From: Pantoea sp. Nvir
Lineage (GTDB): Bacteria > Pseudomonadota > Gammaproteobacteria > Enterobacterales > Enterobacteriaceae
NCBI RefSeq assembly: GCF_009829915.1
Contig: NZ_SZZW01000001.1
Location: forward strand, 372,001-436,000
DNA length: 64,000 nt
Reading direction: 5' to 3'
Each line of letters starts with the position of its first letter. The first letter of the stretch is position 1. The notes beneath the pieces were generated by a model, which did not search any database, was not told where the DNA came from, and saw nothing but the letters and a program-made list of their open reading frames with translations. The translations under genes and the position numbers were made by a program. Shown here one piece after another: positions 1-64,000 of the stretch.

Positions 1-1
1 T

Positions 2-1987
2 CGTCATAAGCTGCCCATGGTTAATATTCTCACTTTTAACGGTTCTATCCGTGAACGAGCCGAAGTCTATGATACCAACGGTAAAGTCAGTGATACCTAT
101 TCAGACAAGATTCCAGAGCAGTTTCAGAAGATGGAGCGCTTTTCCGCGCGCGAGGCGATAGTCACTGCCGTTGATGAGCTAGGTCTGCTAGACGATATCA
201 AACCACACGATCTAACCGTTCCTTACAGTGATAGAGGGTGTGTGGTAATAGAGCCAATGCTGACTGATCAGTGGTACGTGCGCACAGCGCCGCTAGCGAA
301 AGTTGCGGTCAATGCTGTGAAAAACGACGAGATCCAATTTGTATCGAAGCAGTATAAAAAAATGTACTTCTCTTGGATGCGCGATATTCAAGACTGGTGT
401 ATCTCTCGCCAGCTCTGTTGGGGCCACCGCATTCCAGCATGGTACGATAATGAGGGAAGGGTCTACGTTGGCCGAAGCGAAGAGGAAATACGCAACAAGA
501 ATAATTTGGGTGCGCACATAGTGTTGCGCCAAGACGACGATGTGCTCGATACTTGGTTCTCTTCTAGCCTATGGACCTTCTCTACACTCGGATGGCCGGA
601 AGAAAATACCGAGGCACTGCATCAATTCCATCCAACCAACGTACTAGTGAGTGGATTTGATATCATATTTTTCTGGATTGCTCGCATGATTATGTTAACC
701 ATGCATTTCATCAAAGATGATAGAGGCAGGTCGCAGATACCGTTTAAAACCGTTTATGTAACTGGTCTAATCCGCGATGAAGAAGGTCATAAAATGTCGA
801 AATCCAAGGGGAATGTCATTGATCCCCTGGATGTAATTGAGGGTATTTCGCTGGAAGATTTACTGAAAAAACGCACTAGTAATATGATGCAGCCACAGTT
901 AGCAGAGAAGATCCGTAAACGCACTAAGAAGCATTTTCCAGAAGGGATAGAGCCATCAGGTACCGATGCATTGCGTTTTACATTAGCAGCACTTGCTTCA
1001 ACTAGTCGTGATATCAATTGGGATATGAAGCGCCTCGAAGGTTACCGTAACTTCTGCAATAAGCTATGGAATGCTAGTCGTTTTGTGCTGATTCACACTG
1101 AAGCTCAGGATTGCGGCCAGAAAGGCGGTCAAATCATTCCATCACTAGCTGATCGCTGGATCCTTGCCAAATTCAATAACACAGTGAAGGGTTACCGTGA
1201 GGCATTGGATAGTTATCGTTTTGACATAGCCGCTAATTTACTTTACGACTTTACGTGGAATCAGTTCTGTGACTGGTACCTTGAAATGACTAAGCAGGTA
1301 ATAAAAAACGGTAGCGAAATAGAATTACTCAGTACACGCAATACTCTGGTAACGTTGTTAGAAGCGTTGCTACGCCTTGCCCATCCGGTTATTCCGTTTA
1401 TAACTGAAACTATCTGGCAACGTGTGAAAGTGCTGAAAAATATAACTACTGATACTATCATGCTACAGCCTTTCCCACAGTTCGAAGTGGATAAAGAAGA
1501 TGTAGAAGCGATAGAGAATATTGAGTGGATGAAGCAAACAATTGTCGCAGTCCGTAATATAAGAGCCGAAATGAATATTCCGCTGAACAAGCCGCTTCAC
1601 GTTTTTCTGCGCAACTGTTCGTTGGTGACAGTGCGTCGTGTAGAAGAGAATCGCAATTTTTTATCGCACTTGGCGCATCTTGATCATTTGACTATTTTGC
1701 AGACTGGTAAAAAGAGTCCACCTTCTGTGACTAAAATTATCGAAGGTGCTGAATTATTAATTCCGATGGCAGGACTAGTAGATAAAACAGCGGAGCTGGA
1801 ACGTTTGGCAAAAGAGTTTAGTAAGGTCGACGTTGCAATAAAGAAAACTCAGGTCAAGCTTGCTAACAAAGTCTTTGTAGACCGTGCACCAAAAGCAGTG
1901 GTGACAAAAGAACGCATGCGATTGGATAAGTTGGAAACATTAAAATCAAAAATCATTGAACAACAGTTAATGATTAAGACGTTGTAA
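2..1987 (+). CDS. valS: Valyl-tRNA synthetase, 5'-truncated by window edge
   Basis: Class Ia aminoacyl-tRNA synthetase that charges tRNA-Val in the cytoplasm. The reading frame is already open at base 2 and the first in-window Met aligns inside the family, so only the C-terminal two thirds (about 660 of about 950 residues) is present; the true start lies upstream. Visible signatures are the [13 protein letters not shown]-binding loop, the DVLDTWFSS region of the catalytic core, the anticodon-binding domain ([10 protein letters not shown] onward) and the C-terminal coiled-coil arm ending [11 protein letters not shown]. One oddity is [11 protein letters not shown] where enteric enzymes read SRQLWWGHRIP. 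Closely E. coli-like throughout. Confidence 0.97.
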
Positions 1988-2865
1988 ACGTCTTAATCTG
2001 AAAGATTAAACAACCAAAGCCTGGATTAATAAATTTCATTTGTGTAGTAGTGAAAACAAATTTGTAATATCTCTCATCCTCCTAAGGACTATTGTTCGTT
2101 CACAATTTATTATGTATTACAGTTTATTTAAAGTTTTTATGGTAAATGGAAACTTGAAGCAGATTAACCCTTAATAGTAGTGCTGATGCTAAGAGGTGAA
2201 CAACACGTTTGTTGATAAATATTACGGATTAGGCAAGTAACGTTCTGCGTTGAGTTACCGTGCTTTGAGTGTACAAACTAGATTGTCAGTGAGCCATAAC
2301 ATCTAATTTTTTGTTTTATGCGCCTCATCAATTCCGAACATATCTTATCAGAAAAATAAAAATGACAAATGAATTCAAGTGAATAGTACATGATTCACTT
2401 TTTATCAAGGTGGATAAATTAAAGACGGAGAACATAGAAAATAAAAGTAGCGTACAACTATTATCTATCACTTCCTTCTGAAAGATTATATTAGACTTTT
2501 TAAAATAGAGTCTTCAGATGTATGGAAGAGTATCTGACGTTTTGGGTTAATCAGTTACTTAACTCGAGCGTAAATTTTTTAACTTTTAACGCTCATTCAC
2601 TAAGAACATTGAGGTATACACCTATTTTAATTTTATCTTAGTTACATCGTAATCCAGCTTTCAACACCTCGAAAATTTTTTTTTAGTAACCATAATTGTT
2701 ATAAAAGAAATACTATTTAATAGTAAAGGCGTATTAGGATTAATACTGGCTTCCAGCAAATCATTAATAATCAGTCGTTCTTTTTCAGGTACTCTTCCGA
2801 CTATGGCACTGATTCATTTCAATATTCGGCAATAAATAAGATGATTCTACACGTTTGTAGTTAAC
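1988..2865. other. Long gap between valS and argI
   Basis: About 880 bases of AT-rich sequence without a credible gene or a relic that I could match. It most likely represents decayed genes or spacer between blocks that are separated in E. coli by rraB/yjgN-type genes. I see no tRNA, no repeat and no long open frame. Confidence 0.6.
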
Positions 2866-2890
2866 TTCCATTAAAAATGGAAAGTTTTTT
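2866..2890 (+). terminator. Intrinsic terminator upstream of argI
   Basis: A 7-bp perfect stem (TTCCATT/AATGGAA, loop AAA) is followed by AG and six T on the plus strand. It would end transcription arriving from valS before the argI promoter. No GC-rich stem, so strength is uncertain. Confidence 0.55.
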
Positions 2891-2902
2891 TATTAGTATT
2901 GA

Positions 2903-2941
2903 AAATAAATCTTCGTATTTTAATATGAATTAAAATTCAAA
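2903..2941 (+). promoter_or_regulatory. ArgR operator: one perfect and one degenerate ARG box
   Basis: Bases 2924-2941 contain TGAAT-TAAA-ATTCA, a full match to the 18-bp ARG box (wnTGAATwwwwATTCAnw). A weaker half-matching box occupies 2903-2920, separated by exactly 3 bp (taa), the tandem spacing used by the ArgR hexamer. It sits just upstream of the argI ribosome site, as in enteric argI/argF. Whether argR itself still exists cannot be seen here. Confidence 0.7.
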
Positions 2942-2967
2942 GAAACCTAATCTACTGGAGCATATTC

Positions 2968-3978
2968 ATGATGAGTCCATTGTTTCAACGACACTTCCTT
3001 CGGCTTCTAGATTTTACACCGACTGACATTATTTACCTGCTTGACCTCGCTGCTGAATTAAAGATAGCTAAAAAAAAAGGTAAGGAGACCCAGCGCTTAA
3101 AAGGTAAAAATATTGCGCTCGTTTTCGAAAAAAAATCAACCCGCACGCGATGCTCTTTTGAAGTTGCCGCATACGATCAAGGAGCTAACGTTACCTATCT
3201 TGGTTCAAGCGGCAGCCAGACTAGCTATAAAGAGTCTATAAAAGATACCGCACGGGTACTTGGTCGAATATATGACGGTATCCAATACCGCGGTTATGGA
3301 CAAGTACTAGTAGAGACGCTAGCGAAATTTGCCGGTGTTCCGGTATGGAACGGACTTACTACTGAGTTTCATCCCACTCAGATACTTGCGGATCTCATGA
3401 CCATAAAGGAGCATCTGCCAAGAAAAGATTTTAGTGAAATAACACTTGTCTACGTTGGCGATACGCGCAACAATATTGGCAACAGCATGATGGAAGCTGC
3501 AGTAATCACTGGTCTAGAACTACGTCTAGTCTCTCCTAAAAGTTTCTGGCCGAAACAAGCGATAGTCGAGCAGTTCCGACAAGTAGCTCAGAATACTGGT
3601 GGTCAGATTATTCTGACAGAAGATATCGCTGAAGGTGTCATGGGTGCAGATTTTATCTACACCGACGTGTGGGTTTCTATGGGTGAAGATAAAGCGGCGT
3701 GGAAAAACCGTATAGCGCTTCTACGCAACTACCAGGTAAACCAAGCGATGTTACTACTAACCAGTAACCCAGAGGTAAAATTCATGCACTGCCTGCCTGC
3801 TTTTCATGACGCCCAGACGACATTAGGTCGCCAGATAGTTGAACAATATGGTCTGCACGACGGTATAGAAGTAAGCAACGAAGTATTTGAATCAGAACAC
3901 AGCATTGTGTTCGATCAGGCGGAAAATCGCATGCACACTATTAAGGCGGTAATGTTGGCAACGCTCAATCAAGGGTAA
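2968..3978 (+). CDS. argI: Ornithine carbamoyltransferase
   Basis: Converts ornithine and carbamoyl phosphate to citrulline in arginine synthesis. The protein (336 residues, usual length 334) carries the carbamoyl-phosphate motif STRTRCSF near residue 56, the HPTQ motif in the middle and the HCLPAFHD motif near residue 272 that holds the catalytic Cys. GGAG at 2957 precedes two adjacent ATG codons (2968 and 2971); the E. coli N-terminus favours the second, giving 335 residues. An ARG box lies directly upstream. It is followed by the pyrBI leader rather than by other arginine genes, so the pathway depends on genes elsewhere or on a partner. Confidence 0.96.
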
Positions 3979-4010
3979 ACTGTATTGTAAAATTTGTAAC
4001 CTTTTTACCC

Positions 4011-4052
4011 TTGATGCAAATTACCAGACGCATATATTGCGTCGCAATTTGC
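4011..4052 (+). promoter_or_regulatory. pyrBI promoter with UTP-sensitive initial transcribed sequence
   Basis: A -35-like TTGATG (4011-4016), 16-nt spacer and -10-like TATATT (4033-4038) lead 7 nt later to AATTTGCC at 4046, followed by GGAGG. E. coli pyrBI initiates at the same AATTTG, where UTP-driven reiterative transcription on the three T residues aborts transcripts. Nested inverted repeats (GCAAATT/AATTTGC around GACGCA/TGCGTC) overlap the site. Functional assignment rests on similarity to the E. coli promoter. Confidence 0.65.
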
Positions 4053-4064
4053 CTGGAGGGCAGC

Positions 4065-4223
4065 ATGCAGCAACATGGTCTACATGTCAAAACAAAAGTT
4101 ATGCCTGAACATATGCGGCTATCATACCTCTTTCCATCATTAATTAATGGATCGTCAAAAAGCTCCTTACCTCTCCTTACCTTAAGTAGAGTATTTTTTT
4201 GTCCGAAATTCGGCAGCTCATAG
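4065..4223 (+). CDS. pyrL: pyrBI leader peptide
   Basis: A 52-codon leader preceded by a strong GGAGGG (4055-4060) and ending in TAG that abuts the pyrB ribosome site. It resembles E. coli PyrL in its middle (LSYLFPSLINGSS against the LPFFFPLI segment) and in VFFCP near the end, where the FFC codons are written by the run of seven T that terminates the attenuated transcript. In E. coli translation of this leader couples ribosome position to UTP level and so sets read-through into pyrBI. It could also start at upstream ATGs, but only 4065 has a good ribosome site. Confidence 0.7.
   Translation: MQQHGLHVKTKVMPEHMRLSYLFPSLINGSSKSSLPLLTLSRVFFCPKFGSS
4168..4200 (+). terminator. pyrBI attenuator (weak hairpin plus T7)
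   Basis: Seven T at 4194-4200 follow a poor stem (TAcCTCT paired with AGAGTA, loop of about 13 nt). Position inside the 3' end of pyrL and 32 nt before pyrB matches the enteric attenuator, but the GC-rich stem has been eroded, so termination may be inefficient. Confidence 0.5.
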
Positions 4224-4232
4224 GAGCAATCT

Positions 4233-5168
4233 ATGGTTAATCCATTATATAAAAAGCATATTATTTCTATAAATGATCTCGATCGAGACGAATTGGAGCG
4301 TGTGCTGTATACAGCAGCACAGCTGAAAGCCAACCCCCAGCCGGAGTTGCTGAAGCATAAGGTAATTGCAAGCTGCTTTTTTGAGGCCTCAACACGTACG
4401 CGCCTATCATTTGAAACCGCTATTCACCGCCTAGGAGCTTCAGTAGTGGGATTTGCCGATAGTAGCAACACCTCGCTTAGTAAAAAGGGCGAAACTTTAG
4501 CTGATACTATTTCTGTGATCGGTACTTACGTTGATACCATTGTTATGAGACATTCGCAAGAAGGCACAGCGCGACTTGCCACTGAATTTTCCGGTGGCGT
4601 ACCAATATTAAATGCAGGCGATGGAGCAAACCAGCATCCCACGCAAACTCTGCTGGATCTTTTTACTATTCGTGAAACACAGAGCCGCTTGGATAATTTA
4701 AGTATCGCTATGATTGGCGACCTAAAATATGGCCGCACAGTACACTCTCTGGCGCAAGCATTAGCGAAATTCGACGGTAATCGCTTCTACTTCATTGCTC
4801 CTAACACGCTATCAATGCCTGCCTACATTACCGATATGCTAGATGAGCATGGTATAGTTTGGTCACACCACAATAGCATAGAAGCAGTAATTCCGCATGC
4901 AGATATCCTTTATATGACCCGTGTACAGAAAGAGCGTCTAGATCCATCAGAGTATGCCAACGTTAAAGCACAATTTATCCTACATGTAGAAGATCTAGTA
5001 GGTGCACGTAATAACATGAAGGTGCTACATCCTCTACCACGCGTTGATGAGATCGCTATTGAAGTAGATAAAACCCCTTATGCCTGGTATTTTCAGCAGG
5101 CCAGCAACGGCATTTTTGCACGACAGGCTCTTTTAGCGTTAGTACTTAACAGCGAATTGAATCTGTAA
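4233..5168 (+). CDS. pyrB: Aspartate carbamoyltransferase, catalytic chain
   Basis: Catalyses carbamoyl phosphate plus aspartate to carbamoyl aspartate, the committed step of UMP synthesis. Full length (311 residues, as in E. coli), with STRTRLSFE near residue 53, the KKGET 80s-loop region, HPTQTLLDL near 135 and HPLPRVDEI near 266. GGAG ten bases upstream supports the ATG at 4233. It is followed 16 bases later by pyrI, so the holoenzyme can be allosterically regulated. It shares the carbamoyl-phosphate fold with the adjacent argI product but keeps the aspartate-specific residues. Confidence 0.97.
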
Positions 5169-5184
5169 GGAGTAAATTATTTCT

Positions 5185-5649
5185 ATGACTCACGACAATA
5201 AACTGCAGGTAGAAGCAATTAAGCGTGGCACAGTCATTGACCATGTTCCAGCACAGATTGGGTTTAAGTTGTTATCGTTATTTCGCTTTACTGAAACTGA
5301 CCAGCGCATTACCATTGGTCTTAATCTTCCGTCCGATAAAATATTTCGTAAGGATTTGATCAAAATTGAAAATACCTTCTTAACTGATGATCAAATTAAC
5401 CAGTTAGCAGTCTATGCACCGCACGCTACGGTCAACCGCATTTACGATTATGAAGTGGTAGCAAAGATCGCTCCTGCTCTACCCGATTGCATCGAGCGTG
5501 TCCTGAGCTGCCCGAATAGCAATTGCATCAGTTGTAATGAACCGGTCTTCTCCAGTTTTACAGTGAAAAAGCGAGCCAAAGAAGTTATACTCACTTGTAA
5601 ATATTGTGAGAAAGCCTTTGCACACTACGTAGTACTCAGTAATTGGTAA
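5185..5649 (+). CDS. pyrI: Aspartate carbamoyltransferase, regulatory chain
   Basis: Zinc-binding regulatory subunit that binds CTP/UTP/ATP and assembles PyrB trimers into the c6r6 holoenzyme. 154 residues against 153 in E. coli. The N-terminal nucleotide-binding domain ([15 protein letters not shown]) is highly conserved, and the four zinc ligands are present as CPNSNC near residue 110 and CKYC near residue 138. An additional Cys (SCNEP) lies close to the cluster. Retention implies feedback control still matters despite genome reduction. Confidence 0.97.
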
Positions 5650-5732
5650 CCACATCCTAAATTAATAATAAGGCAGTTTTTTTAAACAACAGAGATAATA
5701 AGTGGCTACTGCTTTAGTCATAAGGAATAGAT

Positions 5733-6119
5733 ATGTATCGAGAAATTAATACAGCAAAAGCGCCTGCTGCGATCGGTCCCTATGTTCAGGGTATAAATTT
5801 AGGTAAGATAGTCATTACCTCTGGCTAGATTCCTATTAATCCGACAACCGGCACGGTAGCGGACGATATCTCTGTTCAGGTACGTCAATCACTAGAAAAT
5901 GTAAGAGCGATCGTTGAAGCCGCTGGTTTGCAAGTAAGCGATATTATCAAAACTACAGTCTTCGTTAAAGATCTCAATGATTTTAATATCATAAATGCTA
6001 CTTATGAGTCTTTTTTTATTGAGCATAACGCTAGCTTCCCGGCACGTTCCTGTGTGGAAGTAGCGCGTCTTCCAAAAGATGCAAAAATTGAGATCGAAGC
6101 GATAGCGCTGCGCGGTTAA
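5733..6119 (+). pseudogene. ridA: ridA (2-iminobutanoate/2-iminopropanoate deaminase) with one in-frame amber codon
   Basis: The frame from ATG 5733 to TAA 6119 encodes a full-length RidA (128 codons) apart from TAG at 5826-5828, codon 32. E. coli has Gln there (SGQIP becomes SG-stop-IP), consistent with one CAG to TAG transition. The rest is well preserved, including the C-terminal FPARSCVEVARLPKD signature, so the break is recent, tolerated by suppression or read-through, or a sequence error. Located directly after pyrI as in E. coli. RidA clears reactive enamines made by PLP enzymes. Confidence 0.85.
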
Positions 6120-6431
6120 TAATTTGGTGCATACATGATGTTTGTCATCAGATGCCAGGCAAGAGGAAAGCATCTACACATTCAGACGTTATAATATGCA
6201 CCAGATCTCTTTCTTCTTCTACTTAACTTGAAGGATTTTGTTGAACGCAACTAATAAATACTACTTTACTGCACCAACATCTTATAACTCTACTCAATTT
6301 TCTCCTTCTGCAGTTGCCTAGTCATTTAGCCAGACGTCGAACTCTTTTTCCCAGCGTCTTAATGAAGAATGGGCTGCTACGTTTAAAAAAGTTACAAGCA
6401 AGATTGTTCTCCTGTTATGGGGCAAAGTAAA
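6120..6431. other. Gap after ridA relic
   Basis: Roughly 310 bases without a gene. Short open fragments occur but none matches a family I can name; the block boundary between the pyr region and the yhbP-deaD region lies here. Confidence 0.5.
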
Positions 6432-6863
6432 TTATCGCTCTTCTCGCTGCCAAAAGATCTTTTTGCCGAACCCTAGCGAGTTATCAGTCATCTTGATTTT
6501 ATCCAGCCGTATCTCCCATAGAGGCGCAGAAACTTTATGGGCCACTGAAAAATATTTTTGATAGAGTCTGCGTACTTGCTCTTCGGTATCACCTTTTAAC
6601 GATACGATAGTCCCGCTATATTGTATCCCCTTAATTAACAGTACCGTTTTCGGTTGGCTGTTTACCGTACCCGCCACCTGTGAATTAGATTGTAGTAAAA
6701 TCCCGTGACGTGTATGGTGTTCTGTCATTAGCCAGAACACCATACGTACTTCACCAAAGATATAGAAACAGTTGGCACACCAAAGGTCACTGGCAGAGTG
6801 ACAGCAAAGAGAAAGAACATGCTGTTTTTTCAAGTAACGTACTAGATGGCCATGATTAGACAA
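6432..6863 (-). CDS. yhbP: YhbP-like UPF0306 protein, pyridoxamine-phosphate-oxidase fold
   Basis: Closest to E. coli YhbP, a small protein of unproven function with a split-barrel, flavin-reductase-like fold. Shared stretches are LWCANxFY near residue 31, TRHG, VAGTVNSQPKTV near 72, GIQYSGTI, SAPLWEIRLDxIKxTDN and the terminal GFGKKIFW. The frame is open further upstream, but alignment to the 147-residue relative points to TTG 6863 with GGAG 12 bases before it, giving 143 residues. The upstream extension looks non-homologous. It lies beside deaD, as in enterics after loss of the yhbQ-mtr genes between them. Confidence 0.8.
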   Translation of the reverse strand: MSNHGHLVRYLKKQHVLSLCCHSASDLWCANCFYIFGEVRMVFWLMTEHHTRHGILLQSNSQVAGTVNSQPKTVLLIKGIQYSGTIVSLKGDTEEQVRRLYQKYFSVAHKVSAPLWEIRLDKIKMTDNSLGFGKKIFWQREER

Positions 6864-6986
6864 ACCTTTTTTACTCCGTGCAAAGACTACCAAATAGCGG
6901 CGGTGTTGCAGGTACATTAACGCTATTTAGCATTGTAATAATAGCTTAACAAATGTTTAATACATTTATTGTATAGCTAATAATCA

Positions 6987-8765
6987 TCAAAACTCGCGAC
7001 GATGTAATGTAGCTACACCTTCTTCCCGATGCGGACCACGCCCCCTGCAGTTGTTGCTGCCACGATATTCACTACTGAAATTACGGCCACTACTACGACG
7101 CGTACTGCGTGAATCGCTGTGCAGTTGAGCGTCTCCTAGTAACTGCATATTCATCGGTTTATTGAGAATACGGGTACGAGTGAAGTGCTGCAGAATCTCA
7201 TTTGGCATACTTTTCGGTAGTTCGATTGTTGAATGGGTACCGAACAGCTTGATATTACCGATGTAACGACTATTAATATCTCCTTCGTTAGCTATAGCAC
7301 CGACAATATGACGTACTTCAACACCGTCATCACGACCTACTTCAATACGGTAAAGCTCCATTTCTCTCACATTGCGTCTTTCACGGCGTGAGCGGTCGCT
7401 ATCGCGGTTGCCACGGCGGTCATCGTCACGACGCTGTAAACACGGAGTATCTAAAGGTAAGATGAGTGGTCGCTCACCCTGCGCCATTTTCAGTAATACT
7501 GCGGCAAGAGTCTCCATATCTAGGTCATTGTGAGGAGAGATTTTTTCTAGTAGTGCTCGATACTGATCGATATCACTGCTTTCCAGTTGCTTCTGTACAC
7601 GTCCGGCGAATTTTTCCAAACGACGGGCATTCAATATTTCCGTATTTGGCAGTTCTACTTTCGGTATGGTTAGATTCATGGTGCGCTCTATATTACGTAG
7701 CAATCGACGTTCACGGTTCTCAACAAACAGAATCGCACGTCCAGCACGTCCAGCGCGTCCAGTACGTCCGATGCGGTGGACGTAAGACTCAGCATCCAGC
7801 GGAATGTCGTAATTTACTACTAAGCTGATACGCTCAACGTCTAAGCCACGTGCTGCAACGTCGGTAGCGATCAGAATATCTAGGCGGCCATCCTTTAGAC
7901 GTTCCAAAGTCTGCTCGCGCAACGCCTGGTTCATATCGCCATTTAACGCGGCAACACTGTAGCCGTTGCGCTCTAGTGCTTCAGCGACTTCTAATGTAGC
8001 ATTTTTAGTACGAACGAATATGATCACTGCTTCAAATTCTTCCGCTTCAAGGAAGCGAACTAGCGCATCGTTTTTACGTCCGTATACCATCCAGTAAGAT
8101 TGGCTAATATCTGGGCGTGTCGTGATATTAGACTGAATACGAACTTCCTCTAAATCTTTCATAAAACGCTTCGTGATGCGCCTAATAGCTTCTGGCATGG
8201 TTGCAGAAAATAGTACAGTCTGATGACCTTCTGGAATCTGAGCCATGATAGTTTCAACATCTTCGATGAAGCCCATACGCAGCATTTCATCAGCTTCGTC
8301 CAATACCAGACTACATAAGTGAGAAAGGTCCAGTGTACCTCGTTTCAGGTGATCGAGTAGACGCCCTGGGGTCCCTACGACAATTTGCGGGCCCTGACGT
8401 AGCGCACGTAACTGGACGTCATACCGCTGTCCGCCGTATAGGGCAACAACATTGATACCACTCATATGTTTAGAAAATTCAGTCATCGCTTCTGCTACCT
8501 GAATCGCTAGCTCACGGGTTGGTGCCAGCACCAGGATCTGCGGTACGTGAAGACAAGGATTAACATTATTTAATAATGGTAGAGAGAATGCCGCAGTTTT
8601 ACCACTACCGGTCTGCGCCATACCCAGCACATTGCGGCCCGCCAGTAGATGAGGAATACACTCTGCTTGGATCGGGGACGGCTGAACATAGCCCATGCCG
8701 TTTAGTGATTCAAGGATGTCTGTGTTCAAGCTCAGATCAGCAAAAGTGATTTTTATATCAGTCAT
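6987..8765 (-). CDS. deaD: DEAD-box RNA helicase DeaD/CsdA
   Basis: ATP-dependent RNA helicase for large-subunit ribosome assembly and mRNA turnover at low temperature. Motifs in order: Q motif ([11 protein letters not shown]), Walker A AQTGSGKT near residue 55, [15 protein letters not shown] near 155, SAT, and [15 protein letters not shown] near 335; a C-terminal RNA-binding domain follows ([19 protein letters not shown]). Length is 592 against 629 residues, the difference being a shortened Arg/Gly-rich tail. The tandem Gly-Arg-Ala codons around 7740 are repetitive. It stands alone because nlpI, normally between pnp and deaD, is not recognisable. Confidence 0.96.
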
Positions 8766-9663
8766 TTATTACACGTATCTCTTATTATTGCAGAAGCCAG
8801 TATCTGTACTTCTTCGTGAAGATTTGCATTCATTCTCATCAAAAAGCATGAACTGGCTCAAATTAAAGGTTTCGACGAACAAAAGCCCCTGCCCCAGATG
8901 CTAATAATTTAGCGGGCCTTTTAGGCAAAAAAAGCTCGTCAGCTATTGCTGTTTAAATTCTGATAAACCGCCCTGTGTCTGGCGCTGAGTTATGCCAGTT
9001 TCAACAATAGGTATTGGTTTTTAACAAAATTATTGATGTTTTTTGGCCAAGCTGAGGCTGGCCAGTATTCCCCAGCTGGACTTCTATACTAGATTTATAT
9101 AACGATAACTCCATATTTTAATAATATTTGGGTTTACTGAAATAGTCATCGAGCAAATTATTATCTGTTGCTTATCTTTTAAGGTATTTAATAGTGCACA
9201 CCTACTGCATCTCTAAACTATGATTTTATAAAATCAAATCCTTATTACAGACAACGCTATAGCCTATAGCTCTATTTCGGTAAATAAAAAACGGAGCTAA
9301 AAATCACAGAAAGGATCATTTTGATAAAACTCTTTCATATCGTAGGCTATCATACAACACTCCCCGTTCATATAACAAGCTCACGTGCCCATCTATTGGT
9401 AAAGGGGGAGCACTTCTTTAAAAATTTATTTCATATGTACGCTGATACAAGCACTCTAAGCAAGCTATAATTAGTATTTGCTACCCTCCTGTAAAACATT
9501 ATAGATAATACTATTATTCTCCATACTTACTGACTGAATAAGAAAATTCCTGTATCTCGGTGAGAAAATAAAACCCCTTGTACACACATACCGCACCCCA
9601 CTCCATTGCATATAGCTTGTGGATTATAACAGAGCATTCCCTCCTCTCTACACTATAATGTTT
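8766..9663. other. Gap where nlpI would lie
   Basis: About 900 bases between deaD and pnp. In E. coli this position holds nlpI. I could not recognise an NlpI fragment with confidence on either strand; the sequence is AT-rich and stop-dense. It must still carry the deaD promoter and leader. Confidence 0.5.
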
Positions 9664-11751
9664 TTAAGACTCTGTAGCATCCTTAATGCTTAAGCGCACG
9701 CGATTTTGACGATCTACTTCCAGTACTTTAACAGGGACCTCTTCACCTATATGCAGGTGATCAGTAACTTTTTCAACGCGCTTGTCAGAGATTTGAGAAA
9801 TATGTACCAAACCCTCTTTACCGCTACTAATGGAAACGAAAGCACCGAAGTCAACGATACGCGTTACTTTACCTGTGTAAATACGACCTACTTCTATCTC
9901 GGCGGTAATCTCTTCGATACGACGGATTACCTCTTTTGCCTTTATACCATTGGGCACTGCAATTTTGACAGTGCCGTTATCTTCGATTTCAATAGTAGCA
10001 CCAGTCTCTTCCGTAAGTGCACGAATCACAGAACCGCCTCTACCTATGACATCCTTGATCTTGTCTGAATTAATCTTGATAGTATAAAGGCGCGGTGCAA
10101 ATTCTGAGATTTCTTGGCGAGGTGTTCTGATTGCTCGCTCCATCACATTTAAAATATGTAGACGCGCACCTTTGGCTTGATTGAGTGCAACCTGCATAAT
10201 TTCACGAGTTATGCCTTCTATCTTAATGTCCATTTGCAAAGCAGTCACTCCGTCACGGCTACCGGCTACTTTGAAATCCATATCACCGAGGTGATCTTCA
10301 TCGCCAAGAATATCAGATAATACCACAAACTTATTATCTTCTTTTATCAACCCCATTGCGATACCAGCAACAGCCGCTTTAATTGGCACACCTGCATCCA
10401 TTAAAGCTAATGAGGCACCACACACGGAAGCCATGGAAGAAGAACCGTTAGATTCAGTTATTTCTGATACCACACGCACAGTGTAGGGAAATTCTTGCTG
10501 CTTAGGCATAAGCGCTATTAGACTGCGTTTCGCCAGTCTTCCGTGACCAATCTCACGACGTTTCGGCGAACCTATCATACCAGTTTCACCTACCGAATAC
10601 GGAGGAAAATTATAGTGAAATAAAAAACCGTCAGTACGTTCGCCCATTAACTCCTCTAAGTTCTGTGCATCACGCGGGGTGCCTAGCGTTGCGGTCACTA
10701 GTGCTTGAGTTTCACCACGGGTAAATAACGCAGAACCATGAGTACGCGGTAATACCCCAGTACGTACATCCAAGCTGCGGACCATATCTCTTTCACGACC
10801 GTCGATACGCTGCTCGTTATTCAGGATGCGAGTACGTACCACTTTCTTTTCCAAGTTATGAATGATATTACTGATTGCTGTTTTATCCAGCGTATTATCT
10901 TCATTCAACAACGTAGCAATAATATCATCTTTTATAACAACAAGTTGTGCATGACGCTCTTGCTTATCAATGATGCGGTAAGCGTCTCTGATCCGCGCTT
11001 CACCTAGTACTTCAACACGTGCAATCAGCACGTCGTTAGCTGGCTCCGGTTGCCAATCCCAACGCGGTTTGCCTGCTTTTGCAACCAGACAGTTGATATT
11101 TTCAATTACAAGTTGCTGCTGTTCGTGACCTAAGACTACTGCATCTAGCATCTGCTCTTCAGTTAAGATAGATGCTGCGGACTCAACCATTAATACCGCA
11201 TTTTGGGTACCTGCAACCACTAAGTCCAGGCGTGATTGTTTTACTTCATCAATAGTCGGGTTCAACACATACTTATCGTTGATATATCCAACGCGAGCAG
11301 CACCAATCGGACCTTTAAAGGGAAGACCTGACAGCGCCAGAGCGGCAGAAACGCCTATCATCGCAATAATATCCGGGTTGACCTGTGGGTTCACGGAAAC
11401 CACGGTAGCGATCACTTGAACTTCGTTCATGAAACCTTCCGGGAACAGTGGACGGACTGGGCGATCGATCAGACGAGCAATAAGCGTCTCGCTTTCGCTT
11501 GGACGACCCTCGCGACGAAAGAAATTTCCCGGGATACGACCAGCCGCATAGGTACGCTCCTGATAATTGACTGTCAGAGGAAAAAAATCCTGGCCTGGAT
11601 TGGCTTTTTTCTGGGCAACAACGGTCACAAATACAGCGGTGTCGTCCATATTGGCCATAACAGCTGCAGTGGCCTGGCGCGCCATCATACCGGTTTCCAG
11701 TGTGACGGTATGCTGACCATATTGAAATTGACTTACGATCGGATTCAGCAA
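9664..11751 (-). CDS. pnp: Polynucleotide phosphorylase
   Basis: 3'-5' phosphorolytic exoribonuclease of the RNA degradosome. Two RNase-PH-like domains (first at [16 protein letters not shown], second at [14 protein letters not shown] with the [20 protein letters not shown] catalytic region), then the KH domain ([20 protein letters not shown]) and S1 domain ([13 protein letters not shown]) are all present. The frame is open upstream, but alignment and enteric precedent favour TTG 11751 (TTG-CTG-AAT-CCG), which gives 695 residues; E. coli pnp also uses TTG. The acidic tail after the S1 domain, involved in RNase E contact in E. coli, is about 16 residues shorter. It follows rpsO as in E. coli. 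Confidence 0.96.
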
Positions 11752-12058
11752 AATACATTCCTTACCTTCAGGGCAACGCACCTCTGGCGTACCATAGATT
11801 ACCTATCTTCGGTTGCATACTCACTACTAATAACAACCTTATCACCAATTATGAGATAAAGCCTATAATTAGCTACGCGAAATTTACAAACGCAGATCAC
11901 TTACAACAATACATCAATTTAGTCCAGATTGCTGTGGACTTCCAGAATAAGAGCCATAAAGGACCCTATAATCTCGAAATTAGCACAAATCTTACTGCAA
12001 TATACTCTTTTTCAAAAGTAACTGCACTATATCCTTGAACAATATCTTTAAATCAGAC
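11752..12058 (-). promoter_or_regulatory. rpsO-pnp intergenic leader with hairpin
   Basis: About 300 bases between rpsO and pnp. AGTCCA/TGGACT at 11931-11950 forms a 6-bp hairpin roughly 180 bases upstream of pnp. In E. coli this interval carries the rpsO terminator, a pnp promoter and an RNase III stem used in pnp autoregulation; equivalence is inferred from position only. Confidence 0.4.
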
Positions 12059-12328
12059 TTAACGACGCAGACCTAAGCTTTCAATTAGTGTTGTGTAACA
12101 CGCCACATCCTTCCGCTTCAGATAGTCTAGCATTTTACGACGCTGAGATACCATGCGTAGAAGACCGCAACGGCTATGGTGGTCTTTTTTATGTTTAGAG
12201 AAGTGAGATTGCAGGTGGTTAATTTGAGCAGTAAGTAACGCGATTTGAACTTTAGCTGAACCGCTTTCTTTAGCATTACGACCGTATTTAGCAATTATAT
12301 CTGCTTTAACTTCTACATTTAGGGACAT
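12059..12328 (-). CDS. rpsO: 30S ribosomal protein S15
   Basis: Primary 16S rRNA-binding protein of the 30S platform. Exactly 89 residues when started at ATG 12328 (GGAG upstream), matching E. coli; the frame extends ten codons further upstream without homology. The core [13 protein letters not shown] and KKDHHSR is intact. Unusual changes are two Arg to Cys substitutions ([10 protein letters not shown] near residue 54 and DVACYT near 77) and Arg to Ser near 84, in a protein normally rich in rRNA-contacting Arg. Confidence 0.97.
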
Positions 12329-12701
12329 AATAAACTCCAGTAATAAATGAATGTACAAGTACCGATTGCTGAATGCAACAGGCTTATTTAAAAGTATCCT
12401 ATTTTATTTAAACTACACTTGTTACGTACGTAACAACATCCTTTAATTGGGGAGTATGTCGCCAATGTAAAGTACGCAAGTTACAATATTCTCGTTTATA
12501 CAGCTGCCGAAAACTCAACCACTAAAAGGATAAAATGCCACAACCCTATTGTTGATATGTTGTTGTTTTTAACATACTGATAAATAAATGTGGTTTAACT
12601 AATACTCTTCATCTATAGTTTCTTCGCCATCTGGGAGCATACATACCTGAAATATTTTGCTTAAAATAATTAAGCTAAGCGGCGAACGATAGGAGCTAAG
12701 T
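12329..12701. other. Gap after truB, possible PUA-domain relic
   Basis: The minus-strand sequence just beyond the truB stop remains open in another frame for about 35 codons (ending LPDGEETIDEEY). Its weak likeness to the TruB C-terminus suggests frameshifted remains of the lost PUA domain. The rest should hold the rpsO promoter. Confidence 0.35.
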
Positions 12702-13469
12702 TTAACATGGGATATACTCCATTAAGCTATCCATCGGTAGCAAAAATTTGTCAAGCAGCATGTAATCTGGCGTTTCTGCTTCATTAACTGTATCTATCAA
12801 AGCTCGCGCTTGTAGTTCTTCCAGCGTCATCATTTTTTCGATTGGGTAGTGTGCTACCTGTAAACGACGCAGCATAATAACATGAGCACCACAACCGAGC
12901 TGCTCACCAAGGTCGTCAATAATAGTGCGGATATATGTTCCTTTGGAAACGTGAATTGTTAGCTCTAGTTGATTACCTTCCCAGCGGATAATCTGAATTG
13001 CAAAGACGGTAATTGGACGCGCTTGACGTGGTACAGTAATCCCTTCCCGTGCATATTCATAAAGCTTACGCCCCTGATATTTAAGGGCAGAAAACATAGT
13101 TGGTACCTGCATCGTCTCACCAAGAAATCTCTCTAGCGCTGCATTCAAATCATGACGACTAAAAGTCATCGGACGTATTGCAATAATGTTGCCATCGGCA
13201 TCTGAAGTATCTGTGCGCTGGCCAAGACGTGCAATCACGTGATAACGTTTATCTGAATTGAGTAAATAATGAGAAAACTTAGTAGATTTACCAAAACAAA
13301 TCGGTAGCATGCCGGTTGCCATAGGATCAAGCGAACCAGTATGGCCTGCTTTGTTAGCATTAAATAACCGTTTAACCTTCTGTAACACATTGTTGGAGGA
13401 TACACCATGCTGCTTATCTAGCAAAAAAATACCGTGGACGTCGCGTCCGCGACGACGAGGACAACTCAT
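12702..13469 (-). CDS. truB: tRNA pseudouridine-55 synthase lacking the PUA domain
   Basis: Isomerises U55 in the T-loop of tRNAs. The catalytic domain is complete, with [15 protein letters not shown] (catalytic Asp), the [19 protein letters not shown] segment, [15 protein letters not shown] and [23 protein letters not shown]. It ends at residue 255 with [13 protein letters not shown], where E. coli continues for about 60 residues as the C-terminal PUA domain, so the protein is truncated. ATG 13469 (AGGAGA upstream) gives the enteric MSxPRRRGRD start; the preceding TTG is less likely. Ten bases downstream of rbfA in a translation operon. Confidence 0.93.
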
Positions 13470-13478
13470 CAATTCTCC

Positions 13479-13880
13479 TTATTCATCTTTTACAACATTT
13501 TCTCCGTGATATTCAACATCGTTGTTCTTTATTACGCCACTCACTAAGTTTGACATACGTATACCTTCAACCAAAGAATTATCGTAGAAGAAAGTGAGAT
13601 CTGGTATAATACGTAAGCACATTGCCTTGCCGAGTAGGCTACGAATATAGCCGCTCGCGTCTTTAAGGGCTTTTAGCCCATTTTTTACTATATCCTTATC
13701 TTGATCTTTAAGAAACGTAACAAATACTTTGGCATAAGCAAGATCGCGCGATACTTCCACTCCAGATACTGTTACCATCATACTAAGGCGTGGGTCTCTG
13801 ATCTCACGCTGTAAGATGATTGAAAGCTCTTTTTGCAGATTCTGCGCTACGCGTAATGAACGACCAAACTCTTTTGCCAT
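13479..13880 (-). CDS. rbfA: 30S ribosome-binding factor A
   Basis: Binds immature 30S subunits near 16S helix 1 and aids late maturation. 133 residues from the third of three consecutive ATGs, which matches MAKEFGR of E. coli; 13886 and 13883 are alternative starts. Conserved KH-like fold segments are [34 protein letters not shown], [18 protein letters not shown] and [17 protein letters not shown]. The tail is diverged and slightly longer. Lies between infB and truB as in E. coli. Confidence 0.95.
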
Positions 13881-13921
13881 CATCATTTATCCTAAATCAC
13901 AATACATCATATGACACTTAG

Positions 13922-16630
13922 TCATATGGTGCGTTTAACTTCAACTACTTCGAATACTTCGATCATATCGCCAACACGAACATCATTGTAATTCTTAACG
14001 CCGATACCGCACTCCATACCATTACGTACTTCGTTAACATCATCTTTAAAGCGACGCAGAGACTCCAGTTCACCTTCATAGATAACTACATTATTACGCA
14101 GTACTCGAATCGGGTTATGACGCTTGATATTACCTTCTGTGACCATAGAGCCTGCAATCGCACCGAATTTTGGTGACTTGAACACATCACGTACTTCAGC
14201 CAGACCTATAATTTGTTGCTTAAACTCTGGTGCTAACATGCCACTCATTGCTGCTTTGACTTCATCGATCAGAGTATAGATAACGGAATAATAGCGTAGG
14301 TCGACGTTTTCAGTATCAATAATACGACGTGCAGAAGCATCGGCACGCACATTAAAACCCAAGATGATGGCATTAGAAGCTGCGGCTAATGTTGCATCCG
14401 TTTCGGTAATACCACTTACACCAGAACCAATAATTTTTACTTTCACTTCCTCGGTAGAGAGCTTGAGCAACGAGTCGGAAATTGCCTCTACAGAACCTTG
14501 CACGTCCGCTTTAAGTACGATGTTAAGTTCGGAAACTTCGCCTCCAGTCATATTAGCAAATATGTTTTCCAACTTCGATTTTTGCTGACGCGCTAATTTT
14601 ACTTCGCGAAATTTACCCTGACGATGGAGAGCCACTTCACGAGCTTTCTTTTCGTCACGTACTACAGTTACTTCATCGCCAGCCGCCGGCACGCCCGAAA
14701 GGCCGAGAATCTCTACTGGAATAGAAGGACCGGCTTCAGTCACTTCACGTCCTAGTTCATTACGCATAGCACGCACACGGCCATACTCAAAGCCGCAGAG
14801 CACAATATCGCCTCTGTTCAGCGTACCTTCACGCACCAGCACGGTAGCAACTGGACCACGGCCTTTGTCAAGGAATGATTCAATTACTATACCGCTCGCC
14901 ATACCTTCGCGAATAGCCGTCAGTTCTAGAACTTCCGCTTGTAGCAAAATCGCATTCATTAAATTATCAATACCGGTTCCGGTCTTTGCAGAGACGTTCA
15001 CAAACATGTTTTCGCCTCCCCAAGCTTCGGGGATAATACCGTATTTTGTTAATTCATTATTCACACGCTCTGGATCAGCTTCTGGCTTATCGATCTTGTT
15101 AACAGCAACTACAACAGGCACCTCTGCTGCCTTCGCGTGCTGGATTGCTTCGATAGTTTGCGGCATTACGCCGTCATCAGCTGCGACCACTAGGATAACA
15201 ATATCCGTTGCCTGTGCACCACGCGCACGCATTGCAGTAAACGCAGCATGGCCAGGGGTGTCCAGAAAAGTGATTATTCCGTTTTCAGTTTCAACGTGGT
15301 AAGCACCAATATGCTGCGTAATGCCACCTGCTTCGCCAGAAGCTACTTTGGTAGAACGAATATAATCTAGTAACGAAGTTTTACCGTGGTCAACATGTCC
15401 CATGATAGTCACCACCGGTGCCCGCGACTCCTGTACAGCATCGGTATCTCGATCGTTCATGACTGCTTCTTCTAGATCGTTTTCACGGCGCAGAATCACT
15501 TTATGACCCATTTCTTCTGCTACTAGCTGTGCTGTCTCCTGGTCGATAACCTGATTAATAGTCGCCATCGCACCCATCTTTATCATTGCTTTAATAATTT
15601 GAGAACCTTTTACAGCCATTTTGCTAGCCAGTTCAGCAACAGTGATGGTTTCACCGATGATCACGTCGCGGTTTACAGCTTGAGAAGGCCTATTGAAACT
15701 TTGCTGTAGCACGCTCGGCTTGCGGTGTTTGCCAATCTTACCGCCACGTACCGCAGCGCGCGCTTCTTCTCGATCGGTTTTTGCTTCAGAATGTTTATTG
15801 CTTTTTTTTGCTTGACGCACCACTTTAGTAGTACGAGAACGGCCACGACCACCTTCTACTTCGCGATCATTTTCGTCTTCAGCCTGGCGTGCATGATGTG
15901 AAGTCGTAATGTGATAGTCCCCATGTGTCTCCTCATCGTCTTTCTTGTTCCAATCACCAGCTTTCTCTTCAGCCAGACAACGCACTTCTTCGGCGACACG
16001 GCGGGCACTTTCTTCTAGCTTACGGTACGCTTCTTCTTCAGCCTTACGCTTTAGTTCAGCCGCTTCCGCTTCTCGACGGGCTTTGTCAAACTGCACAGTC
16101 TTGTGAGTATTGTTAGTTTGGTACTTCACCCCTTTAGCTTTTTCTTCGGTTTCACGCTTTACTTTTTCTACTGCTTCGCGTTTAGCTTTTTCTTCGGTTT
16201 CACGCTTTACTTTTTCTACTGCTTCGCGTTTAGCTTTTTCTTCGGTTTCACGCTTTACTTTTTCTACTGCTTCGCGTTTAGCTTTTTCTTCGGTTTCACG
16301 CTGTGCTTGTCTTGCTACTCCTTCCTGTTCAGTTTCAACATCACTTTTTACATAGGTGCGTTTTTTTCGCACCTCAATTTGCACAGATTTATTTTTACCT
16401 CCAGTGCCCAGTACACTCAAAGTACTACGCGTCTTACGCTGCAATGTTAACTTTTCTGAGCCGGTCTGACCATGTTCGCGATTAAGGTAAGAAAGTAGAA
16501 TTTCTTTCTCTTGCTGCGTTACCGCGTCGTTTTCCGACTTGCGGATCCCCGCATCAGCTAATTGCTGCAATAATCGATTGACCGAAGTCTGAATCTCCAC
16601 GGCCAGCAACTTTACGGTTACATCTGTCAT
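13922..16630 (-). CDS. infB: Translation initiation factor IF-2
   Basis: GTPase that delivers initiator tRNA to the 30S subunit. 902 residues against 890. The N-terminal IF2N domain ([16 protein letters not shown]) is followed by a Lys/Glu/Arg-rich charged helix at about residues 95-225, containing 16-residue tandem repeats, then a second IF2N-like domain, the G domain ([29 protein letters not shown]) and the C-terminal tRNA-binding domains. The initial ATG at 16630 has AAGGAA upstream. Sits between nusA and rbfA in the conserved operon. Confidence 0.97.
16133..16303 (-). repeat. 48-bp tandem repeat inside infB
   Basis: A unit of 48 bp occurs about 3.5 times, beginning at 16133, 16181, 16229 and 16277. 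The copies look identical over their full length apart from the partial last copy. It encodes the 16-residue charged unit [16 protein letters not shown]. Identity at synonymous positions points to recent slippage or unequal exchange. Enteric IF-2 has a similar but non-identical charged region. Confidence 0.9.
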
Positions 16631-16647
16631 GCTGTTCCTTCCTGTTA

Positions 16648-18135
16648 TTACGCGTCATTGCCGAACCAGCAGATATTTCTTGCCGCCATAATCAGCGCGC
16701 CGGCTTGTTCATTATTTAGCCCTTCAATATCGATAAGATCATCTATACTTTGCTCAGCGAGAGCTTCTAGCGTGCGCACCCCTTTTGCAGCCAGACAACA
16801 CGCCAGAGAATGCTCCATGCCATCAAGTTTCAGCAAATCCTCAGCAGGCTCCTGATTACCACGACTCTCTTCTTTCGCTAGTGCCAACGTTGTTAACACA
16901 TTTTTTGCGCGTTCACGCAAATTCTCTATAGTTTCTTTGTCCAAACCATCAACGTCTAGCAGCTCTTTAAGGGGAACATATGCTAGTTCTTCTAGCGAAG
17001 AGAATCCCTCTTCTACCAGAACAGTAGCGCATTGTTTATCTATATCCAGATATTTGGTGAATATATCGATAGCTGCATAAGCTTCAGCCTGGTATTTCTC
17101 ATGCAACTCACTAACAGTCATTACATTTAACTCCCAACCGCTTAGCTGAGACGCCAGACGCACATTTTGGCCGTTACGACCGATCGCTTGAGCTAGATTG
17201 TCAGCTTCAACAGCGATATCCATAGTGTGGTTGTCTTCATCAACTAATATTGACGTCACATCTGCTGGAGCCATGGCATTAATAACGAACTGTGCTGGGT
17301 TATCATCCCACAATACAATATCTATCCGTTCACCGCCTAGCTCACTCGAAACAGCCTGGACGCGCGCGCCGCGCATACCCACACAAGCACCGACTGGATC
17401 AATACGTTTATCGTTAGTTTTTACTGCAATTTTCGCACGAGAGCCTGGATCACGAGCTGCTGCTTTTATTTCTATAACCTCTTCACCGATTTCCGGCACC
17501 TCAATGCGAAATAATTCGATTAGCATTGCTGGCTTAGAGCGAGTTACAAACAGCTGTGCACCCCGCGCCTCTGGACGCACGGAGTAAAGGACACCGCGAA
17601 TGCGATCTCCTAGACGAAAATTTTCTCGTGGTAGCATATCCTCACGTAAAATCACTGCTTCAGCATTACCTCCGAGGTCAAGCGTGATATTATCGCGATT
17701 AACTTTTTTTATCACGCCAGTGATAATGTCACCTTCATGTTCACGAAACTGATCAACTACCATCGCGCGTTCCGCTTCACGTACTTTCTGTACAATAACC
17801 TGCTTTGCTGTTTGGGTCGTAATACGGTCAAAAGTAACTGATTCAATCTGATCTTCAACATAATCACCCAAATTGAGAGCTACGTCCTCGAAGCGGGCTG
17901 CTTCCAGTGTGATCTCACGTGTCGGCTGTATGACATCTTCTACAATTTCCCAGCGGCGGAAGGTATCAAAGTCTCCGCTTTTACGATCGATGCTGACGCG
18001 AACATCAATCTCTTGTTCGTACTTTTTTTTTGTCGCAGTTGCCAAAGCACTCTCTAGCGCTTTGAAAATTTTCTCACGCGGAAGGGCTTTTTCGTTAGAA
18101 ACAGCTTCTACAACAGCTAAGATCTCTTTGTTCAT
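16648..18135 (-). CDS. nusA: Transcription termination/antitermination factor NusA
   Basis: RNA polymerase-associated factor for pausing, termination and antitermination. Exactly 495 residues from ATG 18135 (GAGG upstream), as in E. coli; the frame is open five codons further upstream. N-terminal polymerase-binding domain ([24 protein letters not shown]), S1 domain ([22 protein letters not shown]), KH1 and KH2 ([37 protein letters not shown]) and two acidic C-terminal repeats ending [12 protein letters not shown] are all present. Operon rimP-nusA-infB. Confidence 0.97.
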
Positions 18136-18159
18136 CGTTGTTAGCCTCAATCCGGACTT

Positions 18160-18612
18160 TTAAAAATGGGGTACTAAGTTCGCTTTCTGAATGTTGCTCA
18201 GTGCAAACACTTCATCTTTCCCTTTAACAGTCACCGTCACCATCTCGTCTTTTACCGACTTAATAATGCCTTTCCACTTACGGCGGTTCCGTACCCCTAT
18301 GCGTAGGACCAGACTCACTTCTTCATTTGTAAAACGTGTATAATGTTCCGCGGTAAAGAGGGGGCGATCCAGCCCCGGTGAGGATACCTCAAGGTTAAAA
18401 GCTGCAGTAATGGGATCTTCCACATCCAAGACCGCGCCTACTTGGTAGCTTACATCTACGCAATCTTCGATATTGATGCCATTTTTATTATCAATATAGA
18501 TACGTAGAGTTGAGATACGACCGTGAAAGAATTCAATTCCGACCAATTCATAGCCGAGTGCTTCTACCGGAGCTGATAACAATTTTGTCAAGTTTTGCTT
18601 TAATATAGACAA
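18160..18612 (-). CDS. rimP: Ribosome maturation factor RimP
   Basis: Assists early 30S assembly. 150 residues, identical in length to E. coli, with [15 protein letters not shown], the [26 protein letters not shown] core and the C-terminal [11 protein letters not shown]. Translation starts at TTG 18612 behind GGTGAGGA; E. coli rimP also begins with TTG. It is the first protein gene after tRNA-fMet and stands behind two terminator-like hairpins, implying attenuation of the operon. Confidence 0.95.
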
Positions 18613-18629
18613 TCCTCACCCCAAGACGT

Positions 18630-18651
18630 AAAAAAAGGGCCTAAAGAGCCC
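18630..18651 (-). terminator. Terminator/attenuator just upstream of rimP
   Basis: On the minus strand GGGC and GCCC pair around a 7-nt loop and are followed by seven T, 18 bases before the rimP start. It would attenuate metY transcripts before they enter rimP-nusA-infB. Confidence 0.65.
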
Positions 18652-18655
18652 ATTA

Positions 18656-18719
18656 GTACAAGGGTATAGTAATAAAAAACCCCGAGAATTCGGGGTTTTT
18701 TATTACTATACCCTTGTAC
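18656..18719. terminator. 64-bp perfect hairpin, bidirectional terminator between tRNA-fMet and rimP
   Basis: A 30-bp perfectly complementary stem (18656-18685 with 18690-18719) closes on the 4-nt loop GAAT. The core CCCCGA/TCGGGG flanked by A6 and T6 is a textbook intrinsic terminator in both directions; the outer 18 bp extend it far beyond terminator need. With the second hairpin it forms a tandem terminator after tRNA-fMet. Confidence 0.9.
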
Positions 18720-18808
18720 ACTGTAGTACCGTATGAGAAGAATTTTTTTCAAAAATCACACCAATAATGCACGTATTATATTTTGAAAATAACCCTCAGA
18801 GAAGGTAG

Positions 18809-18882
<74 letters not shown>

Positions 18883-18951
18883 TCTGAAAAACTATGGATA
18901 CTACCACCACTCTATCATTTTTACAAGTATGCAAGTAAAACTCAAGTTTGA

Positions 18952-19035
18952 TACCGAGGACGGGACTTGAACCCATAAGCCCAAAAGGGCACTACCACCT
19001 CAAGGTAGCGTGTCTACCAATTCCACCACCTCGGC
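18952..19035 (-). tRNA. leuU: tRNA-Leu (GAG)
   Basis: 84-nt class II tRNA with long variable arm (GTGCCC-TTTT-GGGCT) and anticodon GAG in CTTGAGG. Near-identical to E. coli leuU and placed next to secG as there. The template after A73 reads TCA rather than CCA. Confidence 0.97.
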
Positions 19036-19085
19036 CTTTTCAAATGGCAAGTTTAAAACCCATTTTATTGAAACCGTTGGTGAAA

Positions 19086-19424
19086 TTATTTAGGAATATC
19101 ATCATTTAATGTAGCTGCCTGGGCAGGTCCCTGAGTAGGTTGTGTTCTCTGAGCAGGCTCAGACAGATTTTCCCACTGACTTCTTTTTGAGAATTTATTA
19201 GTATTTAGGTTTCCTAGAACCAAACTAATGATAAAAAACAAAGCCATGAGAATACCGGTGAGGCGAGTCATAAAGTTGCTAGAACCTGTAGAACCGAACA
19301 AAGTTGCAGATGCACCTGTACCAAAAGAAGCTCCCATGTCAGCTCCCTTACCTTGTTGAAGTACAATAAGACCCACGATAGCTATAGCTACAATAAAAAA
19401 AACAATCAAAAAAGCTTGATACAT
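19086..19424 (-). CDS. secG: Protein translocase subunit SecG
   Basis: Small inner-membrane subunit of SecYEG that helps SecA-driven export. From ATG 19424 (AAGGAAG upstream) it has 112 residues against 110. Two transmembrane helices (VFFIVAIAIVGLIVLQQG and ILMALFFIISLVLG) flank the conserved GADMGASFGTGASATLFGS cytoplasmic loop; the C-terminal tail is Gln/Pro-rich as usual. The frame is open 11 codons upstream but without homology. Confidence 0.96.
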   Translation of the reverse strand: MYQAFLIVFFIVAIAIVGLIVLQQGKGADMGASFGTGASATLFGSTGSSNFMTRLTGILMALFFIISLVLGNLNTNKFSKRSQWENLSEPAQRTQPTQGPAQAATLNDDIPK

Positions 19425-19620
19425 AACCCACTTCCTTGAACGGTAAACGCACATCAAGGCTAGATCTCAGAGTAAAATCATATCCATCTACTATCCTACT
19501 AGGACAGACTTTAAATATTACTCAAAGCCATATAACTCTGCAAGCACAATTTTATTTATTTCGTCTAAATATGGCAAAAAGAGCGATCTCTATAGATTTA
19601 AAAATAGAAGACGTATAAAA

Positions 19621-20979
19621 CTATTCACCGTTAACACCTGCAAGGACCTTAATTTGATCGGCAATGAAATGAGCTAATCTAGTAACTTGCTCTTCATCCT
19701 CGCCTTCGACCATGACGCGAATCAGCGGCTCAGTGCCAGATTTGCGCAATAGCACGCGTCCGTGGCCTTGGCTGGCCAAGGTTTTTTCTACTTCTGCCGT
19801 TAGTTGTTTCACGTTTTCATTTTTTAGCGGATCGCTGACACCATTAAAACACACGTTCACCAGCACCTGCGGCAGCATTTTTATGCCTTTACAGAGATTA
19901 TACAAACTTATTTGGTTACGCACCATTGTAGCAAGCACTTGCAAACTCGCTATAATGCCGTCACCGGTGCTCATTTTATCAAGTAAAATAATATGGCCGG
20001 AGTTTTCTGCACCGAGACGCCACTTCTTTTCCTGCATCTTTTCTAGAACGTAACGATCACCTACTTTAGCACGCAAAAAAGGAATATTTAGCTCCTTCAG
20101 TGCTAGTTCTAGTCCCATATTACTCATCAAGGTGCCTACTACGCCACCGTGGAGCTCACCCTGACGCAGGCCTTCGCGCGCAATAATATAGAGGATTTGA
20201 TCTCCATCTACTTTCGTTCCTAAATGGTCAACCATCATAATGCGGTCGCCATCACCATCATAGGCTAGCCCTAAATCGGCTTTTTCTGCTAGAACGCACT
20301 GTTGTAACATGCGTAAATCGGTCGCGCCACACGCTTTATTGATATTCATACCGTCGGGCTGATTAGCAATAGTTATAACAGTCGCTCCTAAATCGCTGAG
20401 CACGTTTGGTGCGATCTGATAGGTTGCACCGTTGGCACAATCGACGACGATCTTCAAAGTATTCAATCTCAACTCTGTAGGAAAGGTTCCTTTACAAAAG
20501 TTAATATATCGATCTGCAGCATCTACAATACGTCCGGCTCTCCCTAGCTTGTCAGCTTTCACACAAGTCAGTGGCTTCTCCATTTCCAGCTCGATAGCTT
20601 TTTCCACCTTATCTGGTAACTTAGTACCCTCAGCCGAGAAAAATTTGATACCATTATCGTCAAATGGGTTGTGTGACGCAGAGATTACGATTCCCACGTC
20701 AGCACGGAAGATACGCATCAAGTAAGCTATAGCAGGTGTCGGCATTGGGCCTGTAAAAAAAGCGGATAAGCCCGCAGCCGCTAGCCCCGCTTCAAGGGCA
20801 GATTCAAGCATATAGCCAGAGATACGCGTATCTTTACCGATCAAAACTTTTCGGGAACCATGACGGGCTAATACTTTACCGGCCGCCCAGCCAAGTTTCA
20901 ATACAAAATCAGGGGTAATAGGCGCCTTGCCAACTTTGCCGCGAATACCATCTGTACCAAAATACTTACGATTGCTCAT
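19621..20979 (-). CDS. glmM: Phosphoglucosamine mutase
   Basis: Interconverts glucosamine-6-P and glucosamine-1-P for UDP-GlcNAc, hence peptidoglycan and lipid A. 452 residues, seven longer than E. coli at the C-terminus. Motifs are FGTDGIRG at the start, the phosphoserine loop [11 protein letters not shown] near residue 100, the metal-binding DGDGDR near 242, and [19 protein letters not shown] near 415. Its first codons overlap the 3' end of folP by 14 bases, indicating translational coupling. Confidence 0.97.
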
Positions 20980-21817
20980 ATCTTATACCCTTTGCTTGCT
21001 GTGTCGCTTTGACAACGCGCATCGCTTCAATCGTCTCTTTTACATCATGTACACGAATAATATGTACACCTTGCATAGCCGCAATGACTGCGCAGGTCAG
21101 GCTTCCTATCAGCCGGTGCGATGGTTCGACATTCAGTAGATGACCAATCATTGATTTACGTGATATACCTACCAACAATGGCAGCTTGAAATGGTGAAAG
21201 TAGCTAAGATGAGCAAGTAACTCATAATTATGTTTGAGAGTTTTACCGAAACCAAAGCCAGGGTCGAGGAGTAGATTCGCTTTTTTAATACCAGCAACCT
21301 CGCAACGTGTGATCTGTTCTATGAAGTACGCGTCCACTTCGCTGACAACATCCCTATATCTAGGATTTTGTTGCATGGTACGCGGCTCACCCTGGATATG
21401 CATCAGACAAACTGGTAAATCGACCTCTGCCGCTGCTTCCAACACGCTCGGATTGGAAAAAAAACGAATATTGTTAATGATGTGAGCGCCTACTCGCGCT
21501 GCTTCTCGGATTACTGCAGCCTTTGAGGTGTCAACAGAGATCCATACTTCAAAACGTTGTGCGATCGCTTCTACTACAGAAATAACACGTGTTAATTCCT
21601 CTTCCACACTTACTTCATACGCACCTGGACGTGTCGACTCGCCGCCAATATCAATAATTGTTGCGCCCGCGTTCACCATCTCGTTAGTGTATGTAAGAGC
21701 ATTTGCTAATGAATTATATTTTCCGCCATCAAAGAAGGAATCCGGGGTGACATTTAAAATACCCATCACATGCGGAAATGATAGATCAAGATGGATATCA
21801 CGAACATATAATTTCAT
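20966..21817 (-). CDS. folP: Dihydropteroate synthase
   Basis: Condenses p-aminobenzoate with dihydropterin pyrophosphate in folate synthesis. TIM-barrel enzyme of 283 residues. Signatures present: [53 protein letters not shown] and IIRVHDV. One odd change is GAHIINNIR where most homologues have IINDIR next to a substrate-binding Asn. Translationally coupled to glmM as in E. coli; ftsH lies upstream, separated by a terminator. Confidence 0.96.
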
Positions 21818-21852
21818 AGTAAAAGATCCTATAATTATTTGATAAAGAATGT

Positions 21853-21877
21853 AAAAAACCCCGGATAACCGGGGTTT
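21853..21877 (-). terminator. Intrinsic terminator after ftsH
   Basis: CCCCGG/CCGGGG stem with a 4-nt loop at 21859-21874, followed on the minus strand by six T. It separates ftsH from folP-glmM, so those genes need their own promoter or read-through. Confidence 0.85.
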
Positions 21878-21906
21878 GCAAGGATAAGATCCTGTTATTT
21901 ATCAAA

Positions 21907-23820
21907 TTAACCTGATATAGTATTGTTAGATTTTGGCATATGAGATCCATCAATTAAATGAGGCCCTTTCGATGTGCTGTTGCTGTCGGAGTTACTATGT
22001 GGGTCTTCCCAACCTGCTGGTGGACGTACTTCACGACGTGCCATCAGGTCATCAATTTGCGGCGCATCAATGGTTTCATATTTCATCAGTGCGTCTTTCA
22101 TTGCATGAAGTATGTCCACATTTTCGTTTAGAATATGACGCGCGCGCTGATAGTTACTTTCGATTATATATCTAACTTCTTGGTCGATGATACGTGCGGT
22201 TTCATCAGACATGTGTTTTGATTTCGCTACTGAGCGTCCTAAGAATATTTCGCTCTCTTCTTCTGCATAGAGTAACGGTCCTAGCTTTTCTGAAAATCCC
22301 CATTGAGTAACCATGTTACGTGCCAAATTAGTAGCCACTTTGATATCGTTGGAAGCACCGGTAGAAACACGTTCTACACCGTAGATAATCTCTTCGGCCA
22401 GCCGACCTCCATAAAGAGTAGAAATTTGGCTTTCTAATTTCTGACGGCTTGCGCTGATCGCATCACCTTCCGGTAGGAAGAAGGTTACTCCAAGAGCACG
22501 ACCGCGTGGGATAATTGTTACCTTGTGTACTGGATCATGTTCAGGCACTAAACGACCAATAATAGCATGGCCTGCTTCGTGATAAGCAGTTGATTCCTTC
22601 TGAGCTTCCGTCATTACCATAGAACGTCTTTCTGCACCCATCATAATTTTATCTTTTGCTTTTTCGAACTCAATCATTGAGACAACACGTTTATTGCTAC
22701 GTGCAGCAAACAGTGCTGCTTCGTTTACTAAGTTAGCCAGATCCGCACCAGAAAATCCTGGCGTACCGCGTGCAATAATGCCTACATCAATATCTGTTGC
22801 TAAAGGTACACGACGCATATGTACTTTCAGGATTTGCTCACGACCGCGTACGTCCGGTAGACCGACTACAACCTGACGGTCAAAGCGGCCTGGACGTAAC
22901 AGCGCTGGATCAAGAACATCTGGACGGTTAGTCGCAGCAATCACGATAATGCCCTCGTTACCTTCAAAACCATCCATCTCAACTAGCATCTGGTTTAGGG
23001 TTTGCTCACGTTCATCATGACCGCCTCCTAATCCGGCACCGCGTTGACGACCAACAGCGTCGATTTCATCAATAAAGATGATACAGGGAGCCGCTTTTTT
23101 TGCCTGTTCGAACATATCACGCACACGTGAGGCGCCAACGCCTACAAACATTTCAACGAAGTCAGAACCGGAAATAGTAAAGAACGGCACTTTAGCCTCC
23201 CCTGCGATGGCTTTTGCCAATAAGGTTTTACCAGTACCCGGCGGACCTACCATCAACACGCCTTTCGGGATTTTACCGCCCAACTTCTGGAAACGGCCAG
23301 GCTCCCGTAGATAATCTACTAGCTCACTGACTTCTTCTTTCGCTTCGTCACAGCCGGCAACGTCAGCAAAAGTAGTTTTAATCTGATCTTCCGTCAGCAT
23401 GCGTGCTTTACTTTTTCCAAAGGACATTGCACCTTTGCCTCCACCACCCTGCATTTGACGCATAAAGAAGATCCATACACCAATTAATAGCAACATTGGA
23501 AACCAAGAAATGAAGATTGAAGCAAGTAAGCTTGGTTCTTCTGGAGGTTCACCAACCACTTTAACGTTCTTAGTCAATAAATTATCTAGTAATTTAGGAT
23601 CATTGACAGGAATATATGTAGTGTATTTGTTACTATCTTTTTTGAGTACGTTAATCTCACGCCCGTTGATGCGTGCCTCGCGGATCTGATCTTGATTCAC
23701 CTCTGATAGAAAGGTTGAATAATCAACCCTACGGCCATTCGAATCACTGGGCCCAAAGCTTTGGAATACCGACATCAGCACGACTGCTATGACTAACCAG
23801 AGAATTAGGTTTTTCGCCAT
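21907..23820 (-). CDS. ftsH: Membrane AAA+ zinc metalloprotease FtsH
   Basis: Degrades membrane proteins and regulators such as sigma-32 and LpxC. Two N-terminal transmembrane helices ([15 protein letters not shown] and [16 protein letters not shown]), AAA domain with Walker [14 protein letters not shown], Walker [15 protein letters not shown] ([20 protein letters not shown]), and protease motif HEAGH near residue 414. 637 residues from ATG 23820; a TTG nine bases upstream gives the alternative MSDMAKN start. The C-terminal tail is diverged. rlmE, normally upstream, is gone. Confidence 0.97.
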
Positions 23821-24932
23821 GTCACTCAAGAGATTAACCTCATATTACAACAGTGTTAACAGACAACGTAGGGTACTATATATCCTTCATACATGGAATT
23901 GCGGCCAAATAAGGCTACGACTTCATTAATTTAGCTATAGTTCACTTCCTGTCGATACAATAGGCACTTCATGTGAACACGAAGCGGCCGGCTAATAATT
24001 TTTTTTATTTTCTTAAATAGGCACCCAAGTCTCTGAAATTATTCCTCAAGCCGTTTCCTTGAAAACACTTATTCACCACAAAAAAACCGCCTTACACATA
24101 AATTCCCAACATATTTCATACACCGATTCTACCTGATATTTCTCCTAGAGATATCAACTACTAGCCTTTTTCTACTCATATCGGGTGCTATACTAGACAT
24201 AACCCTCTAAACTCTTTAATCGCCTATCTTCACGGAAACCTTCTTAAAAAAATTAAAGCAATAATTAAGATACATAGGCACAATACGGAAGTTATCGTGC
24301 GTTCGAGTTAGTGAATCATCTTCTAGACCATATATTCAAATGGAAGCCGCTGGATGCTGTACCTGCTCTAATGTGGTTAAATTGAGTGAAAAAGCTTGTA
24401 ACTTTGTTGTATTTCAACAAATATGCCAAAATATAGCTTTTTTCCATCACTGCTTTTTTCACATGTTACTCGCTAAAACATTAGTCAACCAGCAAAGGAG
24501 ATATCTCAACACTTTCGATATGTTATAGTTTCTCGACTAACAATCTACATATAACTTATAATAAGTTATGTTGATTGGGCGATAACCCCGAGATGGCGGC
24601 CGAATAAACCGTTTTCAATCCCTAAGCTAGCAAAAATACAATGAACCCAGTATCAAATAAAAACAGCACCTAAAAAGCATAACCCATCTATTAAAAATAG
24701 TAGCAAGATGCCGGAGTCGGAAATAATCTGACTGAAGGTAGTAATAGCTGCAATTTAATTTGTGCTAAAACATATTAATGAGTTAATGAAAGTTACAATG
24801 GCCTCAGAAGACGAAAAAATGGTGTTAATTATGAGGATATTGTGCATAAAAGCAACGCCTAAAAAGTGAGGGTGATTGGCGATCTGTACCAAACAAACAT
24901 TTCGGGCAAGAAATAATCTGTGCTCTAGCATA
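23821..24932. other. Gap where rlmE/yhbY would lie
   Basis: About 1.1 kb between ftsH and greA. E. coli has rlmE and yhbY here. I found no convincing fragment of either, only weak likeness to the RlmE C-terminus on the minus strand near 24250-24320, which I do not call. It probably contains the ftsH promoter. Confidence 0.5.
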
Positions 24933-24970
24933 GAATAAAAGGCTCCTTTGAAGCCTTTTATTCTTTTTTA
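24933..24970. terminator. Terminator downstream of greA
   Basis: Perfect 12-bp stem (GAATAAAAGGCT with its complement at 24952-24963) around a 7-nt loop. On the minus strand the GC core is followed by a T-rich stem strand, fitting greA termination; on the plus strand it is followed by six T, so it may act both ways. Confidence 0.8.
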
Positions 24971-25010
24971 TATTGCGTTTTTACCTTCTTATATAAAAGG
25001 GAGGATTATT

Positions 25011-25487
25011 TTAAAGATATTCTACCTTAATAATTTCATATTCGACGTTACCACCTGGAGTTTTGATGATAGCAACATCATCCACTGCTTTACCTACCAT
25101 ACCTCGCGCCATCGGCGAGTTAACTGAAATAAGATTTTGTTTAAAATTAGCTTCGTCATCGCCCACTATCCTATAGGTAGAGGCCTCTCTGGTGTCAATG
25201 TTGAGGACTGTTACGGTTGCTCCGAAAATCACCCGACCATTATTTGGCATAGTAGTGACATCGATCACCCGCGCATTAGAGAGTTTAGCTTGGATCTCCT
25301 GAATACGTCCTTCACAAAAACCCTGCTCTTCGCGAGCAGCATGATACTCCGCGTTTTCTTTCAGATCGCCGTGCTCGCGTGCTTCCGCAATTGCAGCGAC
25401 GATGCGCGGGCGTTTTACCATTTTGAGTTCGTTAAGTTCTTCGCGCAGCTTCTCAGCACCCATTAACGTCATCGGAATCTGGTTCAT
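25011..25487 (-). CDS. greA: Transcription elongation factor GreA
   Basis: Stimulates RNA polymerase to cleave backtracked transcripts. 158 residues, as in E. coli. The N-terminal coiled coil carries the catalytic acidic tip region ([29 protein letters not shown]), and the C-terminal FKBP-like domain has [18 protein letters not shown] and [14 protein letters not shown]. Stands alone, with a terminator directly downstream. Confidence 0.97.
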
Positions 25488-26429
25488 TTAAGCTCCTTAA
25501 GCTCCTCGCTCTCTATCCTGTTTTAATGGCATAATCCCGAGTAAGACCTCCAATAGATAGTCTTACAGCGCTTTACACTGGTTGCAAATATAAAAAACTC
25601 ACTTACAGCAAGGTTATGGACTAGAAGAACCCTTCCACTTTGATAGTATCTTAGCCTAGAGTTCCTCACCAGTCATCGTTTACTTTCTACTGCTGCGGAA
25701 GCAGCAAGCAGGAACTATTTTATCTAACATATATCACGATGTGATGCAATTTTAAGACTTATGTCTGGCTTACTTTTGTATTTGTGCTGCAAGCACAAGT
25801 AAGCTCCTATTGATCAATAAATGTAGTACTTGACTTGCAACAGTCACTAGTGTTAGTAATGGGCAATTACAGTATCTGATAAAATCTATTTTTTAGATAA
25901 AGGGTTTTTAATACTGTAAATTTATTAAATGATGCACCTTTTATCAGTTACGTAAAGTTCGCTCGAATAGTTCAAATTACATGAAGTAGTACCATGCTCC
26001 TGATTTTATTCCTACATTCAACCACTAGTAGTTCAATTTAATAGGTAATAAAGAACTAGTAGGTAGCGCTACCTACAGCAAACGACGCAATCTAATTGTT
26101 ATCGAAGGCCATTATCTGAAAGACGTCATACCTATATAGTGATGCCAATCTTACAAAGATGTTGTTTTTAAGTACTGTGTAGCTTAATAAATGTACTTGT
26201 GGATCTCGCCTACACGAGAGATTCTAAAAGCATGTTTGATACCAAGGTAAATGCTTACTTACCGCACTCTCTCTCAGCGAGAGGCTAAATATATAGCAGC
26301 AGCTGCTATATATTCTTAGTTCGCATTATCAAATGTGAAAGTTTAGATCCATAAAATGCTAGTATTAGTATATGTTATATGGTAATACTAGCAAGTCTGT
26401 GGTAGAATGCAGACCATCTGCAGCTCTTG
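25488..26429. other. Gap where dacB would lie, with several palindromes
   Basis: Nearly 1 kb between greA and the obgE relic. E. coli has dacB here; no fragment was recognised. It contains an 18-bp perfect palindrome (26059-26076), a short TCTCG/CGAGA hairpin near 26203-26221, a CTCTC/GAGAG hairpin near 26268-26283 and a 25-bp palindrome (26289-26313). Confidence 0.55.
26289..26313. repeat. 25-bp palindrome downstream of obgE
   Basis: ATATATAGCAGC and GCTGCTATATAT pair perfectly around a single central A. No T-run follows, so it is not an obvious intrinsic terminator for obgE. Confidence 0.8.
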
Positions 26430-26539
26430 CTAAGAGCATTGATAGATGATTTTAATTCCTTCGGCGTCATCATCCTCTCCAACTATCCAATGAGTTTTGG
26501 TTATAGTTATTTCGCATAAATTCAACTTTCTGCTTTTAC
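26430..26539 (-). pseudogene. Frameshifted remnant of the ObgE C-terminal acidic domain
   Basis: Beyond the obgE stop codon, the minus strand still encodes pieces of the E. coli ObgE tail in other frames: KQKVEFMRNNYNQ (E. coli has KVEFMWDDYHRQ) and then EDDDAEGIKIIYQ (E. coli EDDEEGVEFIYKR) before a TAG at 26430. The original 3' end was therefore lost by stop and frameshift mutations. Confidence 0.75.
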
Positions 26540-27568
<1,029 letters not shown>

Positions 27569-27801
27569 TTAAACAACGGCGTCTACAGCATGGAATATGG
27601 CTTAATAAGCGTATCCCACTAGTAAGCGTCCCTCTACGTTCACTATTAGTTGATAAATTAGAAAGGATTTTCATCAAGGGGATACATTAAAGCATACTAC
27701 ACCATAAGTATGGCAGGTAACCAAACAGAAAAATACCGCGGATAATACCAGTGTTTTCCTATGGATTCAGACATTTATTCTATGCCTACGTTGTAACAAC
27801 C

Positions 27802-28059
27802 TTACTCGGAAACGATACAAACATATCTACGATTATGCGGTCCTTTAACTTGAAATTTTACTTTACCATCTGCAGTAGCGAACAAGGTGTGGTCACGACC
27901 ACACCTTACGTTGTCACCTGCGTGGAATTTAGTACCCCGCTGCCGAATGATGATGCTACCTGCTAGAACAGTTTCACCACCAAAACGCTTTACACCTAGA
28001 CGTTTTGCATTGGAGTCACGGCCGTTACGACTTGAGCCACCGGCCTTTTTATGTGCCAT
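27802..28059 (-). CDS. rpmA: 50S ribosomal protein L27
   Basis: Protein whose N-terminus reaches the peptidyl-transferase centre. 85 residues, the usual length, starting [28 protein letters not shown] with no cleavable extension. Three bases downstream of rplU. The tail (RRYVCIVSE) is more diverged than the rest. Confidence 0.97.
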
Positions 28060-28062
28060 TTC

Positions 28063-28386
28063 TCAGATCTCCTTGCAGGCGATGATGCCAATAATTTTCA
28101 CATCCGTGAACCACTGACGGTGACCAGCTTGCTTACGGTAGTGTTTACGACGACGAAATTTAACTATTCTAATTTTCTTCCCACGACCGTGCGCAATAAT
28201 TTCAGCTTTGATCACACTATCTAAAACTAGTGGCGTACCGATTTTTACATTTTCTCCATTTACGACCATCATCACCTGGTGAAATTCAACGACTTCACCG
28301 GTTGCGATGTCCAGTTTCTCCAAGCGAACAGTCTGGCCTTCGCTTACTCGGTGTTGTTTACCACCACTTTGAAAAACCGCGTACAT
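28063..28386 (-). CDS. rplU: 50S ribosomal protein L21
   Basis: 23S rRNA-binding protein. From ATG 28386 the start [18 protein letters not shown] matches E. coli; the frame extends seven codons upstream without homology. The conserved [23 protein letters not shown] block is intact, and the C-terminus has four extra residues (107 against 103). Operon rplU-rpmA, with obgE further down. Confidence 0.97.
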
Positions 28387-29269
28387 ATAAACCCTGCCCT
28401 TCTGCACCTAATTTTCCATCGAGAGGTGCAATAAATACCTGTTATAAAACTCAGATCCTACGCAAATCTGAAGCAGAAGACAAGTGTACTTTTCATTCTT
28501 TATTATAGAAAAGAAAGCAAAAGATAACCAAGAACATTTTTCATCCGAAAAATTCAAATATAATAAGTAACAGAATATCTGATCAAAAGGGTTGTTTTAA
28601 GCAACTACTAAAAGTCCTTGAACCTATTTAAGAGTGAACAGAAGAATAGATCTTTACAAGATATGGTAGTCATCAACTAGGCTATCCTTAGTCCAATCAC
28701 AGTATAGTATTCTGATACTTGCTAGATTAATCAGCTGAAATACTAGTCATTAGAGAGGTCAACAATAGTATATCATATGTTGCATGATCATCTTGATTTT
28801 CCCTCACCATTTTAGAGCGTATGAGATCACTTACAGTTGATGAAAAACTTCGTATATTTGTTCAAAGTTACTACATAGACATCTATAATGTTCGCCTAAT
28901 CTAATTAAAGATTAGGGAAATAAATCTAAGATTATAGTTTGTATATCAATACAGCATTCAAATTAATTGATAATTTTATTGACTGTAAAGCCAGCTAAGA
29001 ATGCTTGAAGGAAGGCAATCAATACAGCCTGCTGCTCACTCGATACATAACTTCTGAGAATATACAGTATGATTGAGTTCATGAATATTGATAGCTTCAA
29101 TGCTTCTGCAGTGCAGAAGCATCTACTGTTGCATCACAAAAAGTGGCTTATTTACCTTAGTGCAGTAAAAAAAGCAAAGAGAATCCCCACCCAATCTCTG
29201 AAATCATTCAGGAAAAAACCAACTACTCAGACTTGTAGTTTTGCTATTTTCAAGTTTACCAAAGGAGGA
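28387..29269. other. Gap where ispB/sfsB would lie
   Basis: Roughly 880 bases between murA and rplU. An 81-codon plus-strand frame at 29069-29314 runs into murA and has no recognisable homology. I see no ispB relic. The rplU promoter must be in the upper part. Confidence 0.5.
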
Positions 29270-30571
<1,302 letters not shown>

Positions 30572-30581
30572 CTATAAAAAC

Positions 30582-30839
30582 TCAGAAACCGTTAAGGGCA
30601 CAGTGACGTTTCCATTCATCAGGAGTATAGATTTTAATAGACACTGCATGAATACGATTATCAGCAATGTATTCCATTAATGGCGCATAAACGACCTGCT
30701 GCTTCTTAACACGACTCAGCTTTTCAAACATCTTTCCAACGGCAATCACTTGAAAATGGCTGCCGTCATTTCCTATGACATACACTGCGTCTAGTGGCAG
30801 TGCTTTCATCAGTAATGCCTGAATTTCACTATTTTCCAT
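30582..30839 (-). CDS. ibaG: BolA-family protein IbaG
   Basis: Small BolA-type protein; relatives partner with monothiol glutaredoxins in iron-sulfur handling. 85 residues against 84, with [21 protein letters not shown] and [20 protein letters not shown] (helix-turn-helix-like region with the ligand His) conserved. Between mlaB and murA as in E. coli. Confidence 0.95.
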
Positions 30840-30956
30840 TGCTCATTACTTATTTAAGTTAAAAAATAAAATAGGTGACTTTTTTTAGAGTAAAGCTACG
30901 AAATCTAAAAAAATAAAAAAAACAATGTAAAAATGGGATTACGGTTACAAGAGAAA

Positions 30957-31262
30957 TTAGTCACTTTTCTCCACAGAAAAAATAATATTCTGAAGGTTAT
31001 AAAGGTTAATAAGCGACTGCAATTTATCGCTGATGCCGATAAAATACGGTGCGGCACATTGTCTACGGACAAGCTCCTGCAGATGAATAAGTAGAGCTAG
31101 ACCAGCTGAATCTATTAGTATCAGTCCAGAAACATCAATGTTTTCTACCTTATTAATCAGGTCATTACGCTGTTGCCATAGTGCTATTAAAGTATCGCGA
31201 TCTAGTGCACCATGCAACGCTAGCGTGCTAGCGTTGCGCTTCCAACGTAATGACTTATGCAT
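30957..31262 (-). CDS. mlaB: STAS-domain protein MlaB
   Basis: Cytoplasmic subunit of the MlaFEDB ABC complex that maintains outer-membrane lipid asymmetry. 101 residues with a STAS core (LALHGALDRDTLIALW and IDSAGLALLIHLQEL, the latter holding the conserved Ser/Thr loop). Its C-terminal tail is longer and diverged. The coding start lies two bases after the mlaC stop. Bases 31214-31237 form an 11-bp inverted repeat inside the gene. Confidence 0.92.
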   Translation of the reverse strand: MHKSLRWKRNASTLALHGALDRDTLIALWQQRNDLINKVENIDVSGLILIDSAGLALLIHLQELVRRQCAAPYFIGISDKLQSLINLYNLQNIIFSVEKSD

Positions 31263-31264
31263 TT

Positions 31265-31897
31265 TTAATGTTTATCCAGTGTGATCGGCTCTGCCGCGTA
31301 ACTTTTAAGACGTGCGGTCAGGCCTTCAATACCTTTCGTTCGTAGTAGATCACTCCACTCATTTTGCTTAGTGGTAATTATGCTAATCCCTTCCGCTATC
31401 ATATCATAAGCCTGCCATTTGCCATTTTGGCTATTTTTACGCCATTGAAAATCTAGGTGCACCGGAGGACGACCGTCAGGGTCGATAATGGTAACACGAA
31501 TTGCAACAATATTAGCATTTCCTAGCGGTTTTTCCGGCTGGATATGATAGGTTTGGCCGTGATAAAGGGCCAGTATTTGGCCGTATGCTTCCGCCAGATA
31601 GTCGCTAAATGCATTGAAATAGGCATTGCTCTGTGCCGGAGTTGCTGCACTATAGTAACGGCCTAGTACAAGTGCACCCGCATACTTTATCTGCACATAG
31701 GGCAACAGTTCCTCAAGAACTATATTACGCAGATAATTAGGATTCTTCTTAATTTTTAGCTGCTCGTTCTTCAGGCGTGTGAAGGTTTTTAATGCTGCTT
31801 CATTCATCAATTGATAAGGATTGCTTTGATCTACTTCTTTTGCCGTAACCAGCGGCATTATCATTAACATAACAACTATCAGTAAGTATTTAAACAT
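31265..31897 (-). CDS. mlaC: Periplasmic phospholipid-binding protein MlaC
   Basis: Shuttles phospholipid between the outer-membrane MlaA complex and inner-membrane MlaFEDB. N-terminal signal peptide ([21 protein letters not shown]), then [36 protein letters not shown] and [25 protein letters not shown]; 210 residues against 211. All cognate genes mlaB, D, E and F are contiguous. Confidence 0.96.
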
Positions 31898-31972
31898 CTT
31901 TTTTTACCTCTCGGGGTGAGGCAGGAACTATAGAGATATTGTCGACTATCTAAGTATCTTTTTTTGATGTGT

Positions 31973-32455
31973 TTAATTATCGCCACTACCGTTCTTATAT
32001 AGAAATTGGCTAACTAGATCCTCAAGAACAATGGCTGATTTTGTATCATGGAGCGTGTCACCGTCTTTTAACATTGTCGAGTCGAACTCTGGATCTTCAA
32101 ACCCTAAATTCAATGCTAAAAACTGCTCGCCGAGTAAACCTTGTGTACGGATCGCTAGCGAGCTAGTATTAGAAATTTTTTCAGCATATTCATCACTGAT
32201 TGCTATAGTGACATGTGGCAGGAGCATTTTCGGATCCAGAGAGATATTGGTTACACGGCCGACCACTACACCTCCGATTTTAACTGGCGAGTTAACTTTA
32301 AGACCACCGATGTTATCAAAGGTCGCATAGAGTTGCCATGTCCGCTGGGTACTGAGTGATTTAAGATCCGCTATGCGCAGGCATAGAAAAAGCATCGACG
32401 CCAGCGCTAGAAGCATAAAAAATCCCACCCAAATTTCGCTTTTTCTACTTTGCAT
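31973..32455 (-). CDS. mlaD: MCE-domain lipid transport protein MlaD
   Basis: Hexameric inner-membrane anchored MCE protein that forms the lipid tunnel above MlaE. One N-terminal transmembrane helix (EIWVGFFMLLALASMLFLC), MCE domain (YATFDNIGGLKVNSPVKIGGVVVGRV) and the LLGEQFLALNLGF pore region. 160 residues from ATG 32455 against 183 in E. coli; the disordered C-terminal tail has been shed. The upstream in-frame extension overlaps mlaE and is rejected. Confidence 0.94.
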   Translation of the reverse strand: MQSRKSEIWVGFFMLLALASMLFLCLRIADLKSLSTQRTWQLYATFDNIGGLKVNSPVKIGGVVVGRVTNISLDPKMLLPHVTIAISDEYAEKISNTSSLAIRTQGLLGEQFLALNLGFEDPEFDSTMLKDGDTLHDTKSAIVLEDLVSQFLYKNGSGDN

Positions 32456-32459
32456 TATA

Positions 32460-33242
32460 TTAATTCCCAAACATCAGTGCTGTCAGCACAAAATCTAGAG
32501 CAAGCACTGCCAGTGAGGTATGTACTACGGTGCGCGTCGTTGCGCGGCTAATTCCTTCAGAGGTCGGGATTGCGTCATAACCATTAAATAACGCAATCCA
32601 AGTGACTGTCACCGCAAAAACGGCACTTTTGATCATGCAGTTGATCACATCTCTACGAAAATCTACCATGTTATGCATTACTGACCAAAAAAAGCCCGGA
32701 TCAATCCCTTTCCAGCTGACTCCAACCAGAGCGCTTCCTACCATCCCTACCACAGTAAAAATTAACGCGAGCAGAGGCATACTAATGAAGCCTGCCCAGA
32801 AACGCGGCGACACTACGTAGCGCAACGGATCCACAGCCATCATTTCCATACTAGAGAGTTGATCTGTAGCCTTCATCAGACTAATTTCGGCTGTTAACGC
32901 CGATCCGGCACGTCCTGCAAACAACAGTGCAGTCACCACCGGTCCTAGCTCGCGTAAAAGAGATAATGCAACCAACATACCAAGACTAGTTTCTGCTCTA
33001 TACATTGTTAGCACTAAATATCCCTGCAGGCCCAACACGATACCGATAAATAGCCCAGAGACCACGATGATCATCAATGATAGAACACCAACGTTGTAAA
33101 GCTGCTTTACCAGCAGTGGTGCATGTTTACGAAAAGCAGGTTTACCTACCAGCGCGTGAAACAACATAAGACCTGCTCGACCAAAGGTAGAACAAATATT
33201 GATCCCGCGGTGTCCCAATGACGCCAGCACTTTTAACAACAT
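32460..33242 (-). CDS. mlaE: MlaE permease of the phospholipid ABC transporter
   Basis: Membrane subunit of MlaFEDB. 260 residues, exactly E. coli length, with five to six hydrophobic helices and the family signatures [23 protein letters not shown] and [20 protein letters not shown]. Four bases separate it from mlaF, so the genes are co-translated. Well conserved. Confidence 0.97.
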
Positions 33243-33246
33243 TGAA

Positions 33247-34062
33247 TTACATTCTCCCTACGCTAGTTAAATCAGTAAGATAATCTCTAGCGGCAAATCT
33301 AAAGGGGACAGGTCCGTCCGCAATTCCGTCCAGAAACTGACGAACACTCGGATCGGGGTTTTCTCGTAGTTCCTGCGTACTACCTTGAGCAATAATCTTC
33401 TGTCCGACTACAACATATGCGCGATCCGCAATGCTGAACACCTCAGGCACGTCGTGCGACACTACAATACAGGTGACGCCGAGCGAATGGTTTAGCTCGT
33501 CGATTAGTTTTACCAATACGCCCATGGCGATAGGATCCTGACCAACGAAAGGCTCATCTAACATAATGAGATCAGGTTCTAAAGCAATAGCTCGAGCTAG
33601 AGCCGCTCGACGTGCCATGCCACCAGAAAGCTCGCCTGGTTTTAATTGCGCTACACCGCGTAATCCCACTGCTTCCAGCTTCATCATCACTATACTGTGT
33701 AGTAGAGGTGCTGGAAGCTGAGTATGTTCGCGTAGTGGCCAGGCTACGTTTTCATAAACGGTCAGTTCGGTGAATAGTGCACCTGACTGAAATAACATGC
33801 TCATCTTTTTACGCATCTCATAAAGTTTTGTGCGAGACAACTTAGGTATGTTTTCACCATGGAACCAGATTTCCCCGCACTTAGGCCGAAGCTGGCCGCC
33901 AATCAGATGTAGCAGCGTAGTTTTTCCAATACCCGACGGGCCTACAATAGCAGTTACTGTACCTTTCTGTACCGTCAGCGAAATTTTGTCAAAAATTGGA
34001 CGATCACCGTAAGAAAAACTGACTCCATGAACCTCAACCAAGTTCATTTCCTGTTGATCCAT
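33247..34062 (-). CDS. mlaF: MlaF ATPase of the phospholipid ABC transporter
   Basis: ATP-binding subunit energising MlaE/MlaD lipid movement. 271 residues. Walker [13 protein letters not shown] near residue 40, signature [19 protein letters not shown] near 143, Walker [14 protein letters not shown], and the Mla-specific C-terminal tail [14 protein letters not shown] that reaches the neighbouring subunit. First gene of mlaFEDCB. Confidence 0.97.
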
Positions 34063-34679
34063 TATTACCTCTACTGTTGTGGTTCTGGCATTATAAATGC
34101 CTACTCATGGTAGCCTGTAACACGCTATTGCACGACAACTTTACAGAAAGTTACCACCTTGATTTTGTGAAATCCGGAATTTAATTTACTTTTAACACTT
34201 AGCTTAGACATTCAAAATCAACGTATATTTGTGATTATAAATCCTAGCTCTATTGTACGAGAGTATTCAGAAGAATTTTTAATGTTCTCAGCTTGTTCTA
34301 TATTAATAATTTATTTGATTTTAATTTTTTAATGTTCCATCAGTACCGTGTTTTACGAATGATGGTTATCCCACTTTAAGCAGTGCAATATTCCAATATC
34401 ATTAATATTTTGCTTATCCTTAGCACTTAGCTTAAATATAGTTTTCACTGAAAATGCAATCCCTGTAAGCTGTGAATTAACACTGATACTGCTCTATAAA
34501 TACTTAATAGTCTGCTGTTATTTAATAACTATCTGATCATAAAAGACAATCTCAGCTAAATCCCCATTATGGTAAATCTATTTACTGGGGGAAACCGTAT
34601 TGCATATCGCGCTGAATAGGATAATAGCAATACTTTAAAACATGAGCATCTCACTGAAAATATTACGCGAAGAAAATAG
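34063..34679. other. Gap upstream of mlaF and the yrbG relic
   Basis: About 620 bases. It should hold the divergent promoter for mlaF, and probably the eroded 5' half of yrbG, which I could not read. No other gene is evident. Confidence 0.5.
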
Positions 34680-35087
34680 CGGCCGCGCTTATTGTTCTGC
34701 AATCTCGAACGCATGGTGATCGACAACGCTACCTCTCTCTAATTATTGATCGTAGTATGTACGAACCCGCTCGAGTTGGTGGCAGGTATCGTAGGCACAT
34801 TAACAAAACAAGAAAATATCGCTAACTTTAAACTAATTGGTATTAAATATTTCCTGCCTTCTGCAATCTGTCGTCTGATGAGTTATGGCGGTATTATGGA
34901 TGAATGACATTTCTTTACGTACGCTCGATAACTGGGGAGGTATGTAAATATCAGTGTTTTTTACATTGCGCTCTTCCTATAACCTATAACGGATCTACCA
35001 GATCGCCGTTTAGTGCAGATGCTACTACCGTGGTGTTCTCGTCTGGGCAATAATTTTGTGGATTCAGCACATTTTATATCTATTGAT
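34680..35087 (+). pseudogene. yrbG: yrbG relic (Na+/Ca2+ antiporter family), 3' half
   Basis: Fragments in shifting frames align in order with the second half of E. coli YrbG. MVIDNATS at 34713 corresponds to MVVDNATV; LELVAGIVGTLTKQENIANF near 34770-34830 corresponds to LATAIAGVRKGENDIAVGN; GVLVWAIILWIQHILYLL near 35030-35085 corresponds to the C-terminal GFIVWLAMLYWLSPILV. Multiple stops and frameshifts make it non-functional. It occupies the expected place upstream of kdsD and divergent from mlaF. Confidence 0.8.
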
Positions 35088-35106
35088 AAAAAAGGACCGA
35101 TTTGTC

Positions 35107-36093
35107 ATGTCAACTCAACTTTCAATAGCAAATTTCAATTTTCAGACGGCGGGAAAAGAAGTACTACGTATTGAACGTGAAAGTCTAGAACAGCTAGACC
35201 AGTATATTAACGACGATTTCGCACGTGCCTGTGAGATGATTTATCTCTGTCAAGGAAAAGTGGTAGTGATGGGCATGGGCAAATCGGGCTATATAGGGAA
35301 AAAAATAGCTGCTACTTTCGCTAGTACCGGTACCCCTGCTTTTTTCGTGCATGCAAGCGAAGCTAACCACGGAGATATTGGGATGGTTGACAACAGCGAC
35401 ATAGTGCTTGCTATCTCAAACAGTGGCGAATCAAATGATATTTTAGCACTGATCCCAGTATTAAAACGGCAGCATATCAAACTCATCTGTATCACGAGTC
35501 GTGTTAATAGCGCCATGGGTCGCCTCGCTGATGTGAATCTATGTATAAAAGTACTGCAGGAAGCCTGTCCTCTCGGTCTCACACCGACTAGCAGTACTAC
35601 TGCAACGTTGGTGATGGGTGATGCGCTTGCGGTAGCGCTGCTTGAGGCACGTGGCTTTACTACTGAAGATTTCGCGTTATCACATCCGGGAGGTGCGCTA
35701 GGGCGTAAATTACTGTTGCATGTTAGTGACATTATGCACAGCGGAAACGAGATCCCACACGTCACGCGTGATGCCTCACTACGCGACGCGCTGTTGGAGG
35801 TTACGCGTAAAAATTTAGGCATGACTGTAATCGTCGATGATCTCATGAAAATTGAAGGCATTTTTACCGACGGAGACCTACGCCGTGTCTTTGATATGGG
35901 GATTGATTTCCGAAATGCCACTATTTCAGAAGTAATGACTCATGGAGGTATTCGGATACGCCCTAATGTGCTAGCGGTAGATGCATTAAATCTGATGCAA
36001 AAGAAAAATATTACTACACTACTAGTAGCCGATGATTATCGGCTACTAGGTGTGGTACATATGCATGACCTGTTGCGTGCAGGGGTAATATGA
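35107..36093 (+). CDS. kdsD: D-arabinose 5-phosphate isomerase
   Basis: Makes arabinose-5-P from ribulose-5-P for KDO and hence LPS. 328 residues from ATG 35107 (AAGGA upstream), exactly E. coli length; the frame upstream belongs to the yrbG relic. SIS domain with VVVMGMGKSGYIGKKIAATFASTGTP, ISNSGES and SSTTATLVMGDALAVALL, then two CBS domains (VSDIMHSG to DGDLRRVF and ISEVMTHG to LLRAGVI). Bases 36022-36049 hold a 12-bp perfect inverted repeat. Confidence 0.97.
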   Translation: MSTQLSIANFNFQTAGKEVLRIERESLEQLDQYINDDFARACEMIYLCQGKVVVMGMGKSGYIGKKIAATFASTGTPAFFVHASEANHGDIGMVDNSDIVLAISNSGESNDILALIPVLKRQHIKLICITSRVNSAMGRLADVNLCIKVLQEACPLGLTPTSSTTATLVMGDALAVALLEARGFTTEDFALSHPGGALGRKLLLHVSDIMHSGNEIPHVTRDASLRDALLEVTRKNLGMTVIVDDLMKIEGIFTDGDLRRVFDMGIDFRNATISEVMTHGGIRIRPNVLAVDALNLMQKKNITTLLVADDYRLLGVVHMHDLLRAGVI

Positions 36094-36109
36094 ACATGAA
36101 AGATAATTT

Positions 36110-36515
36110 CTTTAAATATTCTTCTAATTCTAATTTAGAAACCTGATGCTAATCTAGCAATCTAATAATGTTAGACGCATGCTAGCTGATTCATCTAATC
36201 TCACATGAATGGCTCTTCATAATCGGACATGAGTAATTTATGATGGTCAATAATGACTAAGCGCTAAAGATCTGTAGAGTGTCCCCTAGTGACAACATTT
36301 TTCATTTGCCAATTTCTAGCAAAATTGGGGGGGGCTATATGTTACCAAACTTAATTTGCGCCTAATGGATGTGTTTGGTCTATTGAGAACTCTTGGATGC
36401 TATCGCTTGCCGATGAGCAAACCCCTGTCACCTGTATCGGCGGCGATCTAGCTTAATCAAATGATGGTCTAAATTGACTCTGAGCATAACAGTCGCCGAC
36501 AAACATCCGATATTG
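36110..36515 (+). pseudogene. kdsC: kdsC relic (KDO 8-phosphate phosphatase)
   Basis: Between kdsD and lptC, where E. coli has kdsC, only frame-broken fragments remain. IMLDAC...LIHLISHMNG near 36165-36225 fits LILDVDGVLSDGLIYMGNNG; ENSWMLSLADEQTPVTCIGGDLA near 36380-36450 fits the segment around ENVAYVGDDLI; ITVADKHPIL near 36485-36515 fits VAVADAHPLL. A G8 homopolymer at 36327-36334 lies inside. The catalytic Asp motif is destroyed. Confidence 0.75.
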
Positions 36516-36591
36516 TTCTGCTTTCCATGAATTATGTAACTTTGCTTTAATGATTTATAAAAAGTTTTGATAATATCGAAAGGCAGTGAGC

Positions 36592-37170
36592 ATGAGTAAA
36601 AGCAGACGTTGGATAACGCTCATTCTAGCCTTGATTGCACTGTTACTACTCGGCCGGAACCTAACTAGCAAAGATGAAAGCAGTGCGCTGAGCGCTACTA
36701 AAAACCAGACATCTACCTATATTAGCATGAATTCGAACACCATCATTTATAACACTGAAGGTGCGCTGATATACAGGATAACATCAGATAAAATAACCTA
36801 TTTTACAGTGAATAAAGTCAGCTGGTTTCACAATCCAGCCATCACTACTTATGACGAACATCAAGTACCGAACTGGTCCGCACGTGCTGATACAGCTAGA
36901 CTGAGTAATGATCATATGTTGTATCTATATGGACATGTTGAAGTGAATACCTTAATGCATAATTCTCAGCTTCAATTTATTAAAACGGATAGTGCGCGGG
37001 TTAGCCTAATCTCACAAAATGTGACTTCTAACGATAAGGTTATATTTTTTGGGCGAGGCTTTAGATCTGCTGGTATGAAGATGTGTGGAAATTTAAAGAA
37101 AAAAACCGCTCAGTTGATTGGGAAGGTTAAAACTTATTATGAAATTAAAAATATACACCAACAGCATTAA
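36592..37170 (+). CDS. lptC: LPS export protein LptC
   Basis: Bitopic inner-membrane protein that receives LPS from LptB2FG and passes it to LptA. 192 residues from ATG 36592 (a GTG six bases upstream is possible) against 191. N-terminal transmembrane helix (WITLILALIALLLLG) and beta-jellyroll with NTEGALIYRI, PNWSARADTARLSNDHMLYLYGHVEVN and the C-terminal GNLKKKTAQLIGKVKTYYEI. Overlaps lptA by 32 bases. Confidence 0.94.
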   Translation: MSKSRRWITLILALIALLLLGRNLTSKDESSALSATKNQTSTYISMNSNTIIYNTEGALIYRITSDKITYFTVNKVSWFHNPAITTYDEHQVPNWSARADTARLSNDHMLYLYGHVEVNTLMHNSQLQFIKTDSARVSLISQNVTSNDKVIFFGRGFRSAGMKMCGNLKKKTAQLIGKVKTYYEIKNIHQQH

Positions 37171-37687
37171 GTTTTTCCTAATCATGGTGATACTAGTAAT
37201 AACCAGCTTACCCGTGCTAGCAGTGACTAGCGATTTGGATAAACCCATTAATGTTGAATCCGAGAAGCAAGCGTTAGATCTGCAAGGTAATGTAGCAACT
37301 TTTACTGGAAACGTTATCGTAACCCAGGGCACCATCAAAATCACTGCTGATAAAGTCTTGGTGACACGTCCCAACGGCAATAGTAATAAAACTATAGTTG
37401 ATGCTTATGGTAATCCTGCAACCTTTTATCAAATGCAGGATAATGGCAAACCTCTACATAGTCACGCCGCTAAGTTGCACTATGAACTCGCAAAAGATTT
37501 TATTGAGTTAATTGGTAATGCTTATATCGAGCAGCTAGATAGTAATATCACAGGAGACCACATAACCTATTTAGTGAAGGAGCAAAGAATGCAGGCATAT
37601 GGCCAGGGACGGAATAAGCGTGTAACAACCGTGCTTATGCCGTCACAGATACATGAAAAAAACACTAACATCCAGAAAAAAAACTGA
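37139..37687 (+). CDS. lptA: LPS transport periplasmic protein LptA
   Basis: Periplasmic bridge protein for LPS transfer to the outer membrane. Signal peptide (MKLKIYTNSIKFFLIMVILV then LPVLA), then the jellyroll: LDLQGNVATFTGNVIVTQGTIKITADKV, FYQMQDNGKP, AKDFIELIGNAYIEQLDSNITGD and HITYLVKEQRMQAYG. 182 residues from ATG 37139 against 185; the start overlapping lptC matches enteric arrangement. Confidence 0.95.
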   Translation: MKLKIYTNSIKFFLIMVILVITSLPVLAVTSDLDKPINVESEKQALDLQGNVATFTGNVIVTQGTIKITADKVLVTRPNGNSNKTIVDAYGNPATFYQMQDNGKPLHSHAAKLHYELAKDFIELIGNAYIEQLDSNITGDHITYLVKEQRMQAYGQGRNKRVTTVLMPSQIHEKNTNIQKKN

Positions 37688-37696
37688 TAGGCGGCT

Positions 37697-38422
37697 ATGG
37701 CTATACTCATCGCAAAAAACCTAGCAAAGTCCTATAAAGGACGTCCCGTAGTAAAAAATGTCAGCCTACAGGTAAAATCTGGTGAGATCGTAGGTCTGCT
37801 CGGCCCCAACGGGGCAGGTAAAACTACTACTTTTTATATGGTTGTTGGCATTATTCCATGCGACAGCGGTCGAATTTTTATCGACAAGGATGATATCAGC
37901 ATTCTCCCACTCCATGCGCGAGCGCGTCGTGGCATCGGCTACTTACCGCAGGAAGCATCTATTTTTCGTCGTCTGAGTGTCTATGATAACTTGATGGCGG
38001 TACTACAGATCCGTAACGACCTTACTGAAGGACAACGTCGAGATCGTGCCAATGAGCTAATGGAAGAATTCCATATCTATCATCTGCACAGAAACATGGG
38101 TCAGGCACTCTCAGGCGGTGAACGTCGCCGCGTGGAGATCGCTCGTGCTCTGGCGGCGAATCCCAAATTTATACTCCTGGATGAGCCATTTGCCGGAGTG
38201 GATCCTATATCAATTATCGATATCAAAAATATCATCAAGCACTTACGTACTAGAGGTCTCGGCGTATTAATTACCGATCACAATGTACGAGAAACCCTAG
38301 CAGTGTGCGAACGCTCCTATATAGTTAGCCAAGGCCATTTAATCGCCCATGGCACACCTAATGAAATTCTTTTAGATGAGCAAGTTAAACAAGTTTATTT
38401 GGGCAAAGATTTCAGACTTTGA
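37697..38422 (+). CDS. lptB: LPS export ABC transporter ATPase LptB
   Basis: Energises LPS extraction with LptFG. 241 residues, E. coli length. Walker [14 protein letters not shown] near residue 37, Q-loop YLPQEAS, signature [16 protein letters not shown] near 140, Walker [14 protein letters not shown] and H-loop TDHNVRETL. Nine bases after lptA in the kdsD-lptCAB-rpoN cluster. Confidence 0.98.
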
Positions 38423-38469
38423 TAAGGTGTCGTTAATACGACATTAGCTTAGGAAATGCTGTCCTGAAT

Positions 38470-39921
38470 ATGAAGCAAGGTTTACAACTTAGGCTTAGCC
38501 AACAGCTAGCGATGACTCCTCAGTTGCAGCAGGCAATTCGTTTACTACAGCTCTCTACACTTGAGCTTCGACAGGAGCTACAACTAGCGCTAGAAAGTAA
38601 TCCGCTCCTGGAACAAGCCGAAGTACACGAAGAAGTCGACAACCTCGAGTATCTTGAGTATAAGGAAAATGAAGTACAAGACACTCTCGATGCTCTTGAA
38701 CAGAAAGAAATACCAGACGATCTACCGCTTGATGCTACTTGGGATGCGCTCTATACCGCGGGCACACCTTCAGGTACTGATACTGACTACCAGTATGACG
38801 ATTTACCAGTCTATCAAGGCGAAACAACCCAATCACTACAAGATTATTTGATGTGGCAAGTTGATTTGACACCTTTCACTGAAACCGATCGAGCTATTGC
38901 CACTTCGATTATAGATGCTATTGACGATACAGGGTATCTTACTATTTCGCTTGATGAGATCCTTGATAGTCTAGGCAATGAAGAGCTAATGCTGGCCGAA
39001 ATCGAGACAGTACTAAAACGTATTCAACTCTTTGATCCTGTCGGCGTCGGCGCTCGCGATCTGCGCGACTGCCTGCTGGTACAACTCTCACAGTTCTCCA
39101 ATGCTCATCAGGCTACGCCGATTCTATCCTCAGCCCTTCTGATCGTCAGAGAGCATCTTAATATGCTAGCTAACCATGATTTTCGTAGCTTGATGCGCGT
39201 TACTCGTTTTAAAGAAGATGTTCTGAAAGAGGCAATGTTACTTATCCAGTCACTAGATCCACTTCCGGGACAAGCAGTGTGTACCAGCATACCAGAATAT
39301 GTGATTCCCGATGTGTTAGTACGCAAAATTGGCAATTGCTGGATGGTTGACCTTAATAATGATAGCCTGCCGCGCCTGAGGATTAATGAGCACTACGCGG
39401 CTATGGACGGTTCCGCGCGTAACAATAGTGATAATCAGTTTATACGTAGCAATTTGCAGGAAGCTCGATGGCTAATCAAAAGCCTGGAAAGCCGTAATGA
39501 GACACTGCTGAAAGTGACACACTGCATTGTCGACCAGCAGCGAGCTTTTTTTGAACAGGGCGATGAGTTTATGCGTCCGATGGTGTTGGCAGATATTGCC
39601 CAAGCCGTAAATATGCATGAATCCACTATTTCTCGTGTGACGGCGCAGAAGTACCTGCACAGCCCGCGTGGTATCTTTGAACTCAAATATTTTTTTTCCA
39701 GCCACGTAAATACCGAAGGTGGAGGTGTAGCCTCATCAACGGCCATTCGAGCAATAATAAAAAAATTAATCTTAGTAGAAAATTCTGCTAAACCATTGAG
39801 TGATAGCAAGCTTACCTCCATATTATCCGAGTACGGTATTATAGTAGCACGTCGAACCGTTGCTAAATATCGCGAATCTTTATCTATCCCTCCATCGAAC
39901 CAGCGCAAGCAGCTAGTTTGA
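38470..39921 (+). CDS. rpoN: RNA polymerase sigma-54 factor
   Basis: Alternative sigma factor for -24/-12 promoters that needs AAA+ activators. 483 residues against 477. The Gln-rich region I ([29 protein letters not shown]), the acidic region II, the core-binding domain, the helix-turn-helix ([27 protein letters not shown]) and the RpoN box ([12 protein letters not shown]) are all intact. Follows lptB as in enterics. No sigma-54 activator gene is in the window, so targets cannot be deduced. Confidence 0.97.
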
Positions 39922-39943
39922 CAGAAAAAAGCAGGAAACCCCT

Positions 39944-40235
39944 ATGCGTCTGAACATTACTAGACAACATATTGAAATAAATGAACTATTATGTGCATTT
40001 ATCAACAATAAATTTTCTAAAATGGAATACTATTTTTATAAAAACAATCCAATCAATATTGGCATTTTGATCTAAAAGTAGAGACGATCTGTCTTATTGG
40101 AGAATGAACGTTACACATCAAGAGTATTGATGTTGTACGTTACATAAGAAGCGGAAGATATGTACACAGCGATTGGCGGACTGCTTGATACTCCTGATTG
40201 TCAATTCATCCGACATAAATACACATTGAAAAATA
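39944..40235 (+). pseudogene. hpf: hpf relic (ribosome hibernation promoting factor)
   Basis: Starts like E. coli HPF (MRLNITRQHIEIN against MQLNITGNNVEIT, then FINNKFSKMEYYF), hits a stop, and continues in other frames with LKVE and near 40155-40200 AEDMYTAIGGLLDT against AEGQDMYAAIDGLIDK. Located between rpoN and ptsN exactly as in E. coli. Frameshifts and stops make it non-functional. A C8 tract lies just downstream (40297-40304). Confidence 0.85.
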
Positions 40236-40397
40236 TTAATCTACACGCTTTCAGAGTGTGTGCGGCTTGCTGTTTACGGCGGTCTAAGTGGAGGAACCCC
40301 CCCCTAATTATGCCATCTTTTGCAAGCGCTACAAGATATCACGCAGTCTTTAAATTCGTCAGGCATGTGATGATGCTATGAACTTGCAAGTGAAACA

Positions 40398-40877
40398 ATG
40401 ATGAACAAAGAACTGACATTAGAAATGAGCACCGTGTTAAAACCTAACTGTACGCGTAGAGGCATACATTGCAAGAGTAAAAAGCGTGCAATAGAAATTA
40501 TTAGCGAAATAGCGGCTCAACAGCTCAATATGTCACCTCAAAAGCTTTTTGAAGCAATTCAAACACGTGAACGTATGGGTAGCACTGGTATAGGCAATGG
40601 TATTGCAATCCCGCATGGTAAGCTGGAAGAAGATGCACTGCATGCTATAGGAGTCTTTATCAGTCTTTATCAACCTATCGCTTTTAATGCGGTAGATAAT
40701 CAGCCGGTTGATCTATTATTCGCGCTGCTAGTTCCAGCGGATCAGTGCAAAACTCATCTGCACACCCTGTCTCTAGTCGCGAAACGCCTAGCGGATAAAA
40801 CTATTTGCCGCCGCTTGCGGGCGGCAAAAAGTGATGAAGATCTGTATGCCATCATTACAGCAGTTCCAAAGGAGTAG
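40398..40877 (+). CDS. ptsN: Nitrogen PTS EIIA component (EIIA-Ntr)
   Basis: Regulatory phosphoacceptor of the PTS-Ntr chain; in E. coli it controls potassium and phosphate signalling. 159 residues against 163. Phosphorylatable His in [16 protein letters not shown] near residue 72; [40 protein letters not shown] is almost invariant. ATG 40398 and 40401 are both possible. Followed by rapZ and npr. Confidence 0.96.
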
Positions 40878-40941
40878 TAACGCGTGTTGCAATTTTATCG
40901 GTGCGCATTCCGTGTTTAAAATAGGGGGGGAGCATAAAGTC

Positions 40942-41790
40942 ATGGTGCTGATGATCGTTAGCGGTCGTTCAGGTTCAGGAAAATCGGGGGCGCTACGTGC
41001 TCTGGAAGATATGGGATTTTACTGCGTAGATAACTTGCCCGTGGCTCTGTTACCAGAGCTAGCGCACTCCCTTGTAGCGCGTAATATTTCGGCGGCCATC
41101 AGTATCGATGTACGTAATATGCCAGAATCACCAGAAATTTTTGATACCGCATTTAATAATCTGCCAGACGCTTTTTCACCACAGTGGCTGTTTTTAGATG
41201 CCGACCGTCACACACTCATTCGTCGTTACAGCGATACACGTCGTCTACATCCACTCTCTAGTAAAAACTTGTCACTAGAAAATGCGATTGATGAAGAAAA
41301 TACTTTACTGGAACCTCTGCGCTCGCGCGCTGATTTAATAATCGATACATCAGAGATGTCAGTTCACGAGCTCGCAGAAATATTACGTACAAAGTTGCTG
41401 AACAAGCGTGAGCTGACGATGGTCTTCGAATCCTTTGGTTTCAAACATGGAATTCCCATTGATGCTGATTACGTCTTTGATGTGCGTTTTCTTCCCAACC
41501 CACATTGGGATCCTAAACTTCAAACAATGACTGGTCTCGATCGGCCTGTCATAACATTCCTTGAACAGCACATAGAAGTAAATCAATTTATTTACCAAAC
41601 GCGCAACTATCTAGAATTATGGCTACCTATGTTAGAAACTAACAACCGTAGCTATCTTACCATCGCTATCGGCTGTACCGGAGGTAAACACCGTTCAGTC
41701 TATATTGCGGAACAGCTGGCTGACTATTTTCGTTCATGTGGCAAAAATGTACAGTCTCGGCATCGCACTTTGGAAAAACACAAACCATGA
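40942..41790 (+). CDS. rapZ: RNase adapter protein RapZ
   Basis: Binds GlmZ/GlmY small RNAs and guides RNase E to GlmZ, tuning GlmS; also an ATP/GTP-binding P-loop protein. From ATG 40942 it has 282 residues against 284. Walker [32 protein letters not shown]-terminal RNA-binding region with [28 protein letters not shown] and SRHRTLEK. The tool-length extension upstream overlaps ptsN and lacks homology. A G7 tract precedes the start. Linked to glmM in this window through the same pathway. Confidence 0.96.
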
Positions 41791-42059
41791 CTGTTAAAAA
41801 AACCGTTAAAATCAAAAATAAGTATGGCATACATGCGCGTCCTGCTATGAAATTATTTGAATTGGTTAAAAGTTTTGATGCCGAAGTTTTACTGAGAAAT
41901 GAATCAGGCACCGAGGCAGAAGCGCGAAGTGTAATCGCATTACTGATGCTTGATTCAGAAAAAGGGGGGTACATTGAGATTGAATCCAGTGGCGCAGAAG
42001 AAAACCAAGCACTAGCGGTCGTAATAGAGTTTTTTGAGGCAGGCTTCGACGAAGAATAA
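41787..42059 (+). CDS. ptsO: Nitrogen PTS phosphocarrier NPr
   Basis: HPr-like carrier between PtsP and PtsN. 90 residues, E. coli length. Active-site His in [15 protein letters not shown] near residue 16; [23 protein letters not shown] conserved. ATGA overlap with rapZ shows translational coupling. A G6 tract lies within the gene at 41964-41969. PtsP must be encoded elsewhere for the chain to work. Confidence 0.96.
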
Positions 42060-42969
42060 TCCTAGTGCAAGTAATCTCCCTGTAGAAATTCCTTCTTAAC
42101 CCATCTTACGCAGAATCAACAGCTAACATTACTTTAATAACTACTCTTTGGCATGAAAAAGCTGCGCATAATTCATTGAGTTAGTTTTAAAAAAATGCTG
42201 AGAGCCTGATCAGATTAAATTACCTTTCTTACGGAAAGATTAATTACGCCAATATAACGAAGAAAAATATCTCAAAAAAGTATCAGCATACAATTAGAAA
42301 ATAATTTTTTTAATTTGCTAAATTACCCATTTAATTTTTTTATGTTCAAATACTTCTCAATGTCATATCTTATGGCGAATTTTCACGCAAGAGCTAACTA
42401 ACTTGCTAAGTAAGTGCTAGAATCTACAAAGCATCGCCCAATACTACTTGTAATACCTCCCTTAATTATAGCAATAGCATCTTCCCCCCCTAGTGTTAAC
42501 ACCACAGCATCTTAACACCATAATTGAACATATTGACCATTACCGCCTACAGCTCTTTAAAATTGTTCCAAACAGTCAGTTTACACACTGCTGTGCTAGT
42601 TTATGGTTCTGTAGCGGAGTAAGCTGAATTAGAGGAGAGCACTTCGTAGATTTTTAACAGGATCGAGTAAATTAAATGTAAGGCGCTTAGTTACAGCGTA
42701 ACCCGCTAGATCAGTTTCGCATCTTAAAATATATGCACCGTGGAAGAATACCATTCTCACGAACTCAGAGATAGTATGCACTTTATAACACTCTCTTCAG
42801 AACGGGGAATACAGTACTTGTCAAGAATATTTAAAGGTGGATACTGTCCTAAAAACAGTCCACGGTTTTATTAAAACAGCGTTCCTTAGTTCCGAAAGTT
42901 CGGCTTCAGCCCTAGTTCTAAGATCCTCTAGTCTACAAATACTTGCAAATCTAGTACATTAACAACTTT
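42060..42969. other. Gene graveyard after npr
   Basis: About 900 bases without genes. It leads into the gltB relic; in E. coli arcB, yhcC and related genes separate npr from gltB, so large deletions have occurred. I could not read fragments here. A C7 tract is at 42484-42490. Confidence 0.5.
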
Positions 42970-43345
42970 ATGACCGGAGACTATAATGACTATTTTGGTA
43001 AGGGTATGTCAAGTAGCACACTGTCGATTCGTCCATTAAGCGGTTCCACTTCTTTTAGCTACAAGCCACCATTACATGTAATACCTATCTTTACGGCAAG
43101 GCAAGCTATTTACCTACGGAAGAGATTACAAGTAATTCGAGGGACGTCACTTAACTTGGGCATAATTATTGTAATGAAAGGGACTGAAAATAACTATTAT
43201 GAATACATGGTTGGTGGTATCTCATCTGAACACTAGGTCATAACATCGTAAGATTCGGTGCAGAAATGAGAGACGGCTTCTCCTAGTACTGAATCAAGGC
43301 AGTGCATTCCATAAAGGAGATCCTTGCTAACTAGCTACACTAGTT
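42970..43345 (+). pseudogene. gltB: gltB relic (glutamate synthase large subunit), 3' fragment
   Basis: An 88-codon frame starts TGDYNDYFGKGMSSSTLSIRP, matching the GltB C-terminal beta-helix (GDANDYVGKGMAGG type), and reaches GIIIVMKGTENNYYEYMVGGI (GAITVVEGIGDNGCEYMTGGI in E. coli). After its stop the match resumes in another frame with FGAEMRDGF near 43260-43280 (FGAGMTGGF). Only about 130 of some 1,500 residues can be traced. Confidence 0.85.
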
Positions 43346-43619
43346 ATCGTATTTCTTACAGGTAAAACTTAAGTATAGTGATCTAAAGGGGGGGTGTTGT
43401 TAGGTCACCGTGTTCATTCCATAGCCGAGCTAAAAACAATTAAAAATAGAGAAAATGACTTTTGTATAAATTTACGAAATCTTTTCTGAAATCTATGCAA
43501 AATTAAGCTCATTGTTATTTTTCCTGTAAAAATAGACTCCTACTGCAAGTAAAGGTACCCAGTTCATAAATATATTGCTAACTGATTAACATTAGTAAAC
43601 GAAGCTCGAATAATTGAAA

Positions 43620-44345
43620 CGGCATATCTGTTGCACCAGGAATGGATGTGTTTGTGCGCAAAATTGCTTCCGTGTAGGCTGTTATACGTTGAACAATGAG
43701 TTTGGCGCAGTGACCATATCTAATATGAAGCATTATATTAATAATAAAGTAAGAGAGATTAGCTGTAACTCAGATATGTTGGTATAAAAGTGATTGGTAA
43801 GCACATAGCGATGATCTAACAGATCTAGCTGGTCTCACGCCGATATACTAATACGAAACCTCGTAAAAATAGTATTTACGATTGCTATCTAGAAATAGGA
43901 AGCTTGCTGCACTTCGGGATTTTGTTGTTCAACATTGAAAAAAAGATAATAATCAAACAATGAAAGATCTTCACTGTGATCTGTATTGAATATCACTTTA
44001 ATACGGAAGTAGAACATGATGTATAGATAAGAGCTCTGATAAACGCCTATAACGCAATTTTCCCTGGAGTAGAGACCCTTATATTGAGTTCGATGTACAG
44101 CAGGATAGAGAAGAGAATTAGCTGGCGTGTATGAAGCCTTAGCTGTTCCTAATCGCCCACAACAAACACACTATGGGATTTGCTAAGTAAAACTGAGCAG
44201 TTTCATATCCACATGGAAAGTAATCTTGTCTTAGTTCTAGGTTCTAGCGGGCAGATGGCTTTCGTCCGTACAGAATGGAGTGGCTTGCTAACTTTAAAGT
44301 TGAAGTGGCCATCTAAGAATACATTATCTCTCCAGAACATATAGA
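43620..44345 (+). pseudogene. gltD: gltD relic (glutamate synthase small subunit)
   Basis: Fragments follow GltD order. CYTLNNEFGAVTISNMKHYI with INNKVRE near 43678-43760 matches the [25 protein letters not shown] iron-sulfur domain; LFLIAHNKHTMGFA near 44145-44185 matches PFLIANTKQLMGF; FHIHMESNLVLVLGSSGQMA and FVRT near 44200-44275 match [26 protein letters not shown] (nucleotide-binding motif, now SSG). Stops and frameshifts break it everywhere. Confidence 0.85.
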
Positions 44346-44471
44346 GAGTGTTCTATCAAGCTAGAACCCTAAATTTTTGCTAATGACGACGAGGTGCATG
44401 GCTTGGATTTAGTATTAACGGCAATTACCGCATGCAGTTTAATGAGTCAGATTTTTACTCTACCTTACTAC

Positions 44472-45065
44472 CTATTTTACTATTCGTAGATATGGGCGGG
44501 TGCCGCGCGGTGGTGGATCGTCATCTGGTGCATTATTTTCCTCATCGCTAGCTTTATCTAGACGATCACCGTCAATTACTGATTTTATTATTCGCAGATA
44601 TGGGCGAGTGCCACGCGGTGGCGGATCATCATCTGGTGAATTATTCTGCTCACCGGTAGCGTTATCTAGACGATCACCGTCAATTACTGACATTATAGTA
44701 CGTGGCCTATCTTTTGTATCCTGTACACCTAATCCATAGATTGGCTCTGATTCAAATATTGTACCTGCACCATTTTCGCGTGCGTAAATTGCTAAGATAG
44801 CAGCCATTGGCACAGAAACCTGAAGCGGTATGCCACCGAAACGCGCACTAAAACGTACTTTTTCATTGCCAAGCTCAAGATTACCAACCGCGCGTGGTGC
44901 GATATTCAGTACAATCTGGCCGTCACGCACATATTCCAGAGGAACCTGGACGTCGGGTACGTTAACATCGACCACCAGATGTGGCGTTAGCTGGTTATCA
45001 ATTAGCCAATCGTAAAAAGCACGTAACATATAAGGACGACGAGCCGATATTTTTGATATTTTCAT
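44472..45065 (-). CDS. sspB: ClpXP adaptor SspB with duplicated C-terminal tail
   Basis: Delivers ssrA-tagged and other substrates to ClpXP. The N-terminal substrate-binding domain (RRPYMLRAFYDWLIDNQLTPHLVVDV, GQIVLNIAPRAVGNLEL, FSARFGGIPLQVSVP) is conserved. The flexible linker plus ClpX-binding XB motif (PPPRGTRPYLRI-[IV]K, E. coli PPRGGRPALRVVK) occurs twice in tandem, giving 197 residues against 165. The copies differ at 6 of 36 residues, so the event is not brand new and the frame has been kept. Six bases downstream of sspA. Confidence 0.96.
   Translation of the reverse strand: MKISKISARRPYMLRAFYDWLIDNQLTPHLVVDVNVPDVQVPLEYVRDGQIVLNIAPRAVGNLELGNEKVRFSARFGGIPLQVSVPMAAILAIYARENGAGTIFESEPIYGLGVQDTKDRPRTIMSVIDGDRLDNATGEQNNSPDDDPPPRGTRPYLRIIKSVIDGDRLDKASDEENNAPDDDPPPRGTRPYLRIVK
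44475..44690 (-). repeat. 108-bp in-frame tandem duplication in sspB
   Basis: Two adjacent 108-bp copies (44583-44690 and 44475-44582), each encoding 36 residues beginning SVIDGDRLD and ending with the ClpX-docking motif. They are similar but not identical at the DNA level. Confidence 0.92.
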
Positions 45066-45070
45066 AGCTC

Positions 45071-45712
45071 TTAGCTCCAGGGTTGTAAGCGCATTTCACG
45101 TTCCTCATCCGTTAATGAAGTAAGGAAAGAGTCGCGTTCAAATACGCGAGTCATATAGCTTTTCAGTTCTTTTGAACCAGTACTTGTAATATCTATACCT
45201 ATAGATGGTAGACGCCATAGCATCGATGAAAGATAGCAATCTACCATGCTGAACTCCTCTCCCATAAAGAAAGGGGTGCGAGAAAAAAGCGGCGAAATTG
45301 ACAGCAACTCTTCATGCAACTGTTTGCGCATTGTTTCTGCTTCTTGACCGTTGCTCTTTTCAATGGTGTACATCAGACTATACCAGTCCTGTTCAATACG
45401 GTACATCATCAAACGGTTTTCGCCGCGTGCAACCGGATAGACCGGCATTAATGGCGGGTGCGGAAAACGCTCGTCCAAATATTCCATTATGATGCGTGAT
45501 TCATAGAGCGTCAATTCACGATCTACCAATGTCGGTAAGGTTCGATAAGGATTGAGTTCAATAAGATCCCGCGGCAAGTTATCCATTGTAACCTGCTCAA
45601 TCTCCACGCTGACGCCTTTTTCAGCTAGCACGATACGGACGTGATGGCTGAAAATATCAGTAGGACTAGAAAATAGCGTCATTACCGAACGTTTGTTGGC
45701 AGCGACAGCCAT
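45071..45712 (-). CDS. sspA: Stringent starvation protein A
   Basis: RNA polymerase-associated glutathione-S-transferase-fold regulator. 213 residues from ATG 45712 (GGAGG upstream) against 212; MAVAANKRSVMTLFSSPTD, LVDRELTLYESRIIMEYLDERFPHPPLMPVYPVARGE and YMTRVFERDSFLTSLTDEEREMRL conserved. Operon with sspB. Confidence 0.96.
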   Translation of the reverse strand: MAVAANKRSVMTLFSSPTDIFSHHVRIVLAEKGVSVEIEQVTMDNLPRDLIELNPYRTLPTLVDRELTLYESRIIMEYLDERFPHPPLMPVYPVARGENRLMMYRIEQDWYSLMYTIEKSNGQEAETMRKQLHEELLSISPLFSRTPFFMGEEFSMVDCYLSSMLWRLPSIGIDITSTGSKELKSYMTRVFERDSFLTSLTDEEREMRLQPWS

Positions 45713-45995
45713 GAAAACCTCCAAGTTTGTTCACAAAATACGGCTAATAGCGCAGTTCTTACAGCGCCTCACCTACTCAATCGTTCGCTCATAGACACCT
45801 TGTTAGCCTGATCCTCTTTAGACTGTTGAATAGACGTCAGGCACCGCCTATGTGTTTCTATATAGGCGCAAAGTATCGTAGAGTTTACCAGATTTTAAGC
45901 AAATTGTAGGTGAGGATTTAAAATTTACGGGAGCATTTGTAATGTCATACAGATATTGTAAGCATAGCTCTAGATAAAGGCACTCCAAAGAAAAT

Positions 45996-46022
45996 AAAAA
46001 AACCCGCCGAAGAGGGTTTTTT
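45996..46022 (-). terminator. Terminator after rplM-rpsI
   Basis: On the minus strand a short CCC/GGG-based stem around TTCG is framed by A and T runs and followed by T7, 30 bases beyond the rpsI stop. The inner stem contains mismatches. Confidence 0.7.
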
Positions 46023-46053
46023 GTACGTGTTGCTATTACCTAAGCTGTAATAC

Positions 46054-46446
46054 TTAACGCTTGGAAAACTGCGGACTACGGCGTGCTTTACGTAAACCGA
46101 CTTTCTTACGTTCAACCCGACGTGCATCACGAGTAACGAAACCTGCTTTACGCAATTCAGAAAGCAGAGATCCATCGTATTCTACTAGAGCGCGGGTGAT
46201 ACCGTGACGTATAGCGCCTGCTTGACCAGAGATGCCACCACCTTTTACGGTGATATACAAGTTAAGTTTACCAACCAGATTCACGAGTTCCAGTGGTTGA
46301 CGCACCACCATACGTGCAGTCTCACGACCGAAATACTGATCTAAAGAGCGCTGATTAACTATAATGTCACCTCTACCCTTCTTGAGAAAGACACGTGCGG
46401 AAGAGCTTTTACGGCGACCAGTTCCGTAACATTGAGTTTCAGACAT
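46054..46446 (-). CDS. rpsI: 30S ribosomal protein S9
   Basis: Protein whose C-terminal SKR tail touches P-site tRNA. 130 residues as in E. coli; [37 protein letters not shown] and the terminal [11 protein letters not shown] are intact. Fourteen bases after rplM. Confidence 0.98.
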
Positions 46447-46460
46447 TGCCTATAATCCTG

Positions 46461-46889
46461 TTAAATGTCAAGATACTGTGGTTGCTGTGCTGCATGGTTA
46501 TGCTTATTGCTCGAGTAAACTTTTAGCTTACGGAACATTGTGCGACCTAAAGGTCCCTTTGGTAGCATGCCCTTTACCGCTATTTCAATCACACGCTCAG
46601 GGCTGTGAGCAATCATCTCTTCAAAGGTCGCCTGTTTGATACCACCGATATAACCAGTATGACGATAGTAAATTTTATCACGACGCTTGTTGCCGGTGAC
46701 GATAACTTTTTTAGCGTTAAGAACAATGATGTAATCACCATTATCAACGTGCGGAGTGTATTCTGCTTTATGCTTACCACGCAAACGACGTGCCAGTTCA
46801 GTCGCCAAGCGACCTAATTTTTTACCAGTTGCGTCAACAATATACCAGCCATGCTGTACGGTCTCTAGTTTAGCTATGAAAGTTTTCAT
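46461..46889 (-). CDS. rplM: 50S ribosomal protein L13
   Basis: Early-assembly 23S rRNA-binding protein. 142 residues as in E. coli, starting [20 protein letters not shown], with [20 protein letters not shown] and [18 protein letters not shown]. First gene of the rplM-rpsI pair, upstream of sspA-sspB as in E. coli. Confidence 0.98.
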
Positions 46890-47115
46890 CGAAAAGCTTA
46901 CCCAAATTAAGTTTCATGTTAGTGAAAACCTAAACGCTTGAGGCTCACACGAACATTTTGACTAGCAAGCCTACTACCCCTTTGTTTAGGATATAGTTAC
47001 CGGAGCACAACAAATTAGGGAAATAAATCCAGTTGCTGTTGTAAAGTAGGATTGCGGTATTATAAAGAAGTCAATTCTAAAAATCGAACTCTATTTGACT
47101 TTTCCTTACGAGATT

Positions 47116-48246
47116 TTAAGGTAGATGCGGCAGGTAAAAATACTCCTTGCTTTGCATTTCTTGCAAGCGAGATAAGCAACGCTGGTACTCCAATTTCAGC
47201 TGTCTACCCTGATAAATGTCTAGCAATTCCATTTCCGCTGCTACAACTAGTTTGACATTATGTTCGTATAACTCATCCACCAGCATAAGAAAGCGTCGTG
47301 CCTGTTCTTCTGTTTCAGAGATCATTACCGGTACATTATAAAGTAACACGCTGTGAAAACAGCGCGATATCTCAATATAGTCATGCTGGCTACGACCTTC
47401 ACCACACAGCGTCATAAAGTCAATTGACATTACCCCTTTGCTAACACCTAGTGTCGTAATTTGACGATGATTGATCTCCAGAACTAGAACCTTATCAGGT
47501 GACCTGCCCGCCAACGTCTTAAACATACGTTCCATTTTGGCATTCGTGGCTTCGTTAAGAGGGAAATTCCACAAATTTGCTACAGTCGGCATGTGCAATC
47601 GATAATCAATCCCAGCGTCCACATTCATTACATCGCAATACTGTTTAATTTTTTCAATTACCGGCAGAAAGCGATCACGTTGCAGACCGTCACGATAGAA
47701 ATCTTCTGGTGGAACATTTGAAGTCGCTACCAAAGTAATACCGCGCTCAAATAGCGCTTCCATTAGCGTACCGAGCAACATAGCATCGGCAATATCTGAG
47801 GCAAAAAATTCATCAAAGCAAAGAATATCCGTTTCAGCTTTAAAGTTATCGGCGATAGTAAGCAGCGGATCGATCTGTCCCTGTAGTTGGGTCAGTTCTT
47901 TATGTACACGCAGCATAAAACGGTGGAAATGGAGACGCAGTTTGCGATTGCCGGGAATAGAATGAAAAAAAAGATCCATGATCCAAGTTTTGCCACGTCC
48001 TACACCACCCCACATATAGAAGCCACGCACAGTTTGTTGCGTCTTATTTTTCTTTTTGCCTATCAGCCAGGATAGGCAGCTGAATAATCTTTTTTTTCCA
48101 TGGGCTAGTAAATCAGGTTCACGCGCAACCAGCACCTTCTGAATAGCATTCAGTTTGGTAACTGCTTCGCGTTGTACATTATCAGGTTTATAGTCTCCCT
48201 GTAACAATGCTCTTTCATAATACGCAAGCAGAGATGAGGTTTGCAT
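47116..48246 (-). CDS. zapE: Cell-division ATPase ZapE
   Basis: AAA-like ATPase of the AFG1 family that associates with the Z ring. 376 residues against 375. Walker A MWGGVGRGKTWIMDLFF near residue 79, HFHRFMLRVHKEL, Walker B LCFDEFFASDIADAM, ATSNVPPEDFYRDGLQR, SQHDYIEISRCFH and C-terminal CLSRLQEMQS. Divergent from zapG, as in E. coli. Confidence 0.95.
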   Translation of the reverse strand: MQTSSLLAYYERALLQGDYKPDNVQREAVTKLNAIQKVLVAREPDLLAHGKKRLFSCLSWLIGKKKNKTQQTVRGFYMWGGVGRGKTWIMDLFFHSIPGNRKLRLHFHRFMLRVHKELTQLQGQIDPLLTIADNFKAETDILCFDEFFASDIADAMLLGTLMEALFERGITLVATSNVPPEDFYRDGLQRDRFLPVIEKIKQYCDVMNVDAGIDYRLHMPTVANLWNFPLNEATNAKMERMFKTLAGRSPDKVLVLEINHRQITTLGVSKGVMSIDFMTLCGEGRSQHDYIEISRCFHSVLLYNVPVMISETEEQARRFLMLVDELYEHNVKLVVAAEMELLDIYQGRQLKLEYQRCLSRLQEMQSKEYFYLPHLP

Positions 48247-48436
48247 GGCTCTTTTTGAATCTCTGAAATAGTTTTATTAACAACTTAATTATCGAAAAAA
48301 GACCACTCTATATTAAAGCATGCTCTCTCAGAGTTCCACATCCATAAAATTAACAGGTATAGTGGCTATTATTGAAATGTTAGATGCCTTAAATATTAGA
48401 TGCCTTATAAGCAACAGAAATTATATGGGAGTTATT

Positions 48437-48838
48437 ATGACCTGGGAATACGGGCTAATTGGTTTAGTTATAGGTACTCTTGTCGGTGCAGTTGCTATGC
48501 GTTTCGGGAATAAAAAAATACGCAAGCAACGCAGCTTACTGTATGAATTGGAGAAAACTAAAGCAGAGTTAGCTGATTACCGCAAAGAGTTAAATAACTA
48601 TTTTTTACGCAGCACTGAATTATTAGACAATATGGTGCACGATCATCACCAATTCTATCAGCATATTGTAAAAGGATCGAACGATCTATTGTCGAACCCT
48701 ACGCTCGAAAAAAACACTTTCGCCTACCAGCTGACCCAAGCAGAGGCGGATAATGACCAAGTACTGGTACAAATACCACGTGATTATTCAGAGAGTGCTT
48801 CCGGTATGTCAAGCGACAAACGTACCGGACGTGACTAA
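48437..48838 (+). CDS. zapG: Envelope biogenesis/division protein ZapG (YhcB)
   Basis: Single-pass inner-membrane protein linked to the divisome and envelope synthesis. 133 residues from ATG 48437 (GGAG upstream) against 132. N-terminal helix MTWEYGLIGLVIGTLVGAVAMRFG, coiled coil (YELEKTKAELADYRKEL) and the C-terminal PRDYSESASG motif. The frame extends 39 codons upstream without homology. Confidence 0.94.
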   Translation: MTWEYGLIGLVIGTLVGAVAMRFGNKKIRKQRSLLYELEKTKAELADYRKELNNYFLRSTELLDNMVHDHHQFYQHIVKGSNDLLSNPTLEKNTFAYQLTQAEADNDQVLVQIPRDYSESASGMSSDKRTGRD

Positions 48839-48958
48839 TTATTTTAGGAAGCAACTATATTGCAATTGCACCCTGTATTTTTACGAACCCAGACCCTATA
48901 TCAGCTGTCAAATATGTTTAATTCCCCCCCACTTTTACGCAGCGAGAGCGTTGTAGCA

Positions 48959-50329
48959 ATGAAAAAACAAGCACAACTGTTAAGTGCATTAGCCTTGAGT
49001 ATCGGGATGAGTCTTGCAGTGGCCCCAGCCACGATGGCGACTCTACCCGCCCAAGTTCAGGGCCAGCCTTTACCCAGCTTGGCGCCAATGCTAGAGAAAG
49101 TATTGCCCGCAGTGGTCAGCGTCCACGTTGAAGGTACTGAAATGACCACTCAAGTACAAGATATACCTGAACCATTGAAGCGTTTCTTCGGCCAAACGCC
49201 GGGAGGCGAGCAAGTACAGCCGTTTGAAGGCTTAGGCTCTGGTGTAATTATTGATGCCGCTAAAGGCTATGTGCTTACAAATAATCACGTAGTAAACGGT
49301 GCGGATAAAATCAGCGTACAGCTTGGCGATGGCAGAGAGTATGACGCAAAGCTCATTGGTCATGACGAACAGAGCGATATTGCCCTTATTCATGTTAAAG
49401 GAGCAAAAAATCTGACTCAGGTGAAAATAGCTGATTCCGATCAGCTAAAAGTAGGAGATTTTGCCGTAGCGATTGGAAACCCATTCGGCCTAGGCCAGAC
49501 AGCGACCTCTGGAATTATTTCCGCGCTGGGACGCAGTGGGCTTAACCTGGAAGGACTAGAGAATTTTATACAGACCGACGCTGCTATTAACCGCGGCAAC
49601 TCCGGCGGAGCCTTAGTGAACCTTAACGGCGAGCTGATCGGAATTAATACCGCGATTCTAGCATCGAGTGGAGGAAATATTGGCATCGGCTTCGCAATCC
49701 CCAGCGATATGGCAATTAATCTTGCACAGCAGCTGTTGAAATATGGGGAAGTAAAACGTGGCCAGCTCGGCGTTAAAGGTACTGAGATGACGGCAGATAT
49801 CGCTAAGGCATTTAACGTTGACGCACAGCGTGGCGCTTTTGTCTCTGAAGTAATGCCGCAGTCTGCCGCGCAGAAAGCGGGTATTAAATCTGGAGATATT
49901 ATCACCTCAATTAACGATAAGCCTGTTAATAGTTTTGCTGAATTGCGTGTGAAAATTGGCACCACAGCACCAGGACAGAAAGTGAAACTCGGCCTCTTGC
50001 GTGATGGAAAACCACTTTTAATAGATGTCATTCTGGACCAAAGTGCACAGAGCAGTGCTAATGCACAGCTGATGTCACCTGCACTGCAAGGCGCTATGCT
50101 AAGCGATGGCGCAACGAAAACCGGTGATAAGGGTATTAAAATTGACAGCATTGATAAGGGCACGCCGGCTGAACAGGTTGGTCTACAAAAAAATGATGTC
50201 ATTATTGGAGTTAACCGTACACGTGTCACTACCCTTGCCGAAATGCGTAAAGTGCTGGCAGCTAAGCCCCCGGTACTAGCTCTCAATGTGATACGAGGAG
50301 ACGAATCTATCTACCTATTACTACATTAA
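48959..50329 (+). CDS. degQ: Periplasmic serine endoprotease DegQ
   Basis: HtrA protease/chaperone for misfolded envelope proteins. Signal peptide (MKKQAQLLSALALSIG, cleaved after ATMA), trypsin-like domain with catalytic His in LTNNHVV, Asp in DEQSDIALIH and Ser in GNSGGALVNL, then two PDZ domains (GQLGVKGTEM and GIKIDSIDKGTPAEQVG). 456 residues against 455. It resembles DegQ more than DegP because it lacks the long Q-linker loop. degS, normally next, is absent. Confidence 0.96.
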   Translation: MKKQAQLLSALALSIGMSLAVAPATMATLPAQVQGQPLPSLAPMLEKVLPAVVSVHVEGTEMTTQVQDIPEPLKRFFGQTPGGEQVQPFEGLGSGVIIDAAKGYVLTNNHVVNGADKISVQLGDGREYDAKLIGHDEQSDIALIHVKGAKNLTQVKIADSDQLKVGDFAVAIGNPFGLGQTATSGIISALGRSGLNLEGLENFIQTDAAINRGNSGGALVNLNGELIGINTAILASSGGNIGIGFAIPSDMAINLAQQLLKYGEVKRGQLGVKGTEMTADIAKAFNVDAQRGAFVSEVMPQSAAQKAGIKSGDIITSINDKPVNSFAELRVKIGTTAPGQKVKLGLLRDGKPLLIDVILDQSAQSSANAQLMSPALQGAMLSDGATKTGDKGIKIDSIDKGTPAEQVGLQKNDVIIGVNRTRVTTLAEMRKVLAAKPPVLALNVIRGDESIYLLLH

Positions 50330-50626
50330 TAACTCACTGTCTGGCGAACAACTTAAGAACGGGTTTGTTCGCCTTTCTTTCTCTGTTATTTGCCTATGAT
50401 CTCCTATAGAGTGGTGCATGAATTAACATTTTTTTTAAAATTTTGAATTTTTGTTGTAAACACGATGATGGCGGGTATCTTACTCATGGTCCCACGCTAG
50501 TCTTGACGCACAGTTCTTAAATTATATTACCAGCTGACCCTTCCTATGAGCCTACTTAACTAGTATAAGAGAAAGCATGGCTGCCTAGTTTGAGCAATTC
50601 CTAAAAATTAATAAACTTCTTCAGTT
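50330..50626. other. Gap where degS would start
   Basis: About 300 bases between degQ and epmA with no readable gene or DegS fragment. It marks a join between two blocks that are distant in E. coli. Confidence 0.5.
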
Positions 50627-51604
50627 TTAGCTGCGATCTATTGGAAATGCAATCACTTCGCTTAGAGAATTTGCCTTCAGCGCTAGCATAATTAGACGAT
50701 CTACGCCAAGCGCGACACCGGAACAATCAGGCATGCCATGTGCCAGAGCATCTAGTAAATAGTTATCTATTGGATATTGTGGTAACCCGCGTACTGCGCG
50801 TTGGTAGTTATCTTTTTTGAAACGCTGCAGTTGTTCGTAGCTATCTGTTAATTCGTAGAAACCGTTTGCTAGCTCAACACCTTTGTAATAGACTTCAAAT
50901 CGTTCCGCAACACGTTGATCTTCAGTACTAATTTTAGCTAACCCTGCTTGGTTCGCAGGGAAATTATAGATGAATGTTGGCTTATCAATACCAATATTTG
51001 GTTCTACACCCATCATAAAGAGAAGCATGAGTAGAGTATCAATATCCTCTTCGCGACTAGCCAATTGATCTTCACACAATGGTGTAGCCGCACTGCGCAA
51101 CTGTGTTTTATTGGCTGAAAGTGGGTCTAGATTTAGATGAACAATAAACGCTTGTTGGTAGGAGATAAATTCAGCTTTATTACACCCTAGAACCTGTATA
51201 AGAAGTTCGTCAACCTCATTCATGAGGCGGTACATATCATAGTGTGGACGATACCACTCCAGCATGGTGAATTCAGGATTATGGTAACGTCCAACCTCTT
51301 CGTTACGGAAGGAGCGCCCCATTTGATAGATGGGGCCGCTGCCTGCGGCTAAGAGTCGTTTCATATGATATTCTGGACTGGTCGTTAGCCAGAGGTCACG
51401 ACCCTGCGGCGAACCGTAACCCACAAACCGTGTCTGAAATGGCACTAAATGAACATCAGTAACACTTGCCTGACTCAGCGCCGGAGTATCCACTTCTAGT
51501 ATACCGTGATTTGCAAAAAAAAGTCTAATGTCTGACAGAATAGCAGCACGGTTCAACAAATTACCCATAGGGGCGCTCGGTTGCCAACTTACTATTTCGC
51601 TCAT
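50627..51604 (-). CDS. epmA: EF-P lysine ligase EpmA
   Basis: Lysyl-tRNA-synthetase-like enzyme that attaches (R)-beta-lysine to EF-P. 325 residues as in E. coli; class II motifs [44 protein letters not shown], the central [16 protein letters not shown] and motif 3 [18 protein letters not shown]. It lacks an anticodon-binding domain, which separates it from LysRS. Co-located with efp and epmB. Confidence 0.96.
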
Positions 51605-51647
51605 AACAAAAACGCTCTATATAAGTAATAAGTAAAAAGAGGTAATC

Positions 51648-51779
51648 ATGAAATCGCGGCCTCACAAGGTTACTAAACGCAGCTATAAATGGCAGAAGAA
51701 AAATGGCAAAAAACCGGCTAGGAATGATTATTACAGCCGGTACGAAAGATACGTACCGGTTTTTCTAAGAGATTACTGA
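51648..51779 (+). other. Small basic ORF with internal hairpin, doubtful
   Basis: A 43-codon frame (MKSRPHKVTKRSYKWQKKNG...) has AGAGGT eight bases before ATG 51648 and many Lys/Arg. Its 3' end contains an 8-bp perfect hairpin (CCGGTACG/CGTACCGG, 51737-51759) followed by TTTTT, a plus-strand terminator signature, and overlaps the ecnB end. I recognise no family. It may be a leaderless relic, a small RNA or chance. Confidence 0.25.
51737..51764 (+). terminator. Hairpin terminator beside ecnB
   Basis: Perfect 8-bp stem with 7-nt loop followed by five T on the plus strand. It lies only a few bases past the ecnB stop on the opposite strand, so it may also act as ecnB's terminator. Confidence 0.65.
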
Positions 51780-51907
51780 GTGGTACGCTGAATAGCCTGG
51801 CCACCCGCTTCTACGTCTTCTCCTAACCCTCGTGTAGTGTTACAGGCAGAAAGTAAAGAAGAGAATAGCAGTATTGAAAAAATAGCAACAATATTTTTTT
51901 TAAACAT
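51773..51907 (-). CDS. ecnB: Entericidin B-like lipoprotein
   Basis: Small outer-membrane lipoprotein; in E. coli the ecnAB pair is described as an antidote/toxin couple. From ATG 51907 (AAGGA upstream) it has 44 residues: a hydrophobic signal ([17 protein letters not shown]) with lipobox LSAC, then [18 protein letters not shown] as in EcnB (CNTTRGVGEDISDGGNAI). No ecnA partner is visible. Beside efp as in E. coli. Confidence 0.85.
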
Positions 51908-52171
51908 GGCGATGTCCTTTTTGTCGTTACAGTCCAATGCTAAGCATAGACTGCTTATGGCTGAATGTACTACTAAAAAGCACATAAAAAGGACTCTTGG
52001 TAGAGAATCTTTCTGATAACTTTTCCAAAGTGAGAAAGATATGTATAAATAATAGTCTTAACAGAATTAAATTCTTTGAGCTTAGGCGTAAAGAATTAGC
52101 ATAGAATTTTTTATTCTTCTATTGTACTCACATAAATGTACTATCTCCTAATATGGAAATGCACTATCTAC

Positions 52172-52738
52172 TTATTTTACTCGTGACACGTACTCGCCAG
52201 AGCGGGTATCTACTTTAATCACTTCACCAATCTGAACGAACAGCGGGACTTTAACTACTGCGCCAGTTTCTAGCTTAGCTATCTTACCGCCAGTCCCTAC
52301 AGTATCGCCTTTCAGGCTAGGGGCAGTTTCAGTTACTTTTGCTTCAATGAAGTTCGGTGGTTGAACAGCGATAGCTTTATTATTCCATAGAGTAACGATG
52401 CACTCTGCATTATCCTGCAACCATCTTTGCATATATTCCAGAATTTTCATTTCAATATGATATTGCTCGAAGGTTTCTGGGTGCATAAAATAGAAGAATT
52501 CACCATCCTTGTAAGAGTATTGTAGCGTTACATCAATAACGTCTGCTCCTTCTACTGAGTCAGTAGACTTGAAAGTTTTCTCAATACGAGTGCCTGTCAG
52601 CAAGCGACGCATTTTTACACGCACAAATGCTTGGCCTTTACCTGGCTTAACGAACTCACTGGATTCGATGGCATACGGCTCGCCTTCGAACATGATCTTA
52701 AGACCTGAACGAAAATCGTTACTAAGATATGTCGCCAT
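52172..52738 (-). CDS. efp: Elongation factor P
   Basis: Relieves ribosome stalling at polyproline. 188 residues as in E. coli. The modification site Lys34 sits in [10 protein letters not shown]; domains follow as expected, ending GEYVSRVK. Divergent from epmB and near epmA, so the substrate and both modification enzymes are linked. Confidence 0.97.
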
Positions 52739-52779
52739 AAAATCCTCTAGGAATAATTGAACTAAGTGATAGCAAAAAA

Positions 52780-53856
52780 ATGACGTATATTGTAAATCGA
52801 AAACTGCATTCTAGGGAAGAATGGTTGCAGCAACTTGCTGATGTTGTTAAAGAACCTAATGAATTATTACAACTTTTAGGCCTTGATCAGTATACTCAAC
52901 TAGCCGATGGCATCAATGCAAGTAGCCTTTTTGCCCTACGCGTTCCCAGAACCTTTATTGCACGTATGAAACCGGGAGACGCACAAGATCCTTTGTTGTT
53001 ACAAGTAGTGACGCAAAGTCAAGAATTTATTCAAGTACCAGGTTACAGCACCAATCCTCTTAACGAGCAGTGTAGCGTGGTTCCTGGATTATTACATAAG
53101 TACAGGAATCGTGCGCTGCTGTTGGTTAAGGGAAGCTGTGCAGTTAATTGTCGTTACTGTTTTCGCCGTTATTTTCCTTATCAGGAGAATCAGGGAAATA
53201 AACGCAACTGGCAGAGAGCTATTAATTATATTCTTACTCATCCCGAAATAGATGAAATTATCTTTTCTGGTGGGGATCCGCTGATGGCGAAAGATCATGA
53301 ACTGGCATGGTTAATCAGTGCAATGGAGCAAATTCCGCATCTGAAAACTTTACGTATTCATAGCCGGTTGCCTGTAGTTATCCCTTCACGAATTACGGAC
53401 AGACTATGTGATATCCTAGCTGAAACTCGTCTGCAGGTATTAGTAGTTACACATATCAACCATGCACAGGAGTTTGATGACTCATTAATTATGGCGATGC
53501 GTCAGCTCAAAAGTACCGGCGTCATTCTTCTGAACCAGAGTGTTCTGCTACGAGGTGTTAACAATAGTACTTTGGTACTGTCCGAACTTAGCAAGGCGTT
53601 GTTTAATACAGGCATTTTACCTTACTATCTACATGTTCTAGATAAAGTACAAGGTGCAGGACACTTTTTTGTTCCTGATGAAGAAGCTCGCGCGTTAGTG
53701 CGCGAGCTTCTTCATCAGGTTGCTGGATATATGGTGCCGAAACTAGTGAGGGACAGCGCTGGCGAACTAGGGAAAACTCCACTTGATTTACAGTTGCCTT
53801 TTAACTCTTTGTGCTCAGACAGAAGTTTTAACAAACTGTATAAATCTGTTTATTGA
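52780..53856 (+). CDS. epmB: EF-P lysine 2,3-aminomutase EpmB
   Basis: Radical SAM, PLP-dependent enzyme converting lysine to (R)-beta-lysine for EF-P. 358 residues against 342; extra length is at the diverged C-terminus. Iron-sulfur CxxxCxxC in [43 protein letters not shown] and [16 protein letters not shown] (PLP Lys). Bases 53674-53719 form a perfect 20-bp-arm inverted repeat inside the coding sequence. Confidence 0.96.
53674..53719. repeat. 46-bp perfect inverted repeat inside epmB
   Basis: Arms 53674-53693 and 53700-53719 are exact reverse complements across a 6-nt loop. They encode [15 protein letters not shown], which aligns without gaps to the E. coli segment SDDEARQIMRELLTL, so the palindrome arose within constrained codons. 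Confidence 0.92.
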
Positions 53857-54644
53857 TACTACTTCACTGGTAAAGAACTAATGAAAAGTATAATCTTCTT
53901 GTGCTTACTTCAATCAATATCTAACTACTATTTACGAGCATATAGCACCACGGATGCCCATTGCTGACTGCTTGTAATCTCAGTCTCCTGTTGAGTTACT
54001 ATAATTTTAAGTGTCAATCCTAACCTTGATACAGTCTAAAGAGCTGATCGATCATACATCTGTGAATGATGTATCACTTGATTGTGAAATAACTGACACT
54101 AATGGTAAAAGACAGACCTCTAAAGCTAGAATATCAAAAATATGTCTCGAGCTCGGTAAATCAGTGAATAGAGTAACTATAATATAACAAAGCATGAGAT
54201 ATAAATAAGCCGATGCTTACAAGACTGACTGTGACGTTCTTACTTATAAAAAAACTCCACTTAAGGGAAGTTAAATTAGTTGAGAAATTGTATAGTGCAG
54301 TTTTTTTATAAGTGAGTATATAACTTTATTTGTTGCAGCTGACAATACTTTGAGTGATGTCAATTGACAGCTAACTACTTGGCAGAGGTCAAAAATCTCC
54401 GACTTCCTATCTTATAGAATTACATATACATATTTTGATATTTTACACTGTTTAGATGTGCTAAATTCAGTACTCAAAATAATAGTATACTCGAATCTCT
54501 AGTATATTAGGGTTAGGTGATGATGTCAGACGTCGCAGTAGTGTAAGTAGCTTTACGTAGAAAAAAGTCTGATTAACGAATAATTTAATCAATGTAGGCG
54601 CGCTAAAAAAACTTGGTTACGAAACTGGTTTTTTCAATTGACTG
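53857..54644. other. Gap between epmB and tRNA-Phe
   Basis: About 790 bases with no gene or recognised relic. An A/T-rich imperfect hairpin near 54605-54634 with T on the minus strand may terminate the tRNA-Phe transcript. Confidence 0.5.
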
Positions 54645-54717
54645 TGCCCGAACCCGGAATCGAACCAGGGACACGGGGATTTTCAGTCCCCTGCTCTACC
54701 GACTGAGCTATTCGGGC
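54645..54717 (-). tRNA. pheU: tRNA-Phe (GAA)
   Basis: 73-nt cloverleaf with acceptor GCCCGAA/TTCGGGC, anticodon GAA in CTGAAAAT and TTCGATT T-loop. After A73 the template reads CAG, so CCA is not encoded. E. coli pheU is also near groESL and efp. Confidence 0.97.
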
Positions 54718-55730
54718 AACGGAGCGCATTAGACCGTAAAGTCTGTTACGCGTCAACGTATTTACATAAAAAACTAAAAAAACGACTAGCTACTAGATTG
54801 GAGTGTCAAATCTACACTCTCCCACTATACTAGTTCACTATCCGTATAACATACTATCCGTATAACATAAAGTGATAAACTGGACATATCTTTATATATT
54901 ATACATGGAATTTATAGAAAATAGAAAATAGCAGCATAGTTATGCAGAATGAGGAAATGCTCGTTTCATAGTAAACATAGTAAACAATCATTATCGGTAT
55001 TTTTCGTCCTGCATTACGGGGAAAGTTCCATTTAAAGGGGAAAGGTTCAATCTCTTGTCCCTTTAGTACTCAAGCTTTCTACCTATCTCTTTCATAAAGT
55101 AGATGGCTTCATCACATTGAAGCTCTTTATTACGATCCTGTCTGACTCGGAGCAACTTAATTGAAATGATAATTTAATGATTTAGTGACTTTGAATGTTT
55201 ATTAAATATTTACTTGAATTGTAATTTCAATTTTTATTTAGTACTTGTTATACAAGTAAAATGCCATTTAGTATCTTACTTATGTTCATCTATCTCAGTG
55301 ATTGACCTATAGCTACTTACAAATAGTGCATAAAAAATTTTACTGTTGCAGAAAAAGTTGTTGCATGCAATATGAGCCACCAACAGGATACTAACAATTG
55401 TATTGTTACGCATTGTTAATTTCCTTTTATCTATACTTATTTTTATTGTTTTCTTACCCCGCTGATGTTACTCCCGTTGAAAAAATATGACGTTGATGCT
55501 TTTACTTTGCAAGTCTAATGCAGACTGAGCGTGAGGATAGCAAATACTCCGACCATGATGAGGAGTTATGGCAAAACTATATCTAGAGATAGTTATGGTT
55601 TACATGTTATGCTTTTCTATCTATTTATATTTAGTGTACATTTATGGCTTACGAGAGGTAAGCATAAGCTCTCTTCTTGAGTAATAAAAGAGCTGTTATC
55701 ATAATCAAGTAAAAAATTTGTCGTGGAAGC
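54718..55730. other. Gap between tRNA-Phe and groESL
   Basis: About 1 kb without genes. A 16-bp unit (ACTATCCGTATAACAT) is directly repeated at 54837-54852 and 54853-54868, and CATAGTAAA is repeated near 54970. No relics recognised. Confidence 0.6.
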
Positions 55731-55731
55731 C

Positions 55732-55760
55732 CTTGAAAGCCATTTTGGACGACCCTATCT
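55732..55760 (+). promoter_or_regulatory. Sigma-32 heat-shock promoter of groESL
   Basis: CTTGAA (55732-55737), a 15-nt spacer and CCCTATCT (55753-55760) match the sigma-32 consensus CTTGAAA/CCCCATNT with one mismatch in the -10. It lies about 85 bases before groES, similar to E. coli. Confidence 0.75.
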
Positions 55761-55843
55761 CCTGTATCAAGAGGCTGGAGGCTATGCAATCCGGCATTCA
55801 ACCCAAAGGTGACTAATTGGAATTCTCAAAGGAGAACTATTTA

Positions 55844-56137
55844 ATGAAAATTCGTCCGTTGCACGATCGTGTTATCGTCAAGCGTAAAGAGGCAGCAGCT
55901 AAATCTTCTGGAGGTATCGTTCTAACCGGCTCTGCAGCAGGTAAATCCACCCGTGGTGAGGTACTCGCCGTGGGTAATGGTCGTATATTAGATAATGGTG
56001 AGGTGAAACCGCTAGGCGTAAAGGTTGGTGACACAGTAATCTTTAATGAAGGTTATAGTGCAAAAACTGAAAAGCTAGATAATGAAGAGGTGTTGATCAT
56101 CTCTGAAAGTGATATTTTAGCTATTGTTGAAGCATAA
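55844..56137 (+). CDS. groES: Co-chaperonin GroES
   Basis: Heptameric lid of the GroEL chaperonin. 97 residues from ATG 55844 (AAAGGAG upstream), as in E. coli: [14 protein letters not shown], the mobile loop ([18 protein letters not shown]) and [11 protein letters not shown]. The frame extends nine codons upstream without homology. Confidence 0.98.
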
Positions 56138-56170
56138 TTGTGCGAAATTCACTGAACGAAACGAATTTAA

Positions 56171-57832
<1,662 letters not shown>

Positions 57833-57856
57833 TTAACCCTAACGCTTGTGTCATCA

Positions 57857-57891
57857 AAAACCCCGACTTATTCTAGTCGGGGTTTTCTTTT
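57857..57891 (+). terminator. groESL terminator
   Basis: AAAACCCCGACT and its perfect complement close a 12-bp stem over a 6-nt loop, followed by a T-rich tail, 25 bases after the groEL stop. Confidence 0.95.
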
Positions 57892-58689
57892 ACACGAATG
57901 AAAGAAAAGGGAGGAAGTGGAATAATGATATAAATATCTTGCGTAGACTGATATCCAATAAACATCAACGTAATGTAAATTACCCCGCTCAGACCATAGG
58001 AGTGGAACGTTTTGCTTGTCTGCATCTGTTTTACTACGGCTTTAAGTCATCGATGATGCTACATCTACTTCACGTGCGATAGAGATATTTTCTAACACAT
58101 GTATTATTCCACACGTATATAATAGCAAGAAGTAACGCAGCGTCGTCTTTGTATAAAGACAATGCGATGCAATCTGTGCAGCGCAGAAATATGATTATTG
58201 TCAGCAAATACCGCACTAAAGAAGTATTACAAGCTCGATAGCCAATTATTGCGAGTTTTTAAGTAAGATAACTCTGTTATGAATCACCTGTACCACCGGC
58301 AGCATGATTCTAGTTCTCAATAAATCCTCTTATTGCCTTCAGTGTACTCATTTTCAATGTGCCAAAAAGATTGATAGTAATTACTAGGATACGTGACAGC
58401 AAACACTTTATTTAGGTCCAATATTTCTATGTACAAGACAACCTTCTCTGCGTAGTATCTAGAGATAAATACTAGACCATTTACTAAAGAAAGAGTTAAC
58501 TAACTTTTATTAAGATATCAATATGATATAAGGTTAGTTTTTTAGAGTTAGTTTATTAAAGACTAGCAAATTTGTAACTCTTGCTCTCTACAGGCATTGT
58601 TTCTGATTTTATGCTCAATAGATGTAGTAAAATACCAAGTTGGTATGGCATTCAACGAAGAACGCTATCTTTGAGATTGGAGTATTAAA
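57892..58689. other. Gap after groESL
   Basis: About 800 bases without a supported gene or relic; it must hold the promoter of the IolH-like gene. Confidence 0.5.
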
Positions 58690-59574
58690 ATGAAAATCGC
58701 TTTTGATGTAGATGTAATTAGAAATATGGGCATCCCACGCATGATTAATCAAGTGGCAGACTGGGGATATAAATATATAGAACAGTCCCCTCATCCGCAA
58801 ATTAACCCATTCTATAAACATCCTAAAGCTAGCCGTGAAATCATGCGAGAATATAAAAATACGCTAACCGCTACTGGTGTGGAAATATCTTCTTTTATCG
58901 CAGTCTATCGCTGGTCCGGTCCTGATGAACTACGTCGTCAGGCAGCGGTAAAAAATTGGAAATGCATGATTAAAATCGCAGTAGAGATGGGTGTACAGGT
59001 AATTAATACCGAGCTTTCCGGTAACCCTAATGAACCAGAAATATGTGAAGAAATGTTCTACCGATCAATAGAAGAGCTCCTGCCTATTTTTGAACGCGAG
59101 AATATTCGCGTAGAAATTCAGTCCCATCCGTGGGATTTTTGTGAGAATAGCAATGAAACTGCAGACTTAGTAAAATCATTCCGTAGCGATAATATAAAAT
59201 ATGTGTACAGTGTGCCGCATACTTTTTTTTACGATAATGGCAAAGGGGATATCAGACCAATGCTCGAGTATATCGGCGAAGATCTGTCGCATATTTTGGT
59301 CGCCGATACCATGAACCATACTAAGCAATGCCGTTATATCGTCAATCCACCTGGTGTGGACGCTACTATCCACCAGCATGTTAGCATCGGCGAAGGCGAA
59401 GTCGATTTCGACACACTGTTCCAGACTTTACGTGAAATGGATTTTGCTAATCGTACCTATAAAATTGGTGGCGAATCGATTATTGCTGCTGCTCTCTTTG
59501 GCTATCCAGAAAAAATGCAGGTGCAGGCAGTAGAAACGCGCGAACTAATTGAGCGTGAACTACTGAACAGATAA
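58690..59574 (+). CDS. IolH-like sugar phosphate isomerase/epimerase
   Basis: TIM-barrel protein of the AP-endonuclease-2/xylose-isomerase-like family, most like IolH-type proteins of inositol clusters. 294 residues starting MKIAFDVDVIRNMG after GGAG. Likely metal ligands lie in NTELSG, EIQSHPWDF, VPHTFFYD and ADTMNHTK/HQHVSIGEGEVDF (Glu/His/Asp set typical of the fold). No other iol gene is intact nearby. Codon use and preservation look like a functional gene. Actual substrate unknown. Confidence 0.8.
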   Translation: MKIAFDVDVIRNMGIPRMINQVADWGYKYIEQSPHPQINPFYKHPKASREIMREYKNTLTATGVEISSFIAVYRWSGPDELRRQAAVKNWKCMIKIAVEMGVQVINTELSGNPNEPEICEEMFYRSIEELLPIFERENIRVEIQSHPWDFCENSNETADLVKSFRSDNIKYVYSVPHTFFYDNGKGDIRPMLEYIGEDLSHILVADTMNHTKQCRYIVNPPGVDATIHQHVSIGEGEVDFDTLFQTLREMDFANRTYKIGGESIIAAALFGYPEKMQVQAVETRELIERELLNR

Positions 59575-60811
59575 TCAGATCACGCATGTTAACAGAAACT
59601 CTTTTTTGTCAATTATCGCGTCACTGCACCAATGTAGAGAAGTGACGTAGCATGCATGTTAAATCATGCACTTTCACAACATTGATGATATGAAGGATGC
59701 AGTAATAATTACGTAGGATAGAAAGCGCTGAACTTAAAAAATCTCTCTGAGATAATCAGACTAATAAAATAACCTATCACACTGCAGCTCATCATAGTAC
59801 AAAAAATCACTACCCCGTGACATCACCAGATGAGACGGTTCCTCACCAGCTATATTTAGAACAGTTCTCAAACGACTGATTACTTTCTCTGCATAGTAGG
59901 AATGATTGATGTCTTCGTGCCGCATTTTCCACTCATATTAAACTGAATACATAACCCGCATCACCATAAAAATTATTTGTTTATCGTATGTGACCGTACG
60001 TCATCAGCTATTTATCGAGCCTATAACTGTGCGGATATTATCATCAATATCTTAGCCGGTCTTTTGGTAACCCAATGTGGTGGTCAATTGTCGAATAAAC
60101 TAGGTAGAATGCTGCAGTGCAGCAGCAGTAACTTACTTAGTTTCATGGCATGTTTATCCATCTAATACAATTCTATGACCTGAGGTAATGCATATCCTAC
60201 AAAGCACCTCGCAAGCGATATAAAAAACCTGAATATATAGTAAGTAATAGAATAGACTCACCCCCCCTTTCTTAACAATGTCGTGTTGAACAGCTTCTAT
60301 ACATACTAGTTAATCTCAATAACATAGTATGTAAGGGTCATATGACATCCTGCGCTCTAGCACTTCGACTCTAATACTCCTGAATTGTAATCCTCATCGA
60401 GCAATAGAAGTACCCGCCGTAGTTTTAATAAAAAAACTTTTTTAGCAATGCAACTACTGGACTAAGAGTCGTGCACAGAACCACACAGAGGCAGATTCAG
60501 CAGTCTAAACAGTGAGCCCTATACTGGCGCTAGCACACTTATCTTTAACAAAAAATCTTCATGTCTACCCATGTTTTCATTCTGGCATGATGTTACTTCA
60601 GTACTCCATATAATACGGCATAAAATTTAATTAGTTGTATTAAAATGATTTTTTATACTGATTTAATCATATGGTAAGTCATAGTTTACCGGTAAGAGAG
60701 ACCGCTAGTACGCACTGTTATGGATAACATCGTATAACAGACAGATAACGATGAAAAACGTTATAAACGGGGTACATGCACTCAACTTACAATCAATAAG
60801 CGGGAGAACTT
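59575..60811. other. Gap with possible transporter relic
   Basis: About 1.2 kb. A 62-codon frame at 59977-60165 contains GGQLSNKLGRMLQ, resembling the cytoplasmic motif A (GxLxDrxGR) of major-facilitator sugar transporters, preceded by a hydrophobic segment. It could be the last readable piece of a transporter once paired with the IolH-like gene. A C7 tract is at 60261-60267. Confidence 0.35.
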
Positions 60812-62101
60812 ATGTTTAAGTGCTACTTTCCTCGTCCAGTACTGTTTTTCAGTTCGACATTAATCTGGAGTCTGGTCGCAATTTTTGCCTGGTTTGGTTT
60901 TGTCGATGACTTACCGTCCCAATTGCCTATGTTGCATGCTACGATGAATCGGCCGTTGCCAACTACAGTAGCACGCTTTATTGCGCCTAGTCAGCTCTGG
61001 TTTTATAGTTATTATTGGATCGTTGTAGCAATTTTTGCCCTAGCGTGGCGTGTGTTCGATAACCATTATTGGCAACGCTGGTCCGTCTGGGGATCGGCAC
61101 TGATTATCTTCGGCACTTGGTTCGGCGTGCAAGTTGGTGTCGGTGTTAATGCCTGGTATGGTCCATTTTACGATTTAATTCAGCAGGCTCTGACTAAAAC
61201 TGGTTCAGTACCGATTGGTCGCTTTTACGCTGAATTAGAGGCATTTCTTGGCATCGCGCTAATTGCCGTGGTAATCGGTGTGCTGAACTCTTTCTTTATT
61301 AGCCACTGGGTATTCCGCTGGCGTACAGCGATGAATAACTACTATATGCATAACTGGCAGCTTCTACGTCATATAGAAGGTGCCGCACAGCGCGTGCAAG
61401 AAGATACCATGCGTTTTGCCAGTACTTTAGAGGACTGGGGCGTTAGTTTTATTCAGGCAATTATGACGTTAGTGGCTTTTTTACCAGTTCTAATTGCCTT
61501 GTCAAAGCACGTCAAAGACGTGCCTTTTCTAGGTAATGTCCCTTATGCTCTTGTGATCGCCGCACTAATCTGGTCGCTATTCGGCACTACCCTACTAGCG
61601 CTAGTAGGGATTAAGCTGCCGGGGCTGGAGTTCCGTAATCAGCGCGTTGAAGCTACCTATCGTAAAGAATTAGTCTATGGCGAAGACGATCCAGATCGCG
61701 CTGCTCCTCCAACGGTAAAAGAACTCTTCAGCTACGTACGTTTTAACTACTTCAGGCTCTATTTTCACTATCTCTATTTTAACATCACCCGGATACTTTA
61801 TCTTCAAGTAGATAACGTATTTGGTTTATTTGTGTTATTTCCTTCAATTGTGACGGGCACTATCACCCTCGGGTTGCTAAATCAAATTACCAACGTTTTT
61901 GACCAGGTACGCTCTTCGTTCCAGTATCTAATTAACTCATGGTCCACCCTGGTGGAACTAATGTCGATCAACAAACGGCTACGCAGCTTTGAGATGATTC
62001 TGCAGCAGGATATTCAAAATCAAGAAAGTATGCCTCAGCTTTCTGCTAGAAGTGTGCACGCCATTCACGAGTTGCTGGTACGCAAAGGTAAACAAGGTTA
62101 A
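60812..62101 (+). CDS. sbmA: Peptide transporter SbmA (BacA family)
   Basis: Inner-membrane, proton-driven importer of proline-rich and other antimicrobial peptides and peptide antibiotics. 429 residues against 406. Membrane segments through the first half, then HWVFRWRTAMNNYYMHNWQLLRHIEGAAQRVQEDTMRFASTLE and LELRNQRVEATYRKELVYGED-type conserved loops; ITNVFDQVRSSFQYLINSW near the end. GGGAG precedes the ATG. A 20-bp perfect palindrome lies at 61590-61609. Confidence 0.95.
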   Translation: MFKCYFPRPVLFFSSTLIWSLVAIFAWFGFVDDLPSQLPMLHATMNRPLPTTVARFIAPSQLWFYSYYWIVVAIFALAWRVFDNHYWQRWSVWGSALIIFGTWFGVQVGVGVNAWYGPFYDLIQQALTKTGSVPIGRFYAELEAFLGIALIAVVIGVLNSFFISHWVFRWRTAMNNYYMHNWQLLRHIEGAAQRVQEDTMRFASTLEDWGVSFIQAIMTLVAFLPVLIALSKHVKDVPFLGNVPYALVIAALIWSLFGTTLLALVGIKLPGLEFRNQRVEATYRKELVYGEDDPDRAAPPTVKELFSYVRFNYFRLYFHYLYFNITRILYLQVDNVFGLFVLFPSIVTGTITLGLLNQITNVFDQVRSSFQYLINSWSTLVELMSINKRLRSFEMILQQDIQNQESMPQLSARSVHAIHELLVRKGKQG

Positions 62102-62435
62102 CATCAGTAACACTTGTTATCGTCCATCATCAACCACTAATATGCTTTTCACTTTCTTACACGCAACGTTAATAAAGTTAAAACTTCCTTTCTGTAGTAT
62201 CTAACATGCTTTTAAAGCACCTTTTCAATCGAGTAAATATCTTTTTTCTGTACTGAATGTCACGCATATCCTTACACTCCCTTCTTGCGATTTTTCTCCG
62301 TATTTTCACTCCTAAAATAATCAGATGTTAGCTGTTATCTCCATGATCTTTAATCACATTTATAATTCTAATACTACAAGAGATCAGGTTGTGTAAAAAA
62401 AGATATATCTAATTTTAAGTAAGTCAAGAAGACAA
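62102..62435. other. Gap between sbmA and gltP (convergent ends)
   Basis: About 330 bases between convergent gene ends. No GC-rich terminator or gene recognised. Confidence 0.5.
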
Positions 62436-63749
62436 TTAGCCAACTTCTTGAGTACGTAATTTCAGTTCATAGGCCTTTGCCTTCTCAGTATTAAACTGAT
62501 TTTCCCAACGTGAGATAACTAATACTGCCAACGCGTTACCTATAACATTTAGCGCAGTACGCGCCATATCCATAATACGGTCAACGCCAGCGATGAATGC
62601 CAGACCCTCTAAAGGAATACCGACACTTCCTAGGGTCGCCAGCAACACCACGAAGGAAACGCCAGGCACGCCAGCGATGCCTTTTGAAGTAACCATTAAC
62701 GTCAACACCAAGACAATTTCATCGGTCAGCGATAGGTCGATACCGTAGAGCTGGGCGATGAAGATTGCAGCGATGCTTTGATAGAGCGTAGAACCATCAA
62801 GGTTGAAAGAGTAGCCGGTTGGTACGACAAAACTAGTAATTGCTTTTGGCGCACCGTAAGCCTCCATCTTCTGGATAATACGTGGTAATACGGTCTCAGA
62901 ACTAGAAGTAGAGTAAGAAAGGATTAGCTCATCTTTCAGAACACGCATCAGGGTGGTTATGCGTAATTTGCACAAGCGAGCCACACTACCGAGGATAACG
63001 AAGGCGAAGAAAATGATTGCGGCATAAACTAGAAGTACTAATTTAGCTAATGGCCATAACGAGGCAAATCCGAAATTGGCAATAGTAACAGCAATCAACG
63101 CAAATATGCCTATCGGCGCATAACACATGATTATATGAGTCACTTTAAACATGGTGTCCGAGACGCATCGAAAGAATTTTACTAGCGGCTCACGACGCTC
63201 CGATGGTAGCACCGATAACCCCATTCCAAATATGACTGAAAAGAAAATAATAGGCAGCATATCGCCTTTCACTAGTGAAGTGAAAATGTTTTGTGGGATT
63301 AACGAAAGGAGGGTATTCACTAAACTATGTGGTCCTTTTTGCACTGCTTCAGTTGTCGCTTCGTATTTAGAAATGTCCACCGTTACCAACGTTGACATAT
63401 CAATGCCAGTACCGGGTTGAAACACGTTAGCCAACGTAATCCCGACCACAATAGCAAGGGTAGTAATCACTTCAAAATATATAATAGTTTTTACACCAAT
63501 ACGTCCCAACTTTTTTGCATCACCTACACTGGCGATACCGACAATTAGGGATGAAACAACAATAGGCACGACAATCATTTTGATCAAATGAATAAAAATA
63601 TCACCTGCAGGACTGAGAAGGTTGTTAATTAACCATTCACGATCTTCTGGCCGATTATGCAACAAAGAACCGAAAACAATACCGAGCATCAATGCTATTA
63701 CGATTTGCCAAGCCAAGCTTATTTGGAAGCCTTTTTTAAAAATTTTCAT
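62436..63749 (-). CDS. gltP: Proton/glutamate-aspartate symporter GltP
   Basis: Sodium-independent glutamate/aspartate:H+ symporter of the DAACS family in the inner membrane. 437 residues, E. coli length. Family core present: SYSTSSSETVLPRI (re-entrant HP1 serine motif), VPTGYSFNLDGSTLYQ (TM7 NxD-type motif), KGIAGVPGVSFVVLLATL (HP2) and VDRIMDMARTALNVIGNALAV (TM8 substrate-binding Asp/Arg region). AGGAA precedes the ATG. Given the gltBD relics it may be a main glutamate supply route. Confidence 0.97.
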   Translation of the reverse strand: MKIFKKGFQISLAWQIVIALMLGIVFGSLLHNRPEDREWLINNLLSPAGDIFIHLIKMIVVPIVVSSLIVGIASVGDAKKLGRIGVKTIIYFEVITTLAIVVGITLANVFQPGTGIDMSTLVTVDISKYEATTEAVQKGPHSLVNTLLSLIPQNIFTSLVKGDMLPIIFFSVIFGMGLSVLPSERREPLVKFFRCVSDTMFKVTHIIMCYAPIGIFALIAVTIANFGFASLWPLAKLVLLVYAAIIFFAFVILGSVARLCKLRITTLMRVLKDELILSYSTSSSETVLPRIIQKMEAYGAPKAITSFVVPTGYSFNLDGSTLYQSIAAIFIAQLYGIDLSLTDEIVLVLTLMVTSKGIAGVPGVSFVVLLATLGSVGIPLEGLAFIAGVDRIMDMARTALNVIGNALAVLVISRWENQFNTEKAKAYELKLRTQEVG

Positions 63750-64000
63750 AACACGTTATTTCCTCAGTCAAAACTCCTATCTATACGCTTCAAAGGTGCA
63801 TAGAGGATACACGGAGAAGTGAGCAAAATCCCGATAAATTAGATGGTTATTGCAGGCAGTATCCCGCACGAAAAGTGCAAGACTCCCTACTATTTTCAGA
63901 CACCGTCTAGTTGAGTTCTGATAAGCAAGAGCGAGATAATTACTATTTTCACTATGGCAAATGCAACCCTTGGCGTGTTCGATTAAAGATAATCCATTCT

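Follow-up and report, generated by a model that had tools for sequence, protein, structure and literature searches.

In the pyrBI operon of Escherichia coli, a classic example from the textbooks, a single metabolite is read by two controls. Whether both controls can persist in an eroding genome is the question raised by a Pantoea symbiont of stink bugs with a reduced genome, for whose pyrBI control region the first-pass annotation had proposed that both layers of UTP control, a slippery start and a leader attenuator, may survive. In this work, we compared this region, which lies in a stretch of 64,000 nucleotides analyzed as a whole (the window; GC content about 42%), with its counterparts in the genus group that includes Pantoea, in wider relatives and in other reduced genomes. 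With a probability of roughly 0.68, the sequences point to an attenuator that has been lost and an initiation-level UTP control element that has been kept. The original proposal would thus stand, at the sequence level, for the slippery start and fail for attenuation, the stem being lost.

Layout of the pyrBI locus

The genome that contains the window is reduced (1,425,354 bases in 11 contigs), and the nearest named match of its PyrB is that of Pantoea latae (90%). In the window, an argF-like gene is followed by the leader, pyrB, a pyrI-like gene and a ridA-like gene, names that are in part our own assumption. The following features are referred to below:

2968–3978, + strand: argF/argI-like gene (open reading frame; weak paralogous match to PyrB), whose product we take from its sequence to be an ornithine carbamoyltransferase
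4011–4016, + strand: -35 box TTGATG, the same in all seven nearest relatives, 16 nt from the -10 box
4033–4038, + strand: -10 box TATATT (TATAAT in the seven nearest relatives), 7 nt from AATTTGCC
4046–4053, + strand: predicted slippery start site AATTTGCC, 7 nt past the -10 box, placed by homology
4055–4059, + strand: leader Shine-Dalgarno sequence (SD) GGAGG, read directly
4065–4223, + strand: leader open reading frame at the pyrL position, 52 codons, ATG at 4065 and stop TAG at 4221–4223
4162–4167, + strand: GCTCCT, complement of the pyrB SD AGGAGC; a possible SD-sequestering pairing, not significant
4163–4182, + strand: 10-bp tandem duplication (CTCCTTACCT twice) within the 5' arm of the one-time attenuator, from repeat check and alignment
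4171–4191, + strand: residual weak hairpin of 4+4 pairs with one mismatch, by folding not distinguishable from chance
4194–4200, + strand: T7, the U-tract retained from the one-time attenuator (direct reading and alignment)
4201–4227, + strand: segment after the T-run plus the pyrB SD (AGGAGC, 4222–4227), from alignment; 84% identity over 4201–4221
4233–5168, + strand: pyrB, intact, 311 aa
5185–5649, + strand: open reading frame of 154 aa, open, taken from its position to be pyrI-like

The elements named in the first-pass annotation (TATATT, the 7-nt gap, AATTTGCC and GGAGG) all lie where it had placed them, and the VFFCP codons, GTA TTT TTT TGT CCG at 4191–4205, do contain the T7. The start that it had put at 4011 falls on the TTG inside the -35 box, and the plausible leader start is the ATG at 4065. 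An Rfam scan of 2900–5400 returned no family at E values up to 5. Further downstream, the ridA-like gene (5733–6119) has an in-frame TAG at 5826–5828 after 31 codons, yet its later sequence still looks ridA-like, which leaves three readings: a pseudogene, read-through of the stop or an error in the sequence.

A conserved promoter with a predicted slippery start

Generic promoter matches between 3900 and 4300 were not above shuffles (2 against a mean of 1.3), which makes the generic promoter/terminator scan uninformative relative to them, and the composite pattern TATAWT-N7-AATTTG had one perfect match in the 64-kb window and four with at most one mismatch (2.4 expected). Because such matches are near chance, the case for the start rests on homology, which we grade as strong. 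In all 61 genus genomes searched, the window genome included, TATAAT or TATATT followed by 7 nt and NNTTT lies upstream of pyrB; the start reads AATTTG in 56, ACTTTG in three, AGTTTG in one and AATTTT in one. The expectation that AATTTG be kept in relatives was thus borne out, the TTT run being present in 61/61, although the five members with other starts count against a reading in terms of initiation control. Among 80 named wider relatives, a set that overlaps the genus one, AATTT was found in 57, GATTT in 8, CGTTT in 5 and other starts in 4, and 6 had no pattern. At the start predicted from homology, at least three T residues lie a few nucleotides after the -10 box, as in promoters of the pyrBI type that undergo UTP-sensitive reiterative transcription. 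According to PMC6245113, stuttering depends on the T-run, on the base that initiates and on the spacing, with more of it from an 8-bp spacer than from one of 7; the spacer of the window genome is 7, the same as in E. coli, which we also count against that reading.

Conservation was judged against the fourfold sites of pyrB, which are close to saturation (30–35% identity to the seven nearest relatives). From the -35 box to the leader ATG, the mean identity to the same relatives was 76%. As a control for AT bias, fourfold GC sites served as the reference, by Fisher test, for GC sites unanimous in the seven relatives: 35/53 of the fourfold sites had changed, against 4/20 of the sites from promoter to ATG (p 0.0005). 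Unanimous AT sites had changed at 2/22 positions in the promoter segment and at 5/31 in the leader body. Since AATTT consists of A/T sites, which rarely change under the mutation bias of this genome, the fact that it is retained says little about function by itself. By these comparisons, the promoter, the AATTTG start, the leader SD and the leader ATG share their ancestry with the corresponding elements of other Pantoea, and they and the 7-nt spacing are better conserved than neutral change would leave them.

The same promoter might be conserved as a constitutive one, with no regulation left and AATTTG held in place by AT bias and promoter geometry. That AT sites hardly change in the lineage, that ACTTTG and AGTTTG are tolerated in relatives and that the element is mostly lost in other reduced genomes would all fit, but we consider this rather improbable, as AATTTGCC keeps 93% mean identity to the seven relatives, with a change at 0/6 unanimous sites and the 7-nt spacing preserved exactly, and AATTT is also kept at carAB.

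Loss of the attenuator stem

In the other genus members, the attenuator stem is GCCCC/GGGGC, as AAAAAAGCCCC-loop-GGGGCTTTTTTTTG or near variants. A terminator hairpin of -9.8 to -15.5 kcal/mol is present in 60/60 of these genomes and absent only in the window genome, and 79 of the 80 named relatives have a hairpin of -8 or better plus a T-run within 330 nt upstream of pyrB. At the stem position, the window genome reads AAAAAGCTCCTTACCTCTCCTTACCTTAAGTAGAGTATTTTTTTG. As aligned, the damage comprises the 10-bp duplication in the 5' arm, substitutions and a deletion, with TAGAGTA now in place of the GGGG arm; both duplication and stem decay are known from one genome assembly, and an assembly error may lie behind the damage.

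A covariance model built from 26 attenuators scored 13.9 bits on the window (E 0.23 over 64 kb), where the A-run and the U-run were the only parts to be matched, and the next hits in the window, at 12.6 and 12.3 bits, define its background. With filters off over 301 bases, the best match reached 13.2 bits, again without the stem. Ten same-genus relatives scored 39–52 bits, most of them, or sequences identical to them, being in the training set of the model. Within the stem, 5/9 unanimous GC sites had changed (p 0.4 against fourfold sites, from few sites). What defines a pyrBI attenuator is a stable, GC-rich hairpin followed by a T-run, and here the T7 is present and the stem lost. The stem had originally been called weak; a fold of chance-like stability, a model score at background and the retention of the stem in 60/60 relatives indicate instead that the pyrBI attenuator is lost, beyond merely weak.

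A weak AU-rich terminator could nevertheless keep some activity. That both UTP layers are still working, with the 4+4 hairpin and U7 as a weakened, AT-adapted attenuator under leader translation, would account for a U7 that is retained and conserved, a residual hairpin 2 nt before it and a leader frame open through both. We regard it as distinctly improbable: the hairpin, when folded, gave -3.8 to -4.8 kcal/mol, a value equalled by 29/200 shuffles; the covariance model scores at background; the his, thr and leu terminators of the same genome keep -15.7 to -17.9 kcal/mol; and a strong pyrBI hairpin persists in six further reduced genomes, the smallest of about 0.6 Mb, which means that AT drift does not make its loss inevitable.

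The leader frame and the pyrB translation start

The SD-bearing leader frame (4065–4223) covers the one-time hairpin and encodes a peptide of 52 aa, MQQH...VFFCPKFGSS, ending at a TAG. Among the 61 genus leaders, 50 stop upstream of the T-run, mostly after 33 codons and ending in KKAP, 10 read through it and one is short. FFCP occurs in 3/61, the window genome among them. In the alignment, indels that include a +1 insertion put the leader of the window genome out of frame with its nearest relatives, and VFFCP is what the T-run and GTCCG encode in the shifted frame; the motif is therefore probably a by-product of the T-run and not inherited. We ruled out VFFCP as a conserved leader motif, given these counts, and VFFC, unlike AATTTG, is not conserved in the relatives. 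In the leader body, 16/29 unanimous GC sites had changed (p 0.23), a rate not distinguishable from that of fourfold sites, and in sequence comparison no constraint was detected on either leader body or stem.

The T-run and the following GTCCGAAATTCGGCAGC, behind the dead attenuator (4194–4221), are 84–98% identical to the seven relatives and vary little in the genus. From the T-run to the pyrB ATG, 4/17 unanimous GC sites had changed (p 0.0025). Conservation of the T7 and the segment after it would be unexpected had the attenuator simply been abandoned. The segment 4194–4221 is perhaps part of the pyrB translation start, and the leader stop TAG overlaps the pyrB SD. The site comparisons indicate that constraint acts on the start region and on the ribosome-binding region of pyrB.

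A rewiring of the leader, in which GCUCCU of the one-time 5' arm pairs with the pyrB SD AGGAGC and a leader ribosome stopping at the TAG opens it, that is, translational coupling in place of attenuation, seems very remote, for although the pyrB SD has a mean pairing probability of 0.95 against 0.12–0.80 in 12 relatives, whose SD letters partly differ, and the fold of 4155–4230 has a z of -2.75 (2/200 shuffles equal), pairing of the SD was no weaker in 23/300 leaders whose 5' part had been shuffled, and SD-like motifs readily pair with CT-rich stretches.

The two layers in other reduced genomes

From 392 genomes, we chose 36 that measure at most 2.7 Mb and match PyrB strongly. The pyrBI hairpin is kept in six of them, none used for training the covariance model: G209 (41 bits), G134 (26), G136 (30), G272 (27), G352 (18, with an E of only 0.06) and G187 (29). 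A strong hairpin also lies far upstream in G135 and G271, but without a match to the model. In the six hairpin-keeping genomes, the scan recognised no AATTT behind a -10-like box; at the start position, G134 has a longer T-run, CATTTTTC. The 1.4-Mb genome G246 keeps a TACAAT...AATTTGCC start and its hairpin was not found, as in the window; it belongs to the same family under another genus label (g180), and differs from the window genome in its -10 box and leader. G127 has a possible AATTTGCG start. A convincing AATTTGC at the right place is thus found in 1 to 2 of the 36, AATTT matches in very AT-rich genomes being inseparable from chance; PyrB matches were partial and starts uncertain in G421, G275, G355 and G476, and that of G216 is broken by stop codons. 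The two pyrBI layers appear to decay separately, and in either order.

As a separate observation, the loci L116, L118, L119 and L121, from genomes of 0.6–0.8 Mb, keep the pyrBI hairpin with no AATTT start recognised, the opposite of the window.

Other leaders and pyrimidine genes of the same genome

Upstream of pyrE, 9/10 relatives have the hairpin AGGCGACCAGAGAGTCGCCT or a near variant followed by a T-run (interrupted by C in two), whereas the rph-pyrE attenuator is absent upstream of pyrE in the window genome; in G014 (2.4 Mb), the pyrE T-run is eroded. At the P1-like promoter upstream of carA, the window genome has TAGAAT, 6 nt and AATTTA (AATTTAA). Six of the seven relatives examined there have AATTTG 6 nt after a -10-like box (AATTTGCC in five, AATTTGCA in G041), and G014 has GATTTAC. 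At this place, the E. coli carAB P1 transcript is described in PMC6245113 as starting with GUUUGC.

Amino-acid leaders were checked in the window genome. The terminator of the his attenuator has -17.9 kcal/mol and its Rfam His_leader score of 86 bits is over the cut-off of 49; for thr, the values are -16.4 kcal/mol and 51.9 (Thr_leader, just under the cut-off of 55), with no threonine-rich leader peptide recognised in the region, and for leu -15.7 kcal/mol and 39.4 (Leu_leader, under the cut-off of 50). The genes downstream of the thr and leu leaders we take, from their protein starts, to be thrA and leuA. Upstream of trpE, which is intact, there was no Trp_leader match and no hairpin better than -4.2. 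The trp leader is therefore a case of loss outside UTP control, and a clean rule by which amino-acid attenuators are kept and UTP ones lost was rejected as too strong, with Thr and Leu under their cut-offs as well. General terminator decay is an unlikely cause, given the stems kept at his, thr and leu. A window-wide scan does not settle that point: hairpins of -8 or better with a T-run numbered 5 on the + strand, against 1–5 in five shuffles, and 10 on the - strand, the shuffle control being for the + strand only.

It is possible, if doubtful, that UTP sensing has moved from termination to initiation, with both UTP-controlled attenuators examined (pyrBI and rph-pyrE) lost, slippery AATTT starts surviving at carAB as well as pyrBI, and amino-acid attenuator terminators still in place at his, thr and leu. 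If true, genome reduction would dismantle the layers of one circuit in an order set by what the host buffers.

A model for pyrBI control in the symbiont

The best reading of these comparisons is that UTP control of pyrBI has probably retreated to initiation. In line with it, AATTT is kept at carAB, the rph-pyrE attenuator is gone as well, and the his, thr and leu terminators of this genome are still strong. At high UTP, RNA polymerase would stutter at AAUUU and abort, and pyrBI transcription would fall, as in E. coli; at low UTP, the polymerase would escape the start. After escape, no terminator would stop it, so that the leader and its ribosome would no longer gate pyrBI. Basal pyrBI expression would be expected to be raised and the UTP range narrowed. 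The start site, the stuttering and the read-through of this model are deduced from the loss and the constraint that we observed in the sequence. The pyrBI locus thus separates two controls by natural decay, one removed and the other apparently constrained, and together with the six reduced genomes in the opposite state it allows one to test, by comparison and with simple reporter constructs, which of the layers can be dispensed with.

Comparison with known systems

Loss of attenuation has precedents in such genomes: Buchnera makes no use of attenuation systems, according to PMC3091783, and PMC4122931 catalogues how amino-acid operons and their leader elements have eroded in Serratia symbiotica. 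Among the open-licence PMC matches listed, no title or abstract start dealt with pyrBI control in this symbiont; no open-licence PMC paper on reiterative transcription in symbionts was found, nor was a split between the two pyrBI layers in that literature.

The window resembles E. coli pyrBI in the -10 box, the 7-nt spacing, AATTTG, the leader SD and frame, and a T-run near pyrB. It differs in that it is without the GCCCC/GGGGC stem, its leader stops on the pyrB SD and its peptide is unlike that of E. coli except for FFCP: E. coli pyrL ends in AFFCP through the T-run, and the window has VFFCP there, in a frame that arises from the T-run. In the intact E. coli attenuator, as described in passages of PMC4824070 and PMC5021804, the leader ribosome coupled to RNA polymerase prevents the terminator hairpin. 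The predicted control mode, a slippery T-run at the start only, is that of E. coli carAB P1, codBA and upp, for which PMC6245113 describes UTP-dependent reiterative transcription. The window state differs from theirs in being derived by loss from a two-layer ancestor, with the leader frame still present. To our knowledge, codBA and upp are without such an attenuator. The other 60 pyrBI leaders of the genus share the layout of the window, but every one of them keeps the terminator stem.
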